Source: a virus. Taken from it: a DNA stretch of 64,000 nucleotides. The notes under the pieces are model-generated. The model was not told the origin of the DNA and made no database searches. It saw only the letters and a list, made by a program, of their open reading frames with translations. How positions within the stretch are numbered: the stretch's first letter is position 1; the number at the start of each line of letters is the position of its first letter. This document shows, piece by piece, positions 1 through 64,000 of the stretch. Location of the stretch: the IMG/VR virus record IMGVR_UViG_3300023184_004051, positions 44,671-108,670 of that record; one strand, written 5' to 3'. The position numbers and the translations under genes are program-made.

Positions 1-1005
1 CCATCACCTAACGTAAACAACGTTCACATTGACGCAATCTTGACCAACATCTCGGTTGCGTACTTGCAGAACACCAACAACTTTGTCGCTGACAAGGTTT
101 TCCCAATCGTCCCTGTGGACAAGAAGTCAAACATCTACTTCAAGTACACGAAGGATGACTGGTTCCGTGACGAGGCTCAGCGTCGTGCTGATGGAACTGC
201 CTCGGCAGGTTCCGGCTACGGCTTGACCACCGACAACTACCTTGCGGATGTCTACGCATTTCACAAGGACATCGGTGACCAGACCCGCGCCAACGCCGAC
301 AACCCTCTCAACCCGGATATGGAAGCGACGCAGTTCGTCACCCAACGCCTCCTTCTCCGTCGTGAGGTTCAGTGGGCCGCCGACTACTTCACCTCCGGTA
401 TTTGGGGAACCAACATCACGGGTGTCGCATCATCAACCAACTCCGCACCTGCCGCAACGCAGGCTGTGAAGTGGAGCGACTACACCACGGGTGTCACCTA
501 CACCTCAAACCCAATCGTGGATGTTGAGTTGGGCAAGACCACCGTGCTTCAGAACACCGGATTTGAGCCGAACACGCTTGTTCTCTCTTACGCCGTGTTC
601 CAAAAGTTGAAGGCTCACCCAATCCTTGTTGACCGCTACAAGTACACCCAAGCCGGTGCAATCGTGACCGAGGACTTGCTCGCTGCCCTGTTCGGCATTG
701 ACCGTGTTCTCGTCGCAAAGGCTGTTGTCAACCCATCCAACGAAGGTCAGACCGCCGCGTCTTACAGTTTCACGGCTGGAAACAACGCCCTGCTCTGCTA
801 CGTTGCCCCGAACCCGGGTCTTATGACCCCATCAGCCGGATACACCTTTATGTGGACTGGCGTTTCGGGTGGCCTCGGTACGACGGTTGGCGTTAGCCGC
901 TTCCGTATGGAGGAACTGAAGGCAGACCGAGTTGAAGGTGAAATCGCCTTTGACAACAAGGTTGTCGCCGCAGACCTCGGCTACTTTTGGACTAGTATTA
1001 TCTAA
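1..1005 (+). CDS. major capsid protein, 5' end cut by window edge
   Basis: Main structural protein of the head shell. The frame is open from base 1 (PSPNVNNVHIDAIL) without a stop, so the true start lies upstream; the TTG at 40 is inside the gene. The text VFPIVPVDKKSNIYFKY, the conserved acidic and aromatic N-terminal half and the LLLRREVQWAADYF helix resemble HK97-fold capsid proteins of actinophages. It ends in a strong terminator and is followed by neck and tail genes, as expected for a capsid gene. Portal and protease genes would lie upstream, outside the window. The role is secure from composition and position; the exact family is an inference. Confidence 0.85.
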   Translation, partial: PSPNVNNVHIDAILTNISVAYLQNTNNFVADKVFPIVPVDKKSNIYFKYTKDDWFRDEAQRRADGTASAGSGYGLTTDNYLADVYAFHKDIGDQTRANADNPLNPDMEATQFVTQRLLLRREVQWAADYFTSGIWGTNITGVASSTNSAPAATQAVKWSDYTTGVTYTSNPIVDVELGKTTVLQNTGFEPNTLVLSYAVFQKLKAHPILVDRYKYTQAGAIVTEDLLAALFGIDRVLVAKAVVNPSNEGQTAASYSFTAGNNALLCYVAPNPGLMTPSAGYTFMWTGVSGGLGTTVGVSRFRMEELKADRVEGEIAFDNKVVAADLGYFWTSII

Positions 1006-1026
1006 GCCAGAAGTTGCAGTCAGTGA

Positions 1027-1058
1027 AATCCCCTCGGCCTTCGGGTCGGGGGGATTTT
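1027..1058 (+). terminator. intrinsic terminator after the capsid gene
   Basis: A GC-rich stem (CCCCTCGGCC against GGTCGGGGGG with G-T pairs) closes a TTCG tetraloop and runs into ATTTT. It separates the highly expressed capsid gene from the next gene, which has its own -10 box. Confidence 0.85.
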
Positions 1059-1070
1059 GCTTTGTGGTGA

Positions 1071-1076
1071 TACGAT
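1071..1076 (+). promoter_or_regulatory. -10 box TACGAT, leaderless promoter
   Basis: TGATACGAT lies with 7 nt between the hexamer and the ATG at 1084, so transcription should start at the start codon. The same TGATACGAT string recurs at 1411 and 12653. No -35 is visible; the terminator occupies that place. Confidence 0.6.
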
Positions 1077-1083
1077 TTCCTTT

Positions 1084-1386
1084 ATGGAAAACGAACCCAT
1101 TTACCGCATTATGCACCTGTGTCAGTTTGGTGGAAAGACTTATGCCGAAGGCGACACCATCCGCTTCTCCGAGATGACAAGCCACGAATACAACTGGGGC
1201 AACGCTTACGGCCACATCCAAGAGGTTGTTGCTGAACCTGAAGCCGTTGAGGAAGTTGCTGAAGTCGAGCCAGAGGCAGTTTTGGAAATCAAGTCAGTCG
1301 AGAGCGTTGAGGTTGAGAAGCCTGTCGCCGCCAAATCACCAGCCAAGAAGCCTGCGACTAAGACGGTCAAGCGAGCAACCAAGTAG
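1084..1386 (+). CDS. small virion-region protein with acidic centre and Lys/Ala tail
   Basis: 100 residues. The N-terminal 45 residues (YRIMHLCQFGGKTYAEGDTI) look like a small beta domain. Then comes an E/V-rich acidic stretch, and then a histone-like basic tail (AKSPAKKPATKTVKRATK). The ATG at 1084 is chosen over in-frame upstream starts because of the -10 box directly before it. The protein at 10765 has a similar small domain with an acidic tail. Function is not recognised; a capsid-associated or DNA-contacting protein is possible. Confidence 0.65.
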   Translation: MENEPIYRIMHLCQFGGKTYAEGDTIRFSEMTSHEYNWGNAYGHIQEVVAEPEAVEEVAEVEPEAVLEIKSVESVEVEKPVAAKSPAKKPATKTVKRATK

Positions 1387-1412
1387 GAAGTCGTATTGCG
1401 CGCATAGCGTGA

Positions 1413-1418
1413 TACGAT
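1413..1418 (+). promoter_or_regulatory. -10 box TACGAT, leaderless promoter
   Basis: TGATACGAT with 6 nt to the ATG at 1425. Same arrangement as at 1071. Confidence 0.6.
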
Positions 1419-1424
1419 TTCACT

Positions 1425-1682
1425 ATGTCGCTAAAGGATGCCGAGCAACGACTAGAGCAGGTATTCACCTGCAAGTTTGTTGACTTCCACGAGGGATTAG
1501 ACAAAGACGACCAAACGACTTTTGCTCGTTGGGTTGGTGAAATCAAGCCCGCAGGTTGGATTTCCCGTGTCGTGACTGCCGACGGAAAACACCTCAACGA
1601 AAAGACCCTCAAACGGCACTTAGATGGGCAATGCAAATGCCCCGAGAACACCATCCACAAGGGGGTTTATCGTGGCGCTTGA
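1425..1682 (+). CDS. small protein, possible DNA-binding
   Basis: 85 residues. The centre (TTFARWVGEIKPAGWISRVV) and end (LKRHLDGQCKCPENT) suggest a short helical domain with a CxC pair, similar to small HTH-like phage proteins, but no catalytic motif is visible. Apparently leaderless. Its stop overlaps the start of the phosphoesterase gene, so the two are co-transcribed and probably translationally coupled. Function unknown. Confidence 0.6.
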   Translation: MSLKDAEQRLEQVFTCKFVDFHEGLDKDDQTTFARWVGEIKPAGWISRVVTADGKHLNEKTLKRHLDGQCKCPENTIHKGVYRGA

Positions 1683-2892
1683 CGACGCAGCAAAGCCGTT
1701 CACCAAGCACAATGTTCCAAAAGGCAACGAGCCGGGTATCAAGTGGGATGGTGAAAAGGGCTTTATTGACAGTCCGGCCCTCCCCGATGAACCCGACCAA
1801 GCCTTATGGGAAACCATCATTGCCGATTGGGGACTTTCACCTGAAAAGACGGAAATCGTTGACGGGTCAGTTCACATTCGTGCGTGGGATGCCGCTATTG
1901 GCGGTGGTGAAACACAAAGGATGCGCTACTACCGAGCGTCTATCCGCAAACGACAAGAGGATGGCTTCCTTTCTGATGAGGTGAAGCGTCTATTCGCTCA
2001 CATCCAAAACCGCAAGCCAACCAAGCGTAGTGAAAACGATGTGGACTACGGCAATCAAGCCTTACTTCTTTTGGCGAGCGATTGGCAGTTGGGCAAGGGC
2101 GAAGGTGGCGGGCCGGAAGCGGCCATTGAGCGCATCTGTTCAGCACAAGACAAGTTCATCGAAAAGGTGCGGTTCCTCCGCAAGATGGGTCGTGGGCCTT
2201 CGGTGATTTATGTCGTCGGAATGGGCGACTTGGTGGAAAACTGCGACAACCACTACGCAATGCAACGCTTCACCGTTCGTTTGGACAGGCGAGAGCAAAA
2301 AGATGCAGTCATCTTTCTCCTTGACCGCCTCATTGAGTTGTTGGTGAAAAACTTTCCTGATTTGGAAATCGTGATGGCCGCAGTTCCGGGTAATCACGGC
2401 GAGAACAGGTCTAACGGCAAAGCGTTCACCTCTTGGACTGACAATGACGATTTGGATGCGGTGGCAATGACCTACCGTGCTTTCACTAAAAACCCCGAGC
2501 GATACGGCAAAGTCTCAATGCCACAGTTTGATGGACTCATCCAAGAGGATATGACTATCACACTGAACATCTGTGGTGTAAATGTGGGTTTTGCACACGG
2601 ACATCAGTTCCGCAACGGCACAAACGCCTCGGCCAAAGCGGAGGGGTGGTGGAAAGGTCAAGTAATGGGCGAGCAACCTATTGCTGCCGCCAAACTCTTG
2701 TTCGCCGGACACCTTCACCACGCAGTCGTTTCTGAAGCCACAGGTCGCACCTTTTTCCAATGCCCTGCGATGGATGGCGGTTCAGCGTGGTTCACAAGCA
2801 CTTCGGGCGCATCATCGCCTGCTGGAATGTTGACCGTTGGCGTTGGAACGGGATACGAACGCAACGGTTGGGGTGATTACGAAATCCTATGA
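1672..2892 (+). CDS. calcineurin-like metallophosphoesterase
   Basis: 406 residues from the GTG at 1672, which follows GGGGG at suitable distance and overlaps the upstream stop. The two-metal phosphoesterase motifs occur in order: ASDWQLGKG, GMGDLVEN, VPGNHGEN, FAHGHQF and FAGHLHH, with the His and Asp metal ligands intact. Such enzymes hydrolyse phosphomono- or diesters, sometimes DNA or cyclic nucleotides. The N-terminal ~120 residues are extra and unassigned. The position right after the capsid gene suggests an accessory enzyme of the virion or nucleotide pool; the substrate cannot be told from sequence. Confidence 0.85.
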   Translation: MALDDAAKPFTKHNVPKGNEPGIKWDGEKGFIDSPALPDEPDQALWETIIADWGLSPEKTEIVDGSVHIRAWDAAIGGGETQRMRYYRASIRKRQEDGFLSDEVKRLFAHIQNRKPTKRSENDVDYGNQALLLLASDWQLGKGEGGGPEAAIERICSAQDKFIEKVRFLRKMGRGPSVIYVVGMGDLVENCDNHYAMQRFTVRLDRREQKDAVIFLLDRLIELLVKNFPDLEIVMAAVPGNHGENRSNGKAFTSWTDNDDLDAVAMTYRAFTKNPERYGKVSMPQFDGLIQEDMTITLNICGVNVGFAHGHQFRNGTNASAKAEGWWKGQVMGEQPIAAAKLLFAGHLHHAVVSEATGRTFFQCPAMDGGSAWFTSTSGASSPAGMLTVGVGTGYERNGWGDYEIL

Positions 2893-3263
2893 CAAACAAG
2901 TTCTACATTGCCGGCCCGATGAGGGGTCTGCCGCAAAACAACAGCGCAGCATTTGAGGAAGCCACCAAACGGCTCCGAGAGGCTGGCTACGAGGTTTTTT
3001 CACCATCTGAGGGAGATGACGCACCCGCAACGGATGAAACCTTTACAAACGCAATGAAGGCCCTCCTGCCGGAACTACTGAAATGTGATGCGGTAGCCGT
3101 GTTGCCGGGTTGGGGTCGAAGCGAAGGTGCGAAGTTGGAAGTGTTGGTTGCAGTCAGCACCGGCAAGCCCATCTACTCCTATCATCAGCACCGCCCTCAG
3201 TATTTGGAACTGATGCCCACCGTCAAAATCATTACCCGTGCCGAGGCATTGGCGAATGGCTAA
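2889..3263 (+). CDS. DUF4406 / nucleoside 2-deoxyribosyltransferase-like protein
   Basis: 124 residues; ATGA overlap with the phosphoesterase. It begins KFYIAGPMRGLPQNN, the IAGPM(R/T)G opening typical of DUF4406 and deoxyribosyltransferase-like folds, and later has LLKCDAVAVLPGWGRSEGAKLE, the usual second conserved block (D-x-V-x-x-LPGW...S-GA--E). These Rossmann-like proteins handle nucleosides or nucleotides. With the DUF1599-like gene at 3708 it hints at a nucleotide-handling set; the reaction is not proven. Confidence 0.8.
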   Translation: MTNKFYIAGPMRGLPQNNSAAFEEATKRLREAGYEVFSPSEGDDAPATDETFTNAMKALLPELLKCDAVAVLPGWGRSEGAKLEVLVAVSTGKPIYSYHQHRPQYLELMPTVKIITRAEALANG

Positions 3264-3711
3264 TCACCATTGGACTGACGGAACTGACACAGGCTGGGAT
3301 ATTTCACCTTGGGAACTACTCCCCGGCGTTCGCACAGGCGAGGAACTGTCTCGTGGTGAAAGAGCCGCAGACATTGTTCGCAACAAGATGGGTTCGTGGG
3401 GCTTTGTTTTCACCTTCACGACCTTTATGTTCATCTGGGCAAGTGTCAATGTTGTGGTGTTCGCCAATCGGGGCTGGGACCCGTATCCGTTCATCCTGCT
3501 GAACCTGATGCTTTCGGCTCTCGCCGGACTCCAAGGGTCAATCCTTCTCATCGCAGCGAAGCGGGCTGATGCCGTTGCCGCAGAACAAGCCCTCTCGCAC
3601 CTCACGATTTCCAAAGCAAGTAGCGAAATCATCAAGGAACTGCGTAGTGAAATCCGAGCGGTCAAGACATTGGCCGAGCAAATCCAACACCACATCAAGG
3701 AGGGCAAATGA
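3256..3711 (+). CDS. DUF1003 family membrane protein
   Basis: 151 residues from the ATG at 3256, overlapping the previous gene. The protein has RGERAADIVRNKMGSWGFVFTF, then two hydrophobic segments separated by a short loop with WDPYPFILLNLMLSALAGLQGSIL, the signature of DUF1003. The C-terminal ~50 residues form a likely coiled coil (IKELRSEIRAVKTLAEQIQHH). Probably an inner-membrane protein of unknown function; unusual within a phage structural operon. Confidence 0.8.
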   Translation: MANHHWTDGTDTGWDISPWELLPGVRTGEELSRGERAADIVRNKMGSWGFVFTFTTFMFIWASVNVVVFANRGWDPYPFILLNLMLSALAGLQGSILLIAAKRADAVAAEQALSHLTISKASSEIIKELRSEIRAVKTLAEQIQHHIKEGK

Positions 3712-4202
3712 GCAAGAGTTATGAGGAAATCAACGAGTTCCTTGCCGAACAGGAACGGCTTATCACCTCAGCCAATGCCCCCAAGAACCGACTTGTCATA
3801 GATGGTCGTCGGATTGTTCGTGCGGGTTCAGGTCGTCGTGCGGTTTTCACCTTTGCCGAGTTCCCTGAAGGCGGCGACCCCCGTTTCCGTGCCGTTCTTG
3901 CTGAAATGTTGCGTATCCACATTTCCAAATCAAGCGATTATGGGACTGGCGCTGACCTTTACGCCAACTATCGGTCTGCTGAAGCCATCGGTATTCCGGC
4001 GTGGAAGTCGTGTTTCGTTCGTGCTTTGGAAAAGGTGCAGCGTTTGACGAACGCGGCTGGTGGAAAAAAACTCAACCACGAGGGCATCTCGGACAGTTTC
4101 CTTGACCTCGCCAACCACATTGTCATCAGCAAAGTTCTGTATGACGAAACCCAAGCCAAGAGTGGCGTTTGCGGCAACACTGATTGCGACTGTTCCTGCT
4201 GA
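3708..4202 (+). CDS. DUF1599-like nucleotide-modification-associated protein
   Basis: 164 residues, ATGA overlap with the DUF1003 gene. The block KSSDYGTGADLYANY, followed by WKSCFVRALEKVQRL and ISDSFLDLANHIVIS, matches the pattern of DUF1599-type phage proteins related to MazG-like all-alpha NTP pyrophosphohydrolases. The C-terminus CGNTDCDCSC is Cys-rich and could bind zinc. Likely acts on nucleotides; the reaction is inferred only. Confidence 0.65.
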   Translation: MSKSYEEINEFLAEQERLITSANAPKNRLVIDGRRIVRAGSGRRAVFTFAEFPEGGDPRFRAVLAEMLRIHISKSSDYGTGADLYANYRSAEAIGIPAWKSCFVRALEKVQRLTNAAGGKKLNHEGISDSFLDLANHIVISKVLYDETQAKSGVCGNTDCDCSC

Positions 4203-4269
4203 AAAGGCAAGATTTTCCAAACCTTGTGGCAGACTAGGTGTGTCCGACCAACCCTTCTAGGAGACAAAA

Positions 4270-4944
4270 GTGGCGCAGATTTTCCCCAACGATGGCTTGA
4301 ACTACCTTTTCACTCAGTTGAGTATGGGTGGAACGAACGCATCTGCCGTCAGCGCCACCTACTACGCCGGTTTGCTTTCTGGTGGAACCACTACGACTGT
4401 TCCCGCCGCTACCGCAGTTCTCGGAACGCTCGGTGGAACTTTCGTTGAAACGACTGGCTCGGGCTACGCTCGCCAAACGGTGCAGTTCAGCACCATCGCT
4501 ACCTCTAACACGGCAGTTCTCTCCGGTGCGACCATCTCCGCCGGTGGTGGAAACGGCTCTTGGGTCGTGACTGTCGCTTCTAACACTAATGTTCGTGCCG
4601 GTATGACCGCAACCCTTACGGGCGGCTCGGGAACGGAAACCAAAATCGTGACGAACACCATCGGCTCAACGCAAATCGTGTTGTCCTCGGCTATCGCTTC
4701 GGGAACGCAGACTGCGATTTCAGTAGGCGACCTCTACGCAGGTCGTAAGGTTTATCCGGGTTCAGCAATCTCTTTTGGGCCAGCAACGGGAACTTGGACA
4801 GCCGCAACGGGATACTTCATTGCGACCACCTCAGATAACTCGGGTAAGTTGTTATATGTGAGCAACTTTGCTGATGCCACTTCGCCAACCCTCGGTGCGA
4901 ACGACACTCTGACGGTCACCCCAACTATCCTGTTGAGCAACTAG
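4270..4944 (+). CDS. virion surface / decoration protein with beta module
   Basis: 224 residues, GTG start after AGGAGA. Ser/Thr/Gly/Ala-rich. The centre (ISAGGGNGSWVVTVASNTNV ... IVLSSAIASG) is one copy of the small beta module that recurs in the tail proteins of this phage. The N-terminal 50 residues (MAQIFPNDGLNYLFTQL) differ and may anchor it to the capsid or tail. A head decoration or fibre role is an inference. Confidence 0.6.
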   Translation: MAQIFPNDGLNYLFTQLSMGGTNASAVSATYYAGLLSGGTTTTVPAATAVLGTLGGTFVETTGSGYARQTVQFSTIATSNTAVLSGATISAGGGNGSWVVTVASNTNVRAGMTATLTGGSGTETKIVTNTIGSTQIVLSSAIASGTQTAISVGDLYAGRKVYPGSAISFGPATGTWTAATGYFIATTSDNSGKLLYVSNFADATSPTLGANDTLTVTPTILLSN

Positions 4945-4960
4945 TCGGGGAAGCCCGACA

Positions 4961-7900
4961 ATGGCTACCCTTGTCAGCGCCTTTGGGTCCGCTAGTAGTG
5001 CGGCACTAACGGCTAGCGCCGCTTTCACTGTCCCCTATACCAACCTTCTAAGCGTTGCCCCTGCTGCGGGTGATTATGTGTTCGTTGCCCTTTGGCTGAC
5101 TCGTAATGCCGCCGCCACGCAAGCACAGTCATCAAACGGCACTTACGCCTCGGTAGCGTGTGGCTCGGTCTACCTGACCTGTATGGAGAACACCTCGGTT
5201 CCGACCAACCTCTCGGCAACCTCAACGACGCTATTTCACCAATATGGCGTTCCGGGCAACCTTTCCGCCAATGCCGTGAACCTTGCTGTTTTTGGAGCGC
5301 CTTACACGGCAGGTATGGCACGAGGCATCACCGTCACAGGGTTCAACGCCGGTGCTGCTACCGCAGTCCTTCTCTGCACCGCTATGGCAGTTCAGGGCAT
5401 CTACACGCCCCCAACAAACCCTCGGACAACGTGGTGTAAAACCATTGAGAACGGTGGAGTGGTTGACACGACATCGGGTTCCGGTTTGGCTTGGGCGAGC
5501 AATGGCGTGACCCCAAGTATCACCGCATTTGGAAGCACGAAGGTCAATAACAGCAACTTGACTTCCGCCATCGTTGATGATGTTGTAGCCGGTGCGGTGA
5601 CGGGCATCTTGAACCTTGGCTCTGCTGGCTACCAGACCACAGATTTTTCCACTAGGTATTCCAATCAAGAAGGTCTTTTTATTGGGAACCTAGATGTCAT
5701 TGGCTTTGGCGGCAATGGTGGCTCAGCAAACGTCATCGTCACAAACTCCAACAACCCCGTTCCGCCGGCCCTTTCAGGTGGCCCTAGCACTTGGACTGGC
5801 AAATACCTTGGGATTGGACAAGCGATATCGGGTGCGGATATTCCACAAGACACTTACATCACAGGCTTCAGTTATGACCCGAACTACTTGGGCTTTTTAG
5901 GCCCCACTTGGTTCGTCAACACCAATAATCTCGTCACCCCCTCCGGTCAGTTCTGGGCGGGTGCTGAACAGCCTGTCCTTGTCGTGATGTTCACCAACAA
6001 CTCAACGACTACGGCTGCTACAACTTCGGTTGGAAACACCGGAGGAACCGTCAACAACGGTCTGACCTACCTTGACCCCCAAGGGTCAACGATGTATTTC
6101 ACCTCATTTGGGTCGGCATCGGGAACTGTGGGAACGGGAACAAACACCTCGTTGCCAACTGCGGGCAGGGTGGTTGTGCCGACTTATGGTGGAAACACCA
6201 CTCTTTCGTGGACTTCCAAACCGTCTAGCACCTCCCTTGCGGGTTGCACCGCTCCATCATCACCACTTGATAAAGACCTCTATCAGTTGTGGATGGACAA
6301 TGTGCAAACCGGCTCGCAGTTTTGGGACTGCACCCCCGTCGTGACGAATAGTGGAAACGCAACCTCTCCTGCTAGCGCCCCTCCGGGCATTGAGACAGTC
6401 AAGACAGTTCTTGCTACAACCACAACGGGTTTCCAAACCGGAACTTTGGTGATGGCGTATGGGGCGAACCGTTCAGGAATAAGTCCGGTATCCCTTTTCG
6501 GACACCTTCGGCACGGCTCGGTATCATCAACCAACTTTGGATTTGGAGCGGCTTTTTCCTTCAAGCCCAACAAGTCATCCATCATTGGCACAGTGGGCGA
6601 AGTGGTGGAAACAAGAACAACTCCCGGCTCTGGCGTGTCTCGTGGGGCTATCCGCTCATCGGAAGTCATTGAGTTGGACACAGGTGAAAGTAGCGGCGCT
6701 GCTCGCACTTTGCCAAAAACCTCGGAACCATCACTATTGGCAAAAGGTGAAATCCAAAACTCAAAACAGAGCAATGTGGCATCTCAGGTCAATGAAGTGC
6801 TTTCAGCACAAGACAAGCGTGGCACAAATATTGGCGAGAAGGGCGCTGCAACTTATGGAACATTGTTCCAAGAAGTTGTTAGAGCCGTGTTATTCAGCAA
6901 ATCTAATACGGTCACGGAACTGCTTGACACGCAAAGCGTGAGAGCGCAAACGGCATATCGCCTGAGCGCCGTTAGTGAAATCTTGTCCTCAACCAGCCAG
7001 AAAACCCTGCTGCTCAACACCCTCACCAAAGCCGTCACATTTGCTCGCGGTGGGTATGTTCCAAAACTGAACAGCATCACCGGACTCGGCATCTTGGGTC
7101 AAGAAGCATTGGGCTATGGCAACTTCTACCCGACGAACAACTGGTACAACACCACTCTCGCCAAGAACTTCACGAAAACCTATGTCGAGGCGGGGGCGGT
7201 TTATCTGCTTTCCACTACCGAAAACACGAAGGCTACGATACGAAATGTCATATCAAGCGTTGCTGATGTTCCAACCTCAGCCAGCCAGCGAGCAGTCACA
7301 ATCCCACGCTCTGCTGCGGTTGCTGAAGCGCCGACAACCACATCTCAACGGTCTACCATCCGTTCCTTTGTCGCCGCCGTTGCTGAAATCTTGTCAGGAG
7401 AGAACACACGCAGCGTCAACAAGGGCAAAGTAAGCGAGGTCAACCTCACTCCAAGTGGTGAAAACCAACGACAAGTGGCGGGCAATGTCGTCGGCTCGGT
7501 TGCTGAAGCCCCCAAGAGCGCAAACGGAACTTCCAAAACTCTCGCTCGCATCACCACTGTTGTTGAAGCACTCAACACGGTGGCAACCAAAGTCCTCGTC
7601 ATAAATCGTGCCTCTGAAGTTGCTGAAAAGCCATCAGAAAGCAATACGAAGTCATCGGCATTTACTCGGTCAAGCCAAGTCTCGGAACGACCCACAACCA
7701 CATCGCAGCGTTCAGCAAGTCATTCATTTGCCACAACTGCCAACCTGTTGCTATCAGCAACCGTCACTCGTTCTGTTGGCGTGGCGAGGGCAAGTTCGGT
7801 TTACAAGGCGATTTACACCACCGCCTTTGCCATTCTCATCAAACTGACAAGCGGGTTCGTTGCGACCTTCACGGAATACCCAAAGACTGAGGGTTTCACC

Positions 7901-8014
7901 GAATATCCAAAGACGGAAACGATGATGGATGCCACAAATGCCGTTTTCACTACCTCAAATACGGCAATCGGTTTTCAGGATGATGGGGTAGCCTCTTACA
8001 CGGAAGGACAATAA
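4961..8014 (+). CDS. large fibre-like virion protein with tandem helical repeats
   Basis: 1017 residues. Residues 1 to ~540 are Ser/Thr/Asn/Gly-rich beta-type fibre sequence. Residues ~545-945 hold many degenerate repeats of ~20-25 residues around the pattern VAE-P--SQRS (for example AAVAEAPTTTSQRS, SQVSERPTTTSQRS). The C-terminus carries a duplicated TEYPKTEGFTEYPKTE. ATG at 4961 follows GGGGAAG. Probably a capsid fibre or appendage, because it sits between capsid and neck genes rather than among tail genes. No enzymatic domain seen. Confidence 0.65.
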   Translation: MATLVSAFGSASSAALTASAAFTVPYTNLLSVAPAAGDYVFVALWLTRNAAATQAQSSNGTYASVACGSVYLTCMENTSVPTNLSATSTTLFHQYGVPGNLSANAVNLAVFGAPYTAGMARGITVTGFNAGAATAVLLCTAMAVQGIYTPPTNPRTTWCKTIENGGVVDTTSGSGLAWASNGVTPSITAFGSTKVNNSNLTSAIVDDVVAGAVTGILNLGSAGYQTTDFSTRYSNQEGLFIGNLDVIGFGGNGGSANVIVTNSNNPVPPALSGGPSTWTGKYLGIGQAISGADIPQDTYITGFSYDPNYLGFLGPTWFVNTNNLVTPSGQFWAGAEQPVLVVMFTNNSTTTAATTSVGNTGGTVNNGLTYLDPQGSTMYFTSFGSASGTVGTGTNTSLPTAGRVVVPTYGGNTTLSWTSKPSSTSLAGCTAPSSPLDKDLYQLWMDNVQTGSQFWDCTPVVTNSGNATSPASAPPGIETVKTVLATTTTGFQTGTLVMAYGANRSGISPVSLFGHLRHGSVSSTNFGFGAAFSFKPNKSSIIGTVGEVVETRTTPGSGVSRGAIRSSEVIELDTGESSGAARTLPKTSEPSLLAKGEIQNSKQSNVASQVNEVLSAQDKRGTNIGEKGAATYGTLFQEVVRAVLFSKSNTVTELLDTQSVRAQTAYRLSAVSEILSSTSQKTLLLNTLTKAVTFARGGYVPKLNSITGLGILGQEALGYGNFYPTNNWYNTTLAKNFTKTYVEAGAVYLLSTTENTKATIRNVISSVADVPTSASQRAVTIPRSAAVAEAPTTTSQRSTIRSFVAAVAEILSGENTRSVNKGKVSEVNLTPSGENQRQVAGNVVGSVAEAPKSANGTSKTLARITTVVEALNTVATKVLVINRASEVAEKPSESNTKSSAFTRSSQVSERPTTTSQRSASHSFATTANLLLSATVTRSVGVARASSVYKAIYTTAFAILIKLTSGFVATFTEYPKTEGFTEYPKTETMMDATNAVFTTSNTAIGFQDDGVASYTEGQ

Positions 8015-8015
8015 A

Positions 8016-8357
8016 ATGACCACGGTTGCCACTTATCCAACACCAGCATCAAGCCTGCCAGACCTGACATTCGTTTGGACTGATGCAACGCAGACCCTCA
8101 TCAACTTCGGAGTGGCGGGTTGGTCATACAGTATGAAAATCAGTCAACCTCCAAATGCCCCCACAATCACCAAGACGACGGGCATTTCTGGCGCTTCAAC
8201 TTCACCAAACATCACGGTTCAGTGGAGCGTGAACGAACTTGCAACCCTCACACCGGGTCGTTGGTACTTCCAACTGACCGCCACTTACGGCCCTAGTGGT
8301 GGAAAACAACGCATTATGACGGGTTCTATCGTCATTGACCAAGCGATTATGGCGTAG
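8016..8357 (+). CDS. small beta protein, BppU/Ig-like
   Basis: 113 residues. FVWTDATQTLINFGVAGWSY, NITVQWSVNELATLTPGRWY and FQLTATYGPSGGKQRIMTGS resemble the small N-terminal domain of baseplate upper proteins (BppU type), which bind structural partners. Placed directly after the fibre gene, it may attach it to the particle. Function inferred. Confidence 0.55.
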   Translation: MTTVATYPTPASSLPDLTFVWTDATQTLINFGVAGWSYSMKISQPPNAPTITKTTGISGASTSPNITVQWSVNELATLTPGRWYFQLTATYGPSGGKQRIMTGSIVIDQAIMA

Positions 8358-8361
8358 TGAA

Positions 8362-8856
8362 ATGAGTTGGACTTACTCTGCCGACCCAAGTTCCTCAACG
8401 AAAGATGCCGTTCGTTTTCTCATTGGTGATACCGATGAGACAGCCCAGCAGATGACGGATGAGGAAATCTACTTCAACCTCACCGAAGTTGGTGGTGAAA
8501 TCTATCGTGCCGCTTCCAATACTTGCTACAACCTTGCCGCCCGATACACGGGTGAAGCGCAAAGCACGAGCAAGAGCGTTGGTGGGTTGTCTCTAAGCAA
8601 GAGCCTTGGCGACAGAGCGCAACGCTATGAACGCCTTGCCAAAGACCTGTTGATACGCTCACGCCGTATTTCACCACCCGTTCCAAATGCCGACCCAGAT
8701 GCCCTCGGTGCGGAACTGTATGTGGGCAAGTTTGACCGCTACTACGCCACCCCGAACTATTGGCCGTCTAGCAGCGTGACGGGCGTTTCCACCACCTATG
8801 GCACAAACTACGAACCCGGTGAGGGAGGCGTGGCCGGAAGCGGTCAAGAGCCATAA
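8362..8856 (+). CDS. head-tail connector (adaptor) protein
   Basis: 164 residues from ATG 8362. Helical sequence (KDAVRFLIGDTDETAQQMTDEEIYFNL) is typical of gp6/gp15-type adaptor proteins that dock under the portal and begin the neck. The motif D-VRFLIGDTD is common to this family in actinophages. It is followed by head-closure, gp10-like and terminator genes, the usual neck order. Confidence 0.75.
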   Translation: MSWTYSADPSSSTKDAVRFLIGDTDETAQQMTDEEIYFNLTEVGGEIYRAASNTCYNLAARYTGEAQSTSKSVGGLSLSKSLGDRAQRYERLAKDLLIRSRRISPPVPNADPDALGAELYVGKFDRYYATPNYWPSSSVTGVSTTYGTNYEPGEGGVAGSGQEP

Positions 8857-9275
8857 TGCCCATTGAGCCGGAACTCTACGAACTGTTTGGGCAGACCGTC
8901 TACTGCGAGAACCCTCTGCCTATCACCACTTACACAGCGCCCGGTGCAACCAACCCGTCGCCTGTTTTGGATGCGTATGGTCGCCACGTTCTTGCTGATG
9001 GAACAACGCCATCAACCTCAGCCGCCGCTTGGACTTCAGCAATCGCCTACAGATGCCGTTTGGAATACTCCGAGCAAGTCATCACTGATGCTGAAGGCAG
9101 AAACCGTGTGAGTAAGGGTCGTGCCTACCTGATGGGCGTTTTCCCTGAAATCACCACAGAAAGTCGGGTCACGGTTGATGAAGTCCAGCCGGCCCTGCAA
9201 CATCCTGTCCTCATAAATGTCACCACTGACAACGACCAATACGGGCCGCAAAACACGACCCTCCACTTTGAGTAG
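8856..9275 (+). CDS. head closure (stopper) protein
   Basis: 139 residues, TAATG overlap with the adaptor gene. A beta-rich sequence with YRCRLEYSEQVITDAEGRNRVSKG and RVTVDEVQPALQHPVLINV matches small head-completion/stopper proteins. The assignment rests mostly on gene order between adaptor and gp10-like genes. Confidence 0.6.
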   Translation: MPIEPELYELFGQTVYCENPLPITTYTAPGATNPSPVLDAYGRHVLADGTTPSTSAAAWTSAIAYRCRLEYSEQVITDAEGRNRVSKGRAYLMGVFPEITTESRVTVDEVQPALQHPVLINVTTDNDQYGPQNTTLHFE

Positions 9276-9287
9276 GAGAGTAGTGAA

Positions 9288-9674
9288 ATGGATATCACGG
9301 TTCAGGTAGACACGAGCAACCTCGTGCTTCACCAAAAGTCACAACAAATCAACGAGATGATTGCTCGCAGCGTAAGCGATGTCATCGAGAAGGTCTTTGC
9401 TGAAAGCCAAATCCTTGTTCCCGTCAACACGGGTGCATTGAAAGCCTCCGGTCAAGTGGTGAAAGAGTCGCCTGAGGAAAATGGGGCGCTCAGTTCCTCC
9501 TACATCACTTATGGTGATGCAACCGTTGATTACGCTGTGTCAGTTCACGAGGACTTGTCTATGCCTCACGCTGCCCCAACGCAAGCCAAGTACCTAGAAA
9601 CCCCGTTAGTGAAAAATGTGCCGCTTTTGGAAAGTCTCATCCGAGCGCGGCTGAAAGTGATTTTGTATTCGTGA
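9288..9674 (+). CDS. HK97 gp10-like tail completion protein
   Basis: 128 residues. It contains VPVNTGALKASGQV and YAVSVHEDL, the PV-TGALR-S and Y---VHE blocks of the HK97-gp10_like family, which joins tail to head. The ATG follows GGAGAG. The last bases overlap the next gene's GTG. Confidence 0.85.
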   Translation: MDITVQVDTSNLVLHQKSQQINEMIARSVSDVIEKVFAESQILVPVNTGALKASGQVVKESPEENGALSSSYITYGDATVDYAVSVHEDLSMPHAAPTQAKYLETPLVKNVPLLESLIRARLKVILYS

Positions 9675-10102
9675 CTACCCTCCTAGATGCACTTGGAACC
9701 TATCTGCCGACCAGAACTGCCACGCTGCCCGCCGTTCAGCAGTTGCACTTGGGGTCAAACCTATTCTTGGCTCGCATCCCAGCCGAAGCGCCTGATGCTT
9801 GTGTCGTCGTTCAGCAGTATGAGGGTCAGAACCCGACCTTCACAATGGGGCCTGTCGTCAGCGAGTTGGAACATCCCCGTATCCAAATCACCGTAAGGGG
9901 GATGAGAGAGGACTATCCGGGCGCATACGACCTCTCCATTGCCATCCGCAACATCTTGGGTGCAATCACCTCTACGACCTCGCTAAGCGGCATCAGCGTC
10001 ATCCGTATCGAGCCTTTGGGACTTCCAAACCCCATCGGCTACGACCAAGTGGAGCGACCCCGTTTCACTACCAACTTCCAAGCGCATTACAAATCATCGT
10101 GA
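9671..10102 (+). CDS. tail terminator / minor capsid protein
   Basis: 143 residues, GTG start overlapping the stop of the gp10-like gene. VVVQQYEGQNPTFTMGP and RIQITVRGMREDYPGAYDLSIAIRNIL resemble tail terminator proteins (minor-capsid-protein/DUF3168-like fold) that cap the tail tube. Position immediately before the tail-tube region supports this. Confidence 0.7.
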   Translation: MTTLLDALGTYLPTRTATLPAVQQLHLGSNLFLARIPAEAPDACVVVQQYEGQNPTFTMGPVVSELEHPRIQITVRGMREDYPGAYDLSIAIRNILGAITSTTSLSGISVIRIEPLGLPNPIGYDQVERPRFTTNFQAHYKSS

Positions 10103-10335
10103 ACGAACTTGACCTCGTAATCCAAAGCATCAAAGCGGCCAAACAAGCCTGCCTTGCATCAGTTCACGCATTGGAGGCAGTCGAGCGGCTTCTCGGTGCT
10201 GATGACATTTCCAAAACTCAGCCAGTCGAGGCTGCCGAGGCATCCGGTTGTCAGCACAAAGATGCGGCTAAAGTCACCACATCGGAAGGTGTGTTTCTTG
10301 TCTGCGGATGTGGCGAACAAAAAGAAATCCAATAA
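10099..10335 (+). CDS. small Cys/His protein
   Basis: 78 residues, GTG start overlapping the terminator gene. N-terminal helix (LVIQSIKAAKQACLASVHALEAVERLL), then a C-terminal CQHKD ... CGCGE arrangement that could bind a metal. No family recognised. Confidence 0.55.
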   Translation: MNELDLVIQSIKAAKQACLASVHALEAVERLLGADDISKTQPVEAAEASGCQHKDAAKVTTSEGVFLVCGCGEQKEIQ

Positions 10336-10340
10336 ATGAC

Positions 10341-10369
10341 TTGTCGTGAATACTCAACTGTGCTACACT
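10341..10369 (+). promoter_or_regulatory. promoter TTGTCG-N17-TACACT
   Basis: Consensus-like -35 and -10 hexamers with exact 17-nt spacing upstream of the gene at 10395. One of the promoters that precede an ACCGACTAAGGA leader. Confidence 0.75.
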
Positions 10370-10375
10370 TCCAAA

Positions 10376-10387
10376 ACCGACTAAGGA
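10376..10387 (+). promoter_or_regulatory. ACCGACTAAGGA leader element with Shine-Dalgarno
   Basis: Twelve bases ending in the Shine-Dalgarno AAGGA, 7 nt before ATG 10395. The same 12 bases occur before the genes starting at 61901 (minus) and 62202, and are complementary to the loop of the predicted small RNA at 55898-56018. Confidence 0.6.
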
Positions 10388-10394
10388 GTAGCCT

Positions 10395-10679
10395 ATGACC
10401 CGCAGAACACCAGTAGCCGAGGTCGTTCCGAACTACACCCCCACTTGGGTGACAGTATTGGAATGGAACGGCTTGACACCGGGCGACCCCGTGAAAATCA
10501 CGGGCGAGCGAGGGGACTTCACCTTCGCCTCTGTCCACGAACGAGATGGCGAGGTCATCTCTGTCAATGTTCACGGCGGGATGAACGGTCACCAAATGTG
10601 TAGGTCGTTTTATCCCCAAAAGGTCAGCAAAAAGGTCGCCAAACGGTCACGCCTTCGCTCGGCTCCGGCTGGCGACTGA
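10395..10679 (+). CDS. small basic protein with own promoter
   Basis: 94 residues. SH3/OB-like beta text (TWVTVLEWNGLTPGDPVKITGERGDFTFASVHE) followed by a basic tail (KVSKKVAKRSRLRS). The dedicated sigma70-type promoter and ACCGACTAAGGA leader set it apart from the surrounding structural operon and suggest expression at a different time, perhaps early. The name of the function is not known. Confidence 0.65.
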   Translation: MTRRTPVAEVVPNYTPTWVTVLEWNGLTPGDPVKITGERGDFTFASVHERDGEVISVNVHGGMNGHQMCRSFYPQKVSKKVAKRSRLRSAPAGD

Positions 10680-10730
10680 CTGAGATGGGCTAACCCCCAT
10701 CTACCCACAGGTGATTTTCCAATCGGGTGC

Positions 10731-10736
10731 TACGAT
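10731..10736 (+). promoter_or_regulatory. -10 box TACGAT before the tail genes
   Basis: GCTACGAT about 28 nt before ATG 10765, matching the TACGAT boxes at 1071, 1413, 12655 and 57211. No clear -35. Confidence 0.45.
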
Positions 10737-10764
10737 TTTAGTAGGCATCATACGGGAAGGCACT

Positions 10765-10977
10765 ATGGCTAAGGCTAAATCACAGGCGTATCAAGTCACC
10801 GATAAGTCACCTTTGTCCTACAACGGCAAGGATGTGTCTTGTGGTGAAGTGGTCACTGACATTCCCGGCGAAAGCATCTCTTGGCTTCTTGCTGATGGTT
10901 TCATCGTTCCCGTCGAGTCAGTCGAGGAAGCCACTCCCGCAGTTTTGGATGAGGCTCCTGCGGATGGTGAAAACTAA
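10765..10977 (+). CDS. small protein upstream of tail tube
   Basis: 70 residues. ATG at 10765 follows GGGAAGG. A small beta-like domain (YQVTDKSPLSYNGKDVSCGE) with an acidic tail (ESVEEATPAVLDEAPADGEN). Stop overlaps the start of the tail-tube gene (TAATG). Same plan as the protein at 1084. Unknown function; possible virion accessory. Confidence 0.6.
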   Translation: MAKAKSQAYQVTDKSPLSYNGKDVSCGEVVTDIPGESISWLLADGFIVPVESVEEATPAVLDEAPADGEN

Positions 10978-11933
10978 TGCCCACCTTCCTTCACGGCAAG
11001 AATACGCGCGTGGTGCTTGTCAACCCGAACTTCACCTCGCAGACCTTCACGGCTACCGTCACGAGCGGTACTGCAGTTATCACCATCGTGAGCGCCAACT
11101 TGTCTTTGGTGCCCGGTATGGGTATCACCGCAGCCTCAGGCTTGCCTGCCGGAACCGTCATTCTCTCGGCTTCAGGGCGCTCTCTCACCCTGTCCAACAA
11201 CTTCACCGGAACCGGAACGATTACTTTCACCGCTTCTAGCACGGGTATCGCCTACGACATCTCGCAGTTTTTCAATGATGTTTCGGTTTCCTTCGCGAGC
11301 GAAGCCGCTGAAATCACGACTTTCCAAACGGCAGGCTTCAAGTCTTACATCGCTGGCTTGCGTGAAGGCAACATTTCACTAAACGGGTTCTACGACGGAA
11401 CCATCACGGGTGTTGACGCAATCCTGTACACAGCCATTGCTAATACGGGCGACGAAGGCTGCATCGTGTTTACCGATGGCAATAACTCCGCTACTTCTGC
11501 CTCTCGGTGCTACATCACCAGAGGTATTGAGACAAAGTATGACCTCAAATCGCCTGTTTCTGGCGTTGTTGCGGTTGATACTGAAATCCAAGCAGACGGC
11601 GGTGTGTGGCGTGGCATCGGTCAAAACTTCACCCAAAGCGGTGCGGCAACGACTTATGCACCGTCAACAAATGGCTACGACGGCGGTAGCGCAACAACGA
11701 ATGGCGGGTTGCTGATTGTGGGCGTGACGGCATTGACCGGCACAAGCCCAACTGTGGCCTTGACTTTTCAGCACTCCCCAGACCAATCCACTTGGACTGA
11801 CCTCGCAACAAGCAACACGGGTGGCGCTGTCACCATCGTCGGGGGAAGCATTTATCGCTACACAAGGCTCAGAGTTGTTTTGGGTGGCACAAGTCCTTCA
11901 GCAAACATCTACTACGGGTTCGCCCGCTTCTAA
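10977..11933 (+). CDS. major tail tube protein, paralog 1 with inserted beta module
   Basis: 318 residues. Core shared with the next gene: start HGKN, IND/FNDVS-like block (ISQFFNDVSVSFASEAAEIT), TTFQTAGFKSYIAGLREG, and YDLKSPVSGVV near residue 200. Residues ~22-90 are an inserted small beta module (VPGMGITAASGLPAGTVILS) of the type spread through the tail proteins. A C-terminal extension of ~90 residues (ALTGTSPTVALTFQHSPDQS) looks Ig-like and may project from the tube. Confidence 0.8.
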   Translation: MPTFLHGKNTRVVLVNPNFTSQTFTATVTSGTAVITIVSANLSLVPGMGITAASGLPAGTVILSASGRSLTLSNNFTGTGTITFTASSTGIAYDISQFFNDVSVSFASEAAEITTFQTAGFKSYIAGLREGNISLNGFYDGTITGVDAILYTAIANTGDEGCIVFTDGNNSATSASRCYITRGIETKYDLKSPVSGVVAVDTEIQADGGVWRGIGQNFTQSGAATTYAPSTNGYDGGSATTNGGLLIVGVTALTGTSPTVALTFQHSPDQSTWTDLATSNTGGAVTIVGGSIYRYTRLRVVLGGTSPSANIYYGFARF

Positions 11934-11942
11934 GGAGTAAAA

Positions 11943-12650
11943 ATGGCAACTTTCCAGCACGGTAAGAACGGATTTCTGGCCCTCGGCTACGAAACCGCAA
12001 CGACTATCCCGACCCTGACCGCAGGTATCTCGGCAACGACGGCATTGGGAACCATCGGCGGTTTCACTAACTCGCTGCTTGATGGCAACAAGGCAAACCC
12101 CGTTATCACGGGTGGCTCGACCTACGGCGTGTTCCTCGGTGGTGTTCCAAACTACCTGACCGCTTCGATTGCAGCCTCGGGTGGAACGCTTGCTCAGGCC
12201 GCAACTGTCGCCACCAGCGCACAGGTTCTCTCAATGGTCAACTTTTCACCATACATCAACGACATTTCGTTCCCACAGGCGATTGAAACCAACGAAACCA
12301 CCACGTTCTCGTCGGCGGGTGTCAAGACCTACATCGTCGGTCTGAGGGGTTGGACTATCTCCTTTGGTGGAATGTTGGACTTGACCGTTGGCGCGACGAA
12401 CGCTCCGGGTGGCGTGGACAAGATTATGTCTGACATCATCGCTTTCCAAAATGTTTCCAGCGCAAACCTTGTCTCGTTTGTCTACGGCCCAGCATCGCCC
12501 GGTGCTTTGGGTGGTGGAACCGCCGACCTGAAGTATTACGGTCAGAGCGTCTTGACGAAGTACGACCTCAAATCCTCAGTCTCGGGTGTGGTCACTTTTG
12601 ATGGTGAACTTCAGGTCACTGGTGCTGTTTACCGCACGACGACTCTCTAG
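11943..12650 (+). CDS. major tail tube protein, paralog 2
   Basis: 235 residues, ATG after AAGGAG. It shares FQHGKNGFLALGY at the N-terminus, FSPYINDISFPQA, TTFSSAGVKTYIVGLRGW and KYDLKSSVSGVVTFDGELQ with the preceding gene. The conserved positions fit a tail-tube subunit. Lacks the inserted beta module and Ig-like C-terminus of its paralog, so this may be the main tube subunit and the other a decorated minor form. A -10 box for the next genes follows. Confidence 0.8.
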   Translation: MATFQHGKNGFLALGYETATTIPTLTAGISATTALGTIGGFTNSLLDGNKANPVITGGSTYGVFLGGVPNYLTASIAASGGTLAQAATVATSAQVLSMVNFSPYINDISFPQAIETNETTTFSSAGVKTYIVGLRGWTISFGGMLDLTVGATNAPGGVDKIMSDIIAFQNVSSANLVSFVYGPASPGALGGGTADLKYYGQSVLTKYDLKSSVSGVVTFDGELQVTGAVYRTTTL

Positions 12651-12654
12651 TTGA

Positions 12655-12660
12655 TACGAT
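12655..12660 (+). promoter_or_regulatory. -10 box TACGAT before tail-assembly genes
   Basis: TGATACGAT as at 1069 and 1411, but 27 nt before the GTG at 12688, leaving room for a leader with AAGGAG. Would separate tail-assembly expression from the tube genes. Confidence 0.5.
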
Positions 12661-12687
12661 AAGTAGAAACTAGCCCAAGGAGTATTG

Positions 12688-13074
12688 GTGTCAAACCTTT
12701 CAGCAAAGATTTTCGCAGCATCCGACATTGAGAGTGAGTTGGTGGATGTCCCGCAATGGGATGTCACGCTGTTAGTGAAATCCATCACGGCGAAAGACCG
12801 TGCAGTAATGATTTCGGGTTCTGTCGAGAACAATGGTGAGTTTCGGTTGGAGGAAATCCTCCCCGACCTCGTTATTGCCGCTTGTTATGACCCCGAGACT
12901 GGCGAGAAGGTTTTTCAGCCCGGTGACCGTGATGCGCTTATGGCAAAATCAGCCGCACCCATTGAACAGTTGGCGCAAGTCGCTATGCGTTTGTCGGGTA
13001 TGGAGGAAACTTCGGTGGATAACGCGGGAAAAGATTTTACGCCAACCCCGAGCGACGCTTCCTCTTTGAGTTAG
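12688..13074 (+). CDS. tail assembly chaperone, short form (gpG-like)
   Basis: 128 residues from GTG 12688, five bases after AAGGAG (a TTG three bases earlier is too close). Located between tube and tape measure, the invariant position of the lambda G/T chaperones that wrap the tape measure during tail building. Text such as SAKIFAASDIESELVDVPQWDVTLLVKSIT and YDPETGEKVF is typical of siphovirus G proteins. It ends in SLS* 42 nt after a slippery heptamer; a -1 shift gives the longer form. Confidence 0.85.
   Translation: MSNLSAKIFAASDIESELVDVPQWDVTLLVKSITAKDRAVMISGSVENNGEFRLEEILPDLVIAACYDPETGEKVFQPGDRDALMAKSAAPIEQLAQVAMRLSGMEETSVDNAGKDFTPTPSDASSLS
13026..13032 (+). promoter_or_regulatory. -1 ribosomal frameshift site GGGAAAA
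   Basis: Canonical XXXYYYZ heptamer read as G-GGA-AAA in the frame of the chaperone. Slippage by one base joins ...NAGK to RFYANPERRFLFELAEK and keeps the frame open to 13220. This is the established mechanism for G/GT tail chaperones. Confidence 0.85.
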
Positions 13075-13220
13075 CCGAGAAGTTAGGGAGAACGGTTGGC
13101 GAACTCCTAGAAGGTTCTCCCGCACATAGGCCGATGTCCGCTAGTGAAATGGTGGAGTGGCAGGCAGTTTGGAAAATCCGAGCGTATGAGCAAGAGGAAG
13201 CAATGAAGGAGAATGGCTAA
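13032..13220 (+). CDS. tail assembly chaperone, frameshift extension (T part of gpGT)
   Basis: About 62 residues read in the -1 frame after the slippery site; no start codon of its own. Sequence FLFELAEKLGRTVGELLEG followed by MSASEMVEWQAVWKIRAYEQ matches the C-terminal T domain of chaperones, whose S--E---W-A---I pattern is widely conserved. The product is a GT fusion starting at 12688. It ends just before the tape measure gene. Confidence 0.85.
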   Translation, partial: RFYANPERRFLFELAEKLGRTVGELLEGSPAHRPMSASEMVEWQAVWKIRAYEQEEAMKENG

Positions 13221-13244
13221 CTGCTAAGAGGAAGGTGGTGAAAA

Positions 13245-16200
13245 ATGGAAGAAAGTATGCGTATCCGAATACTCGGAGATGCGTCTAGCGCCCAAACCGC
13301 TTTTCAGCAAGCAGAGAAGGCCGCTCAACTTGCGGCTGACAAAATCAGTCACTCTTTCAATCACCTCGGAAGCCTGTTCAAGCGAACCATTGGCTTCGCT
13401 GGCATCGCCGTTGGTCTTGATACCGCGCTGGAAAGTGCATCGCACCTCATCAACGCTCAGAAGGCACAGGCTCAACTCCTGTCCAACCAAGCGAAACAGC
13501 AGGGCAGTATCATCAAGTTGCAGGACTTTGAGTTGGAAGGCAATGCAAAGGCTTACGCTTGGAAGTCCAAAACGCTTGACCAGATGGCGACGCAGTTATC
13601 ACTAAACAACGCCATTTCCAAATCAGACATCGTTCAGGCGCAGAACCGGCAACTCACGAACACGGACTTGCTGAAGTTCTACTCCAAGGGCAACGCTGCG
13701 CTTTCACAACAGAACCAGACTTACAAAGACATCGTGAACGAAGCCCGCCTCCACGGGGTAGCAATGTCAGGTTCTCAGGCAGCAATGGCGACGACGCTGA
13801 CCACCGCAGCCAACCTTGCTGAAGTCACGGGTCAAGGCATCAACGGCTCAATGATGATGTTGACTCGTTTGATGGCTGACCCTGCCAAGCGAATGTCGGC
13901 AATGTCCCGTATGGGTATCCAAATCGCCAAGTCTGACCAAGAGCGCATCAAGGCGCTGGAAAAAACCAAGGGTCTGATGGCGGCTCAGGGTGAGTTGCTG
14001 AATGTTTTGGATAAGACCTATCACGGGATTGCCGCAACAGCAGCCTCGCCGGTAGAAATCCTGAAAAACGCCTTGGCAAACGTTTGGACTGCATTGGGCG
14101 AAGGTCTTATGCCTGTGCTGGAAAGTTTGTCTGCCGTTGTTATTGAGGTGGTGACACCACTTCTCCCTGTCCTTCAGAGTATGGGCAGCCTCATTGAGGA
14201 AGTAGCAAAACGACTCGGTACATCGCTCGGTTCGTTGATTTCCGACCTCATCCCCTTCATCGACCTCTTAGTGAAAGGGATGCTGCCCGCATTTTTTGAC
14301 CTCATCACGCCTCTCGTGCAGATGGCCGACAAAGCGATTACACCACTTGCCCAAGCGTTCTCGCAGTTGGTTGGTGAGGGTGAGAAAATGGGCCCCCTTT
14401 CCCAAGCGTTTTTGGATATGGGCAAGACCATTGGTGAAAACTTGAAGCCTGCGGTGGACTTCATCGCTGATGCCTTCAAGAAAATGTCCAAAGACGGCAC
14501 TCTGGACAAGATGATGAAAAGCCTTTTGGATACCTTCAAGGCTCTTGCTCCCATCCTTCCCGACCTCGCCGTTGCATTGGCGAACTTGGTGATTGCGATT
14601 ACTCCCGCCTTCATCGCTGCACTTCCCATAATGGTTGATGCCTTTGCATTGTTCGTGCAAATCCTGACTGCGATTACACCACTCGTCGTGGATGTGGCAA
14701 ACGGCATTGCCGACTTGGTGAAAAAGATTACGGACAACAAGGGCTTGACCGGCGTTATTGGCACACTCATCGGCCTTTGGTTCACCAAGAGCCTGTTCAT
14801 CACTCCACTCGTCGCCATTACTTCGGGTATTGGAATGATTATCACCAAAATCATTTCGGCTGGCTCGGCTCTGAAGGGCGTTGGCTCAATCGCCAAGGGG
14901 CTTTTCACTAAGGGCTTTGGCGGGGCTTCGGCTGCACGACTCGGTTCATTGGATAGACGAGCCGACATCGCCACGAGCAAGGCAACAGCGGCATTTGGAA
15001 TGTATGGTGGTGAAAGTGGTCGCTACAAGCGAGCAGCCGCCAAGCAAAAAGAGGCAGTTGAGCGCGCTGAAGCGTTCCGTGGGCGGGTCAACACAGTTGC
15101 CGGTGCTGGCGGTGGTGTAAAAGGACTCCTGAAGTCGGTATTCGGTTTTGGACTTGGAACAGGTTTCAAGCCCGCAAGTGAAGTTGACGCAGTAAACCAA
15201 AACACCCAAGCACTCATTGAGTTGACCGCAACCCTCGGTCGAACAGCAGGCGGTCTGTCCGGCGGTTTTGGAAGTGGGGGTAGTGGAAAATCTAAGCCGA
15301 TGACTGACTTGGAAAAGACTTATGCTGAACTTCACGCTAGGCAATATGGCGGAAGTAGCGGAAGGGGAGCCATACCGGGGCTTCAGTCTTTGCAAACCGC
15401 TCTTGCTGAAAATGGCTATGCCGGTAAGAACGGAAAGCCACCGTCAGGTGGAAAGTTTGGCCGCTTCGGTTCGTTTATGAAAAATGAGTTCTCGGCTATG
15501 GGCGAGGATGTCAGGAATGGCGCTGCCCGAACCAGTAGGATTGGCTCAAAGATTGCCGGATTTGGCAGACTTGGAAGGTTCAGCGCCGGTTCTGGCATTG
15601 TCGGTGGTCTTGCCTCGGCTGGTATTGGAATGGCAATGCCTCTCCTTCAGAAGGTGATGCCAAAGAAAGCGGCAAATGTCCTTGGTGGGGTCGCTCAGGG
15701 CGCTTCTATGGGAATGATGTTCGGCCCTTGGGGTGCAGCCATCGGAGCGGCAATCGGCCTAGTGAAATCCTTGTTCCAAAACTGCAAGCCTTTCCACGAC
15801 TTCGTTATCAAGGTCGGCCACAAACTGATGGAGTGGGGCAAGATTATTTGGACAAAAGTTCAGCCTGTCCTGAAGGTGGTTTGGGAAATCATCAAAAAAA
15901 TCGCCACCATCTACATCAAGGCAATGATTTTCGGGTTCAAGATTGTGTGGGGTGTCATCAAGATGGTTTGGAACGTGCTGAAAACCGTCTGGGATGTTCT
16001 GTACGCCATTGGTAAGTGGGTCGTTGGCGTGCTGATGGCTTACTTCAAGGGTTGGTGGACAATCATCAAAGCGGTTTGGGGCATACTGAGTGGCATTTGG
16101 GATGGCCTTGTATCTGGTGGAAAGACCGCTTGGGGCTGGCTGAAGGGTATGTTTGGGTGGATAAAAGACGCAGGGGGAAACGTGTGGGATGCGCTTTACA

Positions 16201-16595
16201 ACGGTTTTGTTTGGGCGGTAAACAAGATTATTGGTCTTTACAACGGAACCCTTGGCAATCTGTTGAGTTGGATTGGCGTGGATGCCAAAATCGGCACACT
16301 GACGTATGTTGACCACCACAGCAAGCCCAAGAAGCACCACTCCGGCGGTATCGTTCAGGGGCCACGAGGCAAGGAAGTTCCGGCCATCTTGCAGGCGGGT
16401 GAGGCTGTCACTTCGCTAGCCCAAATGAACGCAGGTCGCAACAGGGGAGCGGGCAACACCCTCAATGTCCAACCAAACGCTGTCACCATCGTGGTCAACG
16501 GCAATGCCGACGCTGCGACTACTGCTGAAATCAAGAAGCACGTTGATGCTCAGTTCAAGGAACTGCACCGCACCCTGAGGGGTATGGGTCGGTAA
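13245..16595 (+). CDS. tape measure protein
   Basis: 1116 residues, ATG after GGAAGG. Sets tail length and is ejected with the DNA. Coiled-coil N-terminal part (AQTAFQQAEKAAQLAADKIS), long Leu/Ile/Val-rich helical centre with several hydrophobic segments (~residues 280-560), a Gly-rich region, and a Trp/Lys-rich amphipathic stretch (~residues 860-1010: VWEIIKKIATIYIKAMIFGF). The C-terminus HSGGIVQGPRGKEVPAILQAGE is the common GGxV/PAxLxxGE ending of tape measures. No lytic motif identified. Confidence 0.9.
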   Translation: MEESMRIRILGDASSAQTAFQQAEKAAQLAADKISHSFNHLGSLFKRTIGFAGIAVGLDTALESASHLINAQKAQAQLLSNQAKQQGSIIKLQDFELEGNAKAYAWKSKTLDQMATQLSLNNAISKSDIVQAQNRQLTNTDLLKFYSKGNAALSQQNQTYKDIVNEARLHGVAMSGSQAAMATTLTTAANLAEVTGQGINGSMMMLTRLMADPAKRMSAMSRMGIQIAKSDQERIKALEKTKGLMAAQGELLNVLDKTYHGIAATAASPVEILKNALANVWTALGEGLMPVLESLSAVVIEVVTPLLPVLQSMGSLIEEVAKRLGTSLGSLISDLIPFIDLLVKGMLPAFFDLITPLVQMADKAITPLAQAFSQLVGEGEKMGPLSQAFLDMGKTIGENLKPAVDFIADAFKKMSKDGTLDKMMKSLLDTFKALAPILPDLAVALANLVIAITPAFIAALPIMVDAFALFVQILTAITPLVVDVANGIADLVKKITDNKGLTGVIGTLIGLWFTKSLFITPLVAITSGIGMIITKIISAGSALKGVGSIAKGLFTKGFGGASAARLGSLDRRADIATSKATAAFGMYGGESGRYKRAAAKQKEAVERAEAFRGRVNTVAGAGGGVKGLLKSVFGFGLGTGFKPASEVDAVNQNTQALIELTATLGRTAGGLSGGFGSGGSGKSKPMTDLEKTYAELHARQYGGSSGRGAIPGLQSLQTALAENGYAGKNGKPPSGGKFGRFGSFMKNEFSAMGEDVRNGAARTSRIGSKIAGFGRLGRFSAGSGIVGGLASAGIGMAMPLLQKVMPKKAANVLGGVAQGASMGMMFGPWGAAIGAAIGLVKSLFQNCKPFHDFVIKVGHKLMEWGKIIWTKVQPVLKVVWEIIKKIATIYIKAMIFGFKIVWGVIKMVWNVLKTVWDVLYAIGKWVVGVLMAYFKGWWTIIKAVWGILSGIWDGLVSGGKTAWGWLKGMFGWIKDAGGNVWDALYNGFVWAVNKIIGLYNGTLGNLLSWIGVDAKIGTLTYVDHHSKPKKHHSGGIVQGPRGKEVPAILQAGEAVTSLAQMNAGRNRGAGNTLNVQPNAVTIVVNGNADAATTAEIKKHVDAQFKELHRTLRGMGR

Positions 16596-16612
16596 ATCCC
16601 GACTTCGTGGGG

Positions 16613-16618
16613 TAGAGT
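16613..16618 (+). promoter_or_regulatory. possible -10 box TAGAGT before distal tail genes
   Basis: TAGAGT five bases before the TTG at 16624, resembling the leaderless arrangement at 43887. Shorter spacing than the others, so less certain. Confidence 0.35.
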
Positions 16619-16623
16619 GGTGA

Positions 16624-19600
16624 TTGAGCGAGATGAAAACTTACTACGCCAATCCAAACTACGCCGAGGCTGGCAACTCCGATAACTGGGTAGTAGTAGG
16701 GGCGCAAAGTGCTGATGTTTCCGTCAATGACTTGACACAGTTGGCCGTTGGCAACATTTCAGCACCAACAAGTGCCTCAACTACCGGGTATTACTTCGCC
16801 CAAGTAGAGGATTTGACCCGCCTGACAAAGGGATGGTCATACCTCACCAAGACCAATCTCGGCCCTCGCAACCAAGCGAATGACACCTTTCAAGGCAACC
16901 GCCCGCAAGCGCCTGTCTCGGAACCCTATGTCTATGTTGCTGAAATCAACGGCTTCCTCAATGGCGACACTCTGGCAGTTTTGGAAGGTCAGCAAGAGAA
17001 CCAACCTCCATTTTCCAATGCCGCCACTTCATCTGACTATGGGACAAGTCAGTGGTCAGTCGTTCGCAACGCCGGTCTTATCCCGCTCGTCAGCACCGAC
17101 CCCGGAAACTCCACCACATCGTTCTTGCAACCCGAGAACTCGTCATCCCTCGCTTCACGCCTCATCGCCTACAACAACATTGACTATGGCGACACGAACT
17201 ACGGAAACACCTACACGGATGACGGTGGCAACACTCTGCCTGTCCCTGCAACCAAGAACTACGGCTCAAAGTTCACCCCAACTCCCGACAACTTGGGAAA
17301 TGGAACAACGCAGAACTGGTATCTCGTCGCTTCAGGTGATGACACGGCTCAGGCAAACCTTCTCACGATGCTGCCGGATTTCACTACCGATGGCGAGCAA
17401 GTTGTCAGCGTGCAGGTTGGGCAGACCGCAACAACCGTCACTTTGAGTGCGGCAAACTCCGCTTTCACCGTCGGTCAGACCTTGACGATTGTGACGAACA
17501 GCACAGGGGTGAGCAGTTCGCTGCCTTACCTGTCTACAAGCGCCCCGATGGGTTGGTTTGCTGGAAAGATTACAAGCATTGCCGGTGCGACCCTCTACAC
17601 CGACCTCAACGACACCACTTCCAATACCGGAACGCTTGACCCCCTGCCCGGAAGCCTCAATAATGCTTTGACATTCACCGGCACAGTTTTGGGAACGAAC
17701 ACGATTACGATTTCAGCAGTTGGCTCAACATCCAACTATGGCATCGCCGCCGGTCACACCCTGACTCTGACCAACACGATTTCCACTATCAGTTCAACGG
17801 CCTCAACCTTCACGGTCACCACGAGCGCCACGCACTACATCGTTGCAGGTCAACAGGTCACCATCGCTGGCGTGACAGGGGCTACTTACACTCCTTACAA
17901 CGGGACTTGGACTGTCGCTACGGTTGGGGCAACCACTTTCACCGTGACAAGCACCATCAACCCCGGAACGGTTAGCCCTGCGAGTGCAACGGCTTCGCAA
18001 CAGGCGTATGTCGGCTCAATCATCGGAAACGGCGTGGGTGCTGTAATCACGCTAGATGCCTATGGTGGGCCAATGGGACTCAATACCGCCATCACAAACG
18101 GCTCTGGCATCTCGTTTTCAGCAAACTACCTTGACAACAATGTGCGAGCATACGCAGCGACAATCACCAACTACACGCTCCGTGTCAATGACGACGGCAA
18201 CAAGTTGGACTGCCAATACTCAACTGCGCCTTATTACGCCCAAAACTGCAAACTCTCCCTCTCATCGGCACTTTCCACTACCGGCGCTACGACGCAGGTT
18301 GTTCTCCGCAACAACGATGTGTATGACTACACCATCTATGGGGCGACGAACGGTGGAGTAGTTGTTGCAGTCATCTCAGGCGACAACTACCAAGAAATCA
18401 CCGTCACGAGCGACACAACCATCTTGGGTTTTGGAACAGCAACCGCCACGGCTACAAGTTTCACGCCAAACTTCGCTTACCCCGCTCGCATCACCTCGCT
18501 TTACGATGTCACTCAGACAAAAAGTGGTGATAATGACCGATACGGCAAAGTTCTTGTCCTCCCTGTCATCCCGCAGATTTACCGCAACGCCCCAATAGCG
18601 CAGTTCAAGAGTATGACCGCTTTGAGTGGTGGAATAACCGAAACGATTTCCGGCTCTACCTATTACTACGGGACAGTTGGAAGCACTTACTTCTCGTCTG
18701 ACCCCTACACGGTTTCAGTAGATGATGTTTCCAATATCAACGTTGGCGACACGCTTACTTTCCGCAACGACTACAACCCGTGGTTCAGCAACTACACGAC
18801 CAAGCCTCCGACATCCTCTGAATGGTCAACCTATGGCGACAATGTGCCTTGGAGTTGGACACTCACCGATAGCGGCGCTTCAGGTTTCACCTGCACGAGC
18901 GGGGCGACCTTCATCATCCTTCCTGATGCAAATGGCTACTCCCTCCCCCTAGTGAAAGGGCAAGCAGCGTTCGGTGCGCCAACCTATGTTCCAAATGGGG
19001 CAAAAGTCACGGGTTGGAACGCCACGCAGATTTTCTTTGACCAAAACACCACAGCAACCGTCGCCACCCCTGCCCAAAACATCCGCTTCTACCCCGGAAC
19101 TTCAGGCTTCAACTATTGGAAGGTTTACTCGGTCAACACGGCGGATAACACCTTCGTCATCTACGGTTCGTCGGGGGCATACGAGCAGATTTCAGCATCT
19201 TACGGAACCAACGGCGACAGTCAGAACTACATCTTTGACTACAGTAATCACCTCTACGCAGGGAATACTGTAGACATTTCCAGCACGATTGGCGTTGGAG
19301 CGGGCGTTGTCGGACTGTCAAGTGCGGTAAATGTTGGGCCAGAAGTCAACCTTTCTTGGCACACAACCAACACGGTGATTGCCTCATACGCAGAGGGTGG
19401 GCGCTACATCGGTAGTGAAAGCCTTGGCGACCAAGAAGTAGCAATCCCTTACCGCCTCGGTTCGCTGATTGGCTCAACCCTTGCAGTTGACATCATCGCT
19501 CAGACAAGCACCGCCATCGTGGTGAACGCACTTCCAAATACGGCTGCATCGGGTATCTACAATCCGTCATACACCCTTACGGACTACAACCAATATGGAA

Positions 19601-19968
19601 ACTCGCCAGCGCAACTTGCCAACCTCGGCCAAAACGCAGGCTTCGCCATTTTGTCAACCGAAAGCGCATATTCCACCAACTACTCAGTGGGCAATGTGTT
19701 CCCTCTTGTCGTGGGTGGCGGGGATACGCAGGAAGTCGTGTTGGTTCAGCGTGGCACATCCAAAGTCCCTAACCCCATTGACGGTGGCACGAGCCTCAAC
19801 TCTCCGATGGTTTGGAACTTGGCTTCGGGGCAGTCTTTTCAGTATGACCACGATGCGGGCGACCCAGTTTGCCTTCCAAACTTCATTTACAAATCAGCAG
19901 GTACGATTAGTCACGCCGCCAATGCGCCAGTAGTCGGCCTACCAGATACGGGAACTGTTTATGGCTAA
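16624..19968 (+). CDS. large distal-tail / minor tail protein
   Basis: 1114 residues. The start is TTG 16624, or ATG 16633 if a leader is used. N-terminus MKTYYANPNYAEAGNSDNW is unassigned. Residues ~270-470 contain several small beta modules, including one of the H-l-aGQ-VTIAG---YNGTWTVA type. Almost no charged helices, as in fibre or tail-tip proteins. It follows the tape measure and overlaps the 2375-residue gene by 8 nt, so both are probably tail-tip components made together. Confidence 0.7.
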   Translation: MSEMKTYYANPNYAEAGNSDNWVVVGAQSADVSVNDLTQLAVGNISAPTSASTTGYYFAQVEDLTRLTKGWSYLTKTNLGPRNQANDTFQGNRPQAPVSEPYVYVAEINGFLNGDTLAVLEGQQENQPPFSNAATSSDYGTSQWSVVRNAGLIPLVSTDPGNSTTSFLQPENSSSLASRLIAYNNIDYGDTNYGNTYTDDGGNTLPVPATKNYGSKFTPTPDNLGNGTTQNWYLVASGDDTAQANLLTMLPDFTTDGEQVVSVQVGQTATTVTLSAANSAFTVGQTLTIVTNSTGVSSSLPYLSTSAPMGWFAGKITSIAGATLYTDLNDTTSNTGTLDPLPGSLNNALTFTGTVLGTNTITISAVGSTSNYGIAAGHTLTLTNTISTISSTASTFTVTTSATHYIVAGQQVTIAGVTGATYTPYNGTWTVATVGATTFTVTSTINPGTVSPASATASQQAYVGSIIGNGVGAVITLDAYGGPMGLNTAITNGSGISFSANYLDNNVRAYAATITNYTLRVNDDGNKLDCQYSTAPYYAQNCKLSLSSALSTTGATTQVVLRNNDVYDYTIYGATNGGVVVAVISGDNYQEITVTSDTTILGFGTATATATSFTPNFAYPARITSLYDVTQTKSGDNDRYGKVLVLPVIPQIYRNAPIAQFKSMTALSGGITETISGSTYYYGTVGSTYFSSDPYTVSVDDVSNINVGDTLTFRNDYNPWFSNYTTKPPTSSEWSTYGDNVPWSWTLTDSGASGFTCTSGATFIILPDANGYSLPLVKGQAAFGAPTYVPNGAKVTGWNATQIFFDQNTTATVATPAQNIRFYPGTSGFNYWKVYSVNTADNTFVIYGSSGAYEQISASYGTNGDSQNYIFDYSNHLYAGNTVDISSTIGVGAGVVGLSSAVNVGPEVNLSWHTTNTVIASYAEGGRYIGSESLGDQEVAIPYRLGSLIGSTLAVDIIAQTSTAIVVNALPNTAASGIYNPSYTLTDYNQYGNSPAQLANLGQNAGFAILSTESAYSTNYSVGNVFPLVVGGGDTQEVVLVQRGTSKVPNPIDGGTSLNSPMVWNLASGQSFQYDHDAGDPVCLPNFIYKSAGTISHAANAPVVGLPDTGTVYG

Positions 19969-22900
19969 TACCTCATACACCGCAGCGCCATCTCTGGTTG
20001 CCACGAACACCACCAACAAACCGACTATCACGACGAATACAAAACTCAACATCACCTCGCCGTGGCTCGCCTCAGGAAACGCCGGTCAACCGGACATTTC
20101 CACCACTTTGTCTGCAACTGCTTTGGAAGGCGCTTCGACGCTCTCGATTGTCTCAGGTGAAAACTTCCCCACCTCCTATCCGAGCGTGTTCCAAAGTGGC
20201 ATCACCTACCTCCCACCGAGCATTGGCCGCTTGGCAGGCTCAGTCATTTCCGGCACGAATGTCATCCCGTTCGTTGCTGATAATGAACTGCCGACCCAAG
20301 CCCCTACCTTCGTGCGCTTAGGTAGTGAAATCCTCCAAGTGTTGAGTTTTGGCAATGTGACGGTTGGAGCCACAAACTACAGTTGCCTCAACACGGCAAC
20401 AAACACGGCTTCAGCACACCCGGACTTCACGCCCATCCACCTGAACTCGCTGCCGACCAACACGCAATACACGAGCATCACAGTTCCGCATTTTTACCTC
20501 GCAGATGTGAGTGCAACCGGAACGATGTCGGGAACGAGCAATACCATCACCACCGCCGCTTTGCCAGCAACCCTCGGCAAGGGGCAAACGATTACGACGG
20601 CAACAGGCGGAACAACCTACCTGCCTTCGGGAACGACGGTTGTGGACTATTCCACTAACTCGGGTCTCATCACGCTTTCCAATGCGTTCAGCACAGCCGC
20701 AGCAGGCATCACTTTCGTCAATGCGGCGAACTTTACAGCAAATATGAACCCTGTGATGTTGTCATCTATCGCCTCAGTGACAAGCCCTGCCGGTGGCACA
20801 CACACCATAATGTCCAGCCTTCCAAACATCGGTTCGGTGATGACCGGAACGGGTATGGCATCACCTACTTACATTGCCGCCATTGACACGACAAACTTGC
20901 GCCTTCAGGTTTCAGCAAACCCGACCTCGTATGGAACGACTGTTGCGCTCACTTCGACGCTCACTTTCACCTGTAGCACCGTTTCTGGTAGCAAAATCCT
21001 GACCATCAAGAACATCACCGTCAACGGAACTTCATATCCAAAAGTCGGCTCGACCAACCCAACTTGGAACGGGAGGTCGCTCGCTTCCTACATCAAGGTT
21101 GGCGCTCCTATCACCACTACGACTGGCGGTGGCATCGCTGCAAAGTATGTGACTGCAATCAACCCAAGCACGGGTCAGGTCACGATTTCAGCAAACGCAA
21201 CCGCAACTGTGGCTACGGCAACAGTCACCTCGGCAATCACGATGACTGCCAACACAGGGCGTTCGGTCAATGTCGTCAACAACGCAAGTAGTGAAATCAA
21301 CAAAATCATCGCTGCGGGAAGTTCATTCTCGGACACCGCAGGTGTGACTACCTACATCGCTGCTGGCACGACAATCACCAAAACCCTCGCCGTCAGTTCT
21401 ACCCAAACTGAACTCACGATGTCTGCTCCATCTGGCACAACGGGTGCGTGGGCAGGTCGTGTGGCTCAACTTTCCACCACTTTCACGGGGACATCAAGTT
21501 TTTCCAACCAAATCACGGGAGTCGTCAACGCCTCCACCCTGTATCAAGTCGGCTCGGCGGTCTATGGGAACCAATACATCCCTGATAACACCACCATTAC
21601 GGGTATTTCGGGAACGACGCTTACTCTCTCCAACGCTTTGACCAACGGTTTCACCACTTACACGGGGCAAACCTTCAAGGTGAGTAGCAGCCTGAGTATT
21701 GGAAAAACCTATTCAAGCCTGCCGGTGACACCACTTCCTTGTTCAATCCCCGTCGGCACGACGCTCTACCTGTCTTTTGGAAACTATGTCCAAAACTTGA
21801 CGGTCACCTCACTCGGAAGTGCGGGCGACACAACCCTGTCGGTCACGGCGTTCCAACCTCGCTACAACTTTTCCACTACCTCTTACTCCTATGGCGTTGC
21901 CGTCGGCTTGACGGGTGGGTATGGCTATGGAGCAAGCATCACCACCGGCCTGAACGCCGACCTCTACACAGGTCAAGTCATCTTGCTTCAGGCGAACAAC
22001 AGCACGGATTTGACCACTCCTGTCACAGTCAAGTCGTACACTCGGATGACTTCACGAACCATTGAGACAATGCCCTTCGTGTCTCCCTACGCCTATGACG
22101 GACAAAGTGTGGGCTTTTCCACCACAGCGAACTTCACGGGCGGCAGCGACCAAGTGACGAGCGTTGGGTCAACGGGCGGATTGACGATTGGGCAACAGGT
22201 TTTCAGCACTTGCCTGCCGACGACGGCTCAATGCTTCATCACGGCCATCTCTGGCACGACACTCACCATCAGCACTCCGGCCACTTCGGGTGGAACGGGT
22301 GCGACCCTTTCGGTCTACTCAAACACCTTCCTTGCATCTATCCCATTGACTTTGGATAAGGGCAAAGTGCAAGAGGTTGTCTACCCGATTTCACTACCGA
22401 CGAGCAATGGTTCGTCGTGGGACATTAGCCTCGCTAGCCAGACAACTTATCAGCACAACAACAACGCATCGCTCGTCTACTACCACTGGCCTACGCCAAT
22501 CAAGACTGGTGATGTCACTTACCGACCCGACCTTGGCAAGTTGTTGATGTGGGATGGCTTCGGTTGGAGAACAGCACGAGTCAACTCCGTGAGCGGCGTG
22601 TATTCCATTCTCGGTGCAGTTGGCGGTGGTGAAATCTCAGACATCACGCTCTACGACCCGACGACCAACAAGGAAACAGCAGCCGACACATACAAAGGCT
22701 CTCCTTCAACCAAGTATTCCACCTATCACGGTGGCAAGCGGGCGGTTGACCCCAACGGCAATGAGTGGACAGGGGCAACGATGTCCCGTATTCAGTTTCA
22801 CCTCAAAGTCAAGGTTCCTCAGGGCAAGTCGGTGGGCTTCCGCAGTCTGGCGCTCCAAAGCGAATACAAGGCAGCGCCGTCGGTCAGCAGCGTCCACTTC

Positions 22901-25900
22901 ACTCCGGGCGACAACTTTGAGATTTCACCTTTCTACACGGGCAACTCCGTATTTTGGTACTACTCAGATTTGGAAAAGGAACCCCAGACCGGATGGCAGG
23001 TGAACATCTATGACGACTACACCTACAACCGACCTGACTTTGACCCTGACAATGCGGCGATTGTTCCGTTTTGGAAAGCGTCGGGTGCTGATGACACGAC
23101 AGATGTAGAAATCACGGGCGCTCACGGGTGGGTCAATGGTGAACGCTATTGGGCGTTTGTCCGTGTTGCCAAGCAGTTTCACCAAAAGCAATGGTGGGGG
23201 GATTGGAACTCTCAGCGTTTCATCGTTTCGGTTGACCAACCTGCAAGACCGATTATGTCCATCTACACGGATAGTGAAAAATCTGTCAACAAGTTGGCAA
23301 TCCAAACCACCGACAACCTTCTCGGCTTCAACAACGGCACATTCGTTCAGGGCTTGGGTCAATGGTCACGGTCAGTCAACGACACGGTTTCCAGCACCGT
23401 CACTGACCTCAATGACGGCATCCCATTGGGTGCGACATTGGCGGCAGGCAACCACATCACCTCTTTGCCTGTGGGTGCAACCGGCTTCGTCATCGTGCAG
23501 GGGGCGTTGAGCGGTACGGGAACTGGTACCTTCAAGGTTTCAGCAAGCACCGCAGGTGGGCAAGACGCACTCGGCTTCCCGCAATCAGGGCGTTTTTGGG
23601 TCACCATCGGAACCGAGAAAATCCTCGTTGAAAACAAGAACGACGGCAACAAGACCGGCGACACTTTCACTATCATCACTCGTGGCTACAAAGGCACAAC
23701 TGCCGCATCTCACGCATTGAACAGCGCAGTCTATTTTGGACTTCAGAACGATGTCTATGTTGGCTCGGTAGCGACAATCAAGTTCACGCAGCACAACACG
23801 GTTTCGTGGAACACCAAAAGCACCGCAACGGTTCGGAACTACAACGGCTACGGCGGGTCTTGGGAGAACCGAACAAGAACACCACTTTCCATCCTTTCGC
23901 AGACGCAGGGCGCTCACAAACATTCCACTGACCGTGTGATGGTCTACGACGGCGCTGGCTTGATTTCGCACGCTGATGTCGGCTCAACAGTCGTGTTGAG
24001 TTTCCGTCACTGGCACGATGCGAACAAAAAGAATGTCATTGGTCGAGATGCTCAGGGCAACCGCACGGTGAAAACAGTCAGTGTCCCTGACAAAGTTCTC
24101 ACGGGTGGCGATGTCCGTGAGGTGGAAATGAAAATCAAGGCTGTCCAAGACATCTGGGATGACACCGCACACAAAGCCATCAAAATCAACATCGGTGCGA
24201 CGGTCAACCAGATTGCAGGTGGCCCCGGCGACCCAACCAACCACATCACCATCTACCCGTGGCTCAACAAGTCGCAACAGTTTGACTTTTCCACTAACCA
24301 AGTCTGCATCTCACGGAACTACATCCCTGCTGGGCAGAAACTCACGATTTCGTCAGTCGGGTTCCGCGACCCCAATGCACCGCACAAGAATATTCCCGCC
24401 GCTTCTATGTCGGTTTACCTCACCAAAGACTGGCACCCCACCGATAAGACGCTGCACATCCGGGCAATCACCAAAGCACCCGGCTGCCAAGTCGGAAATG
24501 GCCAGTGTTTCATCATTCCAAAAAACTCGACAATCAGTTGGCAACCGCCTACGATTTTCACCTCACGCAAGGTCATCCACTTTGACGGCTCCTACCGTGA
24601 CAAGAAGGGTTTTGAGGCTCAGAAACTTCAGCCCGGAGATGGACTTTATGTTCTAAAGGGTCGCTACTTCCCCGGCAAGGCGAACACCGCAACAGGAACC
24701 CACCAAGTCACCACCGTTGTCCCTCACACAAAGAGGGTTGATGTTGACAGCACCCAAGCCTTCGTCGTGGACTTCCTCGTTCAGCCGACCATCTCAACGG
24801 GTGGCGTTCTTGGAACTCTGACGGGAAGCAGTTTCACTATCGCCACAGGCGCTAGCACCCAATACAACGCCATCGCATTTTCAGCGACACCCGGCTCGAT
24901 TGCAGGTGCTTTCGCATCCACTCCGGGTCTTTCACCAAACTCAACGGTTCGTGCGGTCACGACGGTTGTTGGCGGAACCTATGCGGGCTACTACGCAGTC
25001 ACCTTCAACAACAGTTCGCTAACGCAAACCACTGTCAAAGTCCAATACACCAATGTTTCGGGAAATGCGGTTTCATCACCTACCTACACGGGCATCAACG
25101 CCACTTTCTCGCCCTCTGACATCCTAAAGATTTCAGCAGGCGCACAAAGTTTGCCGGTTCGACCCGCCATTCCAAACTTCGCTTACCAGAAGTATCTCCC
25201 CATCAAAATCACCTACCCACCCATCTATGGCGACAATGTTCTCGCAGTAGACCCGACTACGGGTTCGGGTGGCTCGGGCGACATTAGTGAAATCTCCCTC
25301 TACCCCGCAGGCTGGTCGTTCACCGACCAAAACCCTGTGAGAGTCAATGCCGGACAGACTTATGGACTTTCCGCTTACAGCAAGTTGGTTGTGGGCAATG
25401 GAACACCAACCTTTGCGCCACACATTGACTGGTACGACGAAGTGGGAAGCCTGCTGAAATCCTCGTATGGAACCGAGAGCCTGAACAACCCCGGAACCAT
25501 CAACTCGGTCACCATCGGTGTCCAAATGAACACAAGCGCAAGCCTGTGGGGTCAGGGTTGGCATCCGGTGGCAATGGTCGCAAAAGCACCAACTGTCACT
25601 CTTGGAACGGCTACTTTCACCTCAACCTCAACCTCAACGGGCAACTTCGTTATTGGGGCGCAGGCAGGTTTTTCAGCAGTCAACCTGAAGGCGGGTGCGT
25701 CGCTCGCCGGTAGTAATGGAACCACTTACACCTTGACAACGGATGTGACCGCTACAAGTTCTGGCTTCACACTTCCGGTTCGTTTTACTGCTGGAATAAC
25801 TGTGCCAAGTAGCACCGTCTTGACCATCAAATCCACTCGTGCCGTGCCGGTCTTGCGCTGGACAAATGTGAACAGCACCGATGCGTATGGCGTGTCGGGC

Positions 25901-27088
25901 GTGTTGTTGAAGGCTTTGGAAGCACCATCGCTCGGTAGCAACGCAACTTCGTCTACTGAAATGCCAAAACTGACGCAACCCATCACGGTTGCCGATAACA
26001 ATGTCAACAACGCATTTCCAATCCCCTCAACCACGCCGATTGCCGGCCTCAACACCTTGTATGTGTTTGACCCTGTTGGTGATTATGGAACTTATGAACT
26101 GCACTCCGGCGGAACGATTGACACGCTTTGGACTAGCAGCGTCGGTGCGGTGGCGATTGGAACCACCCAAGTCACGTTGAACTCGGTTGAAGGTCTTGCT
26201 CCGGGCGTTGCGCTGATTTTCCAATATGGCGGCGACAATCAAGAAACTGTGTATGTGGACAGTTCGTGGGCGGGCGGTGCGATTGTGCCGATTGCCGCTC
26301 CGTATTTCACTAGGACTCATCCGAAGGGAAGCCGCGTTTACTCCTACACGGCTGGATTGGCAAGCGAAGTCATCACCACCCAAGCAACCAACACGCCGGT
26401 TGCCGTGTTCAACTACGGGCCAGATGGCTACATCGCCTCAGACAAGAACACCTACTACTACACGGTGCAAAAGTCGGAGGATGAAGGTCTGACTTGGACA
26501 ACTCTGCGTCACGGAGATGCGGTGAAATCCAACGACACCGGGGTGGCTTACATCACGGACTACGAGGCAGTTGCAGGAGTCACCACCTACTACAGGGCGA
26601 AGGCAACTCACTATGTTCCACCAGACCCCTCTAATCCTGATTACACGGTCACGGGGCCGCCAAGTGTGCAACTCGCTGCCAATGTCATCACCAATAGCAA
26701 CTGGTGGCTTACAAGCACGAGCAACACTTCCTTGCGCTTCCCTCTGCTAGTGAAAACCGGCTACTCAGAAACGCAGCGCCACCCATCCGGCGTGTTCTAC
26801 CCTCTTGGCTCGTCACGACCAATCACCACGGCTGGCGTTCCGACAGGTCGAGATGGCAGTATTACTGTGACTTGGATTGACGACAGCACCTTCCAAGACT
26901 TCCTTGACTTGCTGAATAAGGGCGAAACGCTAGTGTTGGTCAACCCAGTAGAGAGTGACCGCAAATACATTTTCATCAACCAAGACATCAGCATCACTCA
27001 CAATGCCGCCGCAAACCCTTGGCGTGAAATCAGCATCAACTATGTCGAGGCAGCGCCGCCCGGTTTTGGATACACCTATGGGAGTTAG
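19961..27088 (+). CDS. giant modular tail protein (2375 aa)
   Basis: 2375 residues, the largest protein of the window. Residues ~1-800 are a chain of small beta modules with G-x-I/L-x-x-GTTV...LTLSN/S patterns. The middle (~residues 870-1100) has Trp-rich receptor-type text (GGEISDITLYDP, HFTPGDNFEISPFYTGNSVF). Near residues 1920-2030 there are further modules. The C-terminus (VFYPLGSSRPITTAGVPTGR ... PWREISINYVEA) resembles C-terminal domains of minor tail proteins that contact the baseplate hub. Likely a tail-tip adhesin or sheath of the tip; no enzyme seen. Confidence 0.7.
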   Translation: MANTSYTAAPSLVATNTTNKPTITTNTKLNITSPWLASGNAGQPDISTTLSATALEGASTLSIVSGENFPTSYPSVFQSGITYLPPSIGRLAGSVISGTNVIPFVADNELPTQAPTFVRLGSEILQVLSFGNVTVGATNYSCLNTATNTASAHPDFTPIHLNSLPTNTQYTSITVPHFYLADVSATGTMSGTSNTITTAALPATLGKGQTITTATGGTTYLPSGTTVVDYSTNSGLITLSNAFSTAAAGITFVNAANFTANMNPVMLSSIASVTSPAGGTHTIMSSLPNIGSVMTGTGMASPTYIAAIDTTNLRLQVSANPTSYGTTVALTSTLTFTCSTVSGSKILTIKNITVNGTSYPKVGSTNPTWNGRSLASYIKVGAPITTTTGGGIAAKYVTAINPSTGQVTISANATATVATATVTSAITMTANTGRSVNVVNNASSEINKIIAAGSSFSDTAGVTTYIAAGTTITKTLAVSSTQTELTMSAPSGTTGAWAGRVAQLSTTFTGTSSFSNQITGVVNASTLYQVGSAVYGNQYIPDNTTITGISGTTLTLSNALTNGFTTYTGQTFKVSSSLSIGKTYSSLPVTPLPCSIPVGTTLYLSFGNYVQNLTVTSLGSAGDTTLSVTAFQPRYNFSTTSYSYGVAVGLTGGYGYGASITTGLNADLYTGQVILLQANNSTDLTTPVTVKSYTRMTSRTIETMPFVSPYAYDGQSVGFSTTANFTGGSDQVTSVGSTGGLTIGQQVFSTCLPTTAQCFITAISGTTLTISTPATSGGTGATLSVYSNTFLASIPLTLDKGKVQEVVYPISLPTSNGSSWDISLASQTTYQHNNNASLVYYHWPTPIKTGDVTYRPDLGKLLMWDGFGWRTARVNSVSGVYSILGAVGGGEISDITLYDPTTNKETAADTYKGSPSTKYSTYHGGKRAVDPNGNEWTGATMSRIQFHLKVKVPQGKSVGFRSLALQSEYKAAPSVSSVHFTPGDNFEISPFYTGNSVFWYYSDLEKEPQTGWQVNIYDDYTYNRPDFDPDNAAIVPFWKASGADDTTDVEITGAHGWVNGERYWAFVRVAKQFHQKQWWGDWNSQRFIVSVDQPARPIMSIYTDSEKSVNKLAIQTTDNLLGFNNGTFVQGLGQWSRSVNDTVSSTVTDLNDGIPLGATLAAGNHITSLPVGATGFVIVQGALSGTGTGTFKVSASTAGGQDALGFPQSGRFWVTIGTEKILVENKNDGNKTGDTFTIITRGYKGTTAASHALNSAVYFGLQNDVYVGSVATIKFTQHNTVSWNTKSTATVRNYNGYGGSWENRTRTPLSILSQTQGAHKHSTDRVMVYDGAGLISHADVGSTVVLSFRHWHDANKKNVIGRDAQGNRTVKTVSVPDKVLTGGDVREVEMKIKAVQDIWDDTAHKAIKINIGATVNQIAGGPGDPTNHITIYPWLNKSQQFDFSTNQVCISRNYIPAGQKLTISSVGFRDPNAPHKNIPAASMSVYLTKDWHPTDKTLHIRAITKAPGCQVGNGQCFIIPKNSTISWQPPTIFTSRKVIHFDGSYRDKKGFEAQKLQPGDGLYVLKGRYFPGKANTATGTHQVTTVVPHTKRVDVDSTQAFVVDFLVQPTISTGGVLGTLTGSSFTIATGASTQYNAIAFSATPGSIAGAFASTPGLSPNSTVRAVTTVVGGTYAGYYAVTFNNSSLTQTTVKVQYTNVSGNAVSSPTYTGINATFSPSDILKISAGAQSLPVRPAIPNFAYQKYLPIKITYPPIYGDNVLAVDPTTGSGGSGDISEISLYPAGWSFTDQNPVRVNAGQTYGLSAYSKLVVGNGTPTFAPHIDWYDEVGSLLKSSYGTESLNNPGTINSVTIGVQMNTSASLWGQGWHPVAMVAKAPTVTLGTATFTSTSTSTGNFVIGAQAGFSAVNLKAGASLAGSNGTTYTLTTDVTATSSGFTLPVRFTAGITVPSSTVLTIKSTRAVPVLRWTNVNSTDAYGVSGVLLKALEAPSLGSNATSSTEMPKLTQPITVADNNVNNAFPIPSTTPIAGLNTLYVFDPVGDYGTYELHSGGTIDTLWTSSVGAVAIGTTQVTLNSVEGLAPGVALIFQYGGDNQETVYVDSSWAGGAIVPIAAPYFTRTHPKGSRVYSYTAGLASEVITTQATNTPVAVFNYGPDGYIASDKNTYYYTVQKSEDEGLTWTTLRHGDAVKSNDTGVAYITDYEAVAGVTTYYRAKATHYVPPDPSNPDYTVTGPPSVQLAANVITNSNWWLTSTSNTSLRFPLLVKTGYSETQRHPSGVFYPLGSSRPITTAGVPTGRDGSITVTWIDDSTFQDFLDLLNKGETLVLVNPVESDRKYIFINQDISITHNAAANPWREISINYVEAAPPGFGYTYGS

Positions 27089-27090
27089 CC

Positions 27091-28752
27091 TTGTATCCCA
27101 CTAGTGAAAAGTTTTTGCGCTCGGTAAGCGGCTCGCACCGCCCGTTCATCGTGGTGAAAGCAAAATCCATTGACGGCTCGTTCGTCAACTTGCCGGTTGT
27201 GAGTGGAAGCGTCACCATTGACCGCACCAGTCAGGACATCCGCCGAACCTGTAGCCTCACGCTGAACAGCGTTGACCTCGTGCCGGTTTTAGCAACCGAC
27301 CCACTCAACATCTACGGCAACCACATCTATGTCTACCGAGGCGTTCTCTGGCACGCTGGTGAAATCCCATCGCAACTGTGGGATGCTCCGCCCCCGCTCA
27401 ACAAGTACCTAATGCGCTTTGATAACCTCACTTCAACAGCGCCGAAGTGGGCTTTGCAATACCAAGATGACCCTCCTTACGAACTCGTGCCGCTTGGTGT
27501 TTTTCGCATCAACGAAGCCGACACGAGCGAGGATACGGATGGAAATGTGACCATCTCCCTCAATGCTTCAGACATTTCAGCAAACATCTCCAAGAACGCT
27601 TGGACAGGGCCGGTCACGGTTTGGAATAAGCCCTACAAGGTTCCGGTGGCAAAAACCAAATCCAAAACTCAGGCCCTTCCTGAAGTCACCTATGTGGCAA
27701 CGGGTGTGCAGGAAGCCATCAAGTTGCTCATCAACGACAGGTGGGGCAACCGCAAGTCAACCTTTGGTGAACCACGCTTTGAGTTTGGAGGCGTTGCCAA
27801 CAAGCCGCTTACGAAGCCCGTCGTGATGGGTTCTAATACGGTTTCCACTAGCGGAAGCAACTCCCCGTGGACTGACATCACGGGCCTTGCGGCAGCCATC
27901 GGTGCTGAACTCTTTGTGGATAACGAAGGCGCATTTCGTCTGCAAGCAATCCCTGACCCCAATACGATTTCACCTGTCTGGGACTATTTTGACGGGGAAG
28001 GCGGTCTACTGACGAACGCTTCTCGCAAACTCAATGACTCCAAAGCGGTCAACTATGTCATCGCAAGTGGTGAAAATACAAGTGCGAAGCAACCCCTAAA
28101 GGCCATTGCCTACGATGGCGACCCTGCATCACCAACCTATTACAAGGGCGAGTTTGGAAGGGTTGTCGGGCGTGAGAGTGGCAGAAAGAAACTCAATACG
28201 CAGGCTGAGGTTCAGCACGCCGCAGACACTTACCTGAACTGGTTTGTCGGAGGCGATGAGACAGTCAGCATCGAAGGCATCGTGAACCCCGCTTTGGATA
28301 CAGGTGATGTCATTCGTGTCCGCCGCAAGAGGATTGGCATTTACAACGCCGCAACCGTAATCACCGAACTCAACGCCGACTTTCCAAACAACGCCGAGAA
28401 CATCACGCTTAGTGAAATCGTCGTCGCTCCCCTCAAAAAGGGCTTAGCGAAGGGGCAACAACTTGTGATTTACACCACTTCGGCTTACGACACGGTTGTT
28501 CTTACCAACGCAGTCGCCACCGGCGGGACAACGCTTGCGGTTTCACCATTCCGCCCGCAGCGCCAATACCGCAAGGGAACGATTATTTTTGACCCCACCG
28601 ACCTTTCCAATGTCGGCTCGGTTCCGCACTACATTGACAGTATGACTATTCCACTAGACATAGATGCGCCAATCCAAATCACGGCTCGCGCCCGTCGAGT
28701 GGGAAGCCGCCAAGACGCTATCCGTGTTGCTGAATACAGTCAGGGCTACTAA
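27091..28752 (+). CDS. DUF5047-like baseplate hub / minor tail protein
   Basis: 553 residues, TTG start 3 nt after the previous stop. The opening YPTSEKFLRSVSGSHRPFIV, then LPVVSGSVTIDRTSQDIRRTCSLTL and VPLGVFRINEADTSEDTDG, is typical of DUF5047-type actinophage minor tail proteins. The C-terminal half (DTGDVIRVRRKRIGIYNAAT) resembles hub proteins of the gp27 class. Stop overlaps the next start. Confidence 0.75.
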   Translation: MYPTSEKFLRSVSGSHRPFIVVKAKSIDGSFVNLPVVSGSVTIDRTSQDIRRTCSLTLNSVDLVPVLATDPLNIYGNHIYVYRGVLWHAGEIPSQLWDAPPPLNKYLMRFDNLTSTAPKWALQYQDDPPYELVPLGVFRINEADTSEDTDGNVTISLNASDISANISKNAWTGPVTVWNKPYKVPVAKTKSKTQALPEVTYVATGVQEAIKLLINDRWGNRKSTFGEPRFEFGGVANKPLTKPVVMGSNTVSTSGSNSPWTDITGLAAAIGAELFVDNEGAFRLQAIPDPNTISPVWDYFDGEGGLLTNASRKLNDSKAVNYVIASGENTSAKQPLKAIAYDGDPASPTYYKGEFGRVVGRESGRKKLNTQAEVQHAADTYLNWFVGGDETVSIEGIVNPALDTGDVIRVRRKRIGIYNAATVITELNADFPNNAENITLSEIVVAPLKKGLAKGQQLVIYTTSAYDTVVLTNAVATGGTTLAVSPFRPQRQYRKGTIIFDPTDLSNVGSVPHYIDSMTIPLDIDAPIQITARARRVGSRQDAIRVAEYSQGY

Positions 28753-29717
28753 TGGTTGATATGCGTGACCTCGCCAACTCTCTCGTGGCGAATGGGCAGT
28801 TTCACCTGCCCCCCAACGATGTCATCCGTATGGGAGTGGTGATTGGCTACGACCCGAACTGGGACAGCGACACCGGCTCGCACGACCATCCCTACCTCAC
28901 GGTCACAATGGCTGGCGATGACACGCCGATGCACGGAGTCCGGTTTGCTGATAACTACACGCCGAACATTGACGACACGGTTTGGATTGTCGTTTCTGGC
29001 ACAGACGCTTGGGTGATGTCCAAACTCACCGATGTTCCAAATGGCAATGGCACAGTCCGTTCACCATCCACACCCGGCGTTGCAGGACACGGTTATTCCA
29101 CTGACACGACATCCATTACAAGTAGCACGGCGACTACCTTGACCGGCTCTGGGGTCACCACAGCCCTCCTTCCAAACCGGCTTTACAAGGTGGAGGCTTC
29201 ATTTGGTTTCACCATCTCCAATGCCGATGCCACCGATGTTTTCTCGGCAACTTGGGCGAACAACTCCACAACACTTACCATCACTGGTGGCAGCACCACA
29301 GGGCTTTACGCCAATATGGGGATTGCTGGTGATGGCATCCCATCAGGCACAACCATCTTGACAGTTGGCTCGACAACCATCACGATTTCACAACAAACGA
29401 CCAAGGCGCAAAGCACCGCCACGCCCATCACGGTCACCTCGTCGCACTTCTTGTCGGTTGGGATTGTGACCCCATCCGGCTACTACGAAACAAACACCAG
29501 AACTGTGACCAACGGGGCCTACACCTCAAATGGAATGACGACTTGGGCGAACACTTCCACTAGTGGAACTTATCCCTACAACTGGACAGACACCTACCCC
29601 GATACGCAGTTCACTTGGTATCTAGCGGCAAAGGTTTCAGCAGTTGGCGGCACTCCACCCACCGCAGTTGGGGTTTTCCAAAACATCACCATTCACGACT
29701 TGGGCGTACACAGTTAG
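28752..29717 (+). CDS. baseplate / tail spike protein with OB-like N-terminus
   Basis: 321 residues, TAATG overlap. Residues 20-95 (VIRMGVVIGYDPNWDSDTG ... VTMAGDDTPMHGVRFADNYT ... DDTVWIVVSGTDAWV) look like the OB-fold domain of baseplate spike proteins. Then come one beta module (GDGIPSGTTILTVGSTTITI) and a C-terminal head (LAAKVSAVGGTPPTAVGV). Genes in this place after the hub usually form the tail tip. Confidence 0.65.
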   Translation: MVDMRDLANSLVANGQFHLPPNDVIRMGVVIGYDPNWDSDTGSHDHPYLTVTMAGDDTPMHGVRFADNYTPNIDDTVWIVVSGTDAWVMSKLTDVPNGNGTVRSPSTPGVAGHGYSTDTTSITSSTATTLTGSGVTTALLPNRLYKVEASFGFTISNADATDVFSATWANNSTTLTITGGSTTGLYANMGIAGDGIPSGTTILTVGSTTITISQQTTKAQSTATPITVTSSHFLSVGIVTPSGYYETNTRTVTNGAYTSNGMTTWANTSTSGTYPYNWTDTYPDTQFTWYLAAKVSAVGGTPPTAVGVFQNITIHDLGVHS

Positions 29718-29742
29718 AGCCTGAGTTTTGGAAACGCTGGTC

Positions 29743-29748
29743 TAACAT
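29743..29748 (+). promoter_or_regulatory. -10 box TAACAT, leaderless promoter
   Basis: Six bases separate the hexamer from ATG 29755. TTTTGGAAA lies just upstream. Predicts an mRNA starting at the start codon for the lysis-region genes. Confidence 0.5.
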
Positions 29749-29754
29749 CGTTGT

Positions 29755-30120
29755 ATGACCGTAGCGAGTTCACCATACATTGTCGCTGCGATAATCACCG
29801 CTATTCCCGCTACGCTCGCTGCGAGCGCAGGCTGGTATCAGGCTCACAAAGGGCGCAAAGAAAACACAGGCGACCACGCCAAAGTTGTCGCTCACCTTCA
29901 GCAGTTGGACACAAACATCCAAAGGGTAGACATCCGTGTAGAGCGGATGGATTTGCGATTTGACTCCATCGAGGATAAGGTTGAGCGCCACCTTGGATGG
30001 CATCGCTCCGAAGCAACATCAGCAAACCGCCTCAACGAGGCACTAACAAAGGAATACAAAGGTGACGAACCCGACTACCGACCCATCAGCCGAGCCGACG
30101 ACATCAGCACCGAAGGTTGA
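29755..30120 (+). CDS. DUF2746-like membrane-anchored coiled-coil protein
   Basis: 121 residues. One N-terminal membrane segment (YIVAAIITAIPATLAASAGW), then KENTGDHAKVVAHLQQLDTN, a coiled coil with heptad Val/Met/Leu, and the DUF2746 ending ERHLGWHRSEA. These proteins are common in the tail-to-lysis interval of actinophages; some are called holin-like or spanin-like. Overlaps the next gene by 59 nt. Confidence 0.75.
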   Translation: MTVASSPYIVAAIITAIPATLAASAGWYQAHKGRKENTGDHAKVVAHLQQLDTNIQRVDIRVERMDLRFDSIEDKVERHLGWHRSEATSANRLNEALTKEYKGDEPDYRPISRADDISTEG

Positions 30121-30352
30121 CCCAAAGGCAGTCCAAGCGGCGGTAGTTCGCTACGCGGTTCCCGCTCTGGTCGGCGTTGCCGTAGCCCTCGCTGCAAAGG
30201 CTGGCTTCGCCCTATCACCACAGGAAGCGTTGGGGATTGTAGCACCAATCGTCGGCACAGTCTATTCCACGCTCGCTCACATTTTGGAAGCCAAGTTCCC
30301 CGCTCTGAAGCGCGTGTTGGGGTCGCCACGCCCATCATCATTTATCAAGTAG
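30062..30352 (+). CDS. holin-like small membrane protein
   Basis: 96 residues, GTG start inside the end of the DUF2746 gene. Pro/Thr/Ser-rich N-terminus, then two hydrophobic stretches (YAVPALVGVAVALAAKAGFA and LGIVAPIVGTVYSTLAHIL) and a basic C-terminus. Size and layout fit a holin, but no endolysin lies beside it (the YiiX-like hydrolase at 35103 is the only candidate). Ends the rightward operon before a strong terminator. Confidence 0.55.
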   Translation: MTNPTTDPSAEPTTSAPKVDPKAVQAAVVRYAVPALVGVAVALAAKAGFALSPQEALGIVAPIVGTVYSTLAHILEAKFPALKRVLGSPRPSSFIK

Positions 30353-30380
30353 ACTTCACCACCCATTATTGGGCATAGCG

Positions 30381-30427
30381 AAGCCCCCCGCCTGCCCGAA
30401 TAACGGGTTGGCGGGGGGTTCCGTTTT
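30381..30427. terminator. strong bidirectional terminator between convergent operons
   Basis: CCCCCCGCC-GCCCG pairs with CGGGT-GGCGGGGGG around AATAA, followed by GTTTT on the + strand. It lies between the end of the late operon (30352) and the end of the minus-strand Gam operon (30433). Confidence 0.9.
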
Positions 30428-30432
30428 GGTGA

Positions 30433-31032
30433 TTACTCAGCGACCTTGACGGTCACGGAGATGCCACCTTCGGTGTGCTGAAGCCCGTCAATCGGGGTTC
30501 CGGTTGCGGGGTCGAGAACGGTGTCGCCCGCAAAGTCAGCAACCTTCTTGATGCTGGCGATGTCGGCTTCACGCTTCACACGCACCCACTCAGAGTGACC
30601 GTTGGCATCAGCCCAAGCGAGGAACGCTTCAGCGTCAGTCACGGCGACCTTAGATGGGGTCACACGGCTCGTGGCAACACCATCGGGGAAGTCAAGCGAC
30701 TTGCGACCATCCTGCTCGTTCTGGCGAACAGCAATCAGGTATTCGGAGAGAGCGAGGTCAAAGAAATCAACCTCTCGTCCGTGAGTGACCGTGTTGCTCT
30801 CAACCCAATGGTTGATGCGGTCAATCTCAATCTTGGCTTGACGCTTCACCTCGTCAATCCGACGCTGAGCCTGAGCCAAACGACGCATTGCCCAAAGAGC
30901 CTCGTCGTCGTTGGTGATGACAAAGGTGCGCTCAGTGAGTTCACCATTTTCATCGGTGTGGTTCTCGGCAAAGCCCTCAGGCTCACCAAGAGTGGACAGG
31001 AATGTGGACAAATCCACGATGTCGTTGCTCAT
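30433..31032 (-). CDS. Gam-like host-nuclease inhibitor
   Basis: 199 residues. ALWAMRRLAQAQRRIDEVKR followed by AKIEIDRINHWVE, a helical region ending ALSEYLIAVRQNEQDGRKSL, and LDFPDGVATSRVTPSKVAV form the pattern of Mu-Gam-like proteins, which bind double-stranded DNA ends and protect phage DNA from RecBCD/AdnAB-type nucleases. Runs opposite to the RecA-fold gene at 31467, with which it may form a recombination and end-protection set. Start overlaps the upstream small gene (ATGA). Confidence 0.8.
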   Translation of the reverse strand: MSNDIVDLSTFLSTLGEPEGFAENHTDENGELTERTFVITNDDEALWAMRRLAQAQRRIDEVKRQAKIEIDRINHWVESNTVTHGREVDFFDLALSEYLIAVRQNEQDGRKSLDFPDGVATSRVTPSKVAVTDAEAFLAWADANGHSEWVRVKREADIASIKKVADFAGDTVLDPATGTPIDGLQHTEGGISVTVKVAE

Positions 31033-31250
31033 CGCAACTCCCCTTTCGCTTGTGTTTCGGTAGGTTCTGACACTTGGATGGTGACCTTGCCACCCAATCC
31101 AAATGCGTCGTAGTGGGCCTCGTATTCAGCCTCAAAACGCTCGTCATAGATTTTGACTGCATCCTTCAGGATGAAGTAAGCATCATTGCTCTTGTGGGCT
31201 TCTAAGGCTTCGAGCGCCTTGTTCACCAGTTCCAATACTTCCAAGTCCAT
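31029..31250 (-). CDS. small acidic helical protein
   Basis: 73 residues: VLELVNKALEALEAHKSNDAY and YDERFEAEYEAHYDAFGLGG. First gene of the Gam operon with a clear promoter and an ACCGACTA leader. No family recognised. Confidence 0.65.
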   Translation of the reverse strand: MDLEVLELVNKALEALEAHKSNDAYFILKDAVKIYDERFEAEYEAHYDAFGLGGKVTIQVSEPTETQAKGELR

Positions 31251-31267
31251 CGTTGGCCCCTGCTTTC

Positions 31268-31275
31268 TAGTCGGT
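31268..31275 (-). promoter_or_regulatory. ACCGACTA leader element of the Gam operon
   Basis: ACCGACTA in the leader, 17 nt before the start at 31250. Shares the 8-nt core of the ACCGACTAAGGA elements but is followed by GAAAGCAGG instead of AGGA; possible weaker target of the predicted small RNA at 55898-56018. Confidence 0.4.
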
Positions 31276-31291
31276 TTCTACAACAGAAAGA

Positions 31292-31320
31292 ACTGTAGCA
31301 CCCTCTAGTGGACAATGCAA
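31292..31320 (-). promoter_or_regulatory. promoter TTGCAT-N17-TACAGT for the Gam operon
   Basis: Read on the minus strand, exact 17-nt spacing, ~40 nt before the start at 31250. Divergent from the promoter at 31379; the 31251-31466 gap is thus a divergent control region. Confidence 0.8.
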
Positions 31321-31378
31321 GCCAATCACCAACATTTTTTCCAATGTCAAAACACCCTGAAAAATAAAGGGCATTGGC

Positions 31379-31407
31379 TTGACACGGGTTTAGTGACGCA
31401 TTAGTAT
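31379..31407 (+). promoter_or_regulatory. promoter TTGACA-N17-TAGTAT for the replication operon
   Basis: Perfect -35 and a good -10 at 17 nt, 60 nt before ATG 31467; the leader ends with a GGCAGGGAA ribosome site. Probably an early promoter. Confidence 0.85.
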
Positions 31408-31466
31408 TACGCCACCGATACCAGAACCGATGCCGTGTGCATTGACAACAGAAAGGCAGGGAACCT

Positions 31467-32384
31467 ATGAGTTCACTGTTCACCAAAGCGACTAAGGCGG
31501 AAGCCAAAGCGCGTATTGCCGTGACAGGCCCATCAGGGTCAGGCAAGACTTACTCATCTCTCCTGTGGGCTACGACGCTCGCTGAGGGTGGCAAGATTGC
31601 CGTCATTGACACCGAGCGAGACAGCGCCAAGTTGTATGCTGACCGCTTTGACTTTGACGCTCTCTCGATGTCTGCCCCCTATCACCCAGACCGCCTCATT
31701 GAGGCTCTGAAGGTCGCACAAGACGAAGGCTATGCCTGTGTGGTGATAGACTCCTTGACCCACTTTTGGAACGGTCAGGGTGGCATCTTGGAAATCGTTG
31801 ACCAAGCGGGTGCGGCGGCGAAGGGCAACAACTTCGCAGGATGGAAAACAGCAACCCCCATCCAACAACGAATGGTGGATGCCATCCTCGCCTTTGATGG
31901 TCACATCATCACGACCATCCGCTCCAAGACCGAATGGTCGTTGGAGAAAAACGAATACGGCAAGATTGCTCCCAAGAAGGTTGGACTTGCTCCGCAACAG
32001 CGTGACGGCATTGAGTACGAATACACGCTCGTTTTGGAAATGGACACCGAGCATCGCACGCTGATTGGCAAGACCCGTTGCGAGTTGATGGCGGACAAGG
32101 TGTATCCCCCAAATGCGGCTACCGAAGGCGCTACCACTTTCCTCACTTGGCTGAAGTCGGGCGACCCACTCATCACCGACACCGAGCGTGACGCACTTGA
32201 TGGTCGCATCCGTTCGCTCTCCCCTGAGCAGCGCCGAGCATTGAAAGACCTTTGGGGTGATGCCGGTCTGCCGAAGGTCGCCTCACTGACCAAGACCCGA
32301 TACCCCGAAGCGATGTCGCTCGTGGTCACCGTTAGCCTTGACGGTGCTGATGACGAACTGACCGCCGAGGAAGCCACCTCCTAA
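31467..32384 (+). CDS. RecA-fold AAA ATPase (AAA_24 / Sak4-like)
   Basis: 305 residues. Walker A GPSGSGKT at residues ~20-27, Walker B-like YACVVIDSLTHFW near 90, and IITTIRSKTEWSLEKNEYGKIAPKK, typical of phage AAA_24 proteins related to Sak4 single-strand annealing/RecA-like recombinases. The C-terminal ~70 residues (DALDGRIRSLSPEQRRALKDL) are a separate helical domain. Likely binds single-stranded phage DNA in recombination-dependent replication, beside the initiator and helicase loader. Confidence 0.85.
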   Translation: MSSLFTKATKAEAKARIAVTGPSGSGKTYSSLLWATTLAEGGKIAVIDTERDSAKLYADRFDFDALSMSAPYHPDRLIEALKVAQDEGYACVVIDSLTHFWNGQGGILEIVDQAGAAAKGNNFAGWKTATPIQQRMVDAILAFDGHIITTIRSKTEWSLEKNEYGKIAPKKVGLAPQQRDGIEYEYTLVLEMDTEHRTLIGKTRCELMADKVYPPNAATEGATTFLTWLKSGDPLITDTERDALDGRIRSLSPEQRRALKDLWGDAGLPKVASLTKTRYPEAMSLVVTVSLDGADDELTAEEATS

Positions 32385-32406
32385 TCACCTCACCGCAGTC
32401 GAGTTG

Positions 32407-32442
32407 CTAGCCCTGTCATCTCTACGGAGGTGGCAGGGCTAG
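32407..32442 (+). terminator. hairpin between ATPase and initiator genes
   Basis: CTAGCCCTG pairs exactly with CAGGGCTAG over an 18-nt loop that can fold further (CTC-TACG-GAG). No T-run follows, so it may be a processing or attenuation structure rather than a full terminator. No gene in 32385-32522. Confidence 0.5.
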
Positions 32443-32522
32443 TCGTCGTTGCAATGTTCCGCACGCTGGCGAGCCGGTTGGTGTAATGTCGGCGCTCTCT
32501 CTCGCAACGACAAGGAGTGGTC

Positions 32523-33338
32523 GTGACCATCCGCCGCAGCCCATCACCAATCCGCAAGAACTTCACCATCCTGCCTAATGCAACGCTCAACGACAGGCGA
32601 CTGTCGTGGGAAGCGCGTGGGATGTTGGCCTACCTACTTTCCAAACCTGACCATTGGAAGGTCGTTCCAAAAGCGTTGGTGAACGAGACATCGGCGGGTA
32701 AATCCGTCGTGTATCGAATACTCAAAGAGTTGGAGGAAGCGGGCTACATCACCTCCGAGCAAAAACACGCCGACGACGGCACATTTAGTGAAATCGAGCG
32801 TGTTGTTCACGAGATTTCGTGCGTTTCCCCTGATGACACCGCATCCCAGTTTTCCGTATCCGGTTTAGCCGGATACGGTTTAGCCGGATACGGAAAATCA
32901 GGTCACATAGAAAGAACTGAAGTAGAGAAAGAACTGACTGGAGAAAGAACGGAAAAAAACATATTGCCCACTTCTGTCGAAGCGGGCAGCGCGGAAAAGG
33001 GGGTGGCTAGTGAAAACCTCCCCTACAAAGCCGAGTTTGAGGAACTGTGGGCGCTCTATCCGCGCAAGGCCGCTCGCAAAAAGGCATACACGCAACTCAT
33101 CGCTACTCTGCGTCGTGGCGTTTCACTAGACGACCTTCGCGTGGCAGTCCAAAACTATGCTGATGCCCGCCGAGGTCAAGATGCGGCCTACACTCTCCAC
33201 GCCGCTACATTCTGGGGGCCATCAGACAGGTGGGAGGACTTCCTTCCAAATGGCGATGGGCTGAAATCTGCGAAGCCCGAAAACAAGCCAAAGGGCTTCA
33301 ACGCCATCCAAGACTTCTTGAACCGAGGAAACCAATGA
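32523..33338 (+). CDS. replication initiator, winged-helix N-terminus
   Basis: 271 residues from GTG 32523 (5 nt after AAGGAG; GTG 32517 overlaps that site). Residues ~22-85 (LSWEARGMLAYLLSKPDHWK ... VVYRILKELEEAGYI) are a winged helix-turn-helix as in lambda O-like and DnaD-like initiators. Residues ~100-160 are a low-complexity linker that encodes GLAGYGLAGYG. The C-terminus FEELWALYPRKAARKKAYTQ matches the (F-E-W--YPrK-Kk-A) domain of phage primosomal proteins. Expected to bind the origin inside its own gene and recruit the helicase loader encoded next. Confidence 0.8.
   Translation: MTIRRSPSPIRKNFTILPNATLNDRRLSWEARGMLAYLLSKPDHWKVVPKALVNETSAGKSVVYRILKELEEAGYITSEQKHADDGTFSEIERVVHEISCVSPDDTASQFSVSGLAGYGLAGYGKSGHIERTEVEKELTGERTEKNILPTSVEAGSAEKGVASENLPYKAEFEELWALYPRKAARKKAYTQLIATLRRGVSLDDLRVAVQNYADARRGQDAAYTLHAATFWGPSDRWEDFLPNGDGLKSAKPENKPKGFNAIQDFLNRGNQ
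32850..32951 (+). other. candidate replication origin inside the initiator gene
   Basis: Three copies of the 10-mer CCGGATACGG (first inverted, 32854-32863; then 32869-32878 and 32884-32893), the outer two forming a 14-bp perfect inverted repeat TTTTCCGTATCCGG / CCGGATACGGAAAA. They are followed by three GAAAGAAC direct repeats at 32910, 32927 and 32943 (spacing 17 and 16) in an A-rich stretch. The layout of iterons plus A-rich unwinding zone in the linker of the initiator gene is that of lambda ori within gene O. Confidence 0.7.
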
Positions 33339-33913
33339 CCCGTGAGGAAACAGCAATCGTCTGCGCCACTTTGTCGGCTGCGTTTCCAAACTGGGTCGTC
33401 ACTAGTGAAACCATCGAGATGTGGCAAGCGATGTTGCAGGACTTGGATGGCTCTGTGGTGTTCCAAGCGGCACAAGAGTGGGTTTTGACCGACGAGCGGT
33501 ATCCGAGTATTGCTGGCATCCGCAAGAAGTGTGCTGAAATCACAGGCTCGCTCGCTCCAAGCGCCTCCGAAGCGTGGGCTGAGGTCATTGAGATGGTGGA
33601 AAGATACGGGAGCAGTCGAGGTCATCGCCCCGATTGGACACACCCCCTCGTCAGCAAAACCGTCAAGGCGATTGGCTACCGGCATATCTGTATGAGCGAC
33701 AACATCATCGCCGTCAGAGCGCATTTCACCAAAATGTTCAACGAGTTTGCGGTTTCATACAACAACGACATCATCACCTCAAAGCGATTTGAGTTGGGTG
33801 GCGAAATGGTTGCGCTGCCATACTCAACTATGGTAGGGTTGCCAAGCCAGAAAAACCTTCCGGCATCCGACCAAGGAGTATTGGACTATGAGCCAAGACA
33901 CACCACCCGTTGA
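33335..33913 (+). CDS. replicative helicase loader-like protein
   Basis: 192 residues, ATG at 33335 overlapping the initiator stop. ETAIVCATLSAAFPNWVVTSE, WQAMLQDLDGSVVFQAAQEW and ERYPSIAGIRKKCAEI match the N-terminal domain of SPP1 G39P-type loader/inhibitor proteins (F/YP--------W---L-d-------a---w------fPPsiaeIr). Would load the host replicative helicase at the origin. The ending has no recognised motif. Confidence 0.7.
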   Translation: MTREETAIVCATLSAAFPNWVVTSETIEMWQAMLQDLDGSVVFQAAQEWVLTDERYPSIAGIRKKCAEITGSLAPSASEAWAEVIEMVERYGSSRGHRPDWTHPLVSKTVKAIGYRHICMSDNIIAVRAHFTKMFNEFAVSYNNDIITSKRFELGGEMVALPYSTMVGLPSQKNLPASDQGVLDYEPRHTTR

Positions 33914-34472
33914 GCCAACGCCAACGCCGAAATCCAATGGCCTTATCACCACTTGGAACTCACTTTCCAAAGGCGTGAAAATCACCATTGCCGTCATTGC
34001 TGCCTTCGTCATCATTGTTGCCATCGCAGGCAATAGCGGTGGTGGAAACCAGACCCCATCAACCGAGCCAACCACGCCTCCTACAACGATTGACACCACG
34101 CCGACTACCATCGGCCTGTCTGAGCAATGGAGCAGTTGGAAGTTGGAACTTGCCCCTGTTATCAGCCAAATGCAGACTGACTACACGCAAACCCAAGCCG
34201 ACCTGTCAAACACGGATTTCACCGCCTCTACGCAAGATTTTGCGACCCTCTCGCAAGATGCAACCGAGATTGCCAAACTTGCAACGAGTCTTGACAGCAC
34301 CGTGAACAGCGACCTGATTGACCTCGCTTCGTCGTTGCAGGAAATCGCCTCCACAGGGATTTCAGCAATGAACAGTGGCGACCTGTCACAGTTCACAACT
34401 GCGCTGAACCACTACCGCACAGCGAGTGACACCCTCGCAACGGACATCACCACAGGCAACGACTTCTACTAA
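33888..34472 (+). CDS. membrane-anchored protein with Pro/Thr linker
   Basis: 194 residues, ATG after AAGGAG. Short cytoplasmic N-terminus rich in Pro, one membrane helix (ITIAVIAAFVIIVAIAG), a Thr/Pro linker (PSTEPTTPPTTIDTTPTT), then an extracytoplasmic helical domain (SSWKLELAPVISQMQTDYTQ...). The plan resembles small actinobacterial lipoprotein-like surface proteins; it could be a superinfection-exclusion protein or a borrowed host gene. Function not recognised. Confidence 0.6.
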   Translation: MSQDTPPVEPTPTPKSNGLITTWNSLSKGVKITIAVIAAFVIIVAIAGNSGGGNQTPSTEPTTPPTTIDTTPTTIGLSEQWSSWKLELAPVISQMQTDYTQTQADLSNTDFTASTQDFATLSQDATEIAKLATSLDSTVNSDLIDLASSLQEIASTGISAMNSGDLSQFTTALNHYRTASDTLATDITTGNDFY

Positions 34473-34496
34473 ACCGAAGGGTTCTCGGCACTTATC

Positions 34497-35000
34497 GTGA
34501 GCGACATCAAAAAATGCGGTAAGTGTCGGGAAATCCTGCCGGTCAGCGACTTCATTCCCCGAAGGGACAAGCCAGACAAGTATTTGCCCAACTGCAAAGC
34601 CTGTCGTGGTGAAATCCAAAAGGAAAAGTCCCTGAAGCGTGGAACTGCGCTGAAACGCACTCCGATGAAGCGTGGCACTTCGCAACTGAAGCGAACGGCA
34701 ATGAAGCCCATCTCCGACCATCGCCGTGAGGTGAACAAGCAACGCAAGATTGTGCTGGAAACGCACTTCGGCCCACGAGAGAAGTGGGTATGCTCGGTAT
34801 CTCATCTGATACCAACTCCTTGCTGGGGAGCGGTCAATGGACACGAAATCACCTCACGAGCGAGAGCGGGTCGCACCGACGAGAACTTGCTTGATGTGAG
34901 TGGCATCATCCTCGTCTGCAATCACCACAACACTTGGATTGAGGACAACCCCGCCGAGGCTCACCGACTTGGCCTGACGAAACACTCTTGGGAAGCCTGA
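34497..35000 (+). CDS. HNH endonuclease with N-terminal zinc motif
   Basis: 167 residues, GTG start. N-terminus CGKCREILPVSDF ... CKACRG forms a four-Cys zinc site, followed by a Lys/Arg-rich stretch with duplicated KRT/MKRGT. The C-terminal half has GHEITSRARAGRTDENLLD and ILVCNHHNTWIEDNPAEAH, the H-E-...R-R-...D-N----C--HN-------A HNH core. Either a free-standing homing-type nuclease or a phage replication/packaging nuclease. Confidence 0.8.
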   Translation: MSDIKKCGKCREILPVSDFIPRRDKPDKYLPNCKACRGEIQKEKSLKRGTALKRTPMKRGTSQLKRTAMKPISDHRREVNKQRKIVLETHFGPREKWVCSVSHLIPTPCWGAVNGHEITSRARAGRTDENLLDVSGIILVCNHHNTWIEDNPAEAHRLGLTKHSWEA

Positions 35001-35102
35001 GTTTTCAGCACCTAACGGGTAGTCGCTCAACCCCAACTGTCGGGCTGAAAAAAAATCGTCACTTACAGTTGATTGCTCAGACAAACCAAGTGGGGGAAAT
35101 AA

Positions 35103-35633
35103 GTGCCGGAAACGAAAGTCAACAAGCCTGCAAACGCAATCCGAGTAGGTGAAATCGGGTTTGCCCGAACCAAAGGTGCGATGGCGAAACTCATTCGTGC
35201 GAGCGAATGGCTGAAATGGCGTTCGTGTCAGTTCAACCACACCTTCGTTGTGGTCACGGCAGGAAACACCTACGAGGAAACTTGGATTGTCCAAGCCGAA
35301 CTTCGAGGCGTGACGCTGCGCCGTTTGTCCGAACTCCTGCCGGATGCTAGTGAAATCCACTTTGTCGCCCCGCCGGAAGGCGTTGACCGCAAACGGGTTG
35401 CCCTGTTCGCCCTTGCCGAACTTGGTCGCCCGTATGGGATTTTGAGTATCATCTGCATTGCGCTGGATATCACCACACCGGATTGGTTCCTTGCGTTTCG
35501 CCGCAAGAACACTTGGATTTGCTCGGCTCTTACAGCAGAGGCTTGTCGTTATGCTGGTTGGTTCTATGACTTCCCCGACATCTACCTCGTCACCCCAACC
35601 CGACTTTGGCAAGCCCTTCAGGAAGCGAAGTAG
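35103..35633 (+). CDS. YiiX-like NlpC/P60 superfamily hydrolase
   Basis: 176 residues, GTG start after GGGGGAA. IRVGEIGFARTKGAMAKLIRA, then CQFNHTFVVV (His candidate), a hydrophobic helix, and TWICSALTAEACRYAGWF (Cys nucleophile) and YLVTPTRLWQAL follow the permuted papain-like YiiX/YebB pattern (GDi ... H--ivv ... wiCSel-a-a--Ga ... -tP--l). Could cleave peptide, lipid or cell-wall amide bonds. It is the best candidate here for a lysis or wall enzyme, but it lies in the replication region. Confidence 0.65.
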   Translation: MPETKVNKPANAIRVGEIGFARTKGAMAKLIRASEWLKWRSCQFNHTFVVVTAGNTYEETWIVQAELRGVTLRRLSELLPDASEIHFVAPPEGVDRKRVALFALAELGRPYGILSIICIALDITTPDWFLAFRRKNTWICSALTAEACRYAGWFYDFPDIYLVTPTRLWQALQEAK

Positions 35634-35634
35634 C

Positions 35635-35793
35635 GTGCTGAAATCCTTTCTGTCAATCATCACGACTTTGGATGTGAACTTGCCACGCACCAAACCATCA
35701 TCTAGTATGGCAATCACCAATCGAGCCTCCCTGCGAAAGAAAAACGCAGAACGCACAGAGGCTCATCAAGCAATGAGAAGGGTAGTGAAATAA
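35635..35793 (+). CDS. small basic protein, 52 aa
   Basis: Open frame from GTG 35635, one base after the preceding stop, to TAA 35793 (an internal ATG lies at 35707). N-terminal hydrophobic segment (LKSFLSIITTL), basic C-terminal helix (RASLRKKNAERTEAHQAMRR). Tight packing between neighbours supports it as real; no family known. Confidence 0.45.
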   Translation: MLKSFLSIITTLDVNLPRTKPSSSMAITNRASLRKKNAERTEAHQAMRRVVK

Positions 35794-35795
35794 CT

Positions 35796-36062
35796 ATGAC
35801 GAACAAGATGTTCATTAGCCGCCACGAACACAACTTCAAGTCAACTTTCGCCAATGAGGTTGCCAAAAGCCAACCGCTTCGTGGTGCGATGATTTACACC
35901 CCACACGACTGTGAGATGCCCGACCCTTGGGAAACACCACTTGGGTCAATCTGGGCTTGCTACGGCTTCCGCAATGGAAAGATGTGCTACGACCAATGGA
36001 TTTGTGAGGACAACTCCGGTGCGAAGCGTTGGGTGCTATTTCAGCGAAACCTGAGCGTCTGA
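35796..36062 (+). CDS. hypothetical protein
   Basis: 88 residues with many His, Trp and Cys (HDCEMPDPWETPLGSIWACY, MCYDQWICEDNSGAKRW). Overlaps the next gene by TGATG. Unrecognised. Confidence 0.6.
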   Translation: MTNKMFISRHEHNFKSTFANEVAKSQPLRGAMIYTPHDCEMPDPWETPLGSIWACYGFRNGKMCYDQWICEDNSGAKRWVLFQRNLSV

Positions 36063-36259
36063 TGCCCCCCAAGAAAAAGGTGGCGACCCCAAGAGTTGCT
36101 ACTGACCACGACACTGAAGTGGTGGAATACAAGTCAGCGATGATGATGCGAACCTTCTACGAGCCAACTTGCTCGTGCGGGTGGGGAAGCCTGCGGTATT
36201 TGACCAAACCACAGGCTTTGGCCGCTGCTGAAAAGCACGCCAAAAACCCCGTTTTCTAA
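36062..36259 (+). CDS. hypothetical protein, small
   Basis: 65 residues from ATG 36062. Basic start (MPPKKKVATPRV), then YEPTCSCGWGSLRYLTKPQA with a CxC pair and an Ala-rich helix. Unrecognised; translationally coupled to the preceding gene. Confidence 0.55.
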   Translation: MPPKKKVATPRVATDHDTEVVEYKSAMMMRTFYEPTCSCGWGSLRYLTKPQALAAAEKHAKNPVF

Positions 36260-36297
36260 AGAGAAACACTCTAAGGCTGTTAGTGAAAAAACGCTAG

Positions 36298-36303
36298 TAG
36301 CCT
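36298..36303 (+). promoter_or_regulatory. -10 box TAGCCT, leaderless promoter
   Basis: Seven bases before ATG 36311. The gap 36260-36310 also has a TAGTGAAA copy. Confidence 0.45.
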
Positions 36304-36310
36304 GTGGGGT

Positions 36311-36793
36311 ATGACCGTCATCGCTGGTTGGCACGACAAAGAACGAGCGTGGATTGGCGGCGACAGTGGTGCGTTTGACGAGGACAGCGTAAGCCTCACC
36401 GAGACAAAGGTTTGGAAAGCCGACGGCTTCCTTCTTGGCGCTTGTGGGGGGTTCCGCCTTGCTGAAATCGCTTACGATAGCGGTATTGGAGAGCCATATC
36501 GCCTCCGTGACCACTTGGAGATGTGGTGGAAAGACCTCGGCTCAGGGGAGAATGACACGACCTTCCTGTGTCTCAACACACTCGGGATTTGGATTATTGG
36601 CTCGGATTTCAGCGTCATTCGTTGCCGTGAGAACTACGCTGCCATCGGGGGCGGGGGATTGTCTGCGATGTCAGCACTTCGGGCGCTACAAGATGTGTCT
36701 ATGGGGGGCAAAGACCGCATCACCACCTCCCTCAAAACTTCCGCTTACCACACGAGCAAGGTTCGCACCCCGTTCCGGGTGATTTCACTATGA
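36311..36793 (+). CDS. proteasome/HslV-like Ntn hydrolase
   Basis: 160 residues. MTVIAGWHDKERAWIGGDSG places Thr2 after Met1 as the potential N-terminal nucleophile. KVWKADGFLLGACGGFRLAE and YAAIGGGGLSAMSALRALQD match the K and GSG-A--A regions of proteasome beta/HslV-type proteins, which some phages encode. Most likely a peptidase or amidase after removal of Met1; whether it assembles into rings, and its substrate, cannot be seen. Confidence 0.65.
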   Translation: MTVIAGWHDKERAWIGGDSGAFDEDSVSLTETKVWKADGFLLGACGGFRLAEIAYDSGIGEPYRLRDHLEMWWKDLGSGENDTTFLCLNTLGIWIIGSDFSVIRCRENYAAIGGGGLSAMSALRALQDVSMGGKDRITTSLKTSAYHTSKVRTPFRVISL

Positions 36794-37170
36794 GTAGGAA
36801 AATCCAAAAGTCTTACACGCTTCGCTACGATGTCCGACCCGACTTCACGCTCAACAAGGAACGAACGGTGCATCACCACGCTCGTGCCAAAGTGGTCAAG
36901 GAGTGGCGACAGGCGTTTGCTGATGCCGCCCAAGCCGAGATGATACCGAGATTGGAACAAATCACGGTTGAAGCGCAGCCCTATGTGCTGAACGCTCGCT
37001 ATCGCCAAGATGTCGGTGCGTGTTTCCCTGTGGTGAAAGCGGCGATTGACGGACTTGTGGATGCAGGCGTTCTCGTTGACGACCACGCAGGGATTGTGGT
37101 GAAACTGACGATGCTCGCTCCCATTTTTGGCAGCGACGCTTTGGAAATCACGATTGCTAGCGTAGGATAG
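36790..37170 (+). CDS. RusA-like Holliday junction resolvase
   Basis: 126 residues, ATGA overlap. LNKERTVHHHARAKVVKEWR, YRQDVGACFPVVKAAIDGLVDAGV and LVDDHAGIV reproduce the RusA-family pattern (D--n--p--KaliDgL--aGvi-DD) with acidic residues for metal binding; the first Asp is shifted to RQDVGAC. Would resolve branched replication products before packaging. Confidence 0.8.
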   Translation: MSRKIQKSYTLRYDVRPDFTLNKERTVHHHARAKVVKEWRQAFADAAQAEMIPRLEQITVEAQPYVLNARYRQDVGACFPVVKAAIDGLVDAGVLVDDHAGIVVKLTMLAPIFGSDALEITIASVG

Positions 37171-37178
37171 GTGCTGAA

Positions 37179-40100
37179 ATGGATTTTCCTACCTATGAAA
37201 ACCCGACGGCTTACCACGCCCAAGCAGTTTTGGATAACACCGACCTCAAAGCGGTTTCGGTAGCCCCAAACTTCACGGGTGTCGCTTCCGGCTGTGCGGT
37301 TTCAGCAAATGCAACGATGGGTGTTGCCATTGCTTCGGGAACCATCCTCATCAACGGTGCGCCCTACACGACTGTTGGTGGAACTTCTGCCGTTTCCTCC
37401 GCAAGTGTGGGTGACCGCCGTGACATCGTTTACGCAACTTGGTCTGGCTCGGCTGTAGTTTTCACCACCGCAGCCGGAACCCCTGCAACTGCCGGATGGA
37501 CTTTTGGAACGCAGGGAACACCACCCATCAAGCCAACTCTGCCCGACAACGCAGTTTTGCTTGCGGAAGTGTATGTCGTTGGAACGGGGGCAACCCCAAC
37601 AACTGTCATTACAAGTGCTGAAATCGTAGACAAGCGATGCTTCGTCACGCAGTTCACCAACGATGTGACTGCCACGACGGGTGGCTCAATGACTCTAAAG
37701 GCCGTTGGAACCGCAGGAACTTACGGTGGTGGAAACGCCCTCCCATCCATCACGACGGATAGTGCGGGTCGGATTTCAGCAGCAAACAACATCGCCGCAA
37801 TCCCCTCGACCTACACGGCTGGAACACCAACTTACATTGGCTCTGCCACTACCCCTATTACGGGAGGAACCTTCACCTCAGGGTCGTGGACTTTCAATGC
37901 GTCTATTACTCCGACGGCGTGTTCATCAACAGCAAACTTGATTACATTCTCTGTGAGCGCCACCACAGGTTTTGTCGTTGGGCAAATGATTACTGCCGCC
38001 GGTTTCGCTAACGCTGCCTACAACGGCGTGTTTTATGTTGGAGCAGTTTCAGCATCGGCAGTCACGGTTTATGCGGGAACTAACCCCGCTTCCATCCCAT
38101 CAAACACCACAGGCAAGTTGTATCCGACGATTGGAGTTGGCTCGCAAGTTGGCGTGGCGGCGGTCAACGGCTCTGCAACCATTCCTATCGGTGGTATCAC
38201 CACAAACGGAACGACTTGGACAGTCACCACTTCGGCTGCACACGGCTTTGTCAACGGTGCTTCGGTCACTATCGCTGGTGTCACACCCTCCGGCTACAAC
38301 GGTTCATTCACGATTGCCTCTATTGGCTCAACGACTTTCACTATCACGAACGCCACTCAGCCCGTTCCAGTCACGGTTGCAGGAACGGCAACGGCCACAA
38401 TGGGGGCGATTTCTTTTGCCCCTGTTATTGCTTCATCTCTAGGCTCGTTCACAATCACCACTCAGCCAAACGGTATTACGCCTGTCAACTCGCCTGCGAG
38501 CGGAACCCTGACCTATCCTGTGCCGCTTTACAGCGCCGCATCGCCCGCAGTTGGGTATTACCAAGCGTGGTCGGGAACTTCGCCTGTCCAAGTCCCAACA
38601 TTTGGTGGTGGAAAGAACGCCCTCATCAACTCGGCAATGGACATTTGGAACCGTGGAACTTCCATCGCCATCAACACGAGCATTGGTGCATCAGCATCGG
38701 CGTGGACAGCAGACCGTTGGTATGTGACCGCTCTCAACGGCAGCGTCACGGCTTCGCAAGACGGCACGGCAACGATGCCGAACAACGCTCCTTACGGCCA
38801 TCGCATCACCACTGGCTCGGCAGGAAACGCTGGCTACATTATGCAACAGGCTTTAGATAGCGTCACCTCAAAGGCACTCGCTGGTCAGAACTTGACTGTT
38901 TCGTTCAACGCTCGCTTCAATGCCAACAACAATAGAACTGCCGTATCTATTTTCACCTCTAGCATCTCCAACTCCATCACGGGCAACACTTGGAACCACC
39001 TGTCAACCGCTAGCGCAAATACGCCAACGACCTATGCCACGACCCTTCCCCTACAAGCAGTTAGTGGCATTATCCCAACCGGAACACTTGGCGTGATGGT
39101 GCAGATTACGCCGGTTGCTGCAATCAACAGCATTGCAAACTCTGGCACAACGCCCAATATTGTTTGGACAGTTACAACCGGAACGGTTCACGGTCTTACC
39201 ACAGGCGATACGGTTGTCATTTTTGCGGCTAACGCTTCATACAACGGAACTTGGACAGTCGCTTCAGTCCCATCAGGAACAACTTTCACCATCGGTAGCC
39301 AGACCACAAACCCCGGAACAGCAACCGGATACGCAACTGCCGCCTTTTCTCCGGTTATGTCGGTTTCGGCTTTCCAAATCACAAGTGCCACCGTTTTCAC
39401 CTACACGGCTGCGCTGCCTGCCGCTTCAGGTGGCAGTTCGCCCTCTACTTATTTTCAGCCCGGTCAAACAGTCACGATTGCGGGTCTTACAGGTGGAGCC
39501 GCAGTAGGCAATGGAACTTTTGTCCTTGCTTCAGCCAGCGCCTCAGGCTTTACGGTCACCACTTCTGGTCAGACCGCAGGCTCTTTGATTTCTGGTCAGG
39601 CAGGAACGGCTACAGCCGTTACCACGCACGATGTCACCAAAGTGCAGTTGGAGTTTATGGGCGGCAACAACATTTACTCCATTTACAACCGGCACGGTGG
39701 GGCAAATGAAACTGCTGAAATCATTACAAATGGGCCTGCCGGAACCAATGGCGTTCTTGTCACGACGGGCGCTCTTGACTCAGGAACGGGTCAAGGAACA
39801 CCATCTTGGCTCACAGTCGGTGCAACCAACACGGCTTTGATGTCTAGTGGAACCCAATCCGTCTTTGCCTACAGGCAGACACAGGCTCTCGCCTACACAA
39901 CAAGCGGTGGAGTTATTGGAACCAATGTTGGTGAAACTATCCCTGTCTGGGGGGCAAATGCCGTCTACACAACCGTCGCTTCCAATATGCGTCTTACCGC
40001 CGTTTACCTCACCGCGGGGCAACAGGTCACCAACTTGACTTTCTTTGGCATCGGGGCGGGGTCGGGTCTTAGTACCGCTTGGGGTGGGCTTTTCACCCTT

Positions 40101-40433
40101 GCATCAGGTTCAGGCTCTAGCGGGGTGACAACATTGGTCGCTGCTACTGCCACGCAAAGCATTTCCACTACCTCCGCTACGGCTTTTGCGACTTGGGCAT
40201 TATCAAGCCCTTACACCGTTCCGTCTACGGGTCTTTACTATGTGGGTTTTCTGTTTGCAGGAACATCACCTACTTTTCCGACCCTTGCGGGAGCAAGTAG
40301 CCAAATCTCGGCGGTTCTCAACACGCCACGCCCATCGGCACAAATCACCACCGCACCGGCAACTCCGCCCGCTATCGGCGCAACATACAATGTTGGTGGT
40401 AGTGCTTGGAGCATCTACGCCGCACTTACCTAA
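37179..40433 (+). CDS. large tail fibre / receptor-binding protein
   Basis: 1084 residues. N-terminal ~150 residues (MDFPTYENPTAYHAQAVLDN, VAIASGTILINGAPYTTVGG, PDNAVLLAEVYVV) are a phage fibre attachment domain. Then come several small beta modules, including three of the YNGTWTVASV/YNGSFTIASI type. From about residue 475 follows a lectin-like domain (NALINSAMDIWNRGTSIAIN ... WTADRWYVTAL), known from many fibres that bind sugars. The C-terminal ~160 residues form another beta domain (SNMRLTAVYLTAGQQVTNLT). Placed away from the tail operon. Host recognition is the likely role. Confidence 0.75.
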   Translation: MDFPTYENPTAYHAQAVLDNTDLKAVSVAPNFTGVASGCAVSANATMGVAIASGTILINGAPYTTVGGTSAVSSASVGDRRDIVYATWSGSAVVFTTAAGTPATAGWTFGTQGTPPIKPTLPDNAVLLAEVYVVGTGATPTTVITSAEIVDKRCFVTQFTNDVTATTGGSMTLKAVGTAGTYGGGNALPSITTDSAGRISAANNIAAIPSTYTAGTPTYIGSATTPITGGTFTSGSWTFNASITPTACSSTANLITFSVSATTGFVVGQMITAAGFANAAYNGVFYVGAVSASAVTVYAGTNPASIPSNTTGKLYPTIGVGSQVGVAAVNGSATIPIGGITTNGTTWTVTTSAAHGFVNGASVTIAGVTPSGYNGSFTIASIGSTTFTITNATQPVPVTVAGTATATMGAISFAPVIASSLGSFTITTQPNGITPVNSPASGTLTYPVPLYSAASPAVGYYQAWSGTSPVQVPTFGGGKNALINSAMDIWNRGTSIAINTSIGASASAWTADRWYVTALNGSVTASQDGTATMPNNAPYGHRITTGSAGNAGYIMQQALDSVTSKALAGQNLTVSFNARFNANNNRTAVSIFTSSISNSITGNTWNHLSTASANTPTTYATTLPLQAVSGIIPTGTLGVMVQITPVAAINSIANSGTTPNIVWTVTTGTVHGLTTGDTVVIFAANASYNGTWTVASVPSGTTFTIGSQTTNPGTATGYATAAFSPVMSVSAFQITSATVFTYTAALPAASGGSSPSTYFQPGQTVTIAGLTGGAAVGNGTFVLASASASGFTVTTSGQTAGSLISGQAGTATAVTTHDVTKVQLEFMGGNNIYSIYNRHGGANETAEIITNGPAGTNGVLVTTGALDSGTGQGTPSWLTVGATNTALMSSGTQSVFAYRQTQALAYTTSGGVIGTNVGETIPVWGANAVYTTVASNMRLTAVYLTAGQQVTNLTFFGIGAGSGLSTAWGGLFTLASGSGSSGVTTLVAATATQSISTTSATAFATWALSSPYTVPSTGLYYVGFLFAGTSPTFPTLAGASSQISAVLNTPRPSAQITTAPATPPAIGATYNVGGSAWSIYAALT

Positions 40434-40521
40434 GCCCTAGTTATTTCACCAAACAACTTGACTTTATGACCCTCACGCAACCGCAGTTGTTGTAGTAGGG
40501 TTTCCAAAACACGAAGGGGTT

Positions 40522-40674
40522 GTGATAGTGAAATCCGACGACGACGGACATTGCCTGATTTGCCGCATCAAGACCTACCTGATTTCGGGGGATTGGTTTC
40601 ACTACAATCAAGAGGCCAAGCGCGCCGCTTCCAAACTGTGCCACCCCTCGCACCCCAAGCCTGCTGATAACTAA
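40522..40674 (+). CDS. small zinc-binding-type protein, 50 aa
   Basis: GTG 40522 to TAA 40674: GHCLICRIKTYLISGDWFHY followed by SKLCHPSHP. CxxC plus CH--H could form a zinc knuckle. Start could also be the GTG at 40528. Fills the gap between fibre and HTH genes. Confidence 0.5.
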   Translation: MIVKSDDDGHCLICRIKTYLISGDWFHYNQEAKRAASKLCHPSHPKPADN

Positions 40675-40697
40675 GTTCTGAGAACAAGGAGAAACCT

Positions 40698-40955
40698 ATG
40701 GAACCCGTCACCCCGCTTCCAAAGCGCCAAGAAGTTGACACAAACTTTTCACCAGAGGTCGCCTCGCTGCTGCAACACATCAAGGATGTCTGCAAGCAGA
40801 TGCGTGACCACGAACGAGCGGTGATTGACTTGGGCGTTGAGCGTCGCCAGACCGTCACTCGACTCCGTGACCACGGCATCACTTGGCGCAAGATTGCTGA
40901 ATGGGCCGGCACGACTGACCAAGCCCTTTACAAGCACCACAACCGAGACAAGTAG
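40698..40955 (+). CDS. small HTH protein
   Basis: 85 residues, ATG after AAGGAG. A helical N-terminus (EVASLLQHIKDVCKQMRDHE) precedes a helix-turn-helix (RLRDHGITWRKIAEWAGTTDQALYKHH), of the kind found in small regulators and resolvase-like domains. May regulate the SNF2 promoter that starts at its last base. Target unknown. Confidence 0.7.
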   Translation: MEPVTPLPKRQEVDTNFSPEVASLLQHIKDVCKQMRDHERAVIDLGVERRQTVTRLRDHGITWRKIAEWAGTTDQALYKHHNRDK

Positions 40956-40984
40956 TTGACATCACCACTCGCACCTACTAAACT
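40956..40984 (+). promoter_or_regulatory. promoter TTGACA-N17-TAAACT
   Basis: Perfect -35 and strong -10 with 17-nt spacing, and only 9 nt from the -10 to ATG 40994, so the transcript is leaderless or nearly so. Confidence 0.85.
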
Positions 40985-40993
40985 AGGGTGCGT

Positions 40994-43456
40994 ATGCCGA
41001 CACCTGACCCAACTTTAGTTAGAGCCGTGCAGACGCTTGCGGGCGTTTGCGATGGAGCCGCCACCCAAGATGGTGTTGGCTTCAATGGGCCTGACAGCAA
41101 GTTTGGGAAGTCTCTTGGTGAAGCCCCTGTAGAGGTTTGGACTGATGCCCTCGCCAGAGATGCGTGGGAACTCATCGCCAAGTATCGGGGGCAACTCAAA
41201 AGGGTTGGCATTGACTACGACAGCATCCCAGAGCCTCCTAAGGCGCACGGTGTCAAGGGCGTAAGAGCCGTAGATGTCCGCTCAGGCAAGGTTTTGGTGT
41301 TCCTGCCCTATGGGGACTCAGCCTATCCAAAACAGGCGTTATCAGCAACTTGGAACCGTGACCTGCGGGGTTGGCAGGTAGCCGTATCCAAGTATGGCTC
41401 AGTCTTGTCGTGGGCTGAAAGAAACGACATCCCCGTGACCGACAGGGCGAAGGCAATCCTGTCATCAGCACCTCAGCCAGACAAGCCAGACTACGGTGGC
41501 ACAGCCCTTTTGGAGTTTGGTGAAATCGTGTTGAAGTTTGACTACAACCCCAAACTCGTAGATGCCGTTCGTGCCATTCCCGGTAGGCATTGGAACGGTC
41601 ACGAGAAGGTTTGGATTATCCCTGCCAAGTGCGTGAGCCTCGTTCGTCAGTTGGCGGAGGACTATCACCTCTTTCTAACCGAGGATGTCAAGCGCCTACC
41701 TGACCACGAAGTGACCACAGCACCGACTGTCTCCGTCAAAGGGAAGTCGTTTGCCATCTCGTTCACCTACGATGCCGACCTACTTTCCAGCGTTCGCCAA
41801 ATGCCCGGTTCTACTTGGTCACCTAAGGACAGAGTTTGGCTTGTTCCGATTGAGAGCGTTGAGGAAGTTCAGAAGTTTATCGCCCAATCAAAGGCAAAAA
41901 CTTCACCAGAAGTCGCCAAGTTGGTCGCTGAGGCAAGTGTCGTTCAAGCGGTTATTGACGCATCAGCAGCGCACGATGCCGAAATCCAAATCAAGGGATT
42001 TGGCTCAGAGAAGTTCCAACTATTCCCATTCCAAAGAGCCGGTGTCGCCTACGCTATGCGTCAAATGGGCTTCACCTGCGACGATGATGGAGTGTGGATA
42101 CAAACCGAAATAAACTCCGGTGGTGTTCTTATTGGCGACGAAATGGGGCTTGGAAAAACCTCGCAAGGTCTTGGTGTTCTGAAGGCTACGAACTCGTTTC
42201 CTGCGGTGATTGTCTGCCCTGCCAGCCTCAAACTCAACTGGAAGCGTGAAGCCGAACAATGGATACCGGGCGTTCAGGTGAAGGTTCTTTCAGGCACTAA
42301 AGGCAACTTGCCTGATGCCGACATTTACATCATAAACTACGATATTCTCACGCATTGGACAGATAAGTTCGTGAGTATCAAGGGCTTGGTTTTGGATGAA
42401 AGCCACTACATCAAGAACGGTTCAGCACAGCGTTCCAAAGCCTGTATTCGTATGGCGGATAAGGTTTCCGAAGGTGGCGTTAGAGTCTGTTTGTCAGGAA
42501 CACCAATCGTCAATCAACCTTTAGAGATTATGACGCAACTCCGTGTCATCAACCGTTTGGATGAGTTTGGCGGAGCCACTTCATTCCGAGGAAACTACGG
42601 GCGGGCATCAGCAAAGAGCCTCGCAGCACTCAACCGGAAACTCCGTAGCACTTGCTATGTCCGTAGGCGTAAGGCTGATGTTTTGACCGAACTGCCTCCG
42701 AAGCGTTGGGCGCACTTGGTCGTAGAAGGCGACCCTGTGGTGATGAAGGAATACAAGAAAGCCGAAGCCGACATCGTGAAGTATCTGTCGCAGTTGGCGA
42801 TGCAACTCGCTTTGGAAGCCGGTGCTGATAACGAGGAAGCCCGACGAGAGGCTTGGCAAAAGGCGCTACGAGCCAGAGCCGCCGAGAACCTTGTCGCCAT
42901 CACCACCTTGAAGCAACTCGCCGCCAAAGCCAAAATGAAGGTCGCTAAGAGTTGGATAGATGACTTCCTCGCCAACGACAAGAAGTTGGTGGTGTTCGGA
43001 TGGCATCGTGACATCGTGGATATGGTTGCTGAAAACTTCAGTAATGGCGTGAAAATCCAAGGCGGATTGACCGCCGAGAAGCGTCAGGAAGCCGTTGACC
43101 TTTTCCAAAACTCAGACGAGCAGAAGGTGATTGCCTGCAACATCAAGGCAGCCGGAGTGGGTCTAACCCTGACCGCAGCCAGCGATGTGCTGTTCGTTGA
43201 GCAGGGATGGACACCGAGCGATATGGAGCAGGGTGCTGACCGTTGCCACCGCATCGGACAGACCGACAGCGTGACCGCTTGGCTGATGCTGACCGCCGAA
43301 ACGATTGACGAGGATATCGCCACGCTGATTGACCACAAGAGAAGCATCGTGGACAGGGCGATTGACGGAAGCGATGACGACGATGACGAGGAAACCTCCA
43401 TCATTGGTGATTTGCTTGTCGGCCTTGCCGAGCGTGGGATGCAGGAAGCGTCGTAG
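40994..43456 (+). CDS. SNF2-family helicase, SMARCAL1/ZRANB3-like
   Basis: 820 residues from ATG 40994. Residues ~65-300 hold tandem HARP-like strands (two copies of the WNRDLRGWQVAVSKY / WNGHEKVWIIPAK / WSPKDRVWLVPI pattern). The ATPase core has GDEMGLGKT (~381), VLDESHYIKN (~466), CLSGTPIVNQ and QGADRCHRIGQT (~745). The end is acidic (DGSDDDDDEE). Family members anneal or remodel forked DNA; in phages they serve replication and recombination. Sits downstream of the RusA-like resolvase. Confidence 0.9.
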   Translation: MPTPDPTLVRAVQTLAGVCDGAATQDGVGFNGPDSKFGKSLGEAPVEVWTDALARDAWELIAKYRGQLKRVGIDYDSIPEPPKAHGVKGVRAVDVRSGKVLVFLPYGDSAYPKQALSATWNRDLRGWQVAVSKYGSVLSWAERNDIPVTDRAKAILSSAPQPDKPDYGGTALLEFGEIVLKFDYNPKLVDAVRAIPGRHWNGHEKVWIIPAKCVSLVRQLAEDYHLFLTEDVKRLPDHEVTTAPTVSVKGKSFAISFTYDADLLSSVRQMPGSTWSPKDRVWLVPIESVEEVQKFIAQSKAKTSPEVAKLVAEASVVQAVIDASAAHDAEIQIKGFGSEKFQLFPFQRAGVAYAMRQMGFTCDDDGVWIQTEINSGGVLIGDEMGLGKTSQGLGVLKATNSFPAVIVCPASLKLNWKREAEQWIPGVQVKVLSGTKGNLPDADIYIINYDILTHWTDKFVSIKGLVLDESHYIKNGSAQRSKACIRMADKVSEGGVRVCLSGTPIVNQPLEIMTQLRVINRLDEFGGATSFRGNYGRASAKSLAALNRKLRSTCYVRRRKADVLTELPPKRWAHLVVEGDPVVMKEYKKAEADIVKYLSQLAMQLALEAGADNEEARREAWQKALRARAAENLVAITTLKQLAAKAKMKVAKSWIDDFLANDKKLVVFGWHRDIVDMVAENFSNGVKIQGGLTAEKRQEAVDLFQNSDEQKVIACNIKAAGVGLTLTAASDVLFVEQGWTPSDMEQGADRCHRIGQTDSVTAWLMLTAETIDEDIATLIDHKRSIVDRAIDGSDDDDDEETSIIGDLLVGLAERGMQEAS

Positions 43457-43489
43457 TCGCCTTACCCTTGCTGAAAAGTAAGGAGAGGG

Positions 43490-43849
43490 TTAGAGCGTGT
43501 TGCCCGCAGCGTTGTCGGTAAAGCCTGTGTTCACAGCGGCAGTTGCACTCTCGGCGGCGCTAGAGGCATCAGCAGCCATCTCAATCGCATCTTTGTGCGT
43601 GTCGTCATCTTTGCCTGATGTGATTTCAGCAGCCTTGTTGTGTGCCGTAGCCGCTTGGTTGTGCAGACTTGCGGGGAAAATAAACCCCTTCTTGGTCAGG
43701 ATTTCAGCAACCTTGCGATGATACTTCGCCTTTTGCTTGTGATGAGCCGCTTGCTCTCTCGACTTCTCGACGGTTTCACCAGCGATTTTCAACACACCCA
43801 CTGAAGCCCACGAGGGCAACAGAGCGTCGGTGGCGAAAGGATTTGTCAT
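43490..43849 (-). CDS. helical protein, inverted gene, partial relative of the tagged family
   Basis: 119 residues, the only minus-strand gene between 31.3 and 55.8 kb, with its own leaderless -10. It starts TNPFATDALLPSWASVGVLK, matching the first ~20 residues of the tagged proteins (for example ATNPFSLENLAPTW at 52237), but lacks the GHPFHGNQ segment. The rest is Ala/His/Lys-rich coiled coil (EQAAHHKQKAKYHRKVAEIL), similar in style to the tagged protein at 46067. Unknown function. Confidence 0.7.
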   Translation of the reverse strand: MTNPFATDALLPSWASVGVLKIAGETVEKSREQAAHHKQKAKYHRKVAEILTKKGFIFPASLHNQAATAHNKAAEITSGKDDDTHKDAIEMAADASSAAESATAAVNTGFTDNAAGNTL

Positions 43850-43855
43850 AACAAA

Positions 43856-43861
43856 AGTCTA
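43856..43861 (-). promoter_or_regulatory. -10 box TAGACT, leaderless promoter
   Basis: On the minus strand, TAGACT is 6 nt before the ATG at 43849. Back-to-back with the -10 at 43887 on the other strand. Confidence 0.55.
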
Positions 43862-43886
43862 TCCTGCGTTAGTGAAATCCCTGAAG

Positions 43887-43892
43887 TAGAGT
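43887..43892 (+). promoter_or_regulatory. -10 box TAGAGT, leaderless promoter
   Basis: Seven bases before ATG 43900. A TAGTGAAAT motif lies between this and the divergent promoter. Confidence 0.55.
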
Positions 43893-43899
43893 GGCATCT

Positions 43900-45102
43900 A
43901 TGAATATCAACGTGAGAGCCGAACTTGTTGCGATTGACAGCATCAAGGCGCACCCGCAAAACCCCCGACTTGGTGATGTCGCCGCTATTGCCGAGAGTTT
44001 GGAAGTCAACGGTCAGTATTCACCAGTCGTGGTTTGGAACGACACGATTATTGCCGGAACCCACACTTGGAAGGCCGCAAAGAGTCTCGGCTGGACAGAA
44101 ATCGCCGTCACCTACTTTGAGGGCAGCGAGGATGAGGCGCTTCGTGTGCTGATAACCGACAACCGCACGAGTGACATTGCCGTTTACAACAACGAACTGC
44201 TCCTTGACCTGCTGAAATCCCTGCCGGATTTGGAAGGAACGGGCTTTGACACCGAGTATTTAGACGAACTTGACGGTCTACACAACGACACCTCCGGTGG
44301 CATTTCCAAACCTCTCCTTGACGACGAGCCAACCGACGACCCAACACCACCTGTTCCAATCGTTCTTGGTGACTTTCGGGGCTACTTGGACTACGGACTG
44401 CACGACATCTGGCTCTCATCTATCCAAGATGCGGTTGGTGAAAAGAAAGCCAAGATTACTAAGGAAATCCGCAATCGCTTGGACATCCCCAACGACCCAA
44501 AGCCGCCAAAGACGGAAAAGGTCAAGACTTCCAAAACTGCCGACCAAAAGATGACGATGGTGGAAACTACTCTCGTTCCCATCAAAGAACTGAAGCGGTA
44601 TCCAAACAACCCTCGCGAGGGGGACATCGGGGCGATTAGTGAAAGCCTGCGGGTTCTTGGGCAATACCGACCCGTCGTGGTGAATAAGCGCAACAACCAA
44701 ATCCTGAAGGGCAACCACACGGCTGCCGCTGCATCAGCACTTGGCTGGACTGAAGTTGCCGTCGTATGGGTGGATGTGGATGACGAAGCGGCGGCAAAAA
44801 TCGTGCTTGCCGACAACCGAACAGCAGACAAGGCGACCTACGACAACGACCTGCTTCTCTCTGCGATTTCACTACTGGACACTTTGGAAGGTTCCGGGTT
44901 TGACAGTGAGGATGTAGCCGACATCGCACAGGGCAAGAACAGCACCCCCGTCATTGCAAAGGTCAAGTTCCAAATCGGGGATTACTCGTTCTCGACTACA
45001 CAGGGCGCTTACGACGCTTGGGCTGCTGAAACCAATATTCCTGATGAGGCGCTTCACCAACTTGGCTTGCCCCTAACCGCACTTCTAAGGGAAGCAGACT
45101 GA
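43900..45102 (+). CDS. double ParB-like domain protein
   Basis: 400 residues. Two ParB N-terminal-type domains in tandem: first ~residues 5-130 (IKAHPQNPRLGDVAAIAESL, GQYSPVVVWNDTIIAGTHTW, ITDNRTSDIAVYNNELLL), second ~215-355 (KRYPNNPREGDIGAISESL, GQYRPVVVNKRNNQILKGNH, LADNRTADKATYDNDLLL). The linker is charged and Pro-rich. No methylase or ParB HTH follows. Such domains bind CTP or act as nucleases in phages. The internal duplication is clear; the role (DNA partition, packaging or nicking) is open. Confidence 0.85.
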   Translation: MNINVRAELVAIDSIKAHPQNPRLGDVAAIAESLEVNGQYSPVVVWNDTIIAGTHTWKAAKSLGWTEIAVTYFEGSEDEALRVLITDNRTSDIAVYNNELLLDLLKSLPDLEGTGFDTEYLDELDGLHNDTSGGISKPLLDDEPTDDPTPPVPIVLGDFRGYLDYGLHDIWLSSIQDAVGEKKAKITKEIRNRLDIPNDPKPPKTEKVKTSKTADQKMTMVETTLVPIKELKRYPNNPREGDIGAISESLRVLGQYRPVVVNKRNNQILKGNHTAAAASALGWTEVAVVWVDVDDEAAAKIVLADNRTADKATYDNDLLLSAISLLDTLEGSGFDSEDVADIAQGKNSTPVIAKVKFQIGDYSFSTTQGAYDAWAAETNIPDEALHQLGLPLTALLREAD

Positions 45103-45104
45103 TG

Positions 45105-45110
45105 TAGAAT
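45105..45110 (+). promoter_or_regulatory. -10 box TAGAAT, leaderless promoter
   Basis: Six bases before ATG 45117, downstream of the ParB-like gene stop. Probably drives the first tagged gene as well. Confidence 0.55.
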
Positions 45111-45116
45111 GGTCGT

Positions 45117-45338
45117 ATGGGCAAAGACAACCTGACTGTTATTTTAGCAACGCCACTCGCTTATCCAAAACCGAGCAAGGCTCTGTCCGATGTCGTTTTC
45201 TCGTTGTCACCCGACAAAATGCGTGACTTCTACGCATCTTTAGACCAGACTTTCAGCAAGTTCGGGAACAACGCAACCGTTGGAAACTTGCCACCTGCGC
45301 TGCAAACAGCAGTCGTCGCCAACTATCCGATTGACTAG
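45117..45338 (+). CDS. hypothetical protein preceding the tagged toxin-like gene
   Basis: 73 residues: LTVILATPLAYPKPSKALSD and FSLSPDKMRDFYASLDQTFS. Ends 2 nt before the tagged ADP-ribosyltransferase-like gene, so the two are co-transcribed. An immunity or chaperone role is possible but there is no direct evidence. Confidence 0.6.
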   Translation: MGKDNLTVILATPLAYPKPSKALSDVVFSLSPDKMRDFYASLDQTFSKFGNNATVGNLPPALQTAVVANYPID

Positions 45339-45340
45339 TT

Positions 45341-46018
45341 GTGTCAGGCTTCACCACTGAGGCATTGCTCTACCCTCTTGCCAAAGGGGACATCAGAGGA
45401 CACGCCTTCCACGGGAACCAGTACGAAGTGGTCGCTAGCGAGGGCCAAAGCGAAAGCAGACCGCCGACTGGACAGTTCCAACTCTCAGGTAGTGAAATCC
45501 GTGAGTGGGTCAAGTCATTTCGTGAAGAACGCCACGTTGCGGGTATTCTCACACAAGAAGCCATCCTTGACTCAGGAGCCGTCGCTCTTTCCAAAATGCT
45601 CGGGTTTGACAAGCCGGCCCAGCAACCCAAAACGCCACCCAGCCGAGAACCAAACCTCTATCGGGGATGCAGTCCTGAAGGTGCTGAAAGCCTGTTGCGA
45701 CCTTTAGAACACTACGGGAGTGGCGGTGGGGCGGCTTATGGCAACGGGGTTTATTCCGCAGAGAACCGTTTGGTGGCGGAGCAATACAACGTCGGCGCAA
45801 TGGTGAAAATCTGGCTTGACCCCGATACAACGATTGCAGATGGCGAGGATGTGGAAAAGGCTTACAGGGCATTTGATGTCATCTTGCCTAACGAGTTTTC
45901 ATCGTTCGCTTATCAGCCCGTCAATGCAGCACTTCTCTTTGGCTACCAAGCCATTGAATGGGGTGGAACATTCGTCATTCTTGACCGTTCCAAAATGACT
46001 ATCAGCACCGAGTCGTGA
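45341..46018 (+). CDS. tagged ADP-ribosyltransferase-like protein
   Basis: 225 residues, GTG start. N-terminal tag: SGFTTEALLYPLAKGDIRGH then AFHGNQY. The C-terminal ~125 residues carry NLYRGCSPEGAESLL (Arg of the R-S-E triad), GGGAAYGNGVYSAENRLVAE (in place of the STS block), VKIWLDPDTTIADGED, and NAALLFGYQAIEWGGTFVIL, a pattern typical of phage ADP-ribosyltransferases linked to head proteins. By analogy with T4 Alt, it could be packaged and injected to modify a host protein. The catalytic Glu is not certain. Confidence 0.65.
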   Translation: MSGFTTEALLYPLAKGDIRGHAFHGNQYEVVASEGQSESRPPTGQFQLSGSEIREWVKSFREERHVAGILTQEAILDSGAVALSKMLGFDKPAQQPKTPPSREPNLYRGCSPEGAESLLRPLEHYGSGGGAAYGNGVYSAENRLVAEQYNVGAMVKIWLDPDTTIADGEDVEKAYRAFDVILPNEFSSFAYQPVNAALLFGYQAIEWGGTFVILDRSKMTISTES

Positions 46019-46066
46019 CAGGCGGATTGGGCAAGTCGTAGTAGCATTAGCGGAAGGAGGTTCCCT

Positions 46067-46561
46067 ATGTCTATCAACCCTTTCCATTACGAAAATCTGC
46101 TGAAATCTGCTGGCAACTACCCCATTGCAAAGGGAGATTTGCCCGGACACCCGTTTCGGGGGAACCAGTACCAAACTCTCAACTCTGCGCTAGACCACAT
46201 TTCACAAACGGCTTATCGGAGCGGCGGGAGGATTGAGAGGGACTCGGTTGCCGATGCCCACCGTGCAGCGGCAAAGGAGCATTACAGCAGAGCAGCCGGA
46301 CTCCTTCAGCACGCCCAAAACCAAGTTGACGCTGGATTGTCAAACACGACTGAGCAATACAAGCAAGATGTTCACGATGCGATTGGCGCTCATCTGCTTG
46401 CTGGAAAAGCGCACGATGCCGCCGCTGATGAAAACTCACGAGGGGTGGCTTATGGCCCCGGAGAGGTAAAGCCGTACAACGCTGAACAATCTGCATCCGC
46501 CTCAAAGACGGCTTTACGCCGTTCGGGTGAAGCACGAGCCACTACAGAACTTCTTTCCTAA
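46067..46561 (+). CDS. tagged helical protein A
   Basis: 164 residues, ATG after GGAAGGAGG. Tag: INPFHYENLLKSAGNYPIAK then GDLPGHPFRGNQYQ. The remainder is helical and Ala/His/Gln-rich (AHRAAAKEHYSRAAGLLQHA ... AIGAHLLAGKAHDAAADENS), like the coiled-coil part of the minus-strand gene at 43490. Function unknown; predicted internal virion protein. Confidence 0.65.
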   Translation: MSINPFHYENLLKSAGNYPIAKGDLPGHPFRGNQYQTLNSALDHISQTAYRSGGRIERDSVADAHRAAAKEHYSRAAGLLQHAQNQVDAGLSNTTEQYKQDVHDAIGAHLLAGKAHDAAADENSRGVAYGPGEVKPYNAEQSASASKTALRRSGEARATTELLS

Positions 46562-46573
46562 GTAAGTAGTGGA

Positions 46574-47170
46574 ATGTCTGCCAATCCTTTCCAAACCAGC
46601 GAGTTACTGAAATCGCTATCAAACTACCCCGTTTCCAAAGGTGGAGACTTACCCGGTCACGAGTTTCACGGAAACCAACACACAGGTGGCATTGGTGGTG
46701 GTGGTGGGGATGCCCGTCAGTCTGACCCCGGGCGCAACAGCAATCCGGGTCGGAACCAAGCCAGCACCCAAAGCAACGGACTTGGAAGCAAAATCCGTGC
46801 CAAACTCTCCCAAATCAACCATTTCGGTGCTACGAAAGAGGAATGGGATAAAAAACAGGCAGCCGCCGACAAGATAAGTAGGGCGCACCACGCGGCAGAG
46901 GCAGAGAAGGAACGTAGGATAAACAACGAGTTGGCTTACCACGACCGCCTCGTGCAGGTCGCTGACAAATACAAAGAAGAATGGCGACGGACTGGTGACA
47001 AAAGGGCGCTTGACAAACACGACGAACTGAAAGCGGAGTTCCACGCAGGTAAGCACTTGGCCTTCACCTTGAACACAGACAAAGAGCGCAAATACGGCAC
47101 GAACATAGACTTCTCGGTGGGTGAAGAAATCACACCAGACAAAATGCCCAAGTATGTCCCCTTCTCGTGA
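46574..47170 (+). CDS. tagged basic helical protein B
   Basis: 198 residues. Tag: SANPFQTSELLKSLSNYPVS then KGGDLPGHEFHGNQHTGG. A Gly/Asn/Ser linker (RNSNPGRNQASTQSNG) is followed by a charged helical region (KQAAADKISRAHHAAEAEKE) and a compact end (DFSVGEEITPDKMPKYVPFS). Unknown; DNA-binding or internal protein is possible given the charge. Confidence 0.65.
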   Translation: MSANPFQTSELLKSLSNYPVSKGGDLPGHEFHGNQHTGGIGGGGGDARQSDPGRNSNPGRNQASTQSNGLGSKIRAKLSQINHFGATKEEWDKKQAAADKISRAHHAAEAEKERRINNELAYHDRLVQVADKYKEEWRRTGDKRALDKHDELKAEFHAGKHLAFTLNTDKERKYGTNIDFSVGEEITPDKMPKYVPFS

Positions 47171-47385
47171 CTCAATGGTGGTCGTGGTGCTTAGACGGCC
47201 TCGGCTTGACTTGCACCTACCTAGTTGGTAGAAAGTTCTGGTGGGGTTGGCTCTGCTATCAGGGCTACAACCTCATTTGGATTACTTACGCCATCACCAC
47301 ACGGCAATGGGGCTTCATCCCCGGCTGCATCGTCTATGCCACCCTCAACCACAAGAATATGAGGTCTTGGCGCAAGGGCGCTTGA
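47167..47385 (+). CDS. small membrane protein
   Basis: 72 residues, GTG overlapping the previous stop. Trp-rich with at least two hydrophobic helices (WSWCLDGLGLTCTYLVG, YNLIWITYAITTRQWGFIPG). The pattern is close to small inner-membrane proteins seen in phages; possibly a second holin-like or a channel component. No family certain. Confidence 0.55.
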   Translation: MTQWWSWCLDGLGLTCTYLVGRKFWWGWLCYQGYNLIWITYAITTRQWGFIPGCIVYATLNHKNMRSWRKGA

Positions 47386-47411
47386 CAGATAACACTAAAC
47401 CCCGATAGTGT
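47382..47411 (+). promoter_or_regulatory. promoter TTGACA-N18-TAGTGT
   Basis: Perfect -35 with an 18-nt spacer, and -10 8 nt before ATG 47420. Starts the run of small overlapping genes 47420-48266. Confidence 0.75.
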
Positions 47412-47419
47412 GAGGGGCA

Positions 47420-47827
47420 ATGACCTCCCCCTTCAATGAAGTGCCGAGCGAACCCGAATACCCTGACCCCTCGCTGATTGCCTCGATTGAGCATCAAGCC
47501 GAGAAGTTGGGCTACCTAGTGAAAAAGGTAGAGGACTTGTTCGCCAAGCGTGCGCGTGAAGCACGACACATTGCCCTGTTTCAGCACGGGTTAGAGAACA
47601 TCTACATCCTTCGCAAGTGGACTAATGGTGAAATCAACGACGAGGAAGCCGCCGAGTTGCAGGCTCAACTTGCCGAGCGCACCTCTGCGATGCACGATGA
47701 GGTCAAAGACCTTTTCACCACGAATATGAACCGCCTCAACGAAATAGTGCTTCGCCATCTTGATATCGGCAAGGGTTCAGCGAGCGAGTTGGACAACTTC
47801 CTCAACGAGATGTTCCGAGGCGAATAA
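47420..47827 (+). CDS. hypothetical helical protein
   Basis: 135 residues, mostly charged helix (IEHQAEKLGYLVKKVEDLFA, EEAAELQAQLAERTSAMHDE). First gene of a cluster of small accessory genes with one-base or four-base overlaps. Unrecognised. Confidence 0.65.
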   Translation: MTSPFNEVPSEPEYPDPSLIASIEHQAEKLGYLVKKVEDLFAKRAREARHIALFQHGLENIYILRKWTNGEINDEEAAELQAQLAERTSAMHDEVKDLFTTNMNRLNEIVLRHLDIGKGSASELDNFLNEMFRGE

Positions 47828-47973
47828 TGAGTCAGCAAGAGAACACGGACACTTGCCAACTCTGCGGCCATTTGCTTTATCACCACAATCCAAAATGCGG
47901 GTTCAATCCGTGGTGGGTCAACAGCAATGGCGAAAAAGTCAACCCGTGTCAATGTGAAGGAGAACAACAATGA
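47827..47973 (+). CDS. small zinc-ribbon-like protein, 48 aa
   Basis: ATG 47827 overlaps the TAA before it and its TGA overlaps the next ATG. DTCQLCGHLLYHHNPKCG and NPCQCEGEQQ provide CxxC, HH and CxC groups for a zinc site. Strict overlaps on both sides support translation. Confidence 0.65.
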   Translation: MSQQENTDTCQLCGHLLYHHNPKCGFNPWWVNSNGEKVNPCQCEGEQQ

Positions 47974-48266
47974 GCCTAGAGAACGACATCAGCCGCATCA
48001 GGGAACTTTTGGAAGTCGTCACGGAGGTTGTAGTGGAAAAAGCCGACAACAAGCCTGCTTGCCTGTGCCAGCCACCGGAGAACAACGAGGCAAACATTGA
48101 GTATCTGTCGCCATACAACGACGGTGCTGAAATGATTGAGGAACTTCGGGATTGGCTCGCCAGCCAAATCAACTTCGCCTACCAAGCCCAATCAGACACC
48201 CTCGCCTTCCAAACCACTTTGGATATGTTGAACGAAATCGTGAACAAACGGGCGCTGAGTCACTGA
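47970..48266 (+). CDS. hypothetical protein
   Basis: 98 residues, ATGA overlap. DISRIRELLEVVTEVVVEKA, a CLCQPPE element, and a C-terminal helix (AYQAQSDTLAFQTTLDMLNE). Unrecognised. Confidence 0.6.
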   Translation: MSLENDISRIRELLEVVTEVVVEKADNKPACLCQPPENNEANIEYLSPYNDGAEMIEELRDWLASQINFAYQAQSDTLAFQTTLDMLNEIVNKRALSH

Positions 48267-48294
48267 TTTCGGCAAAGAAAACACAACCCCCCTA

Positions 48295-48323
48295 TTGCAT
48301 AGGAGCGTGGATTTGTGTATGCT
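48295..48323 (+). promoter_or_regulatory. promoter TTGCAT-N17-TATGCT
   Basis: Consensus spacing; 31 nt of leader with AAAGGAG before ATG 48355. Drives genes 48355 to about 50614, which overlap one another. Confidence 0.8.
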
Positions 48324-48354
48324 TCACCTCTAGCCGACTGCAAAAGGAGAACCA

Positions 48355-48606
48355 ATGACCATTGCATCACCTTGGAACGACGAGAGCGACTACCACACCC
48401 CACAGTCGCAGTTTGGGGAGTTCATCGTCGTCACCCCCGCAGGTGAAGTGAGTTTCCTCCCCGAAGGAAGCATCATCTTGCCTGTTGCCGAGATGAGCGT
48501 TGCCGAAAAGAATGAAGCGGTCACGCTCATCAGTAAGCCAACCGAGGCTCGTCACACTTGGGCGCTGAAGGCTCGTACCGACGCTTGGGTGCGGAACGGT
48601 CACTGA
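48355..48606 (+). CDS. hypothetical protein
   Basis: 83 residues, ATG after AAAGGAG. NDESDYHTPQSQFGEFIVVT, then a beta-like part and a Trp-containing end (THTWALKARTDAWVRNGH). Unrecognised; first gene of the operon. Confidence 0.6.
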   Translation: MTIASPWNDESDYHTPQSQFGEFIVVTPAGEVSFLPEGSIILPVAEMSVAEKNEAVTLISKPTEARHTWALKARTDAWVRNGH

Positions 48607-48612
48607 CCCCGA

Positions 48613-48870
48613 ATGGCAATCACCACTTGTATCTGTGGCGAGGAAATCGCAACCGTGTATGGCGATGGTGAAAACCTGTCCGTATGGTGGCATACCGCAT
48701 ACGCACGACCTGAGTGCCTGTCCTCCCAAATAGCAACACCAGCCGTTCCCGAAACATTGCCAACTGTTGAGTGTGAGTGTGGTGAAAAGTTTGTTGGCTC
48801 AACACGAAAGCACGACCTCGCAATGCACCGAGATGCCTGTAAATGGGGAGATGAATGGCTGACCTCGTAA
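48613..48870 (+). CDS. small double-zinc-finger-like protein
   Basis: 85 residues. TTCICGEEIATVYGDG near the start and a C-terminal CECGEKFVGSTRKHDLAMHR-DAC arrangement, a C2HC/C2H2-like finger. May bind nucleic acid. Overlaps the DUF3310 gene by 16 nt. Confidence 0.65.
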   Translation: MAITTCICGEEIATVYGDGENLSVWWHTAYARPECLSSQIATPAVPETLPTVECECGEKFVGSTRKHDLAMHRDACKWGDEWLTS

Positions 48871-49070
48871 ATCACCCACCGCACTACACGAGCGACCCAT
48901 CAGGCGTGGAGTGCATCACCATCACCCAACATCGGAACTTCTGCGTCGGCAACGCCATCAAGTATCTGTGGCGAGCAGGACTCAAAGACGACACCAAAAC
49001 CATTGAGGACTTGCAAAAGGCCGTGTTCTACATCAACCAAGAAATCAAGCGGCTAGGAGGCAAACCGTGA
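48855..49070 (+). CDS. DUF3310 (SaV-like) protein
   Basis: 71 residues. VNHPPHYTSDPSGVECI, FCVGNAIKYLWRAGLKDDT and TIEDLQKAVFYINQEIKRL are the conserved blocks of DUF3310, a small phage family (NHPnHY ... n--KYi-R---K----eDl-KA--yl). Biochemical function of the family is not established. Confidence 0.9.
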   Translation: MADLVNHPPHYTSDPSGVECITITQHRNFCVGNAIKYLWRAGLKDDTKTIEDLQKAVFYINQEIKRLGGKP

Positions 49071-49264
49071 ACAGAGAGTGGTGGAAAGTTAGACAAGAAG
49101 CCGAGGCAGCAGCCCAAACCAACCAGCCATCCGGCATTGACGGACTGAAGGAACACCTCCGCCACAAAGAAGCCGAACTCGCCTATCTCAAAAGGCAGAA
49201 GGCAATGGTCAAGTTTGAGGTCAAGGCGCTTCGCCGGTTGGTGGAAAACTATGACCAGCAATAG
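49067..49264 (+). CDS. small coiled-coil protein
   Basis: 65 residues, GTGA overlap with the DUF3310 gene. KEHLRHKEAELAYLKRQKAM is a strong coiled coil. Unrecognised. Confidence 0.6.
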   Translation: MNREWWKVRQEAEAAAQTNQPSGIDGLKEHLRHKEAELAYLKRQKAMVKFEVKALRRLVENYDQQ

Positions 49265-49535
49265 TATGCAGCGCAACAGTATGAACCAAGCCGAGCGTAG
49301 TGAAATGCGAGCCAAGCACATCTTGGAGACATACGAGGACAGAGTAACTAAGCAAGAAGTTGAAACCTGCGGTCATTGCTGCCTTGATGAGTGGCCCTGC
49401 GATGTAATCAAGGTGCTTGACGCTACTGAGCCACCGTGCGACCACGTTGAAGGTGGCGAAATCCCTCACACCACCGAAGGCATCAACGTTTGGCTCCACT
49501 TCACCTACTGCCCCTTGTGTGGAGAGAAACTATGA
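49251..49535 (+). CDS. small Cys-rich protein ending CPLCGEKL
   Basis: 94 residues if it starts at ATG 49251 (overlapping the previous stop); ATGs at 49266 and 49281 are alternatives. ETCGHCCLDEWPCDV and FTYCPLCGEKL supply zinc ligands. The ending recurs almost exactly in the gene at 50884 (TYCPQCGEKL), suggesting an old duplication or a shared zinc knuckle. Confidence 0.6.
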   Translation: MTSNSMQRNSMNQAERSEMRAKHILETYEDRVTKQEVETCGHCCLDEWPCDVIKVLDATEPPCDHVEGGEIPHTTEGINVWLHFTYCPLCGEKL

Positions 49536-49873
49536 ACCAGCAAGAACAAAATGAAGTTCGGGCGTTGTATTATTTTTGGGAAAACAGCCTGAACAACCGT
49601 ACACAGGAAGCGTCATCTGTAGACGCTTGGGAAGCCGTAGCGAACACTAACCCCGATAATGTTAGCCAAGGCGACCTAGTGAAAAAGGCGCGGCGTTTGC
49701 TCGCAGAGGTCACGCCAGAGGAATACGGCCTTGCTTACGCACAGGGATACCAAGTGGCAATCCAAGACCTTTTAGGCGATGTCGTTTTGGAGGAAGCCAC
49801 TCCTACAGGTGCAACTTTCTCCAAAGGCGAACACCAACCCCCTGCAAAATACCCAACTAGGGGGGAGAAGTAA
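49532..49873 (+). CDS. hypothetical protein
   Basis: 113 residues from ATG 49532 (ATGA overlap). Helical and charged (QNEVRALYYFWENSLNNRTQ; EEYGLAYAQGYQVAIQDLLG). Unrecognised. Confidence 0.6.
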   Translation: MNQQEQNEVRALYYFWENSLNNRTQEASSVDAWEAVANTNPDNVSQGDLVKKARRLLAEVTPEEYGLAYAQGYQVAIQDLLGDVVLEEATPTGATFSKGEHQPPAKYPTRGEK

Positions 49874-49941
49874 TGGATACGCCTTCAATGATTTTCACCA
49901 TCTGCATTATCTGGCTTCTTGTTATTGCGGCGATGCGATGA
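49873..49941 (+). CDS. micro-membrane protein, 22 aa
   Basis: ATG 49873 overlaps the TAA before it and its TGA overlaps ATG 49938. The peptide MDTPSMIFTICIIWLLVIAA is one membrane helix. Overlaps on both sides argue for translation; function unknown. Confidence 0.5.
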   Translation: MDTPSMIFTICIIWLLVIAAMR

Positions 49942-50144
49942 CAACGGCACAAAATCGAGCCGAGGAACTCCTTTTGGAACTCATCTATGAGCGAGTGCTG
50001 GTTAGTGCGCCAACCAAGATTGAAGAACTGGATTACCCGGCTAGTGACCATTACAAGGGCTACTACGAAGGTTGGTGGGAAGCGGTAGAGGCGCTACGGA
50101 ACACCATTGACAACCATAACGAGGGCAACGGGTATCGCAAATGA
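49938..50144 (+). CDS. hypothetical protein
   Basis: 68 residues from ATG 49938. RAEELLLELIYERVLVSAPT and YKGYYEGWWEAVEALRNTID; the second half resembles the Y---G-W-EAVe--r--i pattern seen in the protein at 49532. Unrecognised. Confidence 0.6.
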   Translation: MTTAQNRAEELLLELIYERVLVSAPTKIEELDYPASDHYKGYYEGWWEAVEALRNTIDNHNEGNGYRK

Positions 50145-50614
50145 GCCGCCAACAGGACATCGCCAACGCACAGAACCCTGAAGGTGAAAAGCGCCTTGCC
50201 CGCATCCTGAACCGCCACATCGGTTGGTCGGAGCAGGGTTGGTCATCCATCTCTTGTGAAAAGTTGCCACCCTCCTACTACCTTGACTTCTGCATCGTGC
50301 GTGACAACCGCTATGTCGAGGCGTGGTTAGAGGTGAAAGAGCGTGGAGCGTTCTACGGCGACTGGCTTTTCCCGCTTGCAAAGTGGATACGAGGTTTGGA
50401 ACTTGCTGAAATGAGTGACAAACCGTTCTACATTTGCTTCTCTTACCCTGACAAGATTTCAGCAGACGAGCGCATCTGCTATTTGGAAGTCAACAAAGAG
50501 ATGAAGCCACCTGTGGTTTGGGCGGGGCGCAAAGACCGAGGCTACGAGAACGATATGTTCCCTCACATTGAGTTGCCCCACAAGTGGTTCACAGATATCT
50601 CAGACTTGGGATAG
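50141..50614 (+). CDS. PD-(D/E)XK-like nuclease-fold protein
   Basis: 157 residues, ATGA overlap. A short helix, then SYYLDFCIVRDNRYVEAWLEVKER, in which D and E-V-K are spaced like a PD-(D/E)XK active site, followed by FPLAKWIRGLELAEMSDKPF and a beta strand FYICFSYPDK. Similar phage proteins are annotated as restriction-like or VRR-type nucleases. Activity not proven. Confidence 0.55.
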   Translation: MSRQQDIANAQNPEGEKRLARILNRHIGWSEQGWSSISCEKLPPSYYLDFCIVRDNRYVEAWLEVKERGAFYGDWLFPLAKWIRGLELAEMSDKPFYICFSYPDKISADERICYLEVNKEMKPPVVWAGRKDRGYENDMFPHIELPHKWFTDISDLG

Positions 50615-50651
50615 GGTTTCACCACTGAACTAAAGGAGAGTGAGGCAACCA

Positions 50652-50873
50652 ATGTTCACCATTTTCTGCCAATCACACGGCAAAGAGGAAGTCTGTCCAA
50701 GCGAGCCTTACAAGGTCTGCCCTGAGTGCTTCCACATCTTTCATACCCCTGAGGCGCTGCTAGCCGACGCAAACATCGAACGCTTGCAGATAACCCCGAG
50801 TAGTGAAAATGTCACGCTCATCACGGACACGGAAGCCGTGTTGTCCTGTCCGCATTGCGTTCACGACTTCTAA
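50652..50873 (+). CDS. small zinc-binding-type protein
   Basis: 73 residues from ATG 50652 (GTG 50640 is the alternative, but it lies one base after AAGGAG). FCQSHGKEEVCPSEPYKVCPECFHIFHTP and SCPHCVHDF contribute CxxC pairs. Unrecognised. Confidence 0.6.
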   Translation: MFTIFCQSHGKEEVCPSEPYKVCPECFHIFHTPEALLADANIERLQITPSSENVTLITDTEAVLSCPHCVHDF

Positions 50874-50883
50874 GGAGGGCTTG

Positions 50884-51171
50884 ATGTCTGCTGAAATGTC
50901 TTACGAGGACTTGGCGCTTAGGTTTTTGTATTTAGCCAACAACAGCGGCGTGAACTACGGGCAAGGAAATCGCTATCTAGCCGAGGCTCAGGTCTGGGCG
51001 ACCCTTCACCTCGCAAAAGCGATGGGCAACATAGCAGAAACTCACCAAACTGATGAGTTTGCGCTATGTCAGCACCGCACCCTCAATACCCATAAGATTG
51101 AGAACGATGTTGCCGACGGGTTTTGGACTGAACTCAACACTTACTGCCCGCAATGTGGTGAAAAGTTATGA
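50884..51171 (+). CDS. small protein ending CPQCGEKL
   Basis: 95 residues from ATG 50884, after GGAGGG. SYEDLALRFLYLANNSG, a helical region, CQHRTLNTHKI and TELNTYCPQCGEKL; zinc ligands C-H...C--C as in the protein at 49251. Unrecognised. Confidence 0.65.
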   Translation: MSAEMSYEDLALRFLYLANNSGVNYGQGNRYLAEAQVWATLHLAKAMGNIAETHQTDEFALCQHRTLNTHKIENDVADGFWTELNTYCPQCGEKL

Positions 51172-51326
51172 CAAGCCGCTTGATGAGAAACTTCTACTTC
51201 TTTGCGAAGCGCCAAGCCGCACGAGTAGCCTGCCTGTTCGGTCACCACAATCACAAGATGGGCGTTCCGGCTAAGGGTGGCGGCGGTTTCGGATGCCTGT
51301 GGTGTAAAAAGCCCCCAAAAAAGTAG
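51168..51326 (+). CDS. small Cys/His protein, 52 aa
   Basis: ATG 51168 overlaps the TGA before it. RVACLFGHHNHKMGVPAKGG and FGCLWCKKPPKK give C, HHNH and CxxC ligands plus a basic tail. Likely a zinc-bound small protein. The 94 nt after it hold a hairpin (GTTCTGGC / GCCGGAAC, about 51370-51393) but no gene. Confidence 0.55.
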   Translation: MTSRLMRNFYFFAKRQAARVACLFGHHNHKMGVPAKGGGGFGCLWCKKPPKK

Positions 51327-51420
51327 TTCCGCCCCACAAACAGGGCAAAACTATGCTGAAAACGGTATTGTTCTGGCAAAAGAGCGCCGGAACCGATACT
51401 CTTTTGACCCACGAGGGGGA

Positions 51421-51621
51421 ATGATGCCGAGTATTCCAATCAGCAAGACAAGCAAGAAATGGCGCAGAGAAGGATGGCTGTCGCTCTCGCTGCGTGACTT
51501 CGGTTTTGGATTTCACCTCTACTTTTGGCGACGAAAGAACGCGTGGGGAACATCCGGCTTCTCCGTCAACTGCTACTTGCTTTTTGTGGATTTTCACCTA
51601 GAGGTTTGGAAAACTAAATGA
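51421..51621 (+). CDS. small aromatic-rich protein
   Basis: 66 residues, starting at ATG 51421 (or 51424) behind GAGGGGGA. KKWRREGWLSLSLRDFGFGF and YLLFVDFHLEVWK are Trp/Phe-rich strands. ATGA overlap with the deformylase. Unrecognised. Confidence 0.55.
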   Translation: MMPSIPISKTSKKWRREGWLSLSLRDFGFGFHLYFWRRKNAWGTSGFSVNCYLLFVDFHLEVWKTK

Positions 51622-52070
51622 CGGTTCAATCCAACTTCAGCGAAGGTGGACAGTTAGAGATAGTCCAACACCCACATCCAATCCTCGCCACTGTTGCCAC
51701 TCCCGTCACGGATTTCAGCACTATCCCCGCTCTTGTCTTGACAATGCGCCAAGCAATGAAGGAACACCGTGGCGTTGGGATTGCGGCAAACCAAATCGGT
51801 GACCCAAGAGCCGTGTGCATCGTCAAGGGAACCGTGATGGTCAACCCAACGGTAGTGAAAACCAGCGGCAGGGCGTTGTTGGCGTTAGAAGGCTGCCTCT
51901 CTGTCAAGGCGAGCGGCGAAGCCTATCCCCGCACGGCTCACGACTTCATCACCGTGGCGTTCCAAAACTCCAAAGGTGAAAAGGTTGTCCAAACCTTTAG
52001 CGATTGGGATGCTCGCATTGTCCAACACGAACTCCGTCACCTCAACGGGAAAACGATTGCCGATGCCTGA
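51618..52070 (+). CDS. peptide deformylase
   Basis: 150 residues. Motif 1 RGVGIAANQIGDP (~51-63), motif 2 LEGCLSVKA (Cys metal ligand, ~90) and motif 3 IVQHELRHLNGKT (HExxH metal site, ~135-142) are all present. Motif 3 has Arg where bacterial enzymes usually have Asp (HExDH). It removes formyl groups from nascent proteins. Phages often carry such genes, though why is not settled. Sits between zinc proteins and the tagged cluster. Confidence 0.9.
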   Translation: MTVQSNFSEGGQLEIVQHPHPILATVATPVTDFSTIPALVLTMRQAMKEHRGVGIAANQIGDPRAVCIVKGTVMVNPTVVKTSGRALLALEGCLSVKASGEAYPRTAHDFITVAFQNSKGEKVVQTFSDWDARIVQHELRHLNGKTIADA

Positions 52071-52197
52071 AGCACCACCGCCCAACAACCCTTTGGCGAC
52101 TTTTAGTGAGTGTCCTCATTGTGGTGAAATCCTCACGCCAGAACACGCCCACTTCAAGTGCCGAGGATGCGGTTGGCGTGATAGTTGCTGCGACTAG
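52063..52197 (+). CDS. zinc-ribbon protein, 44 aa
   Basis: ATG 52063 overlaps the deformylase stop. SECPHCGEILTPEHAHFKCRGCGW has two CxxC knuckles 16 residues apart, a typical zinc ribbon, ending RDSCCD. Function unknown. Confidence 0.65.
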   Translation: MPEAPPPNNPLATFSECPHCGEILTPEHAHFKCRGCGWRDSCCD

Positions 52198-52223
52198 AGA
52201 ACAGAAAAGTGACACCCCTGCTG

Positions 52224-52229
52224 TAATCT
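52224..52229 (+). promoter_or_regulatory. -10 box TAATCT, leaderless promoter
   Basis: Seven bases before ATG 52237. Drives the second group of tagged genes (52237-54664), which are spaced by 0-6 nt. Confidence 0.6.
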
Positions 52230-52236
52230 AGGGTCT

Positions 52237-52884
52237 ATGGCGACTAACCCTTTCTCTCTTGAAAACCTTGCACCAACTTGGGTGCAGGCTACTGAAATCC
52301 TCAAAGGTGACTTCGTTGGTCACCCCTTCCGTGGCAATCAGTGGGAACCCGGCAATAACCTCGGACTAAGCGAGATGACTTACACCGGAAGCGAAAAATG
52401 GAAAACAGTTGACCCGGCGCAAACTTACCAAGTTGGTTTTGGTCGAGATGACATTGGTACAACCCTCACCAGTAAAGGCGATGTTGGCATTTCCATTTAC
52501 GTTTATGACGATTGGCACGACGATATGGGTCAGTTGAATGTCCTAAAGAGCAGCGAACTGAAGTGGGTTTTGGATGGCATCAGTGGCGGAGAAGCCACTT
52601 GCCGCTCTTGCGAAACGACTTCCCCCCTCAAAGATTTCACTACCCCCGAAGTCATTGCTCCTACCGAAAAAGTTGTTCCGGCAAGCCTCGTCAAGGGCGG
52701 TTGCCCACATTGCGCGCAGGAAACGAGCATCGCAACCGTCGGTCAACTCCTTACGGCCTACACCAAAAACCCAACCAGCAAAGAGATAGACGACCTCACG
52801 GATGCTGTTCACGAGTCAATGACTGGAAACTACGGCGGCTACGACACAATGGATGAATACCGCAGCAGTAGCGGAGACTACTAA
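52237..52884 (+). CDS. tagged protein with zinc knuckles
   Basis: 215 residues. Tag: ATNPFSLENLAPTWVQATEI then LKGDFVGHPFRGNQWEPG. Middle region VGFGRDDIGTTLTSKGDVGI is beta-like. Two CxxC pairs (TCRSCETTS at ~120 and GGCPHCAQE at ~155) could hold one zinc. The C-terminus is acidic/Tyr-rich (GNYGGYDTMDEYRSSSGDY). Unrecognised beyond the tag. Confidence 0.65.
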   Translation: MATNPFSLENLAPTWVQATEILKGDFVGHPFRGNQWEPGNNLGLSEMTYTGSEKWKTVDPAQTYQVGFGRDDIGTTLTSKGDVGISIYVYDDWHDDMGQLNVLKSSELKWVLDGISGGEATCRSCETTSPLKDFTTPEVIAPTEKVVPASLVKGGCPHCAQETSIATVGQLLTAYTKNPTSKEIDDLTDAVHESMTGNYGGYDTMDEYRSSSGDY

Positions 52885-52889
52885 GTCCA

Positions 52890-53249
52890 ATGTCCGGTTT
52901 CACCACCAACGAACTTCTCTACCCCCTAACCAAAGGCGACCTACCCGGTCATCCCTTTCACGGAAATCAGTATGAGGCTGGCGCAGGTGAACTGACCCCT
53001 GATGACAGGGTAGACATTGAGGAACTGATTAGCGAACATCAAGGGAGCATCGGTTCGGCGCGTAGTGAAATCTCTGGGTCAAACCAATATCGGGACTCTG
53101 TTGGCGCAGGTGAATACCGGGCGCAACAACTTGAAAACGACATCGCTAACCACGAATACGCCATTGACGCGTTCAAGGTGGCGCTGCACTCTGGCAAAAA
53201 AGAAGATTTGGAATGGGCAAAAGCCCTTTCCGCTAGTGCATACAAGTAG
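52890..53249 (+). CDS. tagged small protein
   Basis: 119 residues. Tag: SGFTTNELLYPLTK then GDLPGHPFHGNQYEAG, nearly the same as that of the ADP-ribosyltransferase-like gene at 45341. The remaining ~85 residues form acidic helices (DDRVDIEELISEHQGSIGSA, YRAQQLENDIANHEYAIDAF). Unknown. Confidence 0.65.
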   Translation: MSGFTTNELLYPLTKGDLPGHPFHGNQYEAGAGELTPDDRVDIEELISEHQGSIGSARSEISGSNQYRDSVGAGEYRAQQLENDIANHEYAIDAFKVALHSGKKEDLEWAKALSASAYK

Positions 53250-53255
53250 GCAACC

Positions 53256-53960
53256 GTGAGTGATTTCACCACGACCTCCCTACTCAAAGGTCTTTCTCGC
53301 TACCCCCTAACAAAGGGGGATTTACCGGGGCATCCGTTCCACGGGAACCAGTGGACAACAGTTGGTGGAATAACCCCCGATGTTGCCAACTTCCTTACGA
53401 AAAACGCTAACAAGTTTTACAGGGCTGGTGGAAAGGTTGAGGTTGTCAAGTTCTACCAACGCAACCTTGCCAATGGTCGCAGCCGTGGAGATGAAAGACA
53501 GCGCCTCTCAAAGGTGCTGGACAAACTCTACGACGAGCAGCGCAAGGAATACGAAACCTCAGGGGATAGTGAAAAATACAAGGAGATTGAGCGCCTGATT
53601 TCGGGCTACTCCTTCACCAAACTTGCCTTGATGGGTTTTGGAAGCGCCATCGTCGCCACCGATAAAGACGGCAATGTGGTCGGGGCAATGAGTTACACCA
53701 CAAATGACGAAAGAATGAAAGTCGGCATCCTCGGCTCATCTAATGAACCTGATGGCGTGGCTACAGCCATTGAGGTGAAAGCGGCATCATTGGCAAACGA
53801 AAACTCCCTAAGGGTTGATAGCGAAGCCACTACAGACGCAGAGCCATATCACCGCCTCATCGGGAGAACCATTAGCGACCCACAAACCCTTGGGAGCAGT
53901 TGGTCAGCAGAGGAAGTCAAAGCAATCGCAGGCTTACCCGTCGGGCCGGAACACATCTAA
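53256..53960 (+). CDS. tagged GNAT-like protein 1
   Basis: 234 residues, GTG start. Tag: SDFTTTSLLKGLSRYPLTK then GDLPGHPFHGNQWTTVGG. A ~75-residue helical part follows. The C-terminal half has AIVATDKDGNVVGAMSYTTN, ILGSSNEPDGVATAIEVKAA and a closing PYHRLIGRT, which fit the beta4-alpha3 and tail of GNAT acyltransferases (G-a-G-AL ... f-e-lGF). Same length as the next gene. Substrate unknown; an injected modifying enzyme is one possibility. Confidence 0.55.
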   Translation: MSDFTTTSLLKGLSRYPLTKGDLPGHPFHGNQWTTVGGITPDVANFLTKNANKFYRAGGKVEVVKFYQRNLANGRSRGDERQRLSKVLDKLYDEQRKEYETSGDSEKYKEIERLISGYSFTKLALMGFGSAIVATDKDGNVVGAMSYTTNDERMKVGILGSSNEPDGVATAIEVKAASLANENSLRVDSEATTDAEPYHRLIGRTISDPQTLGSSWSAEEVKAIAGLPVGPEHI

Positions 53961-54664
53961 TGACACGCTTGGATTTCACTACTGAAGGCTTGCTCTATCC
54001 CTTGACCAAGGGGGATAGCCCCGGACATCCCTTCAGGGGGAACCAATGGCAAACCGTTGGGGGCATCACGCCAGAGGTAGCGGAGTTCATCACCACCAAT
54101 GCAAACAAGTTCTACAAAGCGGGCGGCAAAATCGTCAAAATCAAATCGGGGGCAACAAAACTCCGCAACGGCAAAGACCTTACAGAGGCCCGCCAAGAAA
54201 TGACCGCCAAGATTGAGCAACTGTCCACTAGACAGATGACCCCCGAAACAGAACGCCTCATAGAGGGCTACAAGATGATGCGCCGCAACCTCTCTATGCT
54301 GGACAGGGAAAAAGGCCGTGAAGCCTATGTCGCCTTAGACAAAGACGGAAACATCGCTGGTGTAATCGGCGCAATCCAACAACGCGCAGGGAAAGATTGG
54401 AAAATCACGGAGTTAGGCTCCACTAACGAAATCCCCGGAACCGCAACCGCTTTGGAACACTACATCGCTTCATCGGCAGGGAACACCAACTTAGAAAGTA
54501 TCTCTACAGCAGATGCCGTCAACTACCACACGGCTATTGGTAGAACCCTTGAACCCATCATCCACCCTTATGACAAAACCCCTACAGGAGACTTCACCTC
54601 AAACTGGTCACTCTCCGAGATGCAAGCGATTGCCAAACTCCCCATAGGCCCGAAACACATCTAA
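53960..54664 (+). CDS. tagged GNAT-like protein 2
   Basis: 234 residues, TAATG overlap. Paralogous to the previous gene over the whole length: tag LDFTTEGLLYPLTK then GDSPGHPFRGNQWQTVGG; EVAEFITTNANKFYKAGGKI against DVANFLTKNANKFYRAGGK; AYVALDKDGNIAGVIGAIQ; TELGSTNEIPGTATALEHYI; and an identical ending style (LPIGPKHI against LPVGPEHI). Clear tandem duplication, diverged to roughly half identity by eye. Confidence 0.55.
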   Translation: MTRLDFTTEGLLYPLTKGDSPGHPFRGNQWQTVGGITPEVAEFITTNANKFYKAGGKIVKIKSGATKLRNGKDLTEARQEMTAKIEQLSTRQMTPETERLIEGYKMMRRNLSMLDREKGREAYVALDKDGNIAGVIGAIQQRAGKDWKITELGSTNEIPGTATALEHYIASSAGNTNLESISTADAVNYHTAIGRTLEPIIHPYDKTPTGDFTSNWSLSEMQAIAKLPIGPKHI

Positions 54665-54690
54665 CCCTTCCATATTTCACTACAGGGGTT

Positions 54691-54696
54691 TAGACT
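54691..54696 (+). promoter_or_regulatory. -10 box TAGACT, leaderless promoter
   Basis: Seven bases before ATG 54704 of the small terminase gene. TTTCACTA lies upstream. Confidence 0.6.
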
Positions 54697-54703
54697 CATC
54701 ACT

Positions 54704-55318
54704 ATGTCCGACACTTCCAATACTCCCGAGTTCACCTTGCCGCCCCTTCCCGAAAAGGGTAAGAGGACAGGCAGAAAGACCCTTCTCACCCCAGAGGTCA
54801 CCGATGCCGTTGTAAGGCTTCTCAAAGCCGGAAACTACCTCAGTCAAACAGCACGGTATCTCGGCCTAGACCCAACCACTCTGAACAGTTGGAGGGCAAG
54901 AGGGAACGAACTGATGGCAAGTGGGAGGGAGGATTTGGATGAATACGAACAAATGTTCGTAGACTTCTCCATTGCCGTAGAGAGTGCAAAGGCTGAGGCT
55001 GAAATCAGGGCAGTAGACATCATCCGCAAGGCTATGCCGAAAGATTGGCGAGCAGCAACTTGGTATTTGGAAAGAACCAACAACCGAGATTGGGGAGCAA
55101 CCCAACGGACAGAGGTATCAGGCCCAGATGGAGGGGCTATCCCGATAGATGTGGACAGTGTGTATCGGAAGTTGGAAGCGGTCACCCAAAGGGTCGTTTT
55201 GGAAGCCGAGATTGCATCTCAGCCGACAGAGAGTGCGGAACTACCAGAGAGTGCCGGAGATGGTGAAATAGAGGCCAATGAGCCGGTTGTAGAGAGTGAA
55301 CCGAATAAGGCGTTATGA
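54704..55318 (+). CDS. terminase small subunit
   Basis: 204 residues. Residues ~22-70 (GRKTLLTPEVTDAVVRLLKA, GNYLSQTARYLGLDPTTLNS) are the HTH that binds the packaging site. KAEAEIRAVDIIRKAMPKDW and ATWYLERTNNRDWG are conserved in the small terminase/phBC6A51-like family. The C-terminus is acidic. It is separated from the large subunit by 2 kb of mainly non-coding DNA, which is unusual. Confidence 0.85.
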   Translation: MSDTSNTPEFTLPPLPEKGKRTGRKTLLTPEVTDAVVRLLKAGNYLSQTARYLGLDPTTLNSWRARGNELMASGREDLDEYEQMFVDFSIAVESAKAEAEIRAVDIIRKAMPKDWRAATWYLERTNNRDWGATQRTEVSGPDGGAIPIDVDSVYRKLEAVTQRVVLEAEIASQPTESAELPESAGDGEIEANEPVVESEPNKAL

Positions 55319-55412
55319 CCCAATATTGGCGTTATGACAGCCCTGCCCTTACGAGCCTCGGAACTTCCCTTCCCAAAACTCAACCGTCGTTTAGTGAAAT
55401 CCAATAAAAGAC

Positions 55413-55441
55413 TTGACTTTGGATGTGGGTTGCGTTAGCCT
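55413..55441 (+). promoter_or_regulatory. promoter TTGACT-N17-TAGCCT for a non-coding RNA
   Basis: Good hexamers with exact 17-nt spacing; start expected near 55448. The downstream ~300 nt has no convincing ORF. Confidence 0.65.
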
Positions 55442-55447
55442 GCGTTT

Positions 55448-55746
55448 GGCCGCAACAAGGCGGCCCAAAAACATAGAAGTTCAGGGACTACACACCCTGC
55501 ACCTCTACCGCAAACAGCGAACAAGAGCCGGCCCCGCCACAAGACTGACCTGTCCAAGTCAGAGGGGTCGGCTTGTTGCGTTGTAGGGCATTGACGGTTA
55601 GTGAAATGTGCGATTACGCTCTTGGTTGAAGTGGCCGCTACAGAAACCCATAGGTCTAAAGGGTCTGCAACCTTTACTGACGAGTAGGGCGCTGCTTCTA
55701 GGGCAACAGCAGACCCGCCTCCCTTTTGCGACGGCGGGGAGTTTTT
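55448..55746 (+). ncRNA. candidate structured RNA 1
   Basis: Between a sigma70-type promoter and two terminators. Internal hairpins include GGCCGC-AACAAG-GCGGCC, CAGGG-ACTACACA-CCCTG, a long stem CCGGCCCC / GGGGTCGG (about 55541-55578) enclosing GACT...AGTC, and GCTG...CAGC. The only ORF reading through (from 55608) runs past the terminators and has no protein-like content. Ends are inferred. Confidence 0.5.
55714..55746 (+). terminator. intrinsic terminator of RNA 1
   Basis: CCCGCC / GGCGGG stem followed by GAGTTTTT. Confidence 0.75.
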
Positions 55747-55748
55747 GG

Positions 55749-55785
55749 CTAAGACCTCCGCACTATGCGGGGGTCTTAGTTATTT
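55749..55785 (+). terminator. second terminator, 13-bp stem
   Basis: CTAAGACCTCCGC pairs with GCGGGGGTCTTAG (one T-G pair) around ACTAT, followed by TTATTT. Confidence 0.8.
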
Positions 55786-55807
55786 CACTACGATGCGCTC
55801 GCTCGAC

Positions 55808-55928
55808 AAAAAACCCCGAGTTTTGGAAAACTCCGCAGATTTCAGCAGATTTTCGTAGACGAAAAACCCCCCGTTCCAAAACGCAACACGGGCAGACAAA
55901 AACCCCCTCGCAAGCGAAAACAAGGGGG
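55808..55928 (-). terminator. three tandem leftward terminators
   Basis: Read on the minus strand, three stem-loops each run into GGGG(G)TTTTT: GAGTTTTCCAAAACTC then GGGGTTTTTT (to 55808); CCCGT...ACGGGGGG then TTTTT (to 55863); and CCCCCT...AGGGGG then TTTTT (55928-55898). The first to act on RNA 2 is the last named. Together they would stop leftward transcription from entering the small terminase operon. Confidence 0.7.
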
Positions 55929-56018
55929 CTTCGTCTTAGTTAGGGAGGGCAACACCGCAGCCGTCGTCGAATGAATACCGACTAAGGAAAAACAGAGAAA
56001 CGACGACTACGGGTTGCC
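55898..56018 (-). ncRNA. candidate small antisense RNA (RNA 2)
   Basis: About 121 nt from a near-perfect promoter to an intrinsic terminator. The 5' part folds into a stem (GGCAAC/GTTGCC, CCG/CGG, GTCGTCG/CGACGAC, with internal loops) closing a 31-nt loop (55969-55999). The loop contains CCTTAGTCGGT, the complement of the ACCGACTAAGGA leader element of several phage mRNAs. Pairing would reach 15 bases with the leader of the gene at 62202 and 12 with those at 10395 and 61901. Existence of the RNA is an inference from these signals. Confidence 0.6.
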
Positions 56019-56025
56019 GACTCAC

Positions 56026-56054
56026 ATCATAAAGCGAACACAGGTTCGTGTCAA
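56026..56054 (-). promoter_or_regulatory. promoter TTGACA-N17-TATGAT (minus strand)
   Basis: The closest match to consensus in the window. Start expected near 56019, exactly at the first base of the RNA 2 stem. Confidence 0.85.
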
Positions 56055-56114
56055 GCGGTATGTGACACCCCCCTCGTAAACTTGTTCCCGGAGGGGTCTG
56101 TCTCCGTACAGCGC

Positions 56115-56197
56115 AAGACCCCCACCGGAGGTCGGTGAGGGTCTTATGCGCCCGACTAAGAGCGAGCGGCGGCGACGAAGTGGGGGCTTCATCACCT
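56115..56197 (-). ncRNA. candidate small RNA 3 with the same antisense core
   Basis: From the promoter at 56204-56232 to a 12-bp hairpin (AAGACCCTCACC / GGTGGGGGTCTT, 56145-56115). Between them lies CTTAGTCGG (56160-56152), the same core as in RNA 2, flanked by CGCC...GGGCG arms. The hairpin lacks a T-run, so the 3' end is uncertain. A 56-codon arginine-rich frame also begins near the start but has no good ribosome site. Confidence 0.4.
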
Positions 56198-56203
56198 GCA
56201 ACT

Positions 56204-56232
56204 ACTCTATCACGGTTGAGTGACCAATGCAA
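56204..56232 (-). promoter_or_regulatory. promoter TTGCAT-N17-TAGAGT (minus strand)
   Basis: Same hexamer type and spacing as the protein-gene promoters at 31292 and 48295. Confidence 0.65.
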
Positions 56233-56243
56233 ATCGGGCAAAG

Positions 56244-56271
56244 AAAAAAGCCCCACCCCGAAGGGTGAGGC
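56244..56271 (-). terminator. intrinsic terminator of RNA 4 (minus strand)
   Basis: GCCTCACCC-TTCG-GGGTGGGGC followed by TTTTTT: a perfect stem (one T-G pair) with TTCG loop. Confidence 0.9.
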
Positions 56272-56661
56272 TCTGTCTCGCAAGGCTACTTATCGGATTT
56301 CCCTTTTCCTCAGGCTAACCGCTCTCGCTCCCCACTTCCTAGACAGCGCGGCTACACCTCCTACGAGTGCCACTTCTAGGCTTGCCCGCACACTTGCGCG
56401 ATTGGGCTTTGAGTATTTGTGACCCGATGAGTCTGGCGTGTCACCCTGCTAGCCCACACGCCTTTGGATGGAAGGTCAAGCGCAACCTGCCGGCCCGCTA
56501 TCGCTCGTCATCCTCCGGCGCAGAACGCACATAGGGATTTCCCTTTCTAAGAGGTAGACCCCCCCAAACTGCTCAGCCTTAGAAGCCCGCAGCCCAAAGT
56601 GACACAACACACCCATCGGATTTCGTTGTCAAGGAACTTCGTGAGGTCTACCGCCCCTCAC
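56244..56661 (-). ncRNA. candidate large structured RNA 4 (~418 nt)
   Basis: Bounded by a promoter (56668-56696) and a perfect terminator. It opens with CGTGAGG...CCTCACG at the predicted first bases, and contains GGCGTGT...ACACGCC, CCTAGA...TCTAGG with an inner GTGGC/GCCGC, and two copies of AAAGGGAAATCC. Frames on either strand are short or lack starts. Not recognised as tmRNA, RNase P or 6S RNA. Possibly a giant phage RNA of the ornate (GOLLD-like) kind, but this is only a suggestion. Confidence 0.5.
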
Positions 56662-56667
56662 GCAACT

Positions 56668-56696
56668 ACCATACACCACTCTAGTTTGGAAGTCAA
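56668..56696 (-). promoter_or_regulatory. promoter TTGACT-N17-TATGGT (minus strand)
   Basis: 17-nt spacing, start near 56661, at the base of the first hairpin of RNA 4. Confidence 0.7.
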
Positions 56697-56722
56697 GTCA
56701 TTTGGAAAGAATATTTCCAAAC

Positions 56723-56836
56723 TCAACAACCTTCCTCTCGCATCTGGCTCAACAGCATCTCATCTGCGAGTGCTTCCAAGTCCTCGTCGGACATACCCTC
56801 GAAGTTGCTCGCTACCATCTCATCCCAAGTCATCAT
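56723..56836 (-). CDS. small acidic protein, 37 aa
   Basis: ATG 56836 (tandem ATGATG) follows GAGGTG at good spacing, and the promoter lies 36 nt upstream. Peptide MMTWDEMVASNFEGMSDEDL, then EALADEMLLSQMREEGC: acidic and helical, typical of small phage regulators. It is the only credible ORF on the minus strand of this block. Confidence 0.65.
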   Translation of the reverse strand: MMTWDEMVASNFEGMSDEDLEALADEMLLSQMREEGC

Positions 56837-56871
56837 CAGTCACCTCGTTCTCGTTGTATCTACTACACCAC

Positions 56872-56900
56872 ACTCTATCAAGAGGGTGTCACATAGTCAA
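56872..56900 (-). promoter_or_regulatory. promoter TTGACT-N17-TAGAGT (minus strand)
   Basis: Drives the 37-aa gene. Back-to-back with the rightward promoter at 56931. Confidence 0.75.
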
Positions 56901-56930
56901 GTCATTTTGGAAATATTATTTGGCGGCCCC

Positions 56931-56959
56931 TTGCTCGACACCACCCCTCCTTGTATTTT
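56931..56959 (+). promoter_or_regulatory. promoter TTGCTC-N17-TATTTT, leaderless
   Basis: 17-nt spacing and only 6 nt from the -10 to ATG 56966. Overlaps a TTTTGGAA motif. Confidence 0.6.
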
Positions 56960-56965
56960 GGAAGT

Positions 56966-57145
56966 ATGAGCGCATACAACGGATTAGACACGACCACAGG
57001 AAACATCACCCCACTCTGGCTCTGCGATGAGGCAGGCTGCAATCTCGGATGTGAGGTTGGAACACCAGAGGCCGAAGGCTGGCTTGCCACCGAGGAAGCA
57101 CACTTCTGTCCTACCCACGTCATTTCTCGCTTCGGCAGCAAGTAG
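56966..57145 (+). CDS. small Cys-rich protein
   Basis: 59 residues from ATG 56966. LWLCDEAGCNLGCEVGTPEA and ATEEAHFCPTHVI give C----C---C and C--H, a plausible zinc site. Unrecognised; similar in type to the zinc proteins at 47827-52197. Confidence 0.65.
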   Translation: MSAYNGLDTTTGNITPLWLCDEAGCNLGCEVGTPEAEGWLATEEAHFCPTHVISRFGSK

Positions 57146-57149
57146 CAGC

Positions 57150-57180
57150 GGCCCAGCAGCGAGTTTTGGAAAACTGGGCC
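57150..57180 (+). terminator. hairpin, possible terminator
   Basis: GGCCCAG...CTGGGCC encloses AGTTTTGGAAAACT, itself an inverted repeat that overlaps the right arm. A T-run comes 10 nt later (57192-57197). The 15-mer GAGTTTTGGAAAACT also occurs at 55818. Confidence 0.5.
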
Positions 57181-57210
57181 ATACCCCCCTATTTTTTGTC
57201 CGAGCAGGGC

Positions 57211-57216
57211 TACGAT
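57211..57216 (+). promoter_or_regulatory. -10 box TACGAT, leaderless promoter for large terminase operon
   Basis: GCTACGAT six bases before ATG 57223; same box as at 1071 and 1413. Confidence 0.6.
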
Positions 57217-57222
57217 AGGGGG

Positions 57223-57306
57223 ATGAAGCATTACCTCCCATACCTCTACTCCTTCTTGGCAGGCTTTGGAACTGCGATGACCGTCGCTTTCTTTCGCCGT
57301 AGGTAG
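57223..57306 (+). CDS. micro-membrane protein, 27 aa
   Basis: Apparently leaderless ATG 57223 to TAG 57306, 4 nt before the large terminase ATG. MKHYLPYLYSFLAGFGTAMT then VAFFRRR: one membrane helix with a basic end. Might serve mainly to start the operon transcript; function unknown. Confidence 0.5.
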   Translation: MKHYLPYLYSFLAGFGTAMTVAFFRRR

Positions 57307-57310
57307 TGAA

Positions 57311-58276
57311 ATGAACCAAATCATCCAGCGGCTTTTGGAAGCCGGCCCCGAACAGAAGCGGCAAATCTTGTCGAGTCTGTCAAAAGACGAGTTAGCAGTC
57401 GTCTACCGTGAGTTGGAAGTCATCGAAAGCAGCCCAACACGGCGTTGGTATTGCCCCCGTGAGGTCTGCAACGGCGAGCCACACGCAGGATTTCACTGGT
57501 GCGACCACCCGATTGACGGGAACCACACGCCATACTGCAAGCACGCTCGAACACCACAGCGCCCGCCGGAGGAAACGGCAGACAAGCCGTGGCTTACTTG
57601 GTTCTTTAGCGGCGGTCGAGGAACGGGAAAGACACGAGCCGGAGCCGAGTGGGTTTTGGATTTGGTATGGAACCAAGGCTACAAGCGCATCGCACTTGTC
57701 GGTCGAACACCAGCCGATGTCCGAGATGTGATGATTTACGGGGATAGTGGAATAATGTCCGTGAGCGACCCCCATCCCCGCCCCACACACGAGCCGACCA
57801 AGCGCAGGCTCATCTGGCCGAATGGGGCGCAAGCCTTCACCTATTCCGCCGCCGCTCCGAGTCAGTTGCGTGGCCCTCAGCACGATGCGGCGTGGTGCGA
57901 TGAGTTGGCCGCTTGGACTGACGCTCCAAAGGGCGATGTTTTGGACACCTCTTGGAACAACCTGATGCTCGGCTTGCGTCTGGGGACAAATCCAAAGGCG
58001 CTCGTCACCACCACTCCAAAACGAGTCAAGTTGGTTCGACAAGTTATGGAGCGTCGAACAACCGTGATTACACAAGGAACGACCTACGAGAACCTTTCCA
58101 ATATGGCCGCTTCCTTCCGTGAGAACGTGCTTGCGGCCTACGAAGGCACACGCATTGGCGAACAGGAGTTGATGGGAACCCTCCTGACAGATGTTGACGG
58201 TGCAATGTGGACTTTGGAAATGCTCGAAAATCGAGCCGAACTTGTCGCAAGCGTGCGAGCGGGGCTAGATGATTAG
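57311..58276 (+). CDS. terminase large subunit, ATPase part
   Basis: 321 residues. A 95-residue N-terminus with a Cys/His group (YCPREVCNGEPHAGFHWCDH) is followed by Walker A FFSGGRGTGKTRAGAEW (~97-113), QLRGPQHDAAWCDELAAW with the Walker B-type CDE (~185-202), and the coupling motif VTTTPKR (~235). This is the DNA-packaging motor. It stops at TAG 58276, where a full-length protein would continue into the nuclease; the next ORF overlaps by 8 nt in the +1 frame. Confidence 0.9.
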   Translation: MNQIIQRLLEAGPEQKRQILSSLSKDELAVVYRELEVIESSPTRRWYCPREVCNGEPHAGFHWCDHPIDGNHTPYCKHARTPQRPPEETADKPWLTWFFSGGRGTGKTRAGAEWVLDLVWNQGYKRIALVGRTPADVRDVMIYGDSGIMSVSDPHPRPTHEPTKRRLIWPNGAQAFTYSAAAPSQLRGPQHDAAWCDELAAWTDAPKGDVLDTSWNNLMLGLRLGTNPKALVTTTPKRVKLVRQVMERRTTVITQGTTYENLSNMAASFRENVLAAYEGTRIGEQELMGTLLTDVDGAMWTLEMLENRAELVASVRAGLDD

Positions 58277-58898
58277 AGTCACGCCAGACGATTTCACTCG
58301 CATCGTCATAGGGGTTGACCCATCCGTGACTTCAGGCGAGAGCGCAGACGAAACGGGCATCGTTGTAGTTGCAGCCGGCCCACACCAGCCCGATACTTGC
58401 GTGATTGAGACTTGCGACAGCCACGGCTATGTGCTACAGGATGCGACGCTCGCCAAGACCAACAAGAACAGCGTTGACGCTTGGGTGCAACGGGTCATCG
58501 AGGTCTTTGACGATTGGAACGCCAACCTTGTTGTGGTGGAAAGTAATCAGGGCCACGAACTTTTGGAAATGGCGCTGCGGACAAAGCGGCCTGACCTACC
58601 CATCAGCAGACCGAACGCCAAGGAGAACAAGAAGGCACGAGCCGAACCCATTGTGGCGCTCTACGAGCAGGGTCGAGTTCACCACGTTGGCGACGCTGCG
58701 CAGTTCGCTCAGTTGGAGGAACAGATGACGACTTGGGTTCCATCACCAGACGGCAAGCGGCGAGGCAAGTCACCTGACCGCGTTGACGCTCTTGTATGGG
58801 CGCTCGCGGAACTGAACTTGCAGGGCAAGAAATACCGCAAGCAGTTGGAAGCGTTTGCTCCGGTCAACTTCGAGCAACGCAATATGTGGCGTATCTAA
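58269..58898 (+). CDS. terminase large subunit, nuclease part (separate ORF)
   Basis: 209 residues, ATGATTAG overlap. RIVIGVDPSVTSGESADETG supplies the first Asp, VVVESNQGHELLEMAL the Glu, and GKSPDRVDALVWALAEL the last Asp of the RNase H-like headful or cos nuclease. In most phages this is fused to the ATPase. Either a real split with coupled translation, a +1 frameshift, or an assembly error of one base. Confidence 0.9.
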   Translation: MIRVTPDDFTRIVIGVDPSVTSGESADETGIVVVAAGPHQPDTCVIETCDSHGYVLQDATLAKTNKNSVDAWVQRVIEVFDDWNANLVVVESNQGHELLEMALRTKRPDLPISRPNAKENKKARAEPIVALYEQGRVHHVGDAAQFAQLEEQMTTWVPSPDGKRRGKSPDRVDALVWALAELNLQGKKYRKQLEAFAPVNFEQRNMWRI

Positions 58899-59009
58899 CA
58901 CCACACTAAACGGGGGTAGTAAGATACCGGCCCGATGATTTGAGAGCCTTAGAAGGCATCACAGAGCGAGGCTTTTCGCCATCACCACCCGAAAACGGGC
59001 AAAGCCGTA

Positions 59010-59036
59010 GGGGGCAGGGCATCTAGCCCCACCCCC
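59010..59036 (-). terminator. hairpin between convergent operons
   Basis: GGGG-GCA-GGGC pairs with GCCC-CA-CCCC around ATCTA, between the terminase genes (+) and the leftward operon ending at 59044. 58899-59009 contains no gene; a GCCTT-AG-AAGGC hairpin and the string TAGTAAGAT are visible. Confidence 0.55.
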
Positions 59037-59043
59037 CTCGACT

Positions 59044-59379
59044 TCAGTTGCTCGGGGCAGTCGCCACTTCCAAAGCCTTTTGGAAGTAGCGGTGCGCTGT
59101 CGGGTAGGAAACGCCAAAGTTCTTGGCGATGGTCGGGATGCTGTCACCGGCTGCAACACGAGCGTTCAGGTTTGCAACCTGAGTCGGGTTCAGCGCAGGG
59201 CGACGACCACTTCCCTTTTTGCGTGGCTTGCGGGTGGCAGTCACCACAGGGGCAGGAGACTGCGTGAGGCTTTGGAGAGCCTGTGCCGTCAACTTGGTTG
59301 CCTTGCCGTGGTCATCGGCCATCACCGCCACGATTGCTTCGGTCAGAAGCGATACCGTCTTTGCGTTGTGCTTGTTCAT
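59044..59379 (-). CDS. HTH DNA-binding protein
   Basis: 111 residues, ATG after AAAAGGAGGTG. The C-terminal half (GRRPALNPTQVANLNARVAA, GDSIPTIAKNFGVSYPTAHR) is a resolvase/Hin-type helix-turn-helix with a basic GSGRRP arm, like those that bind DNA minor groove. The first half is helical. Last gene of the leftward operon; probably a regulator. Confidence 0.75.
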   Translation of the reverse strand: MNKHNAKTVSLLTEAIVAVMADDHGKATKLTAQALQSLTQSPAPVVTATRKPRKKGSGRRPALNPTQVANLNARVAAGDSIPTIAKNFGVSYPTAHRYFQKALEVATAPSN

Positions 59380-59684
59380 TGTTCACCTCCTTTTGGAACA
59401 TAGGAAATGAATAGCGAGTAGGTTCCATCGCCGTTGCGACGGGTGCGACCCTTGTAGTCAAGTGTCTTGCGACTCACATAACGGGCGGCCCCACTTGGAT
59501 AGCCAGAGAGCAACAGCATCACCTTGCCGATAACTTGGTCGCTATGGGCATCGTCTTGCCAGAGAAACCATTTGTGCGGGTTCTCACGGAGTTGCTTCCG
59601 CCTCGCCTCATACATCTCGGCATCATCACCTAGCAAGCCTGCACGCTGCGGAGGGGTTGCCTCTTGCATTGTGTAGTCGGTCAT
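59376..59684 (-). CDS. hypothetical protein
   Basis: 102 residues from ATG 59684, which overlaps the upstream TAA by one base; a frame extension beyond this has no support. AEMYEARRKQLRENPHKWFL and GAARYVSRKTLDYKGRTRRN, with an aromatic beta end. Codons 2-4 read ACCGACTAC, which contains the 8-nt core of the leader element. Unrecognised. Confidence 0.65.
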   Translation of the reverse strand: MTDYTMQEATPPQRAGLLGDDAEMYEARRKQLRENPHKWFLWQDDAHSDQVIGKVMLLLSGYPSGAARYVSRKTLDYKGRTRRNGDGTYSLFISYVPKGGEQ

Positions 59685-60043
59685 TACTTCACCTCTTTCG
59701 GTTGGAAGTTCCACGCCTCGGCAAACTCCCACGCCTCTTGCAAGAGGTCAGCAGGGGCTTCCTTAGCCGTGATGGTCAACTCAATCAGGCCAAACTCAGC
59801 CAGCCTCATCAAGAACGCTTCATCGCTCATCTCATCGTCAATGAGGATGCGATACTGCACGAACACCCGATAGGCAATGCCACGCTTCGGGTATTTGTGG
59901 TCCATCGGGTTGTAAGACCGCTCACCAATGATGGCGAGGATGTCAAACGCTGATGGTTGGATGATGATGTCCTTACCCCACCTCACCTGCCATACAGCAG
60001 ATGAGGGGGAGAACAGAGCATCGTTGGGCATCTCGGGCATCAC
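59684..60043 (-). CDS. hypothetical protein
   Basis: 119 residues (GTG 60043 or ATG 60040). FSPSSAVWQVRWGKDIIIQP, a central RVFVQYRILIDDEMSDEAFL and an acidic helical end. Overlaps neighbours by 1-4 nt. Unrecognised. Confidence 0.65.
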   Translation of the reverse strand: MMPEMPNDALFSPSSAVWQVRWGKDIIIQPSAFDILAIIGERSYNPMDHKYPKRGIAYRVFVQYRILIDDEMSDEAFLMRLAEFGLIELTITAKEAPADLLQEAWEFAEAWNFQPKEVK

Positions 60044-60771
60044 GCAATCGCCTTTCTGCTCTCGCCAATGGCGAGGCTTTCCAAAATCTCACCGTTGCGA
60101 ACACGGAGGTAAGTCATAGGCTCAATGTCCTCAGCCCACGACAGGTCAACCCGTGCGTCAGCACACGCGGCGACGAGCAGAGGCATCGTGGAGGCAAAGA
60201 ACAATGATCCAGTTTTGGTTGCTCCCACCGCCAACGGAGAGCCGTCAACACGAGCGAGGTGGAGGTCACGCTTGTCCTTAGCGTCAAGCCACGCCAGAGC
60301 CGCACGACCTTTGAGCGAACGCAACACCTCAGATGGGGCGTAGACCGTTCGGTTGAGAAGTGCGAACGCAGCCTCACTGTCAACCTGAGCCTTACGAGCC
60401 TCACGGAAGTAGTCAAACACCGCCTTGTCGTTGGAGAGGACACCGTTGTGAACACCAACGATGCGACCACTCACGATGGGATGGTTGTTCAGGTTGTTCT
60501 CCGGTGAGCCTTGCGTCGCCCAACGAGTGTGCAGGATGACCCGCTTCGTGGAGGATGGCATTTGCTTCAGGTAGGGGTCAAACGAGTAAGCGGGGATTGG
60601 CGCTTTGCTGACGGCTATGGTAGCCTTCTTGGTTTGCTTGTTGCTTTGCACCCAAGCCGCTCCTGTCGCATCCTCACCACGAGAAACGATTTGGTTGAGT
60701 AGTGCCATAGACACCTTTCGAGCGTTGATGCTCTCGTCTTTGTGGAGACAAAATCCAGCGATACCACACAT
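60040..60771 (-). CDS. class II glutamine amidotransferase
   Basis: 243 residues. MCGIAGFCLHKDESI places the catalytic Cys at position 2. LLNQIVSRGEDATGAAW, ILHTRWATQGSPENNLNNHP and IVGVHNGVLSND are the Ntn-glutaminase motifs. There is no synthase domain after the glutaminase, so it supplies ammonia or acts on a peptide amide for a partner. The amidoligase gene upstream is that probable partner, an arrangement known from phage and bacterial peptide-modifying clusters. The leader has ACCGACTA. Confidence 0.9.
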   Translation of the reverse strand: MCGIAGFCLHKDESINARKVSMALLNQIVSRGEDATGAAWVQSNKQTKKATIAVSKAPIPAYSFDPYLKQMPSSTKRVILHTRWATQGSPENNLNNHPIVSGRIVGVHNGVLSNDKAVFDYFREARKAQVDSEAAFALLNRTVYAPSEVLRSLKGRAALAWLDAKDKRDLHLARVDGSPLAVGATKTGSLFFASTMPLLVAACADARVDLSWAEDIEPMTYLRVRNGEILESLAIGESRKAIA

Positions 60772-60788
60772 TTTCTTTCTGCTTTCTG

Positions 60789-60796
60789 TAGTCGGT
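60789..60796 (-). promoter_or_regulatory. ACCGACTA leader element of the amidotransferase gene
   Basis: ACCGACTACAGAAAG, 17 nt before the start at 60771; partial match to the antisense loop of RNA 2. Confidence 0.4.
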
Positions 60797-60811
60797 TTGT
60801 TGAGAGGTTGG

Positions 60812-60845
60812 TCACCTCCCCCCGCCCGCAGGAGAGGGGAGGTGA
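60812..60845 (-). terminator. 10-bp hairpin between amidoligase and amidotransferase
   Basis: TCACCTCCCC pairs exactly with GGGGAGGTGA. No T-run on the minus strand, so it probably reduces or processes rather than ends the transcript. Confidence 0.5.
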
Positions 60846-60851
60846 GAGCGA

Positions 60852-61901
60852 TTAGGAACGGCTACCCGTGAGGCGAGTGGCACGACGGTTGAGGAATGAC
60901 TTGGTGTCATTCCCAAGTGAGGTTGCATCCATCAGCGCCGAGAGGGAACCGAAGTTCTCGGAGGCAACCGGCATCGCAACGGCAGACTCAATGAGAGCCA
61001 AGACGAACTTGACCCACGAAGCCACCTTCTCGCCGTTCAGGGTGCCTTGGTGCTGACGGAACTCAATCGTTCCGTACTTGGCGTAAGCGGTCAAGTTGAT
61101 GACCGAGTAGCGACCAAAGTTGCGAGAGGCATCACTGATTTGCGATGGGGTCACCGCAGAGCGCACGGTGGCGTAGTTGCCGTAGCGAGTCCCGACACCC
61201 AAGTTGAGTGGCGAGCAGTAGCCGTTGGTCTGGCGTGACCGAGCGATGATGGTGTTGATGTGACCCTGATTTGCAGAGTAGAGGTCAAGCACCTTCATAA
61301 TGTCAGCACCCGTGAGGTTGTTCATCCCAACGTGAACGTGAAGTCCGCAGGTGCGGTCAACACGACCACCGGCACGAAGCAAGGTTGAGACTGCCAACGA
61401 TGCCTCAGCGAGTCCAGCCTCGCCCTGAAGGATTGGCGACACCAACTCCAAGCCACCGACACCCGTGCCGGTTCCGGTCACCGAGCCATCGGTCACGATT
61501 TTCCAACCGGACATCACACGGTGCGTGTAGCCCTCGTATGAAACCGAGATGCCAACGGCACGGAGAGCGTCAACAGCAACCGTCGGGCGGATGCCAAAGA
61601 ACTCAGCCTCGATGCCGAAGGTGCGGTTGGAAGGCATTGCCCCCGTGACCCGAACGGCAGGTGCAGTCTGAGTTGCCACCGATGCCACAGCACCAGAGGC
61701 AAGGCGGGCGGATGCGGCTCGGCAGGCTTCAGCCGCACCCTGAGCGGCTGCGTAGCCAAGTCGGTTAGCGATTTCGGCGTAAGCCAATCCACGCTGACGA
61801 AGTGCAAGCGCCTCGTTCTGACGAGCGTGCGTTGCGGAGATGGAACGGTTGCCACTGAGGTTGCTGCGGCGGTAGTTCGTTGGTCGGTTCGTTGCAGGCA
61901 T
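60852..61901 (-). CDS. amidoligase-family protein (COOH-NH2 ligase)
   Basis: 349 residues. Residues ~25-75 (NEALALRQRGLAYAEIANRL) are an HTH-like segment. The catalytic part begins RTFGIEAEFFGI (~97), continues KIVTDGSVTG and GLELVSPILQG, then TCGLHVHVGMNNL (~190) and GTIEFRQHQGTLNGEKVASW (~295): the pattern of Amidoligase_2 within the glutamine-synthetase/GCS-like superfamily. Such enzymes join amines to carboxyl groups using ATP. Likely works with the adjacent amidotransferase to tag or crosslink a peptide or wall component. Confidence 0.85.
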   Translation of the reverse strand: MPATNRPTNYRRSNLSGNRSISATHARQNEALALRQRGLAYAEIANRLGYAAAQGAAEACRAASARLASGAVASVATQTAPAVRVTGAMPSNRTFGIEAEFFGIRPTVAVDALRAVGISVSYEGYTHRVMSGWKIVTDGSVTGTGTGVGGLELVSPILQGEAGLAEASLAVSTLLRAGGRVDRTCGLHVHVGMNNLTGADIMKVLDLYSANQGHINTIIARSRQTNGYCSPLNLGVGTRYGNYATVRSAVTPSQISDASRNFGRYSVINLTAYAKYGTIEFRQHQGTLNGEKVASWVKFVLALIESAVAMPVASENFGSLSALMDATSLGNDTKSFLNRRATRLTGSRS

Positions 61902-61908
61902 CTTGCCC

Positions 61909-61920
61909 TCCTTAGTCGGT
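61909..61920 (-). promoter_or_regulatory. ACCGACTAAGGA leader element of the amidoligase gene
   Basis: The full 12-mer, including the Shine-Dalgarno (AAGGAGGG), 7 nt before the start at 61901. Confidence 0.6.
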
Positions 61921-61943
61921 GTTGGTATTTCCCAACAACAAGA

Positions 61944-61972
61944 ACGATAATGGGGTTGAGTCCAAAAGTCAA
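61944..61972 (-). promoter_or_regulatory. promoter TTGACT-N17-TATCGT
   Basis: Minus strand, 17-nt spacer, 43 nt before the amidoligase start. Divergent from the promoter at 62131; the 61902-62201 gap is a control region without a gene. Confidence 0.8.
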
Positions 61973-62130
61973 GTCAATGTCAAAAAAAGTTTGTCCCCGA
62001 TATCCCTTGCAAATAAAGGGCTTTCGCCGTGTGTCCAAAAATCTCTAAAAAAAACTTTGGCGAAGTCAGCCTGCGGGCAACGAAAAAACGACACCTCAAA
62101 ACAGGCTCTAAAACTTTCTTGCGAAATGAC

Positions 62131-62159
62131 TTGACAACTAAACACGGGTAGTGCATAAT
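62131..62159 (+). promoter_or_regulatory. promoter TTGACA-N17-CATAAT
   Basis: Perfect -35, good -10, 17-nt spacer; leader of ~36 nt before ATG 62202. Confidence 0.85.
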
Positions 62160-62181
62160 GACTACATCGCAACAAGGCGAT

Positions 62182-62193
62182 ACCGACTAAGGA
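62182..62193 (+). promoter_or_regulatory. ACCGACTAAGGA leader element
   Basis: Part of a 15-base match (ATACCGACTAAGGAA) to the complement of the RNA 2 loop, 8 nt before ATG 62202. Confidence 0.6.
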
Positions 62194-62201
62194 AGTGCAG
62201 T

Positions 62202-62651
62202 ATGACCGCAACCACCACCCGCCAGCAACGGCTCATCACTTGGATTGAGCGTGTGTCCGGCAAGCCGTGTGACCTCTCAATCGTTGAGGGAAAGATGGCA
62301 TCATTCAACGAGAGCCGTTTGCGCTTTCGCATTGAGCAGTTGACCGGCAAGAAGTTCGTGTTCGGCTTCGACCCAACCGACGACTCAATGGCCGTTGACA
62401 AGCCCAACACCTACGATTGGTTCCTCTCCGACACGGACATCGTGATGGAGTGGACTGACGAGGATTTGGAACTTGCCACCGACTGCGATGGCATTGACCA
62501 CTTCCACACGGTCAACATCGTGACCGACCCCTACGGTTGGACACGACAGACTTGGGAATGCGAGAACGCCGATGGCGACATCACCGAATACTCACAAATC
62601 TCGTTGGACTTCGTTCACGAGTTGGCTTACATCGTGGGAGGTGGCTTCTAA
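62202..62651 (+). CDS. hypothetical acidic protein
   Basis: 149 residues from ATG 62202; an in-frame ATG at 62151 lies on the -10 box and is rejected. RQQRLITWIERVSGKPCDLS, FGFDPTDDSMAVDKPNTYDW and DIVMEWTDEDLELATDCDGI, strongly acidic. Possibly a DNA-mimic or early protein. No family recognised. TAATG overlap with the next gene. Confidence 0.7.
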   Translation: MTATTTRQQRLITWIERVSGKPCDLSIVEGKMASFNESRLRFRIEQLTGKKFVFGFDPTDDSMAVDKPNTYDWFLSDTDIVMEWTDEDLELATDCDGIDHFHTVNIVTDPYGWTRQTWECENADGDITEYSQISLDFVHELAYIVGGGF

Positions 62652-63118
62652 TGACCACCACCTTTGAGCCTCGCACCGAAGTAGTGGAGCGCATCATCGG
62701 CTTGCTCAGTGAGCCAGCCGTTGATTGCTCCGGCAATGTGACCAAGCAAAGTCGCTCACTGACCGCACCAACTTTGATGGCATTGCTTCACGACATCGAG
62801 TTGCCCGAAATCCGAGTGACCCTCTATGCCCTCGTTCAGCGAGGCATCGTGAAGTGGGATGGCTTCGCCAATCCTTACGGCTCGCCACGAGGCACGATGC
62901 GCGAGCAACGCTTCGCCCTCGTCGCAACCGACTGCCTTGCGTGTGGTCACGACATCGCACACCACCAGACGGCTCGCTACCTCTACCCCGAGAGCGAGAT
63001 GGATGGATACGAGCAACACTCCTGCACGGAGTTTGACTGCGTGACCTCTGGCGACCCTCACGGGTATGGCGAGTACACCTCACGATGCGATGGGTTCGTG
63101 GGGGAGGATGAGTCGTGA
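62651..63118 (+). CDS. hypothetical protein with winged-helix-like part and Cys/His group
   Basis: 155 residues from ATG 62651. TAPTLMALLHDIELPEIRVT, YALVQRGIVKWDG is winged-helix-like; the C-terminal half has DCLACGHDIAHHQTAR and CTEFDCVTSGD with metal-ligand spacing. Unrecognised. GTGA overlap with the next gene. Confidence 0.65.
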   Translation: MTTTFEPRTEVVERIIGLLSEPAVDCSGNVTKQSRSLTAPTLMALLHDIELPEIRVTLYALVQRGIVKWDGFANPYGSPRGTMREQRFALVATDCLACGHDIAHHQTARYLYPESEMDGYEQHSCTEFDCVTSGDPHGYGEYTSRCDGFVGEDES

Positions 63119-63291
63119 ACGCTAACGAGGTTCTTGCCGACATCCTTCATCACGCCTGCCCTGAGAGCGTGAGCGATGATGGAGTCTACACCTTCCGCAT
63201 CACGACGCATTGCGCAGAGTGGGTTCTCACGGCACGAAGCAACGGAGTCTACTCCTACAACATCTTGACCGCAACTTTGGAAGCCGAATAG
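63115..63291 (+). CDS. small hypothetical protein, 58 aa
   Basis: GTG 63115 overlaps the previous TGA. NANEVLADILHHACPESVSD, then ITTHCAEWVLTARSN and YNILTATLEAE; compact alpha/beta. Tight overlap supports translation. Confidence 0.6.
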   Translation: MNANEVLADILHHACPESVSDDGVYTFRITTHCAEWVLTARSNGVYSYNILTATLEAE

Positions 63292-63299
63292 GAGGCTTG

Positions 63300-63584
63300 A
63301 TGCGACACCAACCCAAACACGCACGACGACGGAGGCGGGGCAACGAAGTCACGCCCCTCCTTCACGCCCTCGCTCTTGTGGCGGCGTGGCCGATGACCCT
63401 CGTAACGATGCAGACGCTCACGAGCGGGATGCTAGCCCATCTCGGCACACCTCTCGTGACAATCATCGCTCTCGGCATCTTTGCCGTCTACGAGATTGTC
63501 TTTGCGTTCGTCATCGCCTTCGTATGCGTCGTGACTGAGCGATACGAGGAACGGCGCATCCAACGGATACTGGATCGTCGCTAG
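63300..63584 (+). CDS. small membrane protein with basic N-terminus
   Basis: 94 residues, ATG 63300 behind AGGAGG. RHQPKHARRRRRGNEV then two membrane helices (LLHALALVAAWPMTLVTMQT and LVTIIALGIFAVYEIVFAFV) and a charged end (ERYEERRIQRILDRR). Function unknown. Confidence 0.65.
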   Translation: MRHQPKHARRRRRGNEVTPLLHALALVAAWPMTLVTMQTLTSGMLAHLGTPLVTIIALGIFAVYEIVFAFVIAFVCVVTERYEERRIQRILDRR

Positions 63585-63632
63585 CACACCACACCACATC
63601 TGTCAAGTCAATCCGTAGCGATACGGCATCTC

Positions 63633-63661
63633 GACCCTGCCCCTACATCGGGGGTAGGGTC
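63633..63661 (+). promoter_or_regulatory. hairpin overlapping a leaderless -10 box TAGGGT
   Basis: GACCCT-G-CCCC pairs with GGGG-GT-AGGGTC. The right arm contains TAGGGT (63655-63660), seven bases before GTG 63668. It could end the upstream operon and start the next gene. Confidence 0.45.
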
Positions 63662-63667
63662 TTTGCC

Positions 63668-63922
63668 GTGACATCGGACATCTCTTGGTTCTCGCCATAC
63701 GCCGACCAATGGGAAGGCTTCGACTACCGATACGAACGCTTCCATTTCCTCGTAGAGCGCGTAGCGCCTACCGCCTACGCCCTGAGTATCCAAAACTCAC
63801 ACGACACCGCCTACGGCATCACGCTTGATGAGTTTGGTTCGCTGGCCGCTGCCCAATACGCCGCCGAAAGATTTGGTGCGCTACTGCGTGACCTGACCGC
63901 CCCTCAACCGCCCACCGAGTAG
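63668..63922 (+). CDS. hypothetical protein
   Basis: 84 residues, GTG start, apparently leaderless. WFSPYADQWEGFDYRYERFH, LSIQNSHDTAYGITLDEFGS and an Ala-rich helix. Unrecognised. The remaining 78 bases of the window show no gene or clear signal. Confidence 0.6.
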   Translation: MTSDISWFSPYADQWEGFDYRYERFHFLVERVAPTAYALSIQNSHDTAYGITLDEFGSLAAAQYAAERFGALLRDLTAPQPPTE

Positions 63923-64000
63923 CCCCCCGTAGGCTTGCGTTGCCGGCCTCTATCTGGTGCGTATTTATGCGAGCGTGCAGGCATACGACCTCGATGCACC

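Follow-up and report, generated by a model that had tools for sequence, protein, structure and literature searches.

Few known RNAs are as elaborate as GOLLD and ROOL, whose function has yet to be worked out; GOLLD is often found near tRNA islands. The GOLLD and ROOL sections of PMC12286853 describe GOLLD as a large, ornate, phage-encoded RNA of unknown function with a conserved 3' region and a less conserved 5' region, and ROOL as a large structured RNA of phages and prophages in which kissing loops are part of the assembly. According to the motor sections of PMC7672431, pRNA forms a pentameric ring in the phi29 packaging motor, and nuclease loss correlates with pRNA. Highly expressed ncRNAs of unknown function are located in noncoding gaps of actinophages WC1, D29, and Kampy (as described in the sections of PMC10986025 on these RNAs). 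In the open-licence PMC literature, we found no paper that combines a structured noncoding phage RNA with the terminase and none on a split terL.

The window analysed here is a 64,000-nt stretch of an IMG/VR virus record (G000). Profile matches show that terL consists of two genes in the window, one for the ATPase and a separate one for the nuclease. Since terS ends at 55318 and the terL ATPase gene starts at 57311, the gap between them is 55319-57310 (1,992 nt), which bears out the block of about 2 kb that the initial annotation placed between the terminase genes. Its premise that terS and terL are normally adjacent was true for part of the relatives. Among 11 of them (68 to 80% TerLa identity, both genes on the fetched locus), the two genes are adjacent in three (L010-L012, a single lineage) and 0.4 to 6 kb apart in eight (L004, L005, L009, L019, L020, L024, L088, and L091). 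Inteins and a homing-endonuclease-like insert are present in the terL of relatives. The features of the locus are as follows.

54704-55318, plus strand: terS (phrog_4102, E 3e-27)
55413-55441, plus strand: RNA1 promoter, TTGACT-17-TAGCCT (8/12; strict scan)
55442-55750, plus strand: RNA1, candidate structured RNA of ~310 nt with a G+C hairpin and T5 at its end (fold)
55900-56019, minus strand: RNA2, candidate sRNA of ~120 nt, long hairpin and intrinsic terminator (fold z -7.4, 0/200 shuffles)
56026-56054, minus strand: RNA2 promoter, TTGACA-17-TATGAT (11/12; strict scan)
56035-56048: LexA-type palindrome CGAACACAGGTTCG in the spacer of the RNA2 promoter
56070-56197, minus strand: RNA4, candidate structured RNA (fold z -4.3, 0/200 shuffles)
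56204-56232, minus strand: RNA4 candidate promoter, TTGCAT-17-TAGAGT (by eye)
56247-56665, minus strand: RNA3, structured ncRNA of ~420 nt with 5' hairpin, core, 3' domain, and terminator (homologs, covariance models)
56247-56274, minus strand: RNA3 intrinsic terminator, 12-bp stem and T run (terminator scan)
56273-56410, minus strand: RNA3 3' domain, three hairpins (alignment A3)
56422-56621, minus strand: RNA3 core with a long closing stem, two hairpins that could kiss, and a long third arm (alignment A6)
56668-56696, minus strand: RNA3 promoter, TTGACT-17-TATGGT (strict scan; same position in homologs)
56723-56836, minus strand: 37-aa ORF (codon score +5.7)
56872-56900, minus strand: promoter preceding the 37-aa ORF, class TTGACNNTGTGAC-N10-TANNNT (promoter scans)
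56951-57145, plus strand: 59-aa (ATG) or 64-aa (TTG) ORF (codon score +12.9)
57166-57306, plus strand: 46-aa ORF (codon score +6.7)
57311-58276, plus strand: terL ATPase gene (PF03237, E 2e-23)
58269-58898, plus strand: terL nuclease gene (PF17289, E 2e-12)

The first 1.4 kb of the gap (55319-56722) contains no ORF with a codon-usage score above 0.7. The codon scores agree with the two tiny genes of 37 and 59 aa annotated in the gap; neither ORF has a PHROG or Pfam match, and the 37-aa ORF has no homolog among the relatives' loci compared. The strict scan found four TTGAC-N17-TAnnnT promoters in the gap where 0.10 are expected (none of 1000 Markov shuffles reached four), and four in the other 62 kb. 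Allowing 16 to 18 nt spacers gave five in the gap (0.29 expected). A count of at least five promoters with 17-nt spacers, as annotated, is a fair one if the weaker site read by eye (TTGCAT-17-TAGAGT) is added to the four strict sites. The many stem-loops were confirmed: minus-strand 120-nt windows in the block reach fold z of -6.2 to -6.3, and one in 40 random windows elsewhere reached -3 or below. The terminators did not rise above chance: a simple scan of 54700-59100 detected seven (5.1 ± 2.3 expected).

RNA3 is the centre of the block. Its promoter lacks the TGTGAC element, and the promoter score was equalled by 62 of 1000 shuffles of the 72-nt upstream stretch. No promoter stands out in the homologs L160 and L164, where the scores were reached by 923 and 573 of 1000 shuffles. 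The terminator has an equivalent in a G+C-rich hairpin at the 3' end of the homologs. No conserved ORF is found in RNA3 and its homologs; the longest stop-free stretches vary in frame and length. The core alignment A6 (plain MAFFT, unfitted, five distinct cores) has 26 predicted pairs with double-sided change and a covariation of 0.377, compared with 0.204 ± 0.020 after shuffling and at most 0.112 when slid. The 3'-domain alignment A3 (seven sequences) has 11 such pairs and a covariation of 0.333, against 0.209 ± 0.020. These values come from only five to six distinct cores and about eight distinct 3' domains. With promoter, terminator, covarying structure, and no conserved ORF, RNA3 has the predicted make-up of an independently transcribed structured ncRNA. 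The core also carries two invariant 7-nt complementary loops that, in the structure model, could kiss; the kissing pairs never vary, and a 7-mer complement at that loop spacing arises in 17% of shuffles.

RNA3, as a whole or by module, has homologs in 18 further IMG/VR contigs, which makes 19 records in the union with the window's own record. Sequence comparison shows that it is a member of a structured-RNA family in related, uncultured phages. The family combines a 200-nt core (12 records), a 134-nt 3' domain (10 records), and exchangeable 5' or middle modules; core and 3' domain occur together in only three records. Modules are added, lost, or swapped, and the variants range from ~160 to 620 nt. 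Compared with the records of 27 relatives, the gap matched in its RNA3 part G021 (92%), G023 (76%), and G017 (81%); the homolog in L088/L117 is 92% identical. Two search patterns recovered the same 10 contigs, a 3'-domain pattern six, and a relaxed pattern 16, of which nine were confirmed by the 3'-domain covariance model R2. The core model recovered L161, which is absent from the model, with 75 bits (E 6.5e-18); RNA3 scores 210 bits with the core model and 114 bits with the 3'-domain model, both of which contain RNA3 itself. L113-group RNAs keep the core and lack the R2 3' domain. Most family RNAs have their own promoter, and each is followed by a terminator-like hairpin. Several matches were dropped: L165-L167, L169, L170, L173, and L174 (relaxed pattern, R2 negative), L157-L159 and L122-L124 (pattern matches, R1 covariance model negative), the weak model matches in G048, G032, G041, G019, G055, and L118 2636 (E 0.36 to 0.87, taken as chance), and a 20-nt match of G020/L107 to the block, which is no more than a G+C hairpin flanked by protein genes on both sides. 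In one non-exhaustive pattern scan of GTDB species genomes, R1 confirmed none of 26 stretches (best 10 bits, E 0.93).

In L117 (the same as L088) the RNA3 homolog also lies between terS and terL. In other relatives the family RNA is found near capsid or tail genes, with neighbours that differ between groups and at ~30 kb (G023) or 37 kb (G017) from terL; thus the family is not tied to the terminase locus. The sizeable relatives G001, G005, and G007 (69 to 80% TerLa identity) have no covariance model match, so the RNA is accessory. The counter-evidence that the initial annotation asked for was found by half: L010-L012 have adjacent terS and terL, but RNA homologs do exist, one of them between these genes.

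A cmscan of the whole window with all 4227 Rfam families gave no match at the gathering threshold. At E ≤ 5 the window block, L104-L106, L161, and L163 gave only low-scoring chance matches, with GOLLD and ROOL not listed; rnk_pseudo, TCV_Pr, CRISPR-DR21, and others scored far below gathering and were rejected. Neither the block nor the L161 RNA matches any of 50,697 phage records, and RNA3 has no match to named phages or plasmids. Judged by these searches, the RNA3 family matches no catalogued RNA family. Like GOLLD as portrayed in the pertinent sections of PMC12286853, the family is phage-encoded, large, and ornate. The GOLLD pattern of conserved 3' and less conserved 5' parts is seen in the 10 R2-domain records, not in the L113 group. 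Many GOLLD members exceed 800 nt (160 to 620 nt in the RNA3 family), and the tRNA scan of the window found none, unlike the GOLLD setting. RNA3 resembles ROOL in being phage-encoded and structured with loops modelled as kissing-capable, and differs from it, as from GOLLD, by the lack of an Rfam model match and, again, by the absence of tRNAs in the window. It shares with phi29 pRNA that it is a phage structural RNA, adjoining the terminase in two phages; pRNA is much smaller, and RNA3 has no fixed location and no Rfam match. The actinophage ncRNAs, compared by description, likewise occupy noncoding gaps, but at genome ends or in the middle, unlike RNA3. The RNA3 family differs from GOLLD and ROOL in its modularity, as the same core or 3' domain occurs with or without other parts. 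Because natural variants span ~160 to 620 nt, the function can be asked experimentally module by module.

Of 50 records, 11 carry sites of the promoter class found upstream of the 37-aa ORF, TTGACNNTGTGAC-N10-TANNNT, with 18 sites in total (none for the reversed control), and eight of the 18 are directly upstream of RNA3-family RNAs. One further site, in a relative, stands before a Gam gene (PF07352, E 2e-17). As the class drives the Gam gene in that relative, the promoter sequences suggest that RNA3-family RNAs may be expressed early in infection.

The block is best read as a phage ncRNA island between terS and terL. The sRNA island suggested in the initial annotation is supported by the strongly covarying RNA3 homologs and by the candidates RNA1, RNA2, and RNA4, whereas no finding supports the packaging-site region that it also suggested. 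RNA3 is most likely a trans-acting structural RNA of the GOLLD/ROOL kind, a function that we infer. Host RNA polymerase would transcribe it early, from the promoter class shared with the relative's Gam end-protection gene. The RNA would encode no protein and exert no cis regulation, and would act in trans as a folded scaffold because it has no fixed neighbour among the relatives. An intra- or intermolecular kiss of the two loops could close its core, and the 3' domain, which is conserved, may bind a partner; the role would be in host takeover or particle assembly and not specific to the terminase. We hold this whole explanation (ncRNA island, early host-polymerase transcription, trans scaffold, GOLLD/ROOL-like role) to be reasonably probable. 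Its fuller form, a modular self-assembling RNA particle with intermolecular loop kisses, a 3' docking module, and 5' or middle adaptors for cargo or partners, expressed early alongside Gam and active in taking over the host or in assembling and packaging the head, is unlikely.

Antisense or local control of the terS/terL operon by the minus-strand RNAs, for example through transcription interference, is decidedly unlikely. RNA2 to RNA4 do run opposite to terS and terL in the window, as RNA3 does in L117, and the RNA is opposite to its neighbours in L160, L161, L163, L164, and L168; but the RNA3 terminator is ~930 nt short of terS, neither gene is overlapped, L113-group RNA and neighbours share a strand, and covariation argues for a folded product, not a simple antisense. 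A DNA-level packaging site (cos/pac), with the hairpins as the terminase cut site, would fit a segment that adjoins terS and contains several inverted repeats. It is very unlikely, given that the homologous segment is elsewhere in G023 and G017, that a promoter and terminator bracket RNA3, and that stems keep G-U pairs (for example 24-184 and 100-172 in A6), which fits RNA better than DNA. We give very little credence to RNA3 as a pRNA-like motor part working with the split terL, despite its place in the terS-terL gap of two phages (the window and L117), the separation of terL into ATPase and nuclease, conserved loop-loop complementarity that could allow oligomers, and the phi29 precedent of a pRNA ring and correlated nuclease loss (motor sections of PMC7672431). 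The distances from terL in G023 and G017, the missing model match in some relatives with split terL, the nuclease domain encoded by a gene of its own in the window, and the absence of an Rfam match speak against it. The partner of pRNA is an ATPase without active nuclease; in the window a predicted ATPase and a predicted RNase-H-like nuclease are both encoded, in separate genes. A cis-acting leader (riboswitch or attenuator) of a downstream gene could be imagined for the L113 group, whose RNA ends ~35 nt before a same-strand 186-aa gene; with no gene after RNA3 on its strand within the gap and with neighbours that vary between groups, synteny weakens this highly improbable reading. Size and complexity would suit a self-splicing intron, retroelement RNA, or ribozyme of known class, as would the inteins and endonuclease-like insert in the relatives' terL, but RNA3 interrupts no gene and Rfam gave no match at gathering threshold in the whole window, which leaves this extremely improbable. 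No core motif of hammerhead, RNase P, or group I/II intron was noticed on reading the sequence.

Besides RNA3, the island contains RNA1, RNA2, and RNA4, which are good single-genome candidates; searches of 27 records with the block DNA, and of named phages, found no relatives of them. The RNA1 fold (55440-55790) has z -4.3 (0/100 shuffles). The RNA4 promoter resembles the sequence before a short RNA in L160/L106 (L106, 80% over 30 nt, E 0.005). The LexA-type box at the RNA2 promoter is perfect, and a LexA-type DNA-binding protein is encoded in the same phage record; box and protein together point to a damage-linked RNA switch, which is testable.

The window forms the right-hand part (64 kb) of an IMG/VR virus record of 108,670 bases. 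It encodes a major head protein, a tape measure and a major tail protein, and the source is therefore a tailed phage. Its terL is split into an ATPase gene and a nuclease gene with an 8-nt overlap. By codon-usage scoring the genes of the window are almost contiguous outside the gap between terS and terL, and at 55319-56722 no ORF scored above 0.7 (trained on the window's long ORFs). A strict scan found four promoters with a 17-nt spacer in the gap (0.10 expected) and four in the other 62 kb; a simple scan showed no excess of terminator-like hairpins. Minus-strand folding z-scores are extreme at 55919-56038 and 56099-56278. Protein genes occupy the same terS-terL interval in loci L004, L005, L019 and L091. 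A second 1-kb stretch without codon-supported ORFs lies at 50615-51617. The gap and its four candidate RNAs are delimited as follows:

terS gene: ends at 55318
RNA1: 55442 to about 55750, plus strand, fold z -4.3
RNA2: about 56019-55900, minus strand, fold z -7.4, promoter 11/12
RNA4: about 56197-56070, minus strand, fold z -4.3
RNA3: 56665-56247, minus strand, terminator with a 12-bp stem at its end
First terL gene: starts at 57311

The fold z of the entire RNA3 molecule is only -2.4, so thermodynamics alone was insufficient to pick it out; comparison did. Searched against the whole records of 27 relatives, the gap DNA matched at RNA3 and essentially nowhere else in the block, with 92% identity over 416 nt in G021, 76% in G023 and 81% for the 3' part in G017. 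The relatives' loci were obtained with TerL ATPase (79), TerS (3) and nuclease (19) queries. Two independent sequence patterns returned the same 10 contigs; three further contigs without a covariance-model match, from the second pattern only, were dropped. A 3'-domain pattern found six contigs and its relaxed form 16. The core (about 200 nt, model R1) is present in 12 records (G000, the window's source, and G021, G023, G049-G057) and the 134-nt 3' domain (model R2) in 10 (G000, G021, G017, G057-G063); G000, G021 and G057 carry both, and the union is 19 records. These include near-duplicates: the distinct cores are those of the window, L117, L118, L161 and the L112/L113 group, and L168, L171 and L172 are identical across the stretch compared. 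Confident whole-record matches number 4/49 for R1 and 3/48 for R2; even among relatives, therefore, the RNA is accessory. Besides G000, 18 records bear the RNA, and three of them (G021, G017, G023) also carry a TerL ATPase homolog; the remaining 15 may be fragments. Searches of 50,697 named phages gave no match, nor did a search of 72,556 plasmids with RNA3.

RNA3 belongs to a sequence family with a conserved structure, transcription signals and a variable position. Five distinct core sequences, aligned by MAFFT without fitting, gave 73 RNAalifold pairs, 26 of them with compensatory change. When kissing pairs are included, 93.8% of cells pair and the covariation score of the core is 0.377, vs 0.204 ± 0.020 for shuffles (0/500 as high); with slid partners the score did not exceed 0.112. 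That of the 3' domain is 0.333 vs 0.209 ± 0.020, both sets of shuffles ignoring the relatedness of the sequences. R1 built without L161 matched that locus at 75 bits. The 3'-domain structure, derived from one member and then hand-adjusted, pairs in 92% of cells with 11 pairs doubly changed. The core has two 7-nt hairpin loops, UUCUAAG and CUUAGAA, which complement each other over their full length and are unchanged in all five cores. Their invariance means that they carry no covariation signal, and some 7-mer complement at this spacing also arises in 17% of mononucleotide shuffles; that the loops kiss is therefore a good hypothesis only.

The family is modular, and no reading frame common to the homologs was found.

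Composition of family members
L160, L164: about 160 nt, 3' domain only
L168: 267 nt, conserved 5' module and 3' domain
L162: 378 nt, middle part differing from that of L163
L163: 445 nt, middle part differing from that of L162
Window RNA3, L117: about 420 nt, core and 3' domain
L112-L114, L118: 490-618 nt, core, variable 5' expansion, 3' part without R2 match
L161: 5' module, core, extra insert, 3' domain

In the window and L117 the RNA occupies the terS-terL gap. In L160, L161, L164 and L168 it sits near a PD-(D/E)XK nuclease gene (in L160 confirmed as PF12705), and capsid-type genes are not far away; in the L113 group a 186-aa gene, itself followed by tail genes, starts about 35 nt downstream of the RNA. 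Relative to its neighbours the RNA mostly runs antisense, the L113 group being the exception. Its position at the terminase genes seems to be one among several.

With RNA starts assigned by us from conserved sequence, a near-consensus promoter precedes the RNA in L117, L161, L162, L163 and L168 (at most 17/1000 shuffles equally good). It is less clear in the window and L112-L114 (43-62/1000), and none was detectable in the shuffle-scored upstream stretches of L160 and L164. The promoter subclass TTGACNNTGTGAC-N10-TANNNT occurs at 18 sites in 11/50 records (reversed control, 0): eight precede family RNAs, one is the window promoter 56872-56900 and nine are elsewhere. All five inspected among these nine are followed by ordinary ORFs, one encoding a Mu Gam-like protein, which suggests that the family RNAs are co-regulated with early genes; the early time class would follow from the role of Gam. 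RNA3 most likely works like the large phage RNAs GOLLD or ROOL but belongs to neither, since their Rfam models do not match it, its size is different and the window has no tRNAs. It would be transcribed early by the host polymerase, act in trans and serve as a scaffold.

RNA2 carries CGAACACAGGTTCG between the -35 and -10 of its promoter. The LexA consensus used here is that of Streptomyces, tCGAAC-N4-GNNCGa (PMC9380542). Perfect CGAAC-N4-GTTCG sites number three in the 108.7 kb of G000, with none in the reversed control, and the LexA-type box is a putative site for a repressor acting at the RNA2 promoter. Of 16 family records searched, 11 encode a LexA-type DNA-binding domain, among them:

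G000:C1:41506-41673: LexA-type DNA-binding domain protein
G057:C1:56411-56551: LexA-type DNA-binding domain

The frames inspected (G000, G017, G050) are 138-161 aa and, by length alone, look too short for the LexA protease domain. In G057 about 125 nt separate this domain from the RNA promoter, and its gene runs the opposite way.

Separate ATPase and nuclease terL genes (57311-58898 in the window) are also present in close relatives, and additional ORFs separate the two halves in some (L010, L015, L018). In-frame TerL ATPase insertions in L019 (7001-8737) and L091 (5673-7004) are intein splicing domains (PF14890, E about 1e-11); a long in-frame insert near the P-loop in L021 (5597-7633) has weak LAGLIDADG similarity. 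In the whole window, the motif TTAGTGAAAT (at most one mismatch) has 49 matches on both strands vs 2.5 expected, some directly before gene starts, and is a possible regulatory or stoperator-like site. TTTTGGAAA has 17 matches vs 1.1 expected, some near-palindromic within the RNA block. Runs of otherwise different proteins (52237-54664 and 46067 onward; also in L113, L116 and L163) have in common an N-terminal tag like YPLTKGDLPGHPFHGNQ, which may serve as a signal for targeting or cleavage. Positions 55835-55864 and 46110-46081 form a 30-nt inverted repeat (90%), by which the minus strand of the RNA block encodes a YENLLKSA scrap, as in the N-terminus of the tag gene at 46067; this scrap is possibly what is left of an inserted gene.

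Follow-up and report, generated by a model that had tools for sequence, protein, structure and literature searches.

Does the gap between the terminase genes of this phage encode a small RNA whose loop is antisense to the ribosome-binding regions of several other phage genes, as a preliminary description had proposed, and what would such an RNA do? The window analyzed is a stretch of 64,000 nt corresponding to nt 44671-108670 of a virus record with a total length of 108,670 nt; positions refer to this window unless given as record positions. From PHROGs matches, tail genes can be located at about 10.9–28.8 kb, TerS at 54704-55318 and TerL at 57311-58898, the latter consisting of two overlapping ORFs (57311-58276 and 58269-58898) and being split likewise in the relative L015. 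The helicase and the amidoligase have their closest counterparts among Arthrobacter phage proteins, suggesting an actinobacterial host.

Anatomy of the predicted RNA gene

The locus lies in the noncoding, structured gap from TerS to TerL. On its minus strand, all elements of the proposed gene were found, namely the leftward TTGACA-N17-TATGAT promoter (11/12), the unit of about 121 nt with its intrinsic terminator and, with a loop region of about 30 nt instead of the proposed 31-nt loop, the loop-closing stem of about 20 bp (Table 1). The minimum free energy of the 121-nt unit is –57.2 kcal/mol, compared to –31.4 ± 3.2 kcal/mol for shuffled sequences (z = –7.96), and its terminator folds into a 13-bp stem. 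In a scan for promoter-terminator pairs covering the phage and related genomes, this promoter was the strongest. With a promoter and an intrinsic terminator of its own, the unit has the layout of a trans-acting antisense sRNA gene. The region gave no match in a DNA similarity search against phages and none in an exact 17-mer scan of IMG/VR, and no Rfam family was matched by the sRNA, the covariance model of the C4 antisense RNA included.

Table 1. Features of the predicted RNA gene and leader sites in the window, with net pairing energies in kcal/mol.
Feature	Position	Strand	Basis or net pairing
–35 element TTGACA	56049..56054	-	sequence
–10 element TATGAT, after 17-nt spacer	56026..56031	-	sequence
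Perfect palindrome CGAACctgtGTTCG in promoter spacer	56035..56048	.	sequence; putative LexA binding
Predicted 121-nt small RNA	55898..56018	-	promoter/terminator anatomy and folding, z = –7.96
Stem 5' arm	55999..56018	-	folding
U/C-rich terminal loop region	55969..55998	-	folding
Antisense seed UCCUUAGUCGGU, exact complement of ACCGACTAAGGA	55977..55988	-	exact match
Stem 3' arm	55948..55968	-	folding
Intrinsic terminator hairpin, GC-rich, TTTTT at end	55899..55932	-	sequence and folding
ACCGACTAAGGA, ribosome-binding site of 94-aa gene starting at 10395	10376..10387	+	–18.1
ACCGACTAAGGA, ribosome-binding site of amidoligase gene (61901)	61909..61920	-	–18.1
ACCGACTAAGGA, ribosome-binding site of divergent gene 62202; best pairing	62182..62193	+	–26.4
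ACCGACTA in leader of glutamine amidotransferase gene (60771), off the Shine-Dalgarno sequence	60789..60796	-	–14.0
ACCGACTA in promoter-proximal leader of gene 31250	31268..31275	-	–14.9

While the promoter elements had been described correctly, the perfect palindrome between them had been missed and is newly reported here. It reads CGAAC-N4-GTTCG, the SOS/LexA box consensus of Bacillus subtilis and Staphylococcus aureus (PMC9578287). From this consensus operator placed within a promoter, as in genes of the LexA/SOS regulon, we infer regulation by LexA. The same box occurs inside a second promoter-like element at record position 35553 (G000:35553, L010:16553) and in its counterpart in a relative (G002:79708, L253), in both phages preceding a very short ORF, which suggests that it is a real operator. 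By eye, the gene following the short ORF at 35553 has the look of a cell-wall hydrolase (Rpf/transglycosylase-like). A further CGAAC-N4-GTTCG sequence inside TerS (54946; also in G002, L284) was rejected as an operator, being dictated by conserved amino acids.

The surroundings of the unit are structured as well. Directly upstream, at 56090-56200 on the minus strand (z = –4.5), CTTAGTCGG (56161-56149 region) is complementary over 9 nt to the leader motif described below. At 56240-56662 on the same strand, a structured stretch of about 420 nt without a long ORF (z = –3.2), bounded by a promoter TTGACT-17-TATGGT (56696) and a terminator (56274-56247), is predicted to be transcribed as a possible second noncoding RNA. 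The interval between TerS and the sRNA (55440-55800, plus strand) is noncoding and highly structured (z = –4.6), with terminator-like hairpins.

Leader motif and specificity of the predicted pairing

The 12-mer ACCGACTAAGGA has eight exact copies in the 108,670-nt record. Seven of them are located at ribosome-binding sites, while the eighth lies antisense in the sRNA loop (record position 100647); the backwards control pattern is absent from the record. The seven leader copies (record positions about 6948, 7457, 11505, 15803, 55046, 106579, and 106852) each lie at the ribosome-binding site of an ORF, shortly before its start codon. Among them are the sites at genes 10395, 61901 and 62202 to which pairing over the Shine-Dalgarno sequence had been ascribed and where an exact copy is indeed located; the other four had been missed because they lie outside the window. 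The longer version ACCGACTAAGG(A) is exact at 10376+, 61910- and 62182+, and antisense at 55977. The leader of the gene at record position 6614 bears a close variant of the motif, and two more leaders have only the 8-mer ACCGACTA (record positions 75938 and 105459), as had been stated for genes 31250 and 60771. In line with the claim that this core recurs beyond chance, the window contains eight copies where 0.91 would be expected, a number that none of 100 shuffles reached. However, the alleged site at codons 2–4 of 59684, absent in the relative L012 and with a net pairing of only –6 kcal/mol, probably just belongs to the coding sequence, and the 8-mer at 20020 lies inside a coding region. 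Besides, a dispersed short repeat, TAGTGAAATCC / GGATTTCACTAC, is present in about ten copies in the window, often before gene starts, and also in the relatives L015-L019.

Net pairing with the loop amounts to –16.7 to –26.4 kcal/mol at the seven full sites and –14 to –15 kcal/mol at the two ACCGACTA-only sites, compared to –6 and –10 kcal/mol at two sites judged fortuitous; opening of the target sites costs 2–4 kcal/mol, indicating that they are accessible. When all 31-nt stretches of both strands were considered, only the sRNA locus had 10-nt complements to seven translation starts, others reaching at most six and being mostly the leaders' own complementary strands. At a match length of 12 nt, the loop hits seven translation starts, whereas shuffled loops hit 0.016 on average. 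In contrast to these longer exact matches, from which the discrimination came, counting duplexes at a loose cut-off of –14 kcal/mol did not discriminate (76 versus a mean of 66). Moreover, when hairpin loops antisense to 9-mers of the leaders were sought without bias, the sRNA locus ranked first in the genome. Hence, the gene layout, the complementarity and its specificity, and the retention of the leader motif can be read directly from the DNA, and the loop has an accessible seed against several translation initiation regions, above chance.

Over the seven leaders, column information is maximal at the 12-mer, C(–4) and A(–2), with low values at the remaining positions. With the 12-mer invariant, flank and spacer positions near random and the promoters differing, the motif has not spread as a copied promoter cassette. 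The invariant C(–4), on the other hand, is outside the sRNA complement, and thus the leader motif appears to be partly selected for something else. None of the target genes is a recognized structural gene according to PHROGs, the families found being amidoligase, amidotransferase and two of unknown function, the rest orphans. The present phage has a conserved sequence of its own over the Shine-Dalgarno site of many non-structural genes.

In L012, the only close relative (amidoligase 73% identical), whose sequence ends before the sRNA region, the motif is kept in three orthologous leaders, those of the amidoligase and the divergent gene and, as ACCGACTA, that of the amidotransferase. The latter copy stands about a dozen nucleotides before the Shine-Dalgarno sequence, and its retention there argues for an element that is more than an extended Shine-Dalgarno. 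The more distant L015 and L016 (G004/G005) show a shifted ACCAACTGA in the same leaders and several others, with CCAACTGA replacing ACCGACTA in the amidotransferase leader of L015, and L019 (G007) has CAACTGAC in most promoter-driven leaders. Hence, each lineage has its specific version of the element, the copies within a genome changing in concert, and, to judge from the exact matches, the present loop fits its own genome's version. An own repeated leader, GGAGTTGTGGG...CCTC...AGGAAGG, is also seen in the relative L278 (IMGVR 3300010885_022097), suggesting that leaders are homogenized by each phage. Of the covariation between loop and leader that had been suggested as a check, the shift of the leader motif among relatives was thus observed, whereas a matching loop was not found: scanning the partial genome sequences of G004/G005 and G007 revealed the leader motif and no antisense hairpin. 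The TerS-TerL region is rearranged in relatives. A candidate sRNA at 10229 in L015 (AAGUUGGU) was rejected, its seed being in the stem and the complementary segments in the wrong order. Scanning viral contigs for ACCGACTAAGGA-R-N(4-8)-ATG gave no new multi-copy genome among the matches listed, these being mostly single chance leaders, and a search for TerS relatives retrieved only distant ones.

Conservation of the motif in relatives without a detected antisense RNA, together with C(–4) lying beyond the complement, would also be compatible with the main rival explanation, in which the motif is a protein-binding site or an extended ribosome-binding element and its antisense copy a coincidence or the relic of a reversed leader. 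However, one extra exact 12-mer is expected by chance only about 0.01 times per genome, the observed one is antisense and located in the loop of a unit with promoter, hairpin and terminator, and its plus-strand copy has neither an in-register start codon nor a gene. A second phage group bears on this point from both sides.

Reversed start-associated sequences in K1-type mycobacteriophages

According to Pope et al. (2011, PMC3203893), mycobacteriophages of cluster K possess 13-bp start-associated sequences (SAS, GGGATAGGAGCCC) at non-structural genes; in four genomes, these authors noted a single copy in reverse orientation, and they asked whether SAS are bound by an RNA or a protein of host or phage origin. 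In papers from 2024 and 2025 (PMC11373665, PMC12699233), their role is still called ill-defined or unverified, and an antisense RNA for SAS is not proposed in the accessible text of any of the three publications. Like the present leader motif, SAS are described there as phage-specific conserved sequences over the Shine-Dalgarno site, a few nucleotides before many non-structural starts and longer than pairing with the 16S rRNA explains, accompanied by a single reversed copy that is not at a gene start (PMC3203893). However, GGGATAGGAGCCC is unrelated to ACCGACTAAGGA, and the present phage lacks the 13-bp consensus.

In nine K1-type phages (Adephagia, Anaya, CrimD, Dole, Yunkel11, Curiosium, Validus, Peanam, and LilPharaoh; L342, L343 and L344-L350), a conserved hairpin contains the lone reversed SAS, CTCCTATCCC, in its loop, a placement established in the present analysis. 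The reversed SAS is found at 58682-58694 in Adephagia (L342:30683-30695; hairpin at about 58,662-58,715) and at 59870 in Anaya, in both cases in an intergenic gap of about 400 nt and within a hairpin of about 20 bp, GCGCGG-CCTCCTATCC-CCGCGC, over which a small hypothetical ORF is annotated in some K1-type records. The anti-SAS loop is invariant among the nine phages. In an alignment of nine sequences, i.e., eight of these phages plus Ekdilam, 98% of the stem cells are paired, the value for slid versions being no higher than 51%, and in two pairs both sides have changed. Of the 17 phages examined, 16 have a conserved promoter-like sequence, GCTTTTAGACT, as well as a first hairpin ahead of the K1 hairpin. 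According to strand-specific RNA-seq of Adephagia at 30 and 210 min (PMC11373665), late rightward transcription starts between genes 92 and 93, that is, at the gap of the hairpin and on the strand giving the antisense loop. The K1-type hairpin is therefore a candidate anti-SAS RNA, residing in a late leader, whereas the hairpin of the present phage belongs to a stand-alone promoter-terminator unit. In the 9-mer scan mentioned above, the SAS-antisense hairpin came first in Adephagia and Anaya, most relatives giving none or weak ones.

Complementarity of the homologous, CU-rich loop to SAS is only partial in Ekdilam, Tierra and Shandong1 and, at the level of genera, in Amginevirus and Unicornvirus, and the loop is not antisense in Keshu (Keshuvirus), Pixie, Marshawn, SirPhilip and Pharb, where SAS persist; the right end of ZoeJ has no gap comparable to that of the K1 hairpin. 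Since SAS are kept in other subclusters without an exact antisense loop, an anti-SAS RNA is not their whole function, which again would suit a protein-binding site. Against the latter, the same arrangement is present, as far as the predicted hairpins tell, independently in the present phage and the K1-type phages. In sum, a protein site or extended ribosome-binding element with a fortuitous antisense copy is considered unlikely, albeit less so than any of the other alternatives.

Proposed mode of action and relation to known RNAs

Layout, complementarity, the unique pairing with seven starts and the K1-type recurrence all support an sRNA antisense to phage ribosome-binding regions, and we assign a probability of roughly 0.7 to the unit encoding a genuine antisense sRNA that targets these leaders. 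Such an RNA would act in trans, its long stem presenting the single-stranded loop for pairing with ACCGACTAAGGA at a minimum of seven non-structural genes and with ACCGACTA in two more leaders. Pairing over 12–15 nt would cover the Shine-Dalgarno sequence and block ribosome binding, by which a whole regulon of non-structural, probably early, genes could be turned down in one step; the sRNA thus probably switches its target genes off together. As to expression and timing, the promoter is strong but has the SOS box between –35 and –10, by which host LexA would probably keep it off early in infection, with release following once LexA is cleaved or titrated. A promoter silenced first and released later would make the sRNA an early-gene shutoff switch.

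The P1/P7 c4 and P4 CI RNAs are likewise phage-encoded stem-loop RNAs pairing with ribosome-binding regions of phage genes, each acting on one operon in lysogenic immunity. Given these shared mechanics and the anatomy of the unit (promoter, hairpin, and terminator), the present RNA might be an immunity RNA of this type, produced in the carrier or lysogenic state to block the early genes of a related superinfecting phage. This is, however, quite improbable, as the SOS box is expected to keep the promoter off in undamaged cells, neither a tyrosine integrase nor an S24-type repressor was found in the record and the Rfam C4 family was not matched. In contrast to c4 and CI, moreover, the loop matches at least seven separate transcripts. 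Because the plus strand carries ACCGACTAAGGA between the same inverted repeats, a plus-strand hairpin could be imagined as a decoy presenting the leader motif and titrating a translational regulator; with promoter and U-tract terminator serving the minus strand only and the transcribed strand in Adephagia (rightward, late) being the antisense one (PMC11373665), this is very improbable. Next to negligible, finally, is an unexpressed structured region without functional sRNA, perhaps harboring packaging signals as its position in the structured noncoding gap between TerS and TerL might suggest, since an 11/12 promoter, a consensus operator, a terminator and multi-gene complementarity are unexpected of a packaging site.

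Returning to the antisense sRNA, blocking of purine-rich Shine-Dalgarno sites by hairpin loops is known from 6C/B11 and other C-rich-loop sRNAs of actinobacteria. These are host-encoded with general anti-Shine-Dalgarno loops, whereas 7–8 of the 12 nucleotides paired here are upstream of the Shine-Dalgarno sequence and phage-specific, and Rfam gave no match. In a review in which a repeated leader code is not described for phage antisense RNAs (PMC12197685), sar RNA of P22 and the OOP and aQ RNAs of lambda are treated as antisense repressors of phage genes by base pairing, and VpdS of phage VP882 and PreS of lambda as phage-encoded RNAs regulating other mRNAs. The former three are cis-encoded and overlap a single target, in contrast to a trans-acting RNA addressing a repeated short site, while VpdS and PreS are Hfq-dependent and directed at host transcripts (VpdS also at phage ones), without a repeated phage leader motif. 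To our knowledge, none of c4, CI, sar, OOP, VpdS and PreS uses a repeated leader code.

If confirmed, the sRNA would represent a phage RNA governing a regulon via a single repeated leader code. It provides a concrete candidate for the partner of SAS, i.e., a phage RNA with a loop exactly antisense to a repeated ribosome-binding-site motif, in an arrangement seen in two unrelated phage groups, and could explain why K1-type phages, of which Adephagia can be grown on M. smegmatis and edited in the laboratory, carry a lone reversed SAS. More tentatively, and with somewhat less than even odds, SAS of actinobacterial phages in general may be landing sites for phage antisense RNAs that shut off a regulon at the early-late transition, under SOS control in the present phage and from a late leader in K1-type phages, having arisen at least twice with unrelated sequences. 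In that case, they would constitute a translational counterpart of the transcriptional early-late switches.

Follow-up and report, generated by a model that had tools for sequence, protein, structure and literature searches.

A probable new family of modular structured RNAs in related environmental tailed phages

Background

The described systems with which the RNA presented here was compared are GOLLD, ROOL and the pRNA of phage phi29. GOLLD has a conserved 3' region and a less conserved 5' region, and its covariance model is part of Rfam (PMC12286853). The new family resembles GOLLD, as outlined in that source, in plan only: a large structured RNA borne by phages, with a conserved 3' part and a more variable 5' part. 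It differs in that GOLLD is often longer than 800 nt, as against 156-597 nt here, and often lies near tRNA islands, whereas no tRNA was present in any member locus scanned. With ROOL it shares a phage location and an intricate fold, but not the tRNA island. The phi29 pRNA is also a phage RNA, and two copies of the new RNA lie by terminase genes; the other members, however, lie elsewhere, none matched Rfam, and the new RNA is larger and modular.

The predicted RNA and its signals

We analyzed a stretch of 64,000 nucleotides (the window) corresponding to positions 44,671 to 108,670 of the 108,670 bp virus record IMGVR_UViG_3300023184_004051. The predicted RNA, about 419 nt from promoter to terminator, sits between terS and terL (Table 1). 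An earlier note on this DNA had proposed a structured non-coding RNA equipped with a promoter and a terminator, which was upheld by both signals and by homologs with compensatory base changes (see below); likewise, no ORF of at least 60 aa was found inside the RNA on its strand, in agreement with the claim that no credible ORF exists. The folding z score of the minus strand was -2.64, with 0 of 100 shuffles folding as well; that of the plus strand was -0.10, with 47 of 100 as good. The first bases do form a 7-bp hairpin (56662-56656 with 56646-56640), and the repeat AAAGGGAAATCC, 12 nt long, was indeed present twice, at 56546-56535 and 56306-56295; an exact repeat of that length appeared in 1 of 200 dinucleotide shuffles. 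A long-range stem described as exact held up only in part: GGTAGACC (56652-56645) and GGTCTACC (56560-56553) are exact complements that could form an 8-bp pair, but L109, the nearest relative, has lost this stem, which would also exclude the 5' hairpin from pairing; it is therefore not a conserved feature.

Table 1 Features of the window at and around the predicted RNA
Feature	Position	Strand	Basis or remark
RNA transcript	56243..56661	-	promoter, terminator, fold and homologs in 13 further contigs
Sigma-70-type promoter, TTGACT-17-TATGGT	56668..56696	-	9/12 consensus match
5' terminal hairpin, CGTGAGG/CCTCACG	56640..56662	-	sequence; geometry roughly kept in L109, letters changed
Middle module	56422..56551	-	common to window and L109, partly to L108
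Covarying arm closed by CCUAGA/UCUAGG (L109: CCCAAG/CUUGGG)	56338..56380	-	covariation
Conserved 3' core: P1 GUGGGG/CCUUGC, P2 CGG/CCG, P3 CCU/GGG, 8-nt loop GAGGAAAA	56280..56339	-	model R1 and covariation
Intrinsic terminator: 12-pair hairpin, UUCG loop, T run	56247..56274	-	sequence
terS	54704..55318		
terL, apparently as two overlapping genes	57311..58898	+	321-aa ATPase, 209-aa nuclease
Four consecutive ORFs	52237..54664	+	short KGDxxGHPFxGNQ motif near N-termini
Glutamine amidotransferase gene adjoining amidoligase gene	60040..61901	-	
Second probable small RNA	55896..56019	-	~20-bp hairpin, strong terminator
Its promoter, TTGACA-17-TATGAT	56026..56054	-	11/12 consensus match
Acidic small ORF, 37 residues (MMTWDEMVASNFEGM...)	56726..56839	-	9/12 promoter
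Hairpin-rich stretch	55590..55760	+	terminator-like end

Other small elements lie nearby. The second probable small RNA had a folding z of -7.05 relative to shuffles, and the region 55860-56060 gave no match in isolate phages. The acidic ORF is situated just upstream of the RNA. The hairpin-rich stretch looked structured and folded no better than shuffles (z 0.55).

The RNA of the window was 92% identical to that of L109, reaching 96-99% within 56401-56600, compared with 70% for the aligned terminase DNA and mostly random-like values of 31-50% for neighboring intergenic DNA; the flanks of the RNA were not alignable. An island of 84-99% identity over 56301-56600 stands within saturated flanks. 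The pattern of indels in the RNA argues against conservation of a reading frame. This high identity could reflect strong constraint, recent transfer of a cassette, or both.

Homologs and family membership

The homolog search that the earlier note had suggested yielded 13 further contigs. The family thus comprises 14 contigs with the window, all IMG/VR phage contigs, and 11 distinct RNAs, as L119, L123 and L124 carry one RNA and the near-identical RNAs of L164 and L168 were counted as one. The L165 contig ends within its RNA; the ten complete RNAs measure 156, 157, 265, 300, 335, 379, 419, 423, 446 and 597 nt. A search of 38 terminase-relative records with the window RNA gave one clear match, G021, limited to the last 95 nt at 81% identity, and terminator or short matches only in five others. 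A pattern from the part common to the window and G021, scanned over IMG/VR, retrieved nine stretches, of which six were true; L119, L123 and L124 came from additional patterns, and L163, L164, L165 and L168 from a pattern for the conserved 5' hairpin.

Several searches were unproductive. A scan with GGGAAATCCGATAAG gave 15 stretches, none similar over more than about 22 nt; a relaxed core pattern gave 18 new stretches, all chance; and a middle-module pattern added only L172, a chance match. No real member appeared among 84,980 bacterial and archaeal species scanned with one exact pattern, GGTTAGCCNNNGGAAANGGGAA, which returned seven stretches, all lacking the rest of the core. There was no real member either in 50,697 isolate-phage records by blastn; isolate phages gave nothing with the L108 and L163 RNAs and short, mostly terminator-type matches with L081, and blastn of the window RNA against 79 TerL-relative loci and isolate phages returned only terminator hairpins and short chance matches. 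Among these 79 terminase-relative loci one, G021, had the RNA, and of 76 searched with the model, 75, many of them fragments, had no core match better than E 0.39. A literature search outside bioRxiv yielded no description of this family. Because the family is narrow and comes from related phages, the covariation described next rests on about five lineages.

Covariation of the core, arm and 5' hairpin

Nine of the 11 distinct RNAs have in common a 3' core of 59-60 nt with helices P1, P2 and P3. Across the nine distinct sequences and 12 pairs, all 108 cells were canonical; double changes occurred in four pairs (8 cells), 0 of 500 shuffles reached the covariation score, and slid controls of the pairing dropped to 25-56% paired. 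P1 reads GUUGUG/CACAAC in L106 and GUUGGA/UCCAGC in L108, and P2, generally CGG/CCG, is UGG/CCA in L163. The G-U pairs in P1 fix the strand of the RNA. A covariance model (R1) built from eight members found the window core at 79.7 bits, as against 13.1 for the next-best match in the window, and recognized L163, which had been left out of the model, at E 2.7e-13 with a P2 C-G pair replaced by U-A. Note that in the MAFFT alignment (A3) used for RNAalifold and pair counts two P2 pairs are broken in L163; the model-fitted alignment (A7) restores both, and such an alignment leans towards its own structure.

The arm above the core, taken together with it in six sequences, showed six pairs changed on both sides and one of 132 cells unpaired. 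A different 5' hairpin, present in seven members and absent from the window, had three pairs doubly changed between two lineages, weak covariation when taken alone with its five distinct rows. Core-like internal copies in the window, L111 and L168, with a best E of 0.02, are no more than suggestive.

Modular organization

With one exception, the full-length members have the folded tail in common, and the remainder of the RNA grows or shrinks. L106 and L112 consist of a short hairpin plus the core and L119 of a 5' domain plus the core; L110 and L108 have differing inserts between these two parts, and L111 contains 5' domain, middle module and core. L163 is made up of the first 163 nt of L111, at 97% identity, and a core; L168 has the initial 263 nt of L111 (95%). 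The core is not universal, because L168 and L164 retain the 5' domain and have no canonical core. Length varies as 5' and middle modules are gained or lost. A terminator hairpin was present in 10 of 10 complete members, that of L109 without a long T run, and a promoter matching at least 9/12 of the consensus in 8 of 11; the promoters of L106, L112 and L165 were no better than chance.

Genome position and putative hosts

In scans of 10 flanking proteins, the RNAs of the window and L109 were located between terminase genes, on the opposite strand, and those of L106, L112 and L119 near a PD-(D/E)XK exonuclease and small genes. Among the matches listed, those of L108, L110, L111, L163 and L168 had a DNA methylase, long unknown proteins or both in their vicinity. 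The relative G021 has the RNA at 63 kb, whereas its terL lies at about 100 kb. Since the position varies among terminase, exonuclease and methylase genes, the RNA is most probably not a cis-element of terminase. The member phages have many genes in common among the matches listed. The window TerL had 116 isolate-phage matches, 81 of them to phages named for Microbacterium, Arthrobacter or Gordonia, and the best matches of the amidoligase were Arthrobacter phages; the putative host is therefore likely actinobacterial.

As for other genes of the window (Table 1), the split terL layout also occurs in many relatives, and similar-sized ORFs follow TerL in several related contigs. Proteins of L163 and L168 match the four ORFs with the KGDxxGHPFxGNQ motif, among the matches listed.

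Comparison with known RNAs and rival explanations

The cmscan comparison with Rfam recommended beforehand matched no family and hence no GOLLD, tmRNA or RNase P RNA: the window had no match at gathering score, with chance-level matches only at E up to 10; seven member loci likewise had none with the cutoff at E 1, nor did L111 and L108 with the cutoff at E 10. By Rfam or ARAGORN, no tmRNA or RNase P RNA was detected in the window or member loci, and the tRNA search found none in 14 loci (13 member loci and L022) or the window. The ROOL model RF03087, unmatched in the Rfam scans of the window and seven member loci, also failed to match any of 12 member records at E up to 10, in a search where no control genome matched either. 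Of the two readings put forward before, a relative of GOLLD thus finds no support in Rfam (window and seven member loci), in nearby tRNAs or in lengths of 156-597 nt against about 800, and a new class is borne out by homologs with compensatory changes. It is unlikely, too, that the RNA self-assembles into an RNA-only multimer in the manner of GOLLD or ROOL, its conserved 3' and variable 5' parts being separate domains. The broad plan agrees with that given for GOLLD (conserved 3', less conserved 5'; PMC12286853), the RNA is phage-borne, strongly folded and has its own promoter, and a palindrome, GCUAGC, noticed by eye in the middle module, where the complementary arms GGCGUGU/ACACGCC flank it in the window and L109 (CUAG in L108), could be a self-kissing loop; but the palindromic hairpin is absent from the minimum-energy fold, short forms lack the palindrome, the shortest member has 156 nt, no tRNAs are nearby, and no covariance model of GOLLD, ROOL (whose controls were silent too) or another Rfam family matched.

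A sponge or decoy whose repeated motifs titrate a small RNA or an RNA-binding protein of the host seems distinctly improbable. Loops of the NAGGAAAN type and the 12-nt repeat of the window RNA would suit it, but the core-like internal copies reach E 0.02 or worse, and GGA motifs were not consistently enriched over shuffles in the 10 RNAs tested, by which a CsrA-type (CsrB-like) sponge was rejected. The antisense location between terS and terL in the window and L109 might suggest that the RNA regulates the terminase operon in cis or by antisense pairing; the exonuclease or methylase neighbors of other members, the distance in G021 and the RNA's own terminator make this very improbable. The packaging pRNA goes with motors of the phi29 type, and a role of that kind, for which the copies adjoining terminase genes could speak, has hardly any probability: judged by position alone, the RNA does not lie by packaging genes in all members, and 75 records with related TerL had no model match. 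Finally, ordinary intergenic DNA with chance structure could account for a single-sequence folding z of only -2.64, but is already refuted by the comparative evidence, namely covarying helices in homologs and the identity island amid saturated flanks, and its probability is practically nil.

Proposed role and implications

The computed comparisons show a conserved covarying core, variable 5' and middle modules, a terminator in every complete member, a promoter in most and a variable position. That this is a real RNA family is nearly certain. The best overall explanation, which we hold to be probable, is a structured non-coding RNA that is transcribed independently and belongs to an uncatalogued family of related environmental tailed phages. 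We infer that it would act in trans as a self-contained structured RNA, with its function residing in the RNA itself. As to mechanism, the likeliest working model, tentative and at somewhat less than even confidence, is a scaffold whose functional part would be the 3' core, composed of P1, an AGCGA-type bulge, P2, a 4x4 internal loop, P3 with its NAGGAAAN loop and a AUAAGUAG strand. This core would bind a partner, which may be a protein of the phage or host or a second copy of the RNA, and exchangeable 5' modules would tune or extend it. More doubtful is the idea of a new modular class of phage RNA that would be a stand-alone RNA machine, for example a self-assembling scaffold, in which deletion variants from 597 to 156 nt would mark the minimal core.

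Few classes of large structured phage RNAs are known, and the function of GOLLD and ROOL is still open. The natural size series of this family, including the 156-nt form, allows the smallest functional unit to be tested directly by experiment, and the family offers a compact model for the role of large phage RNAs.
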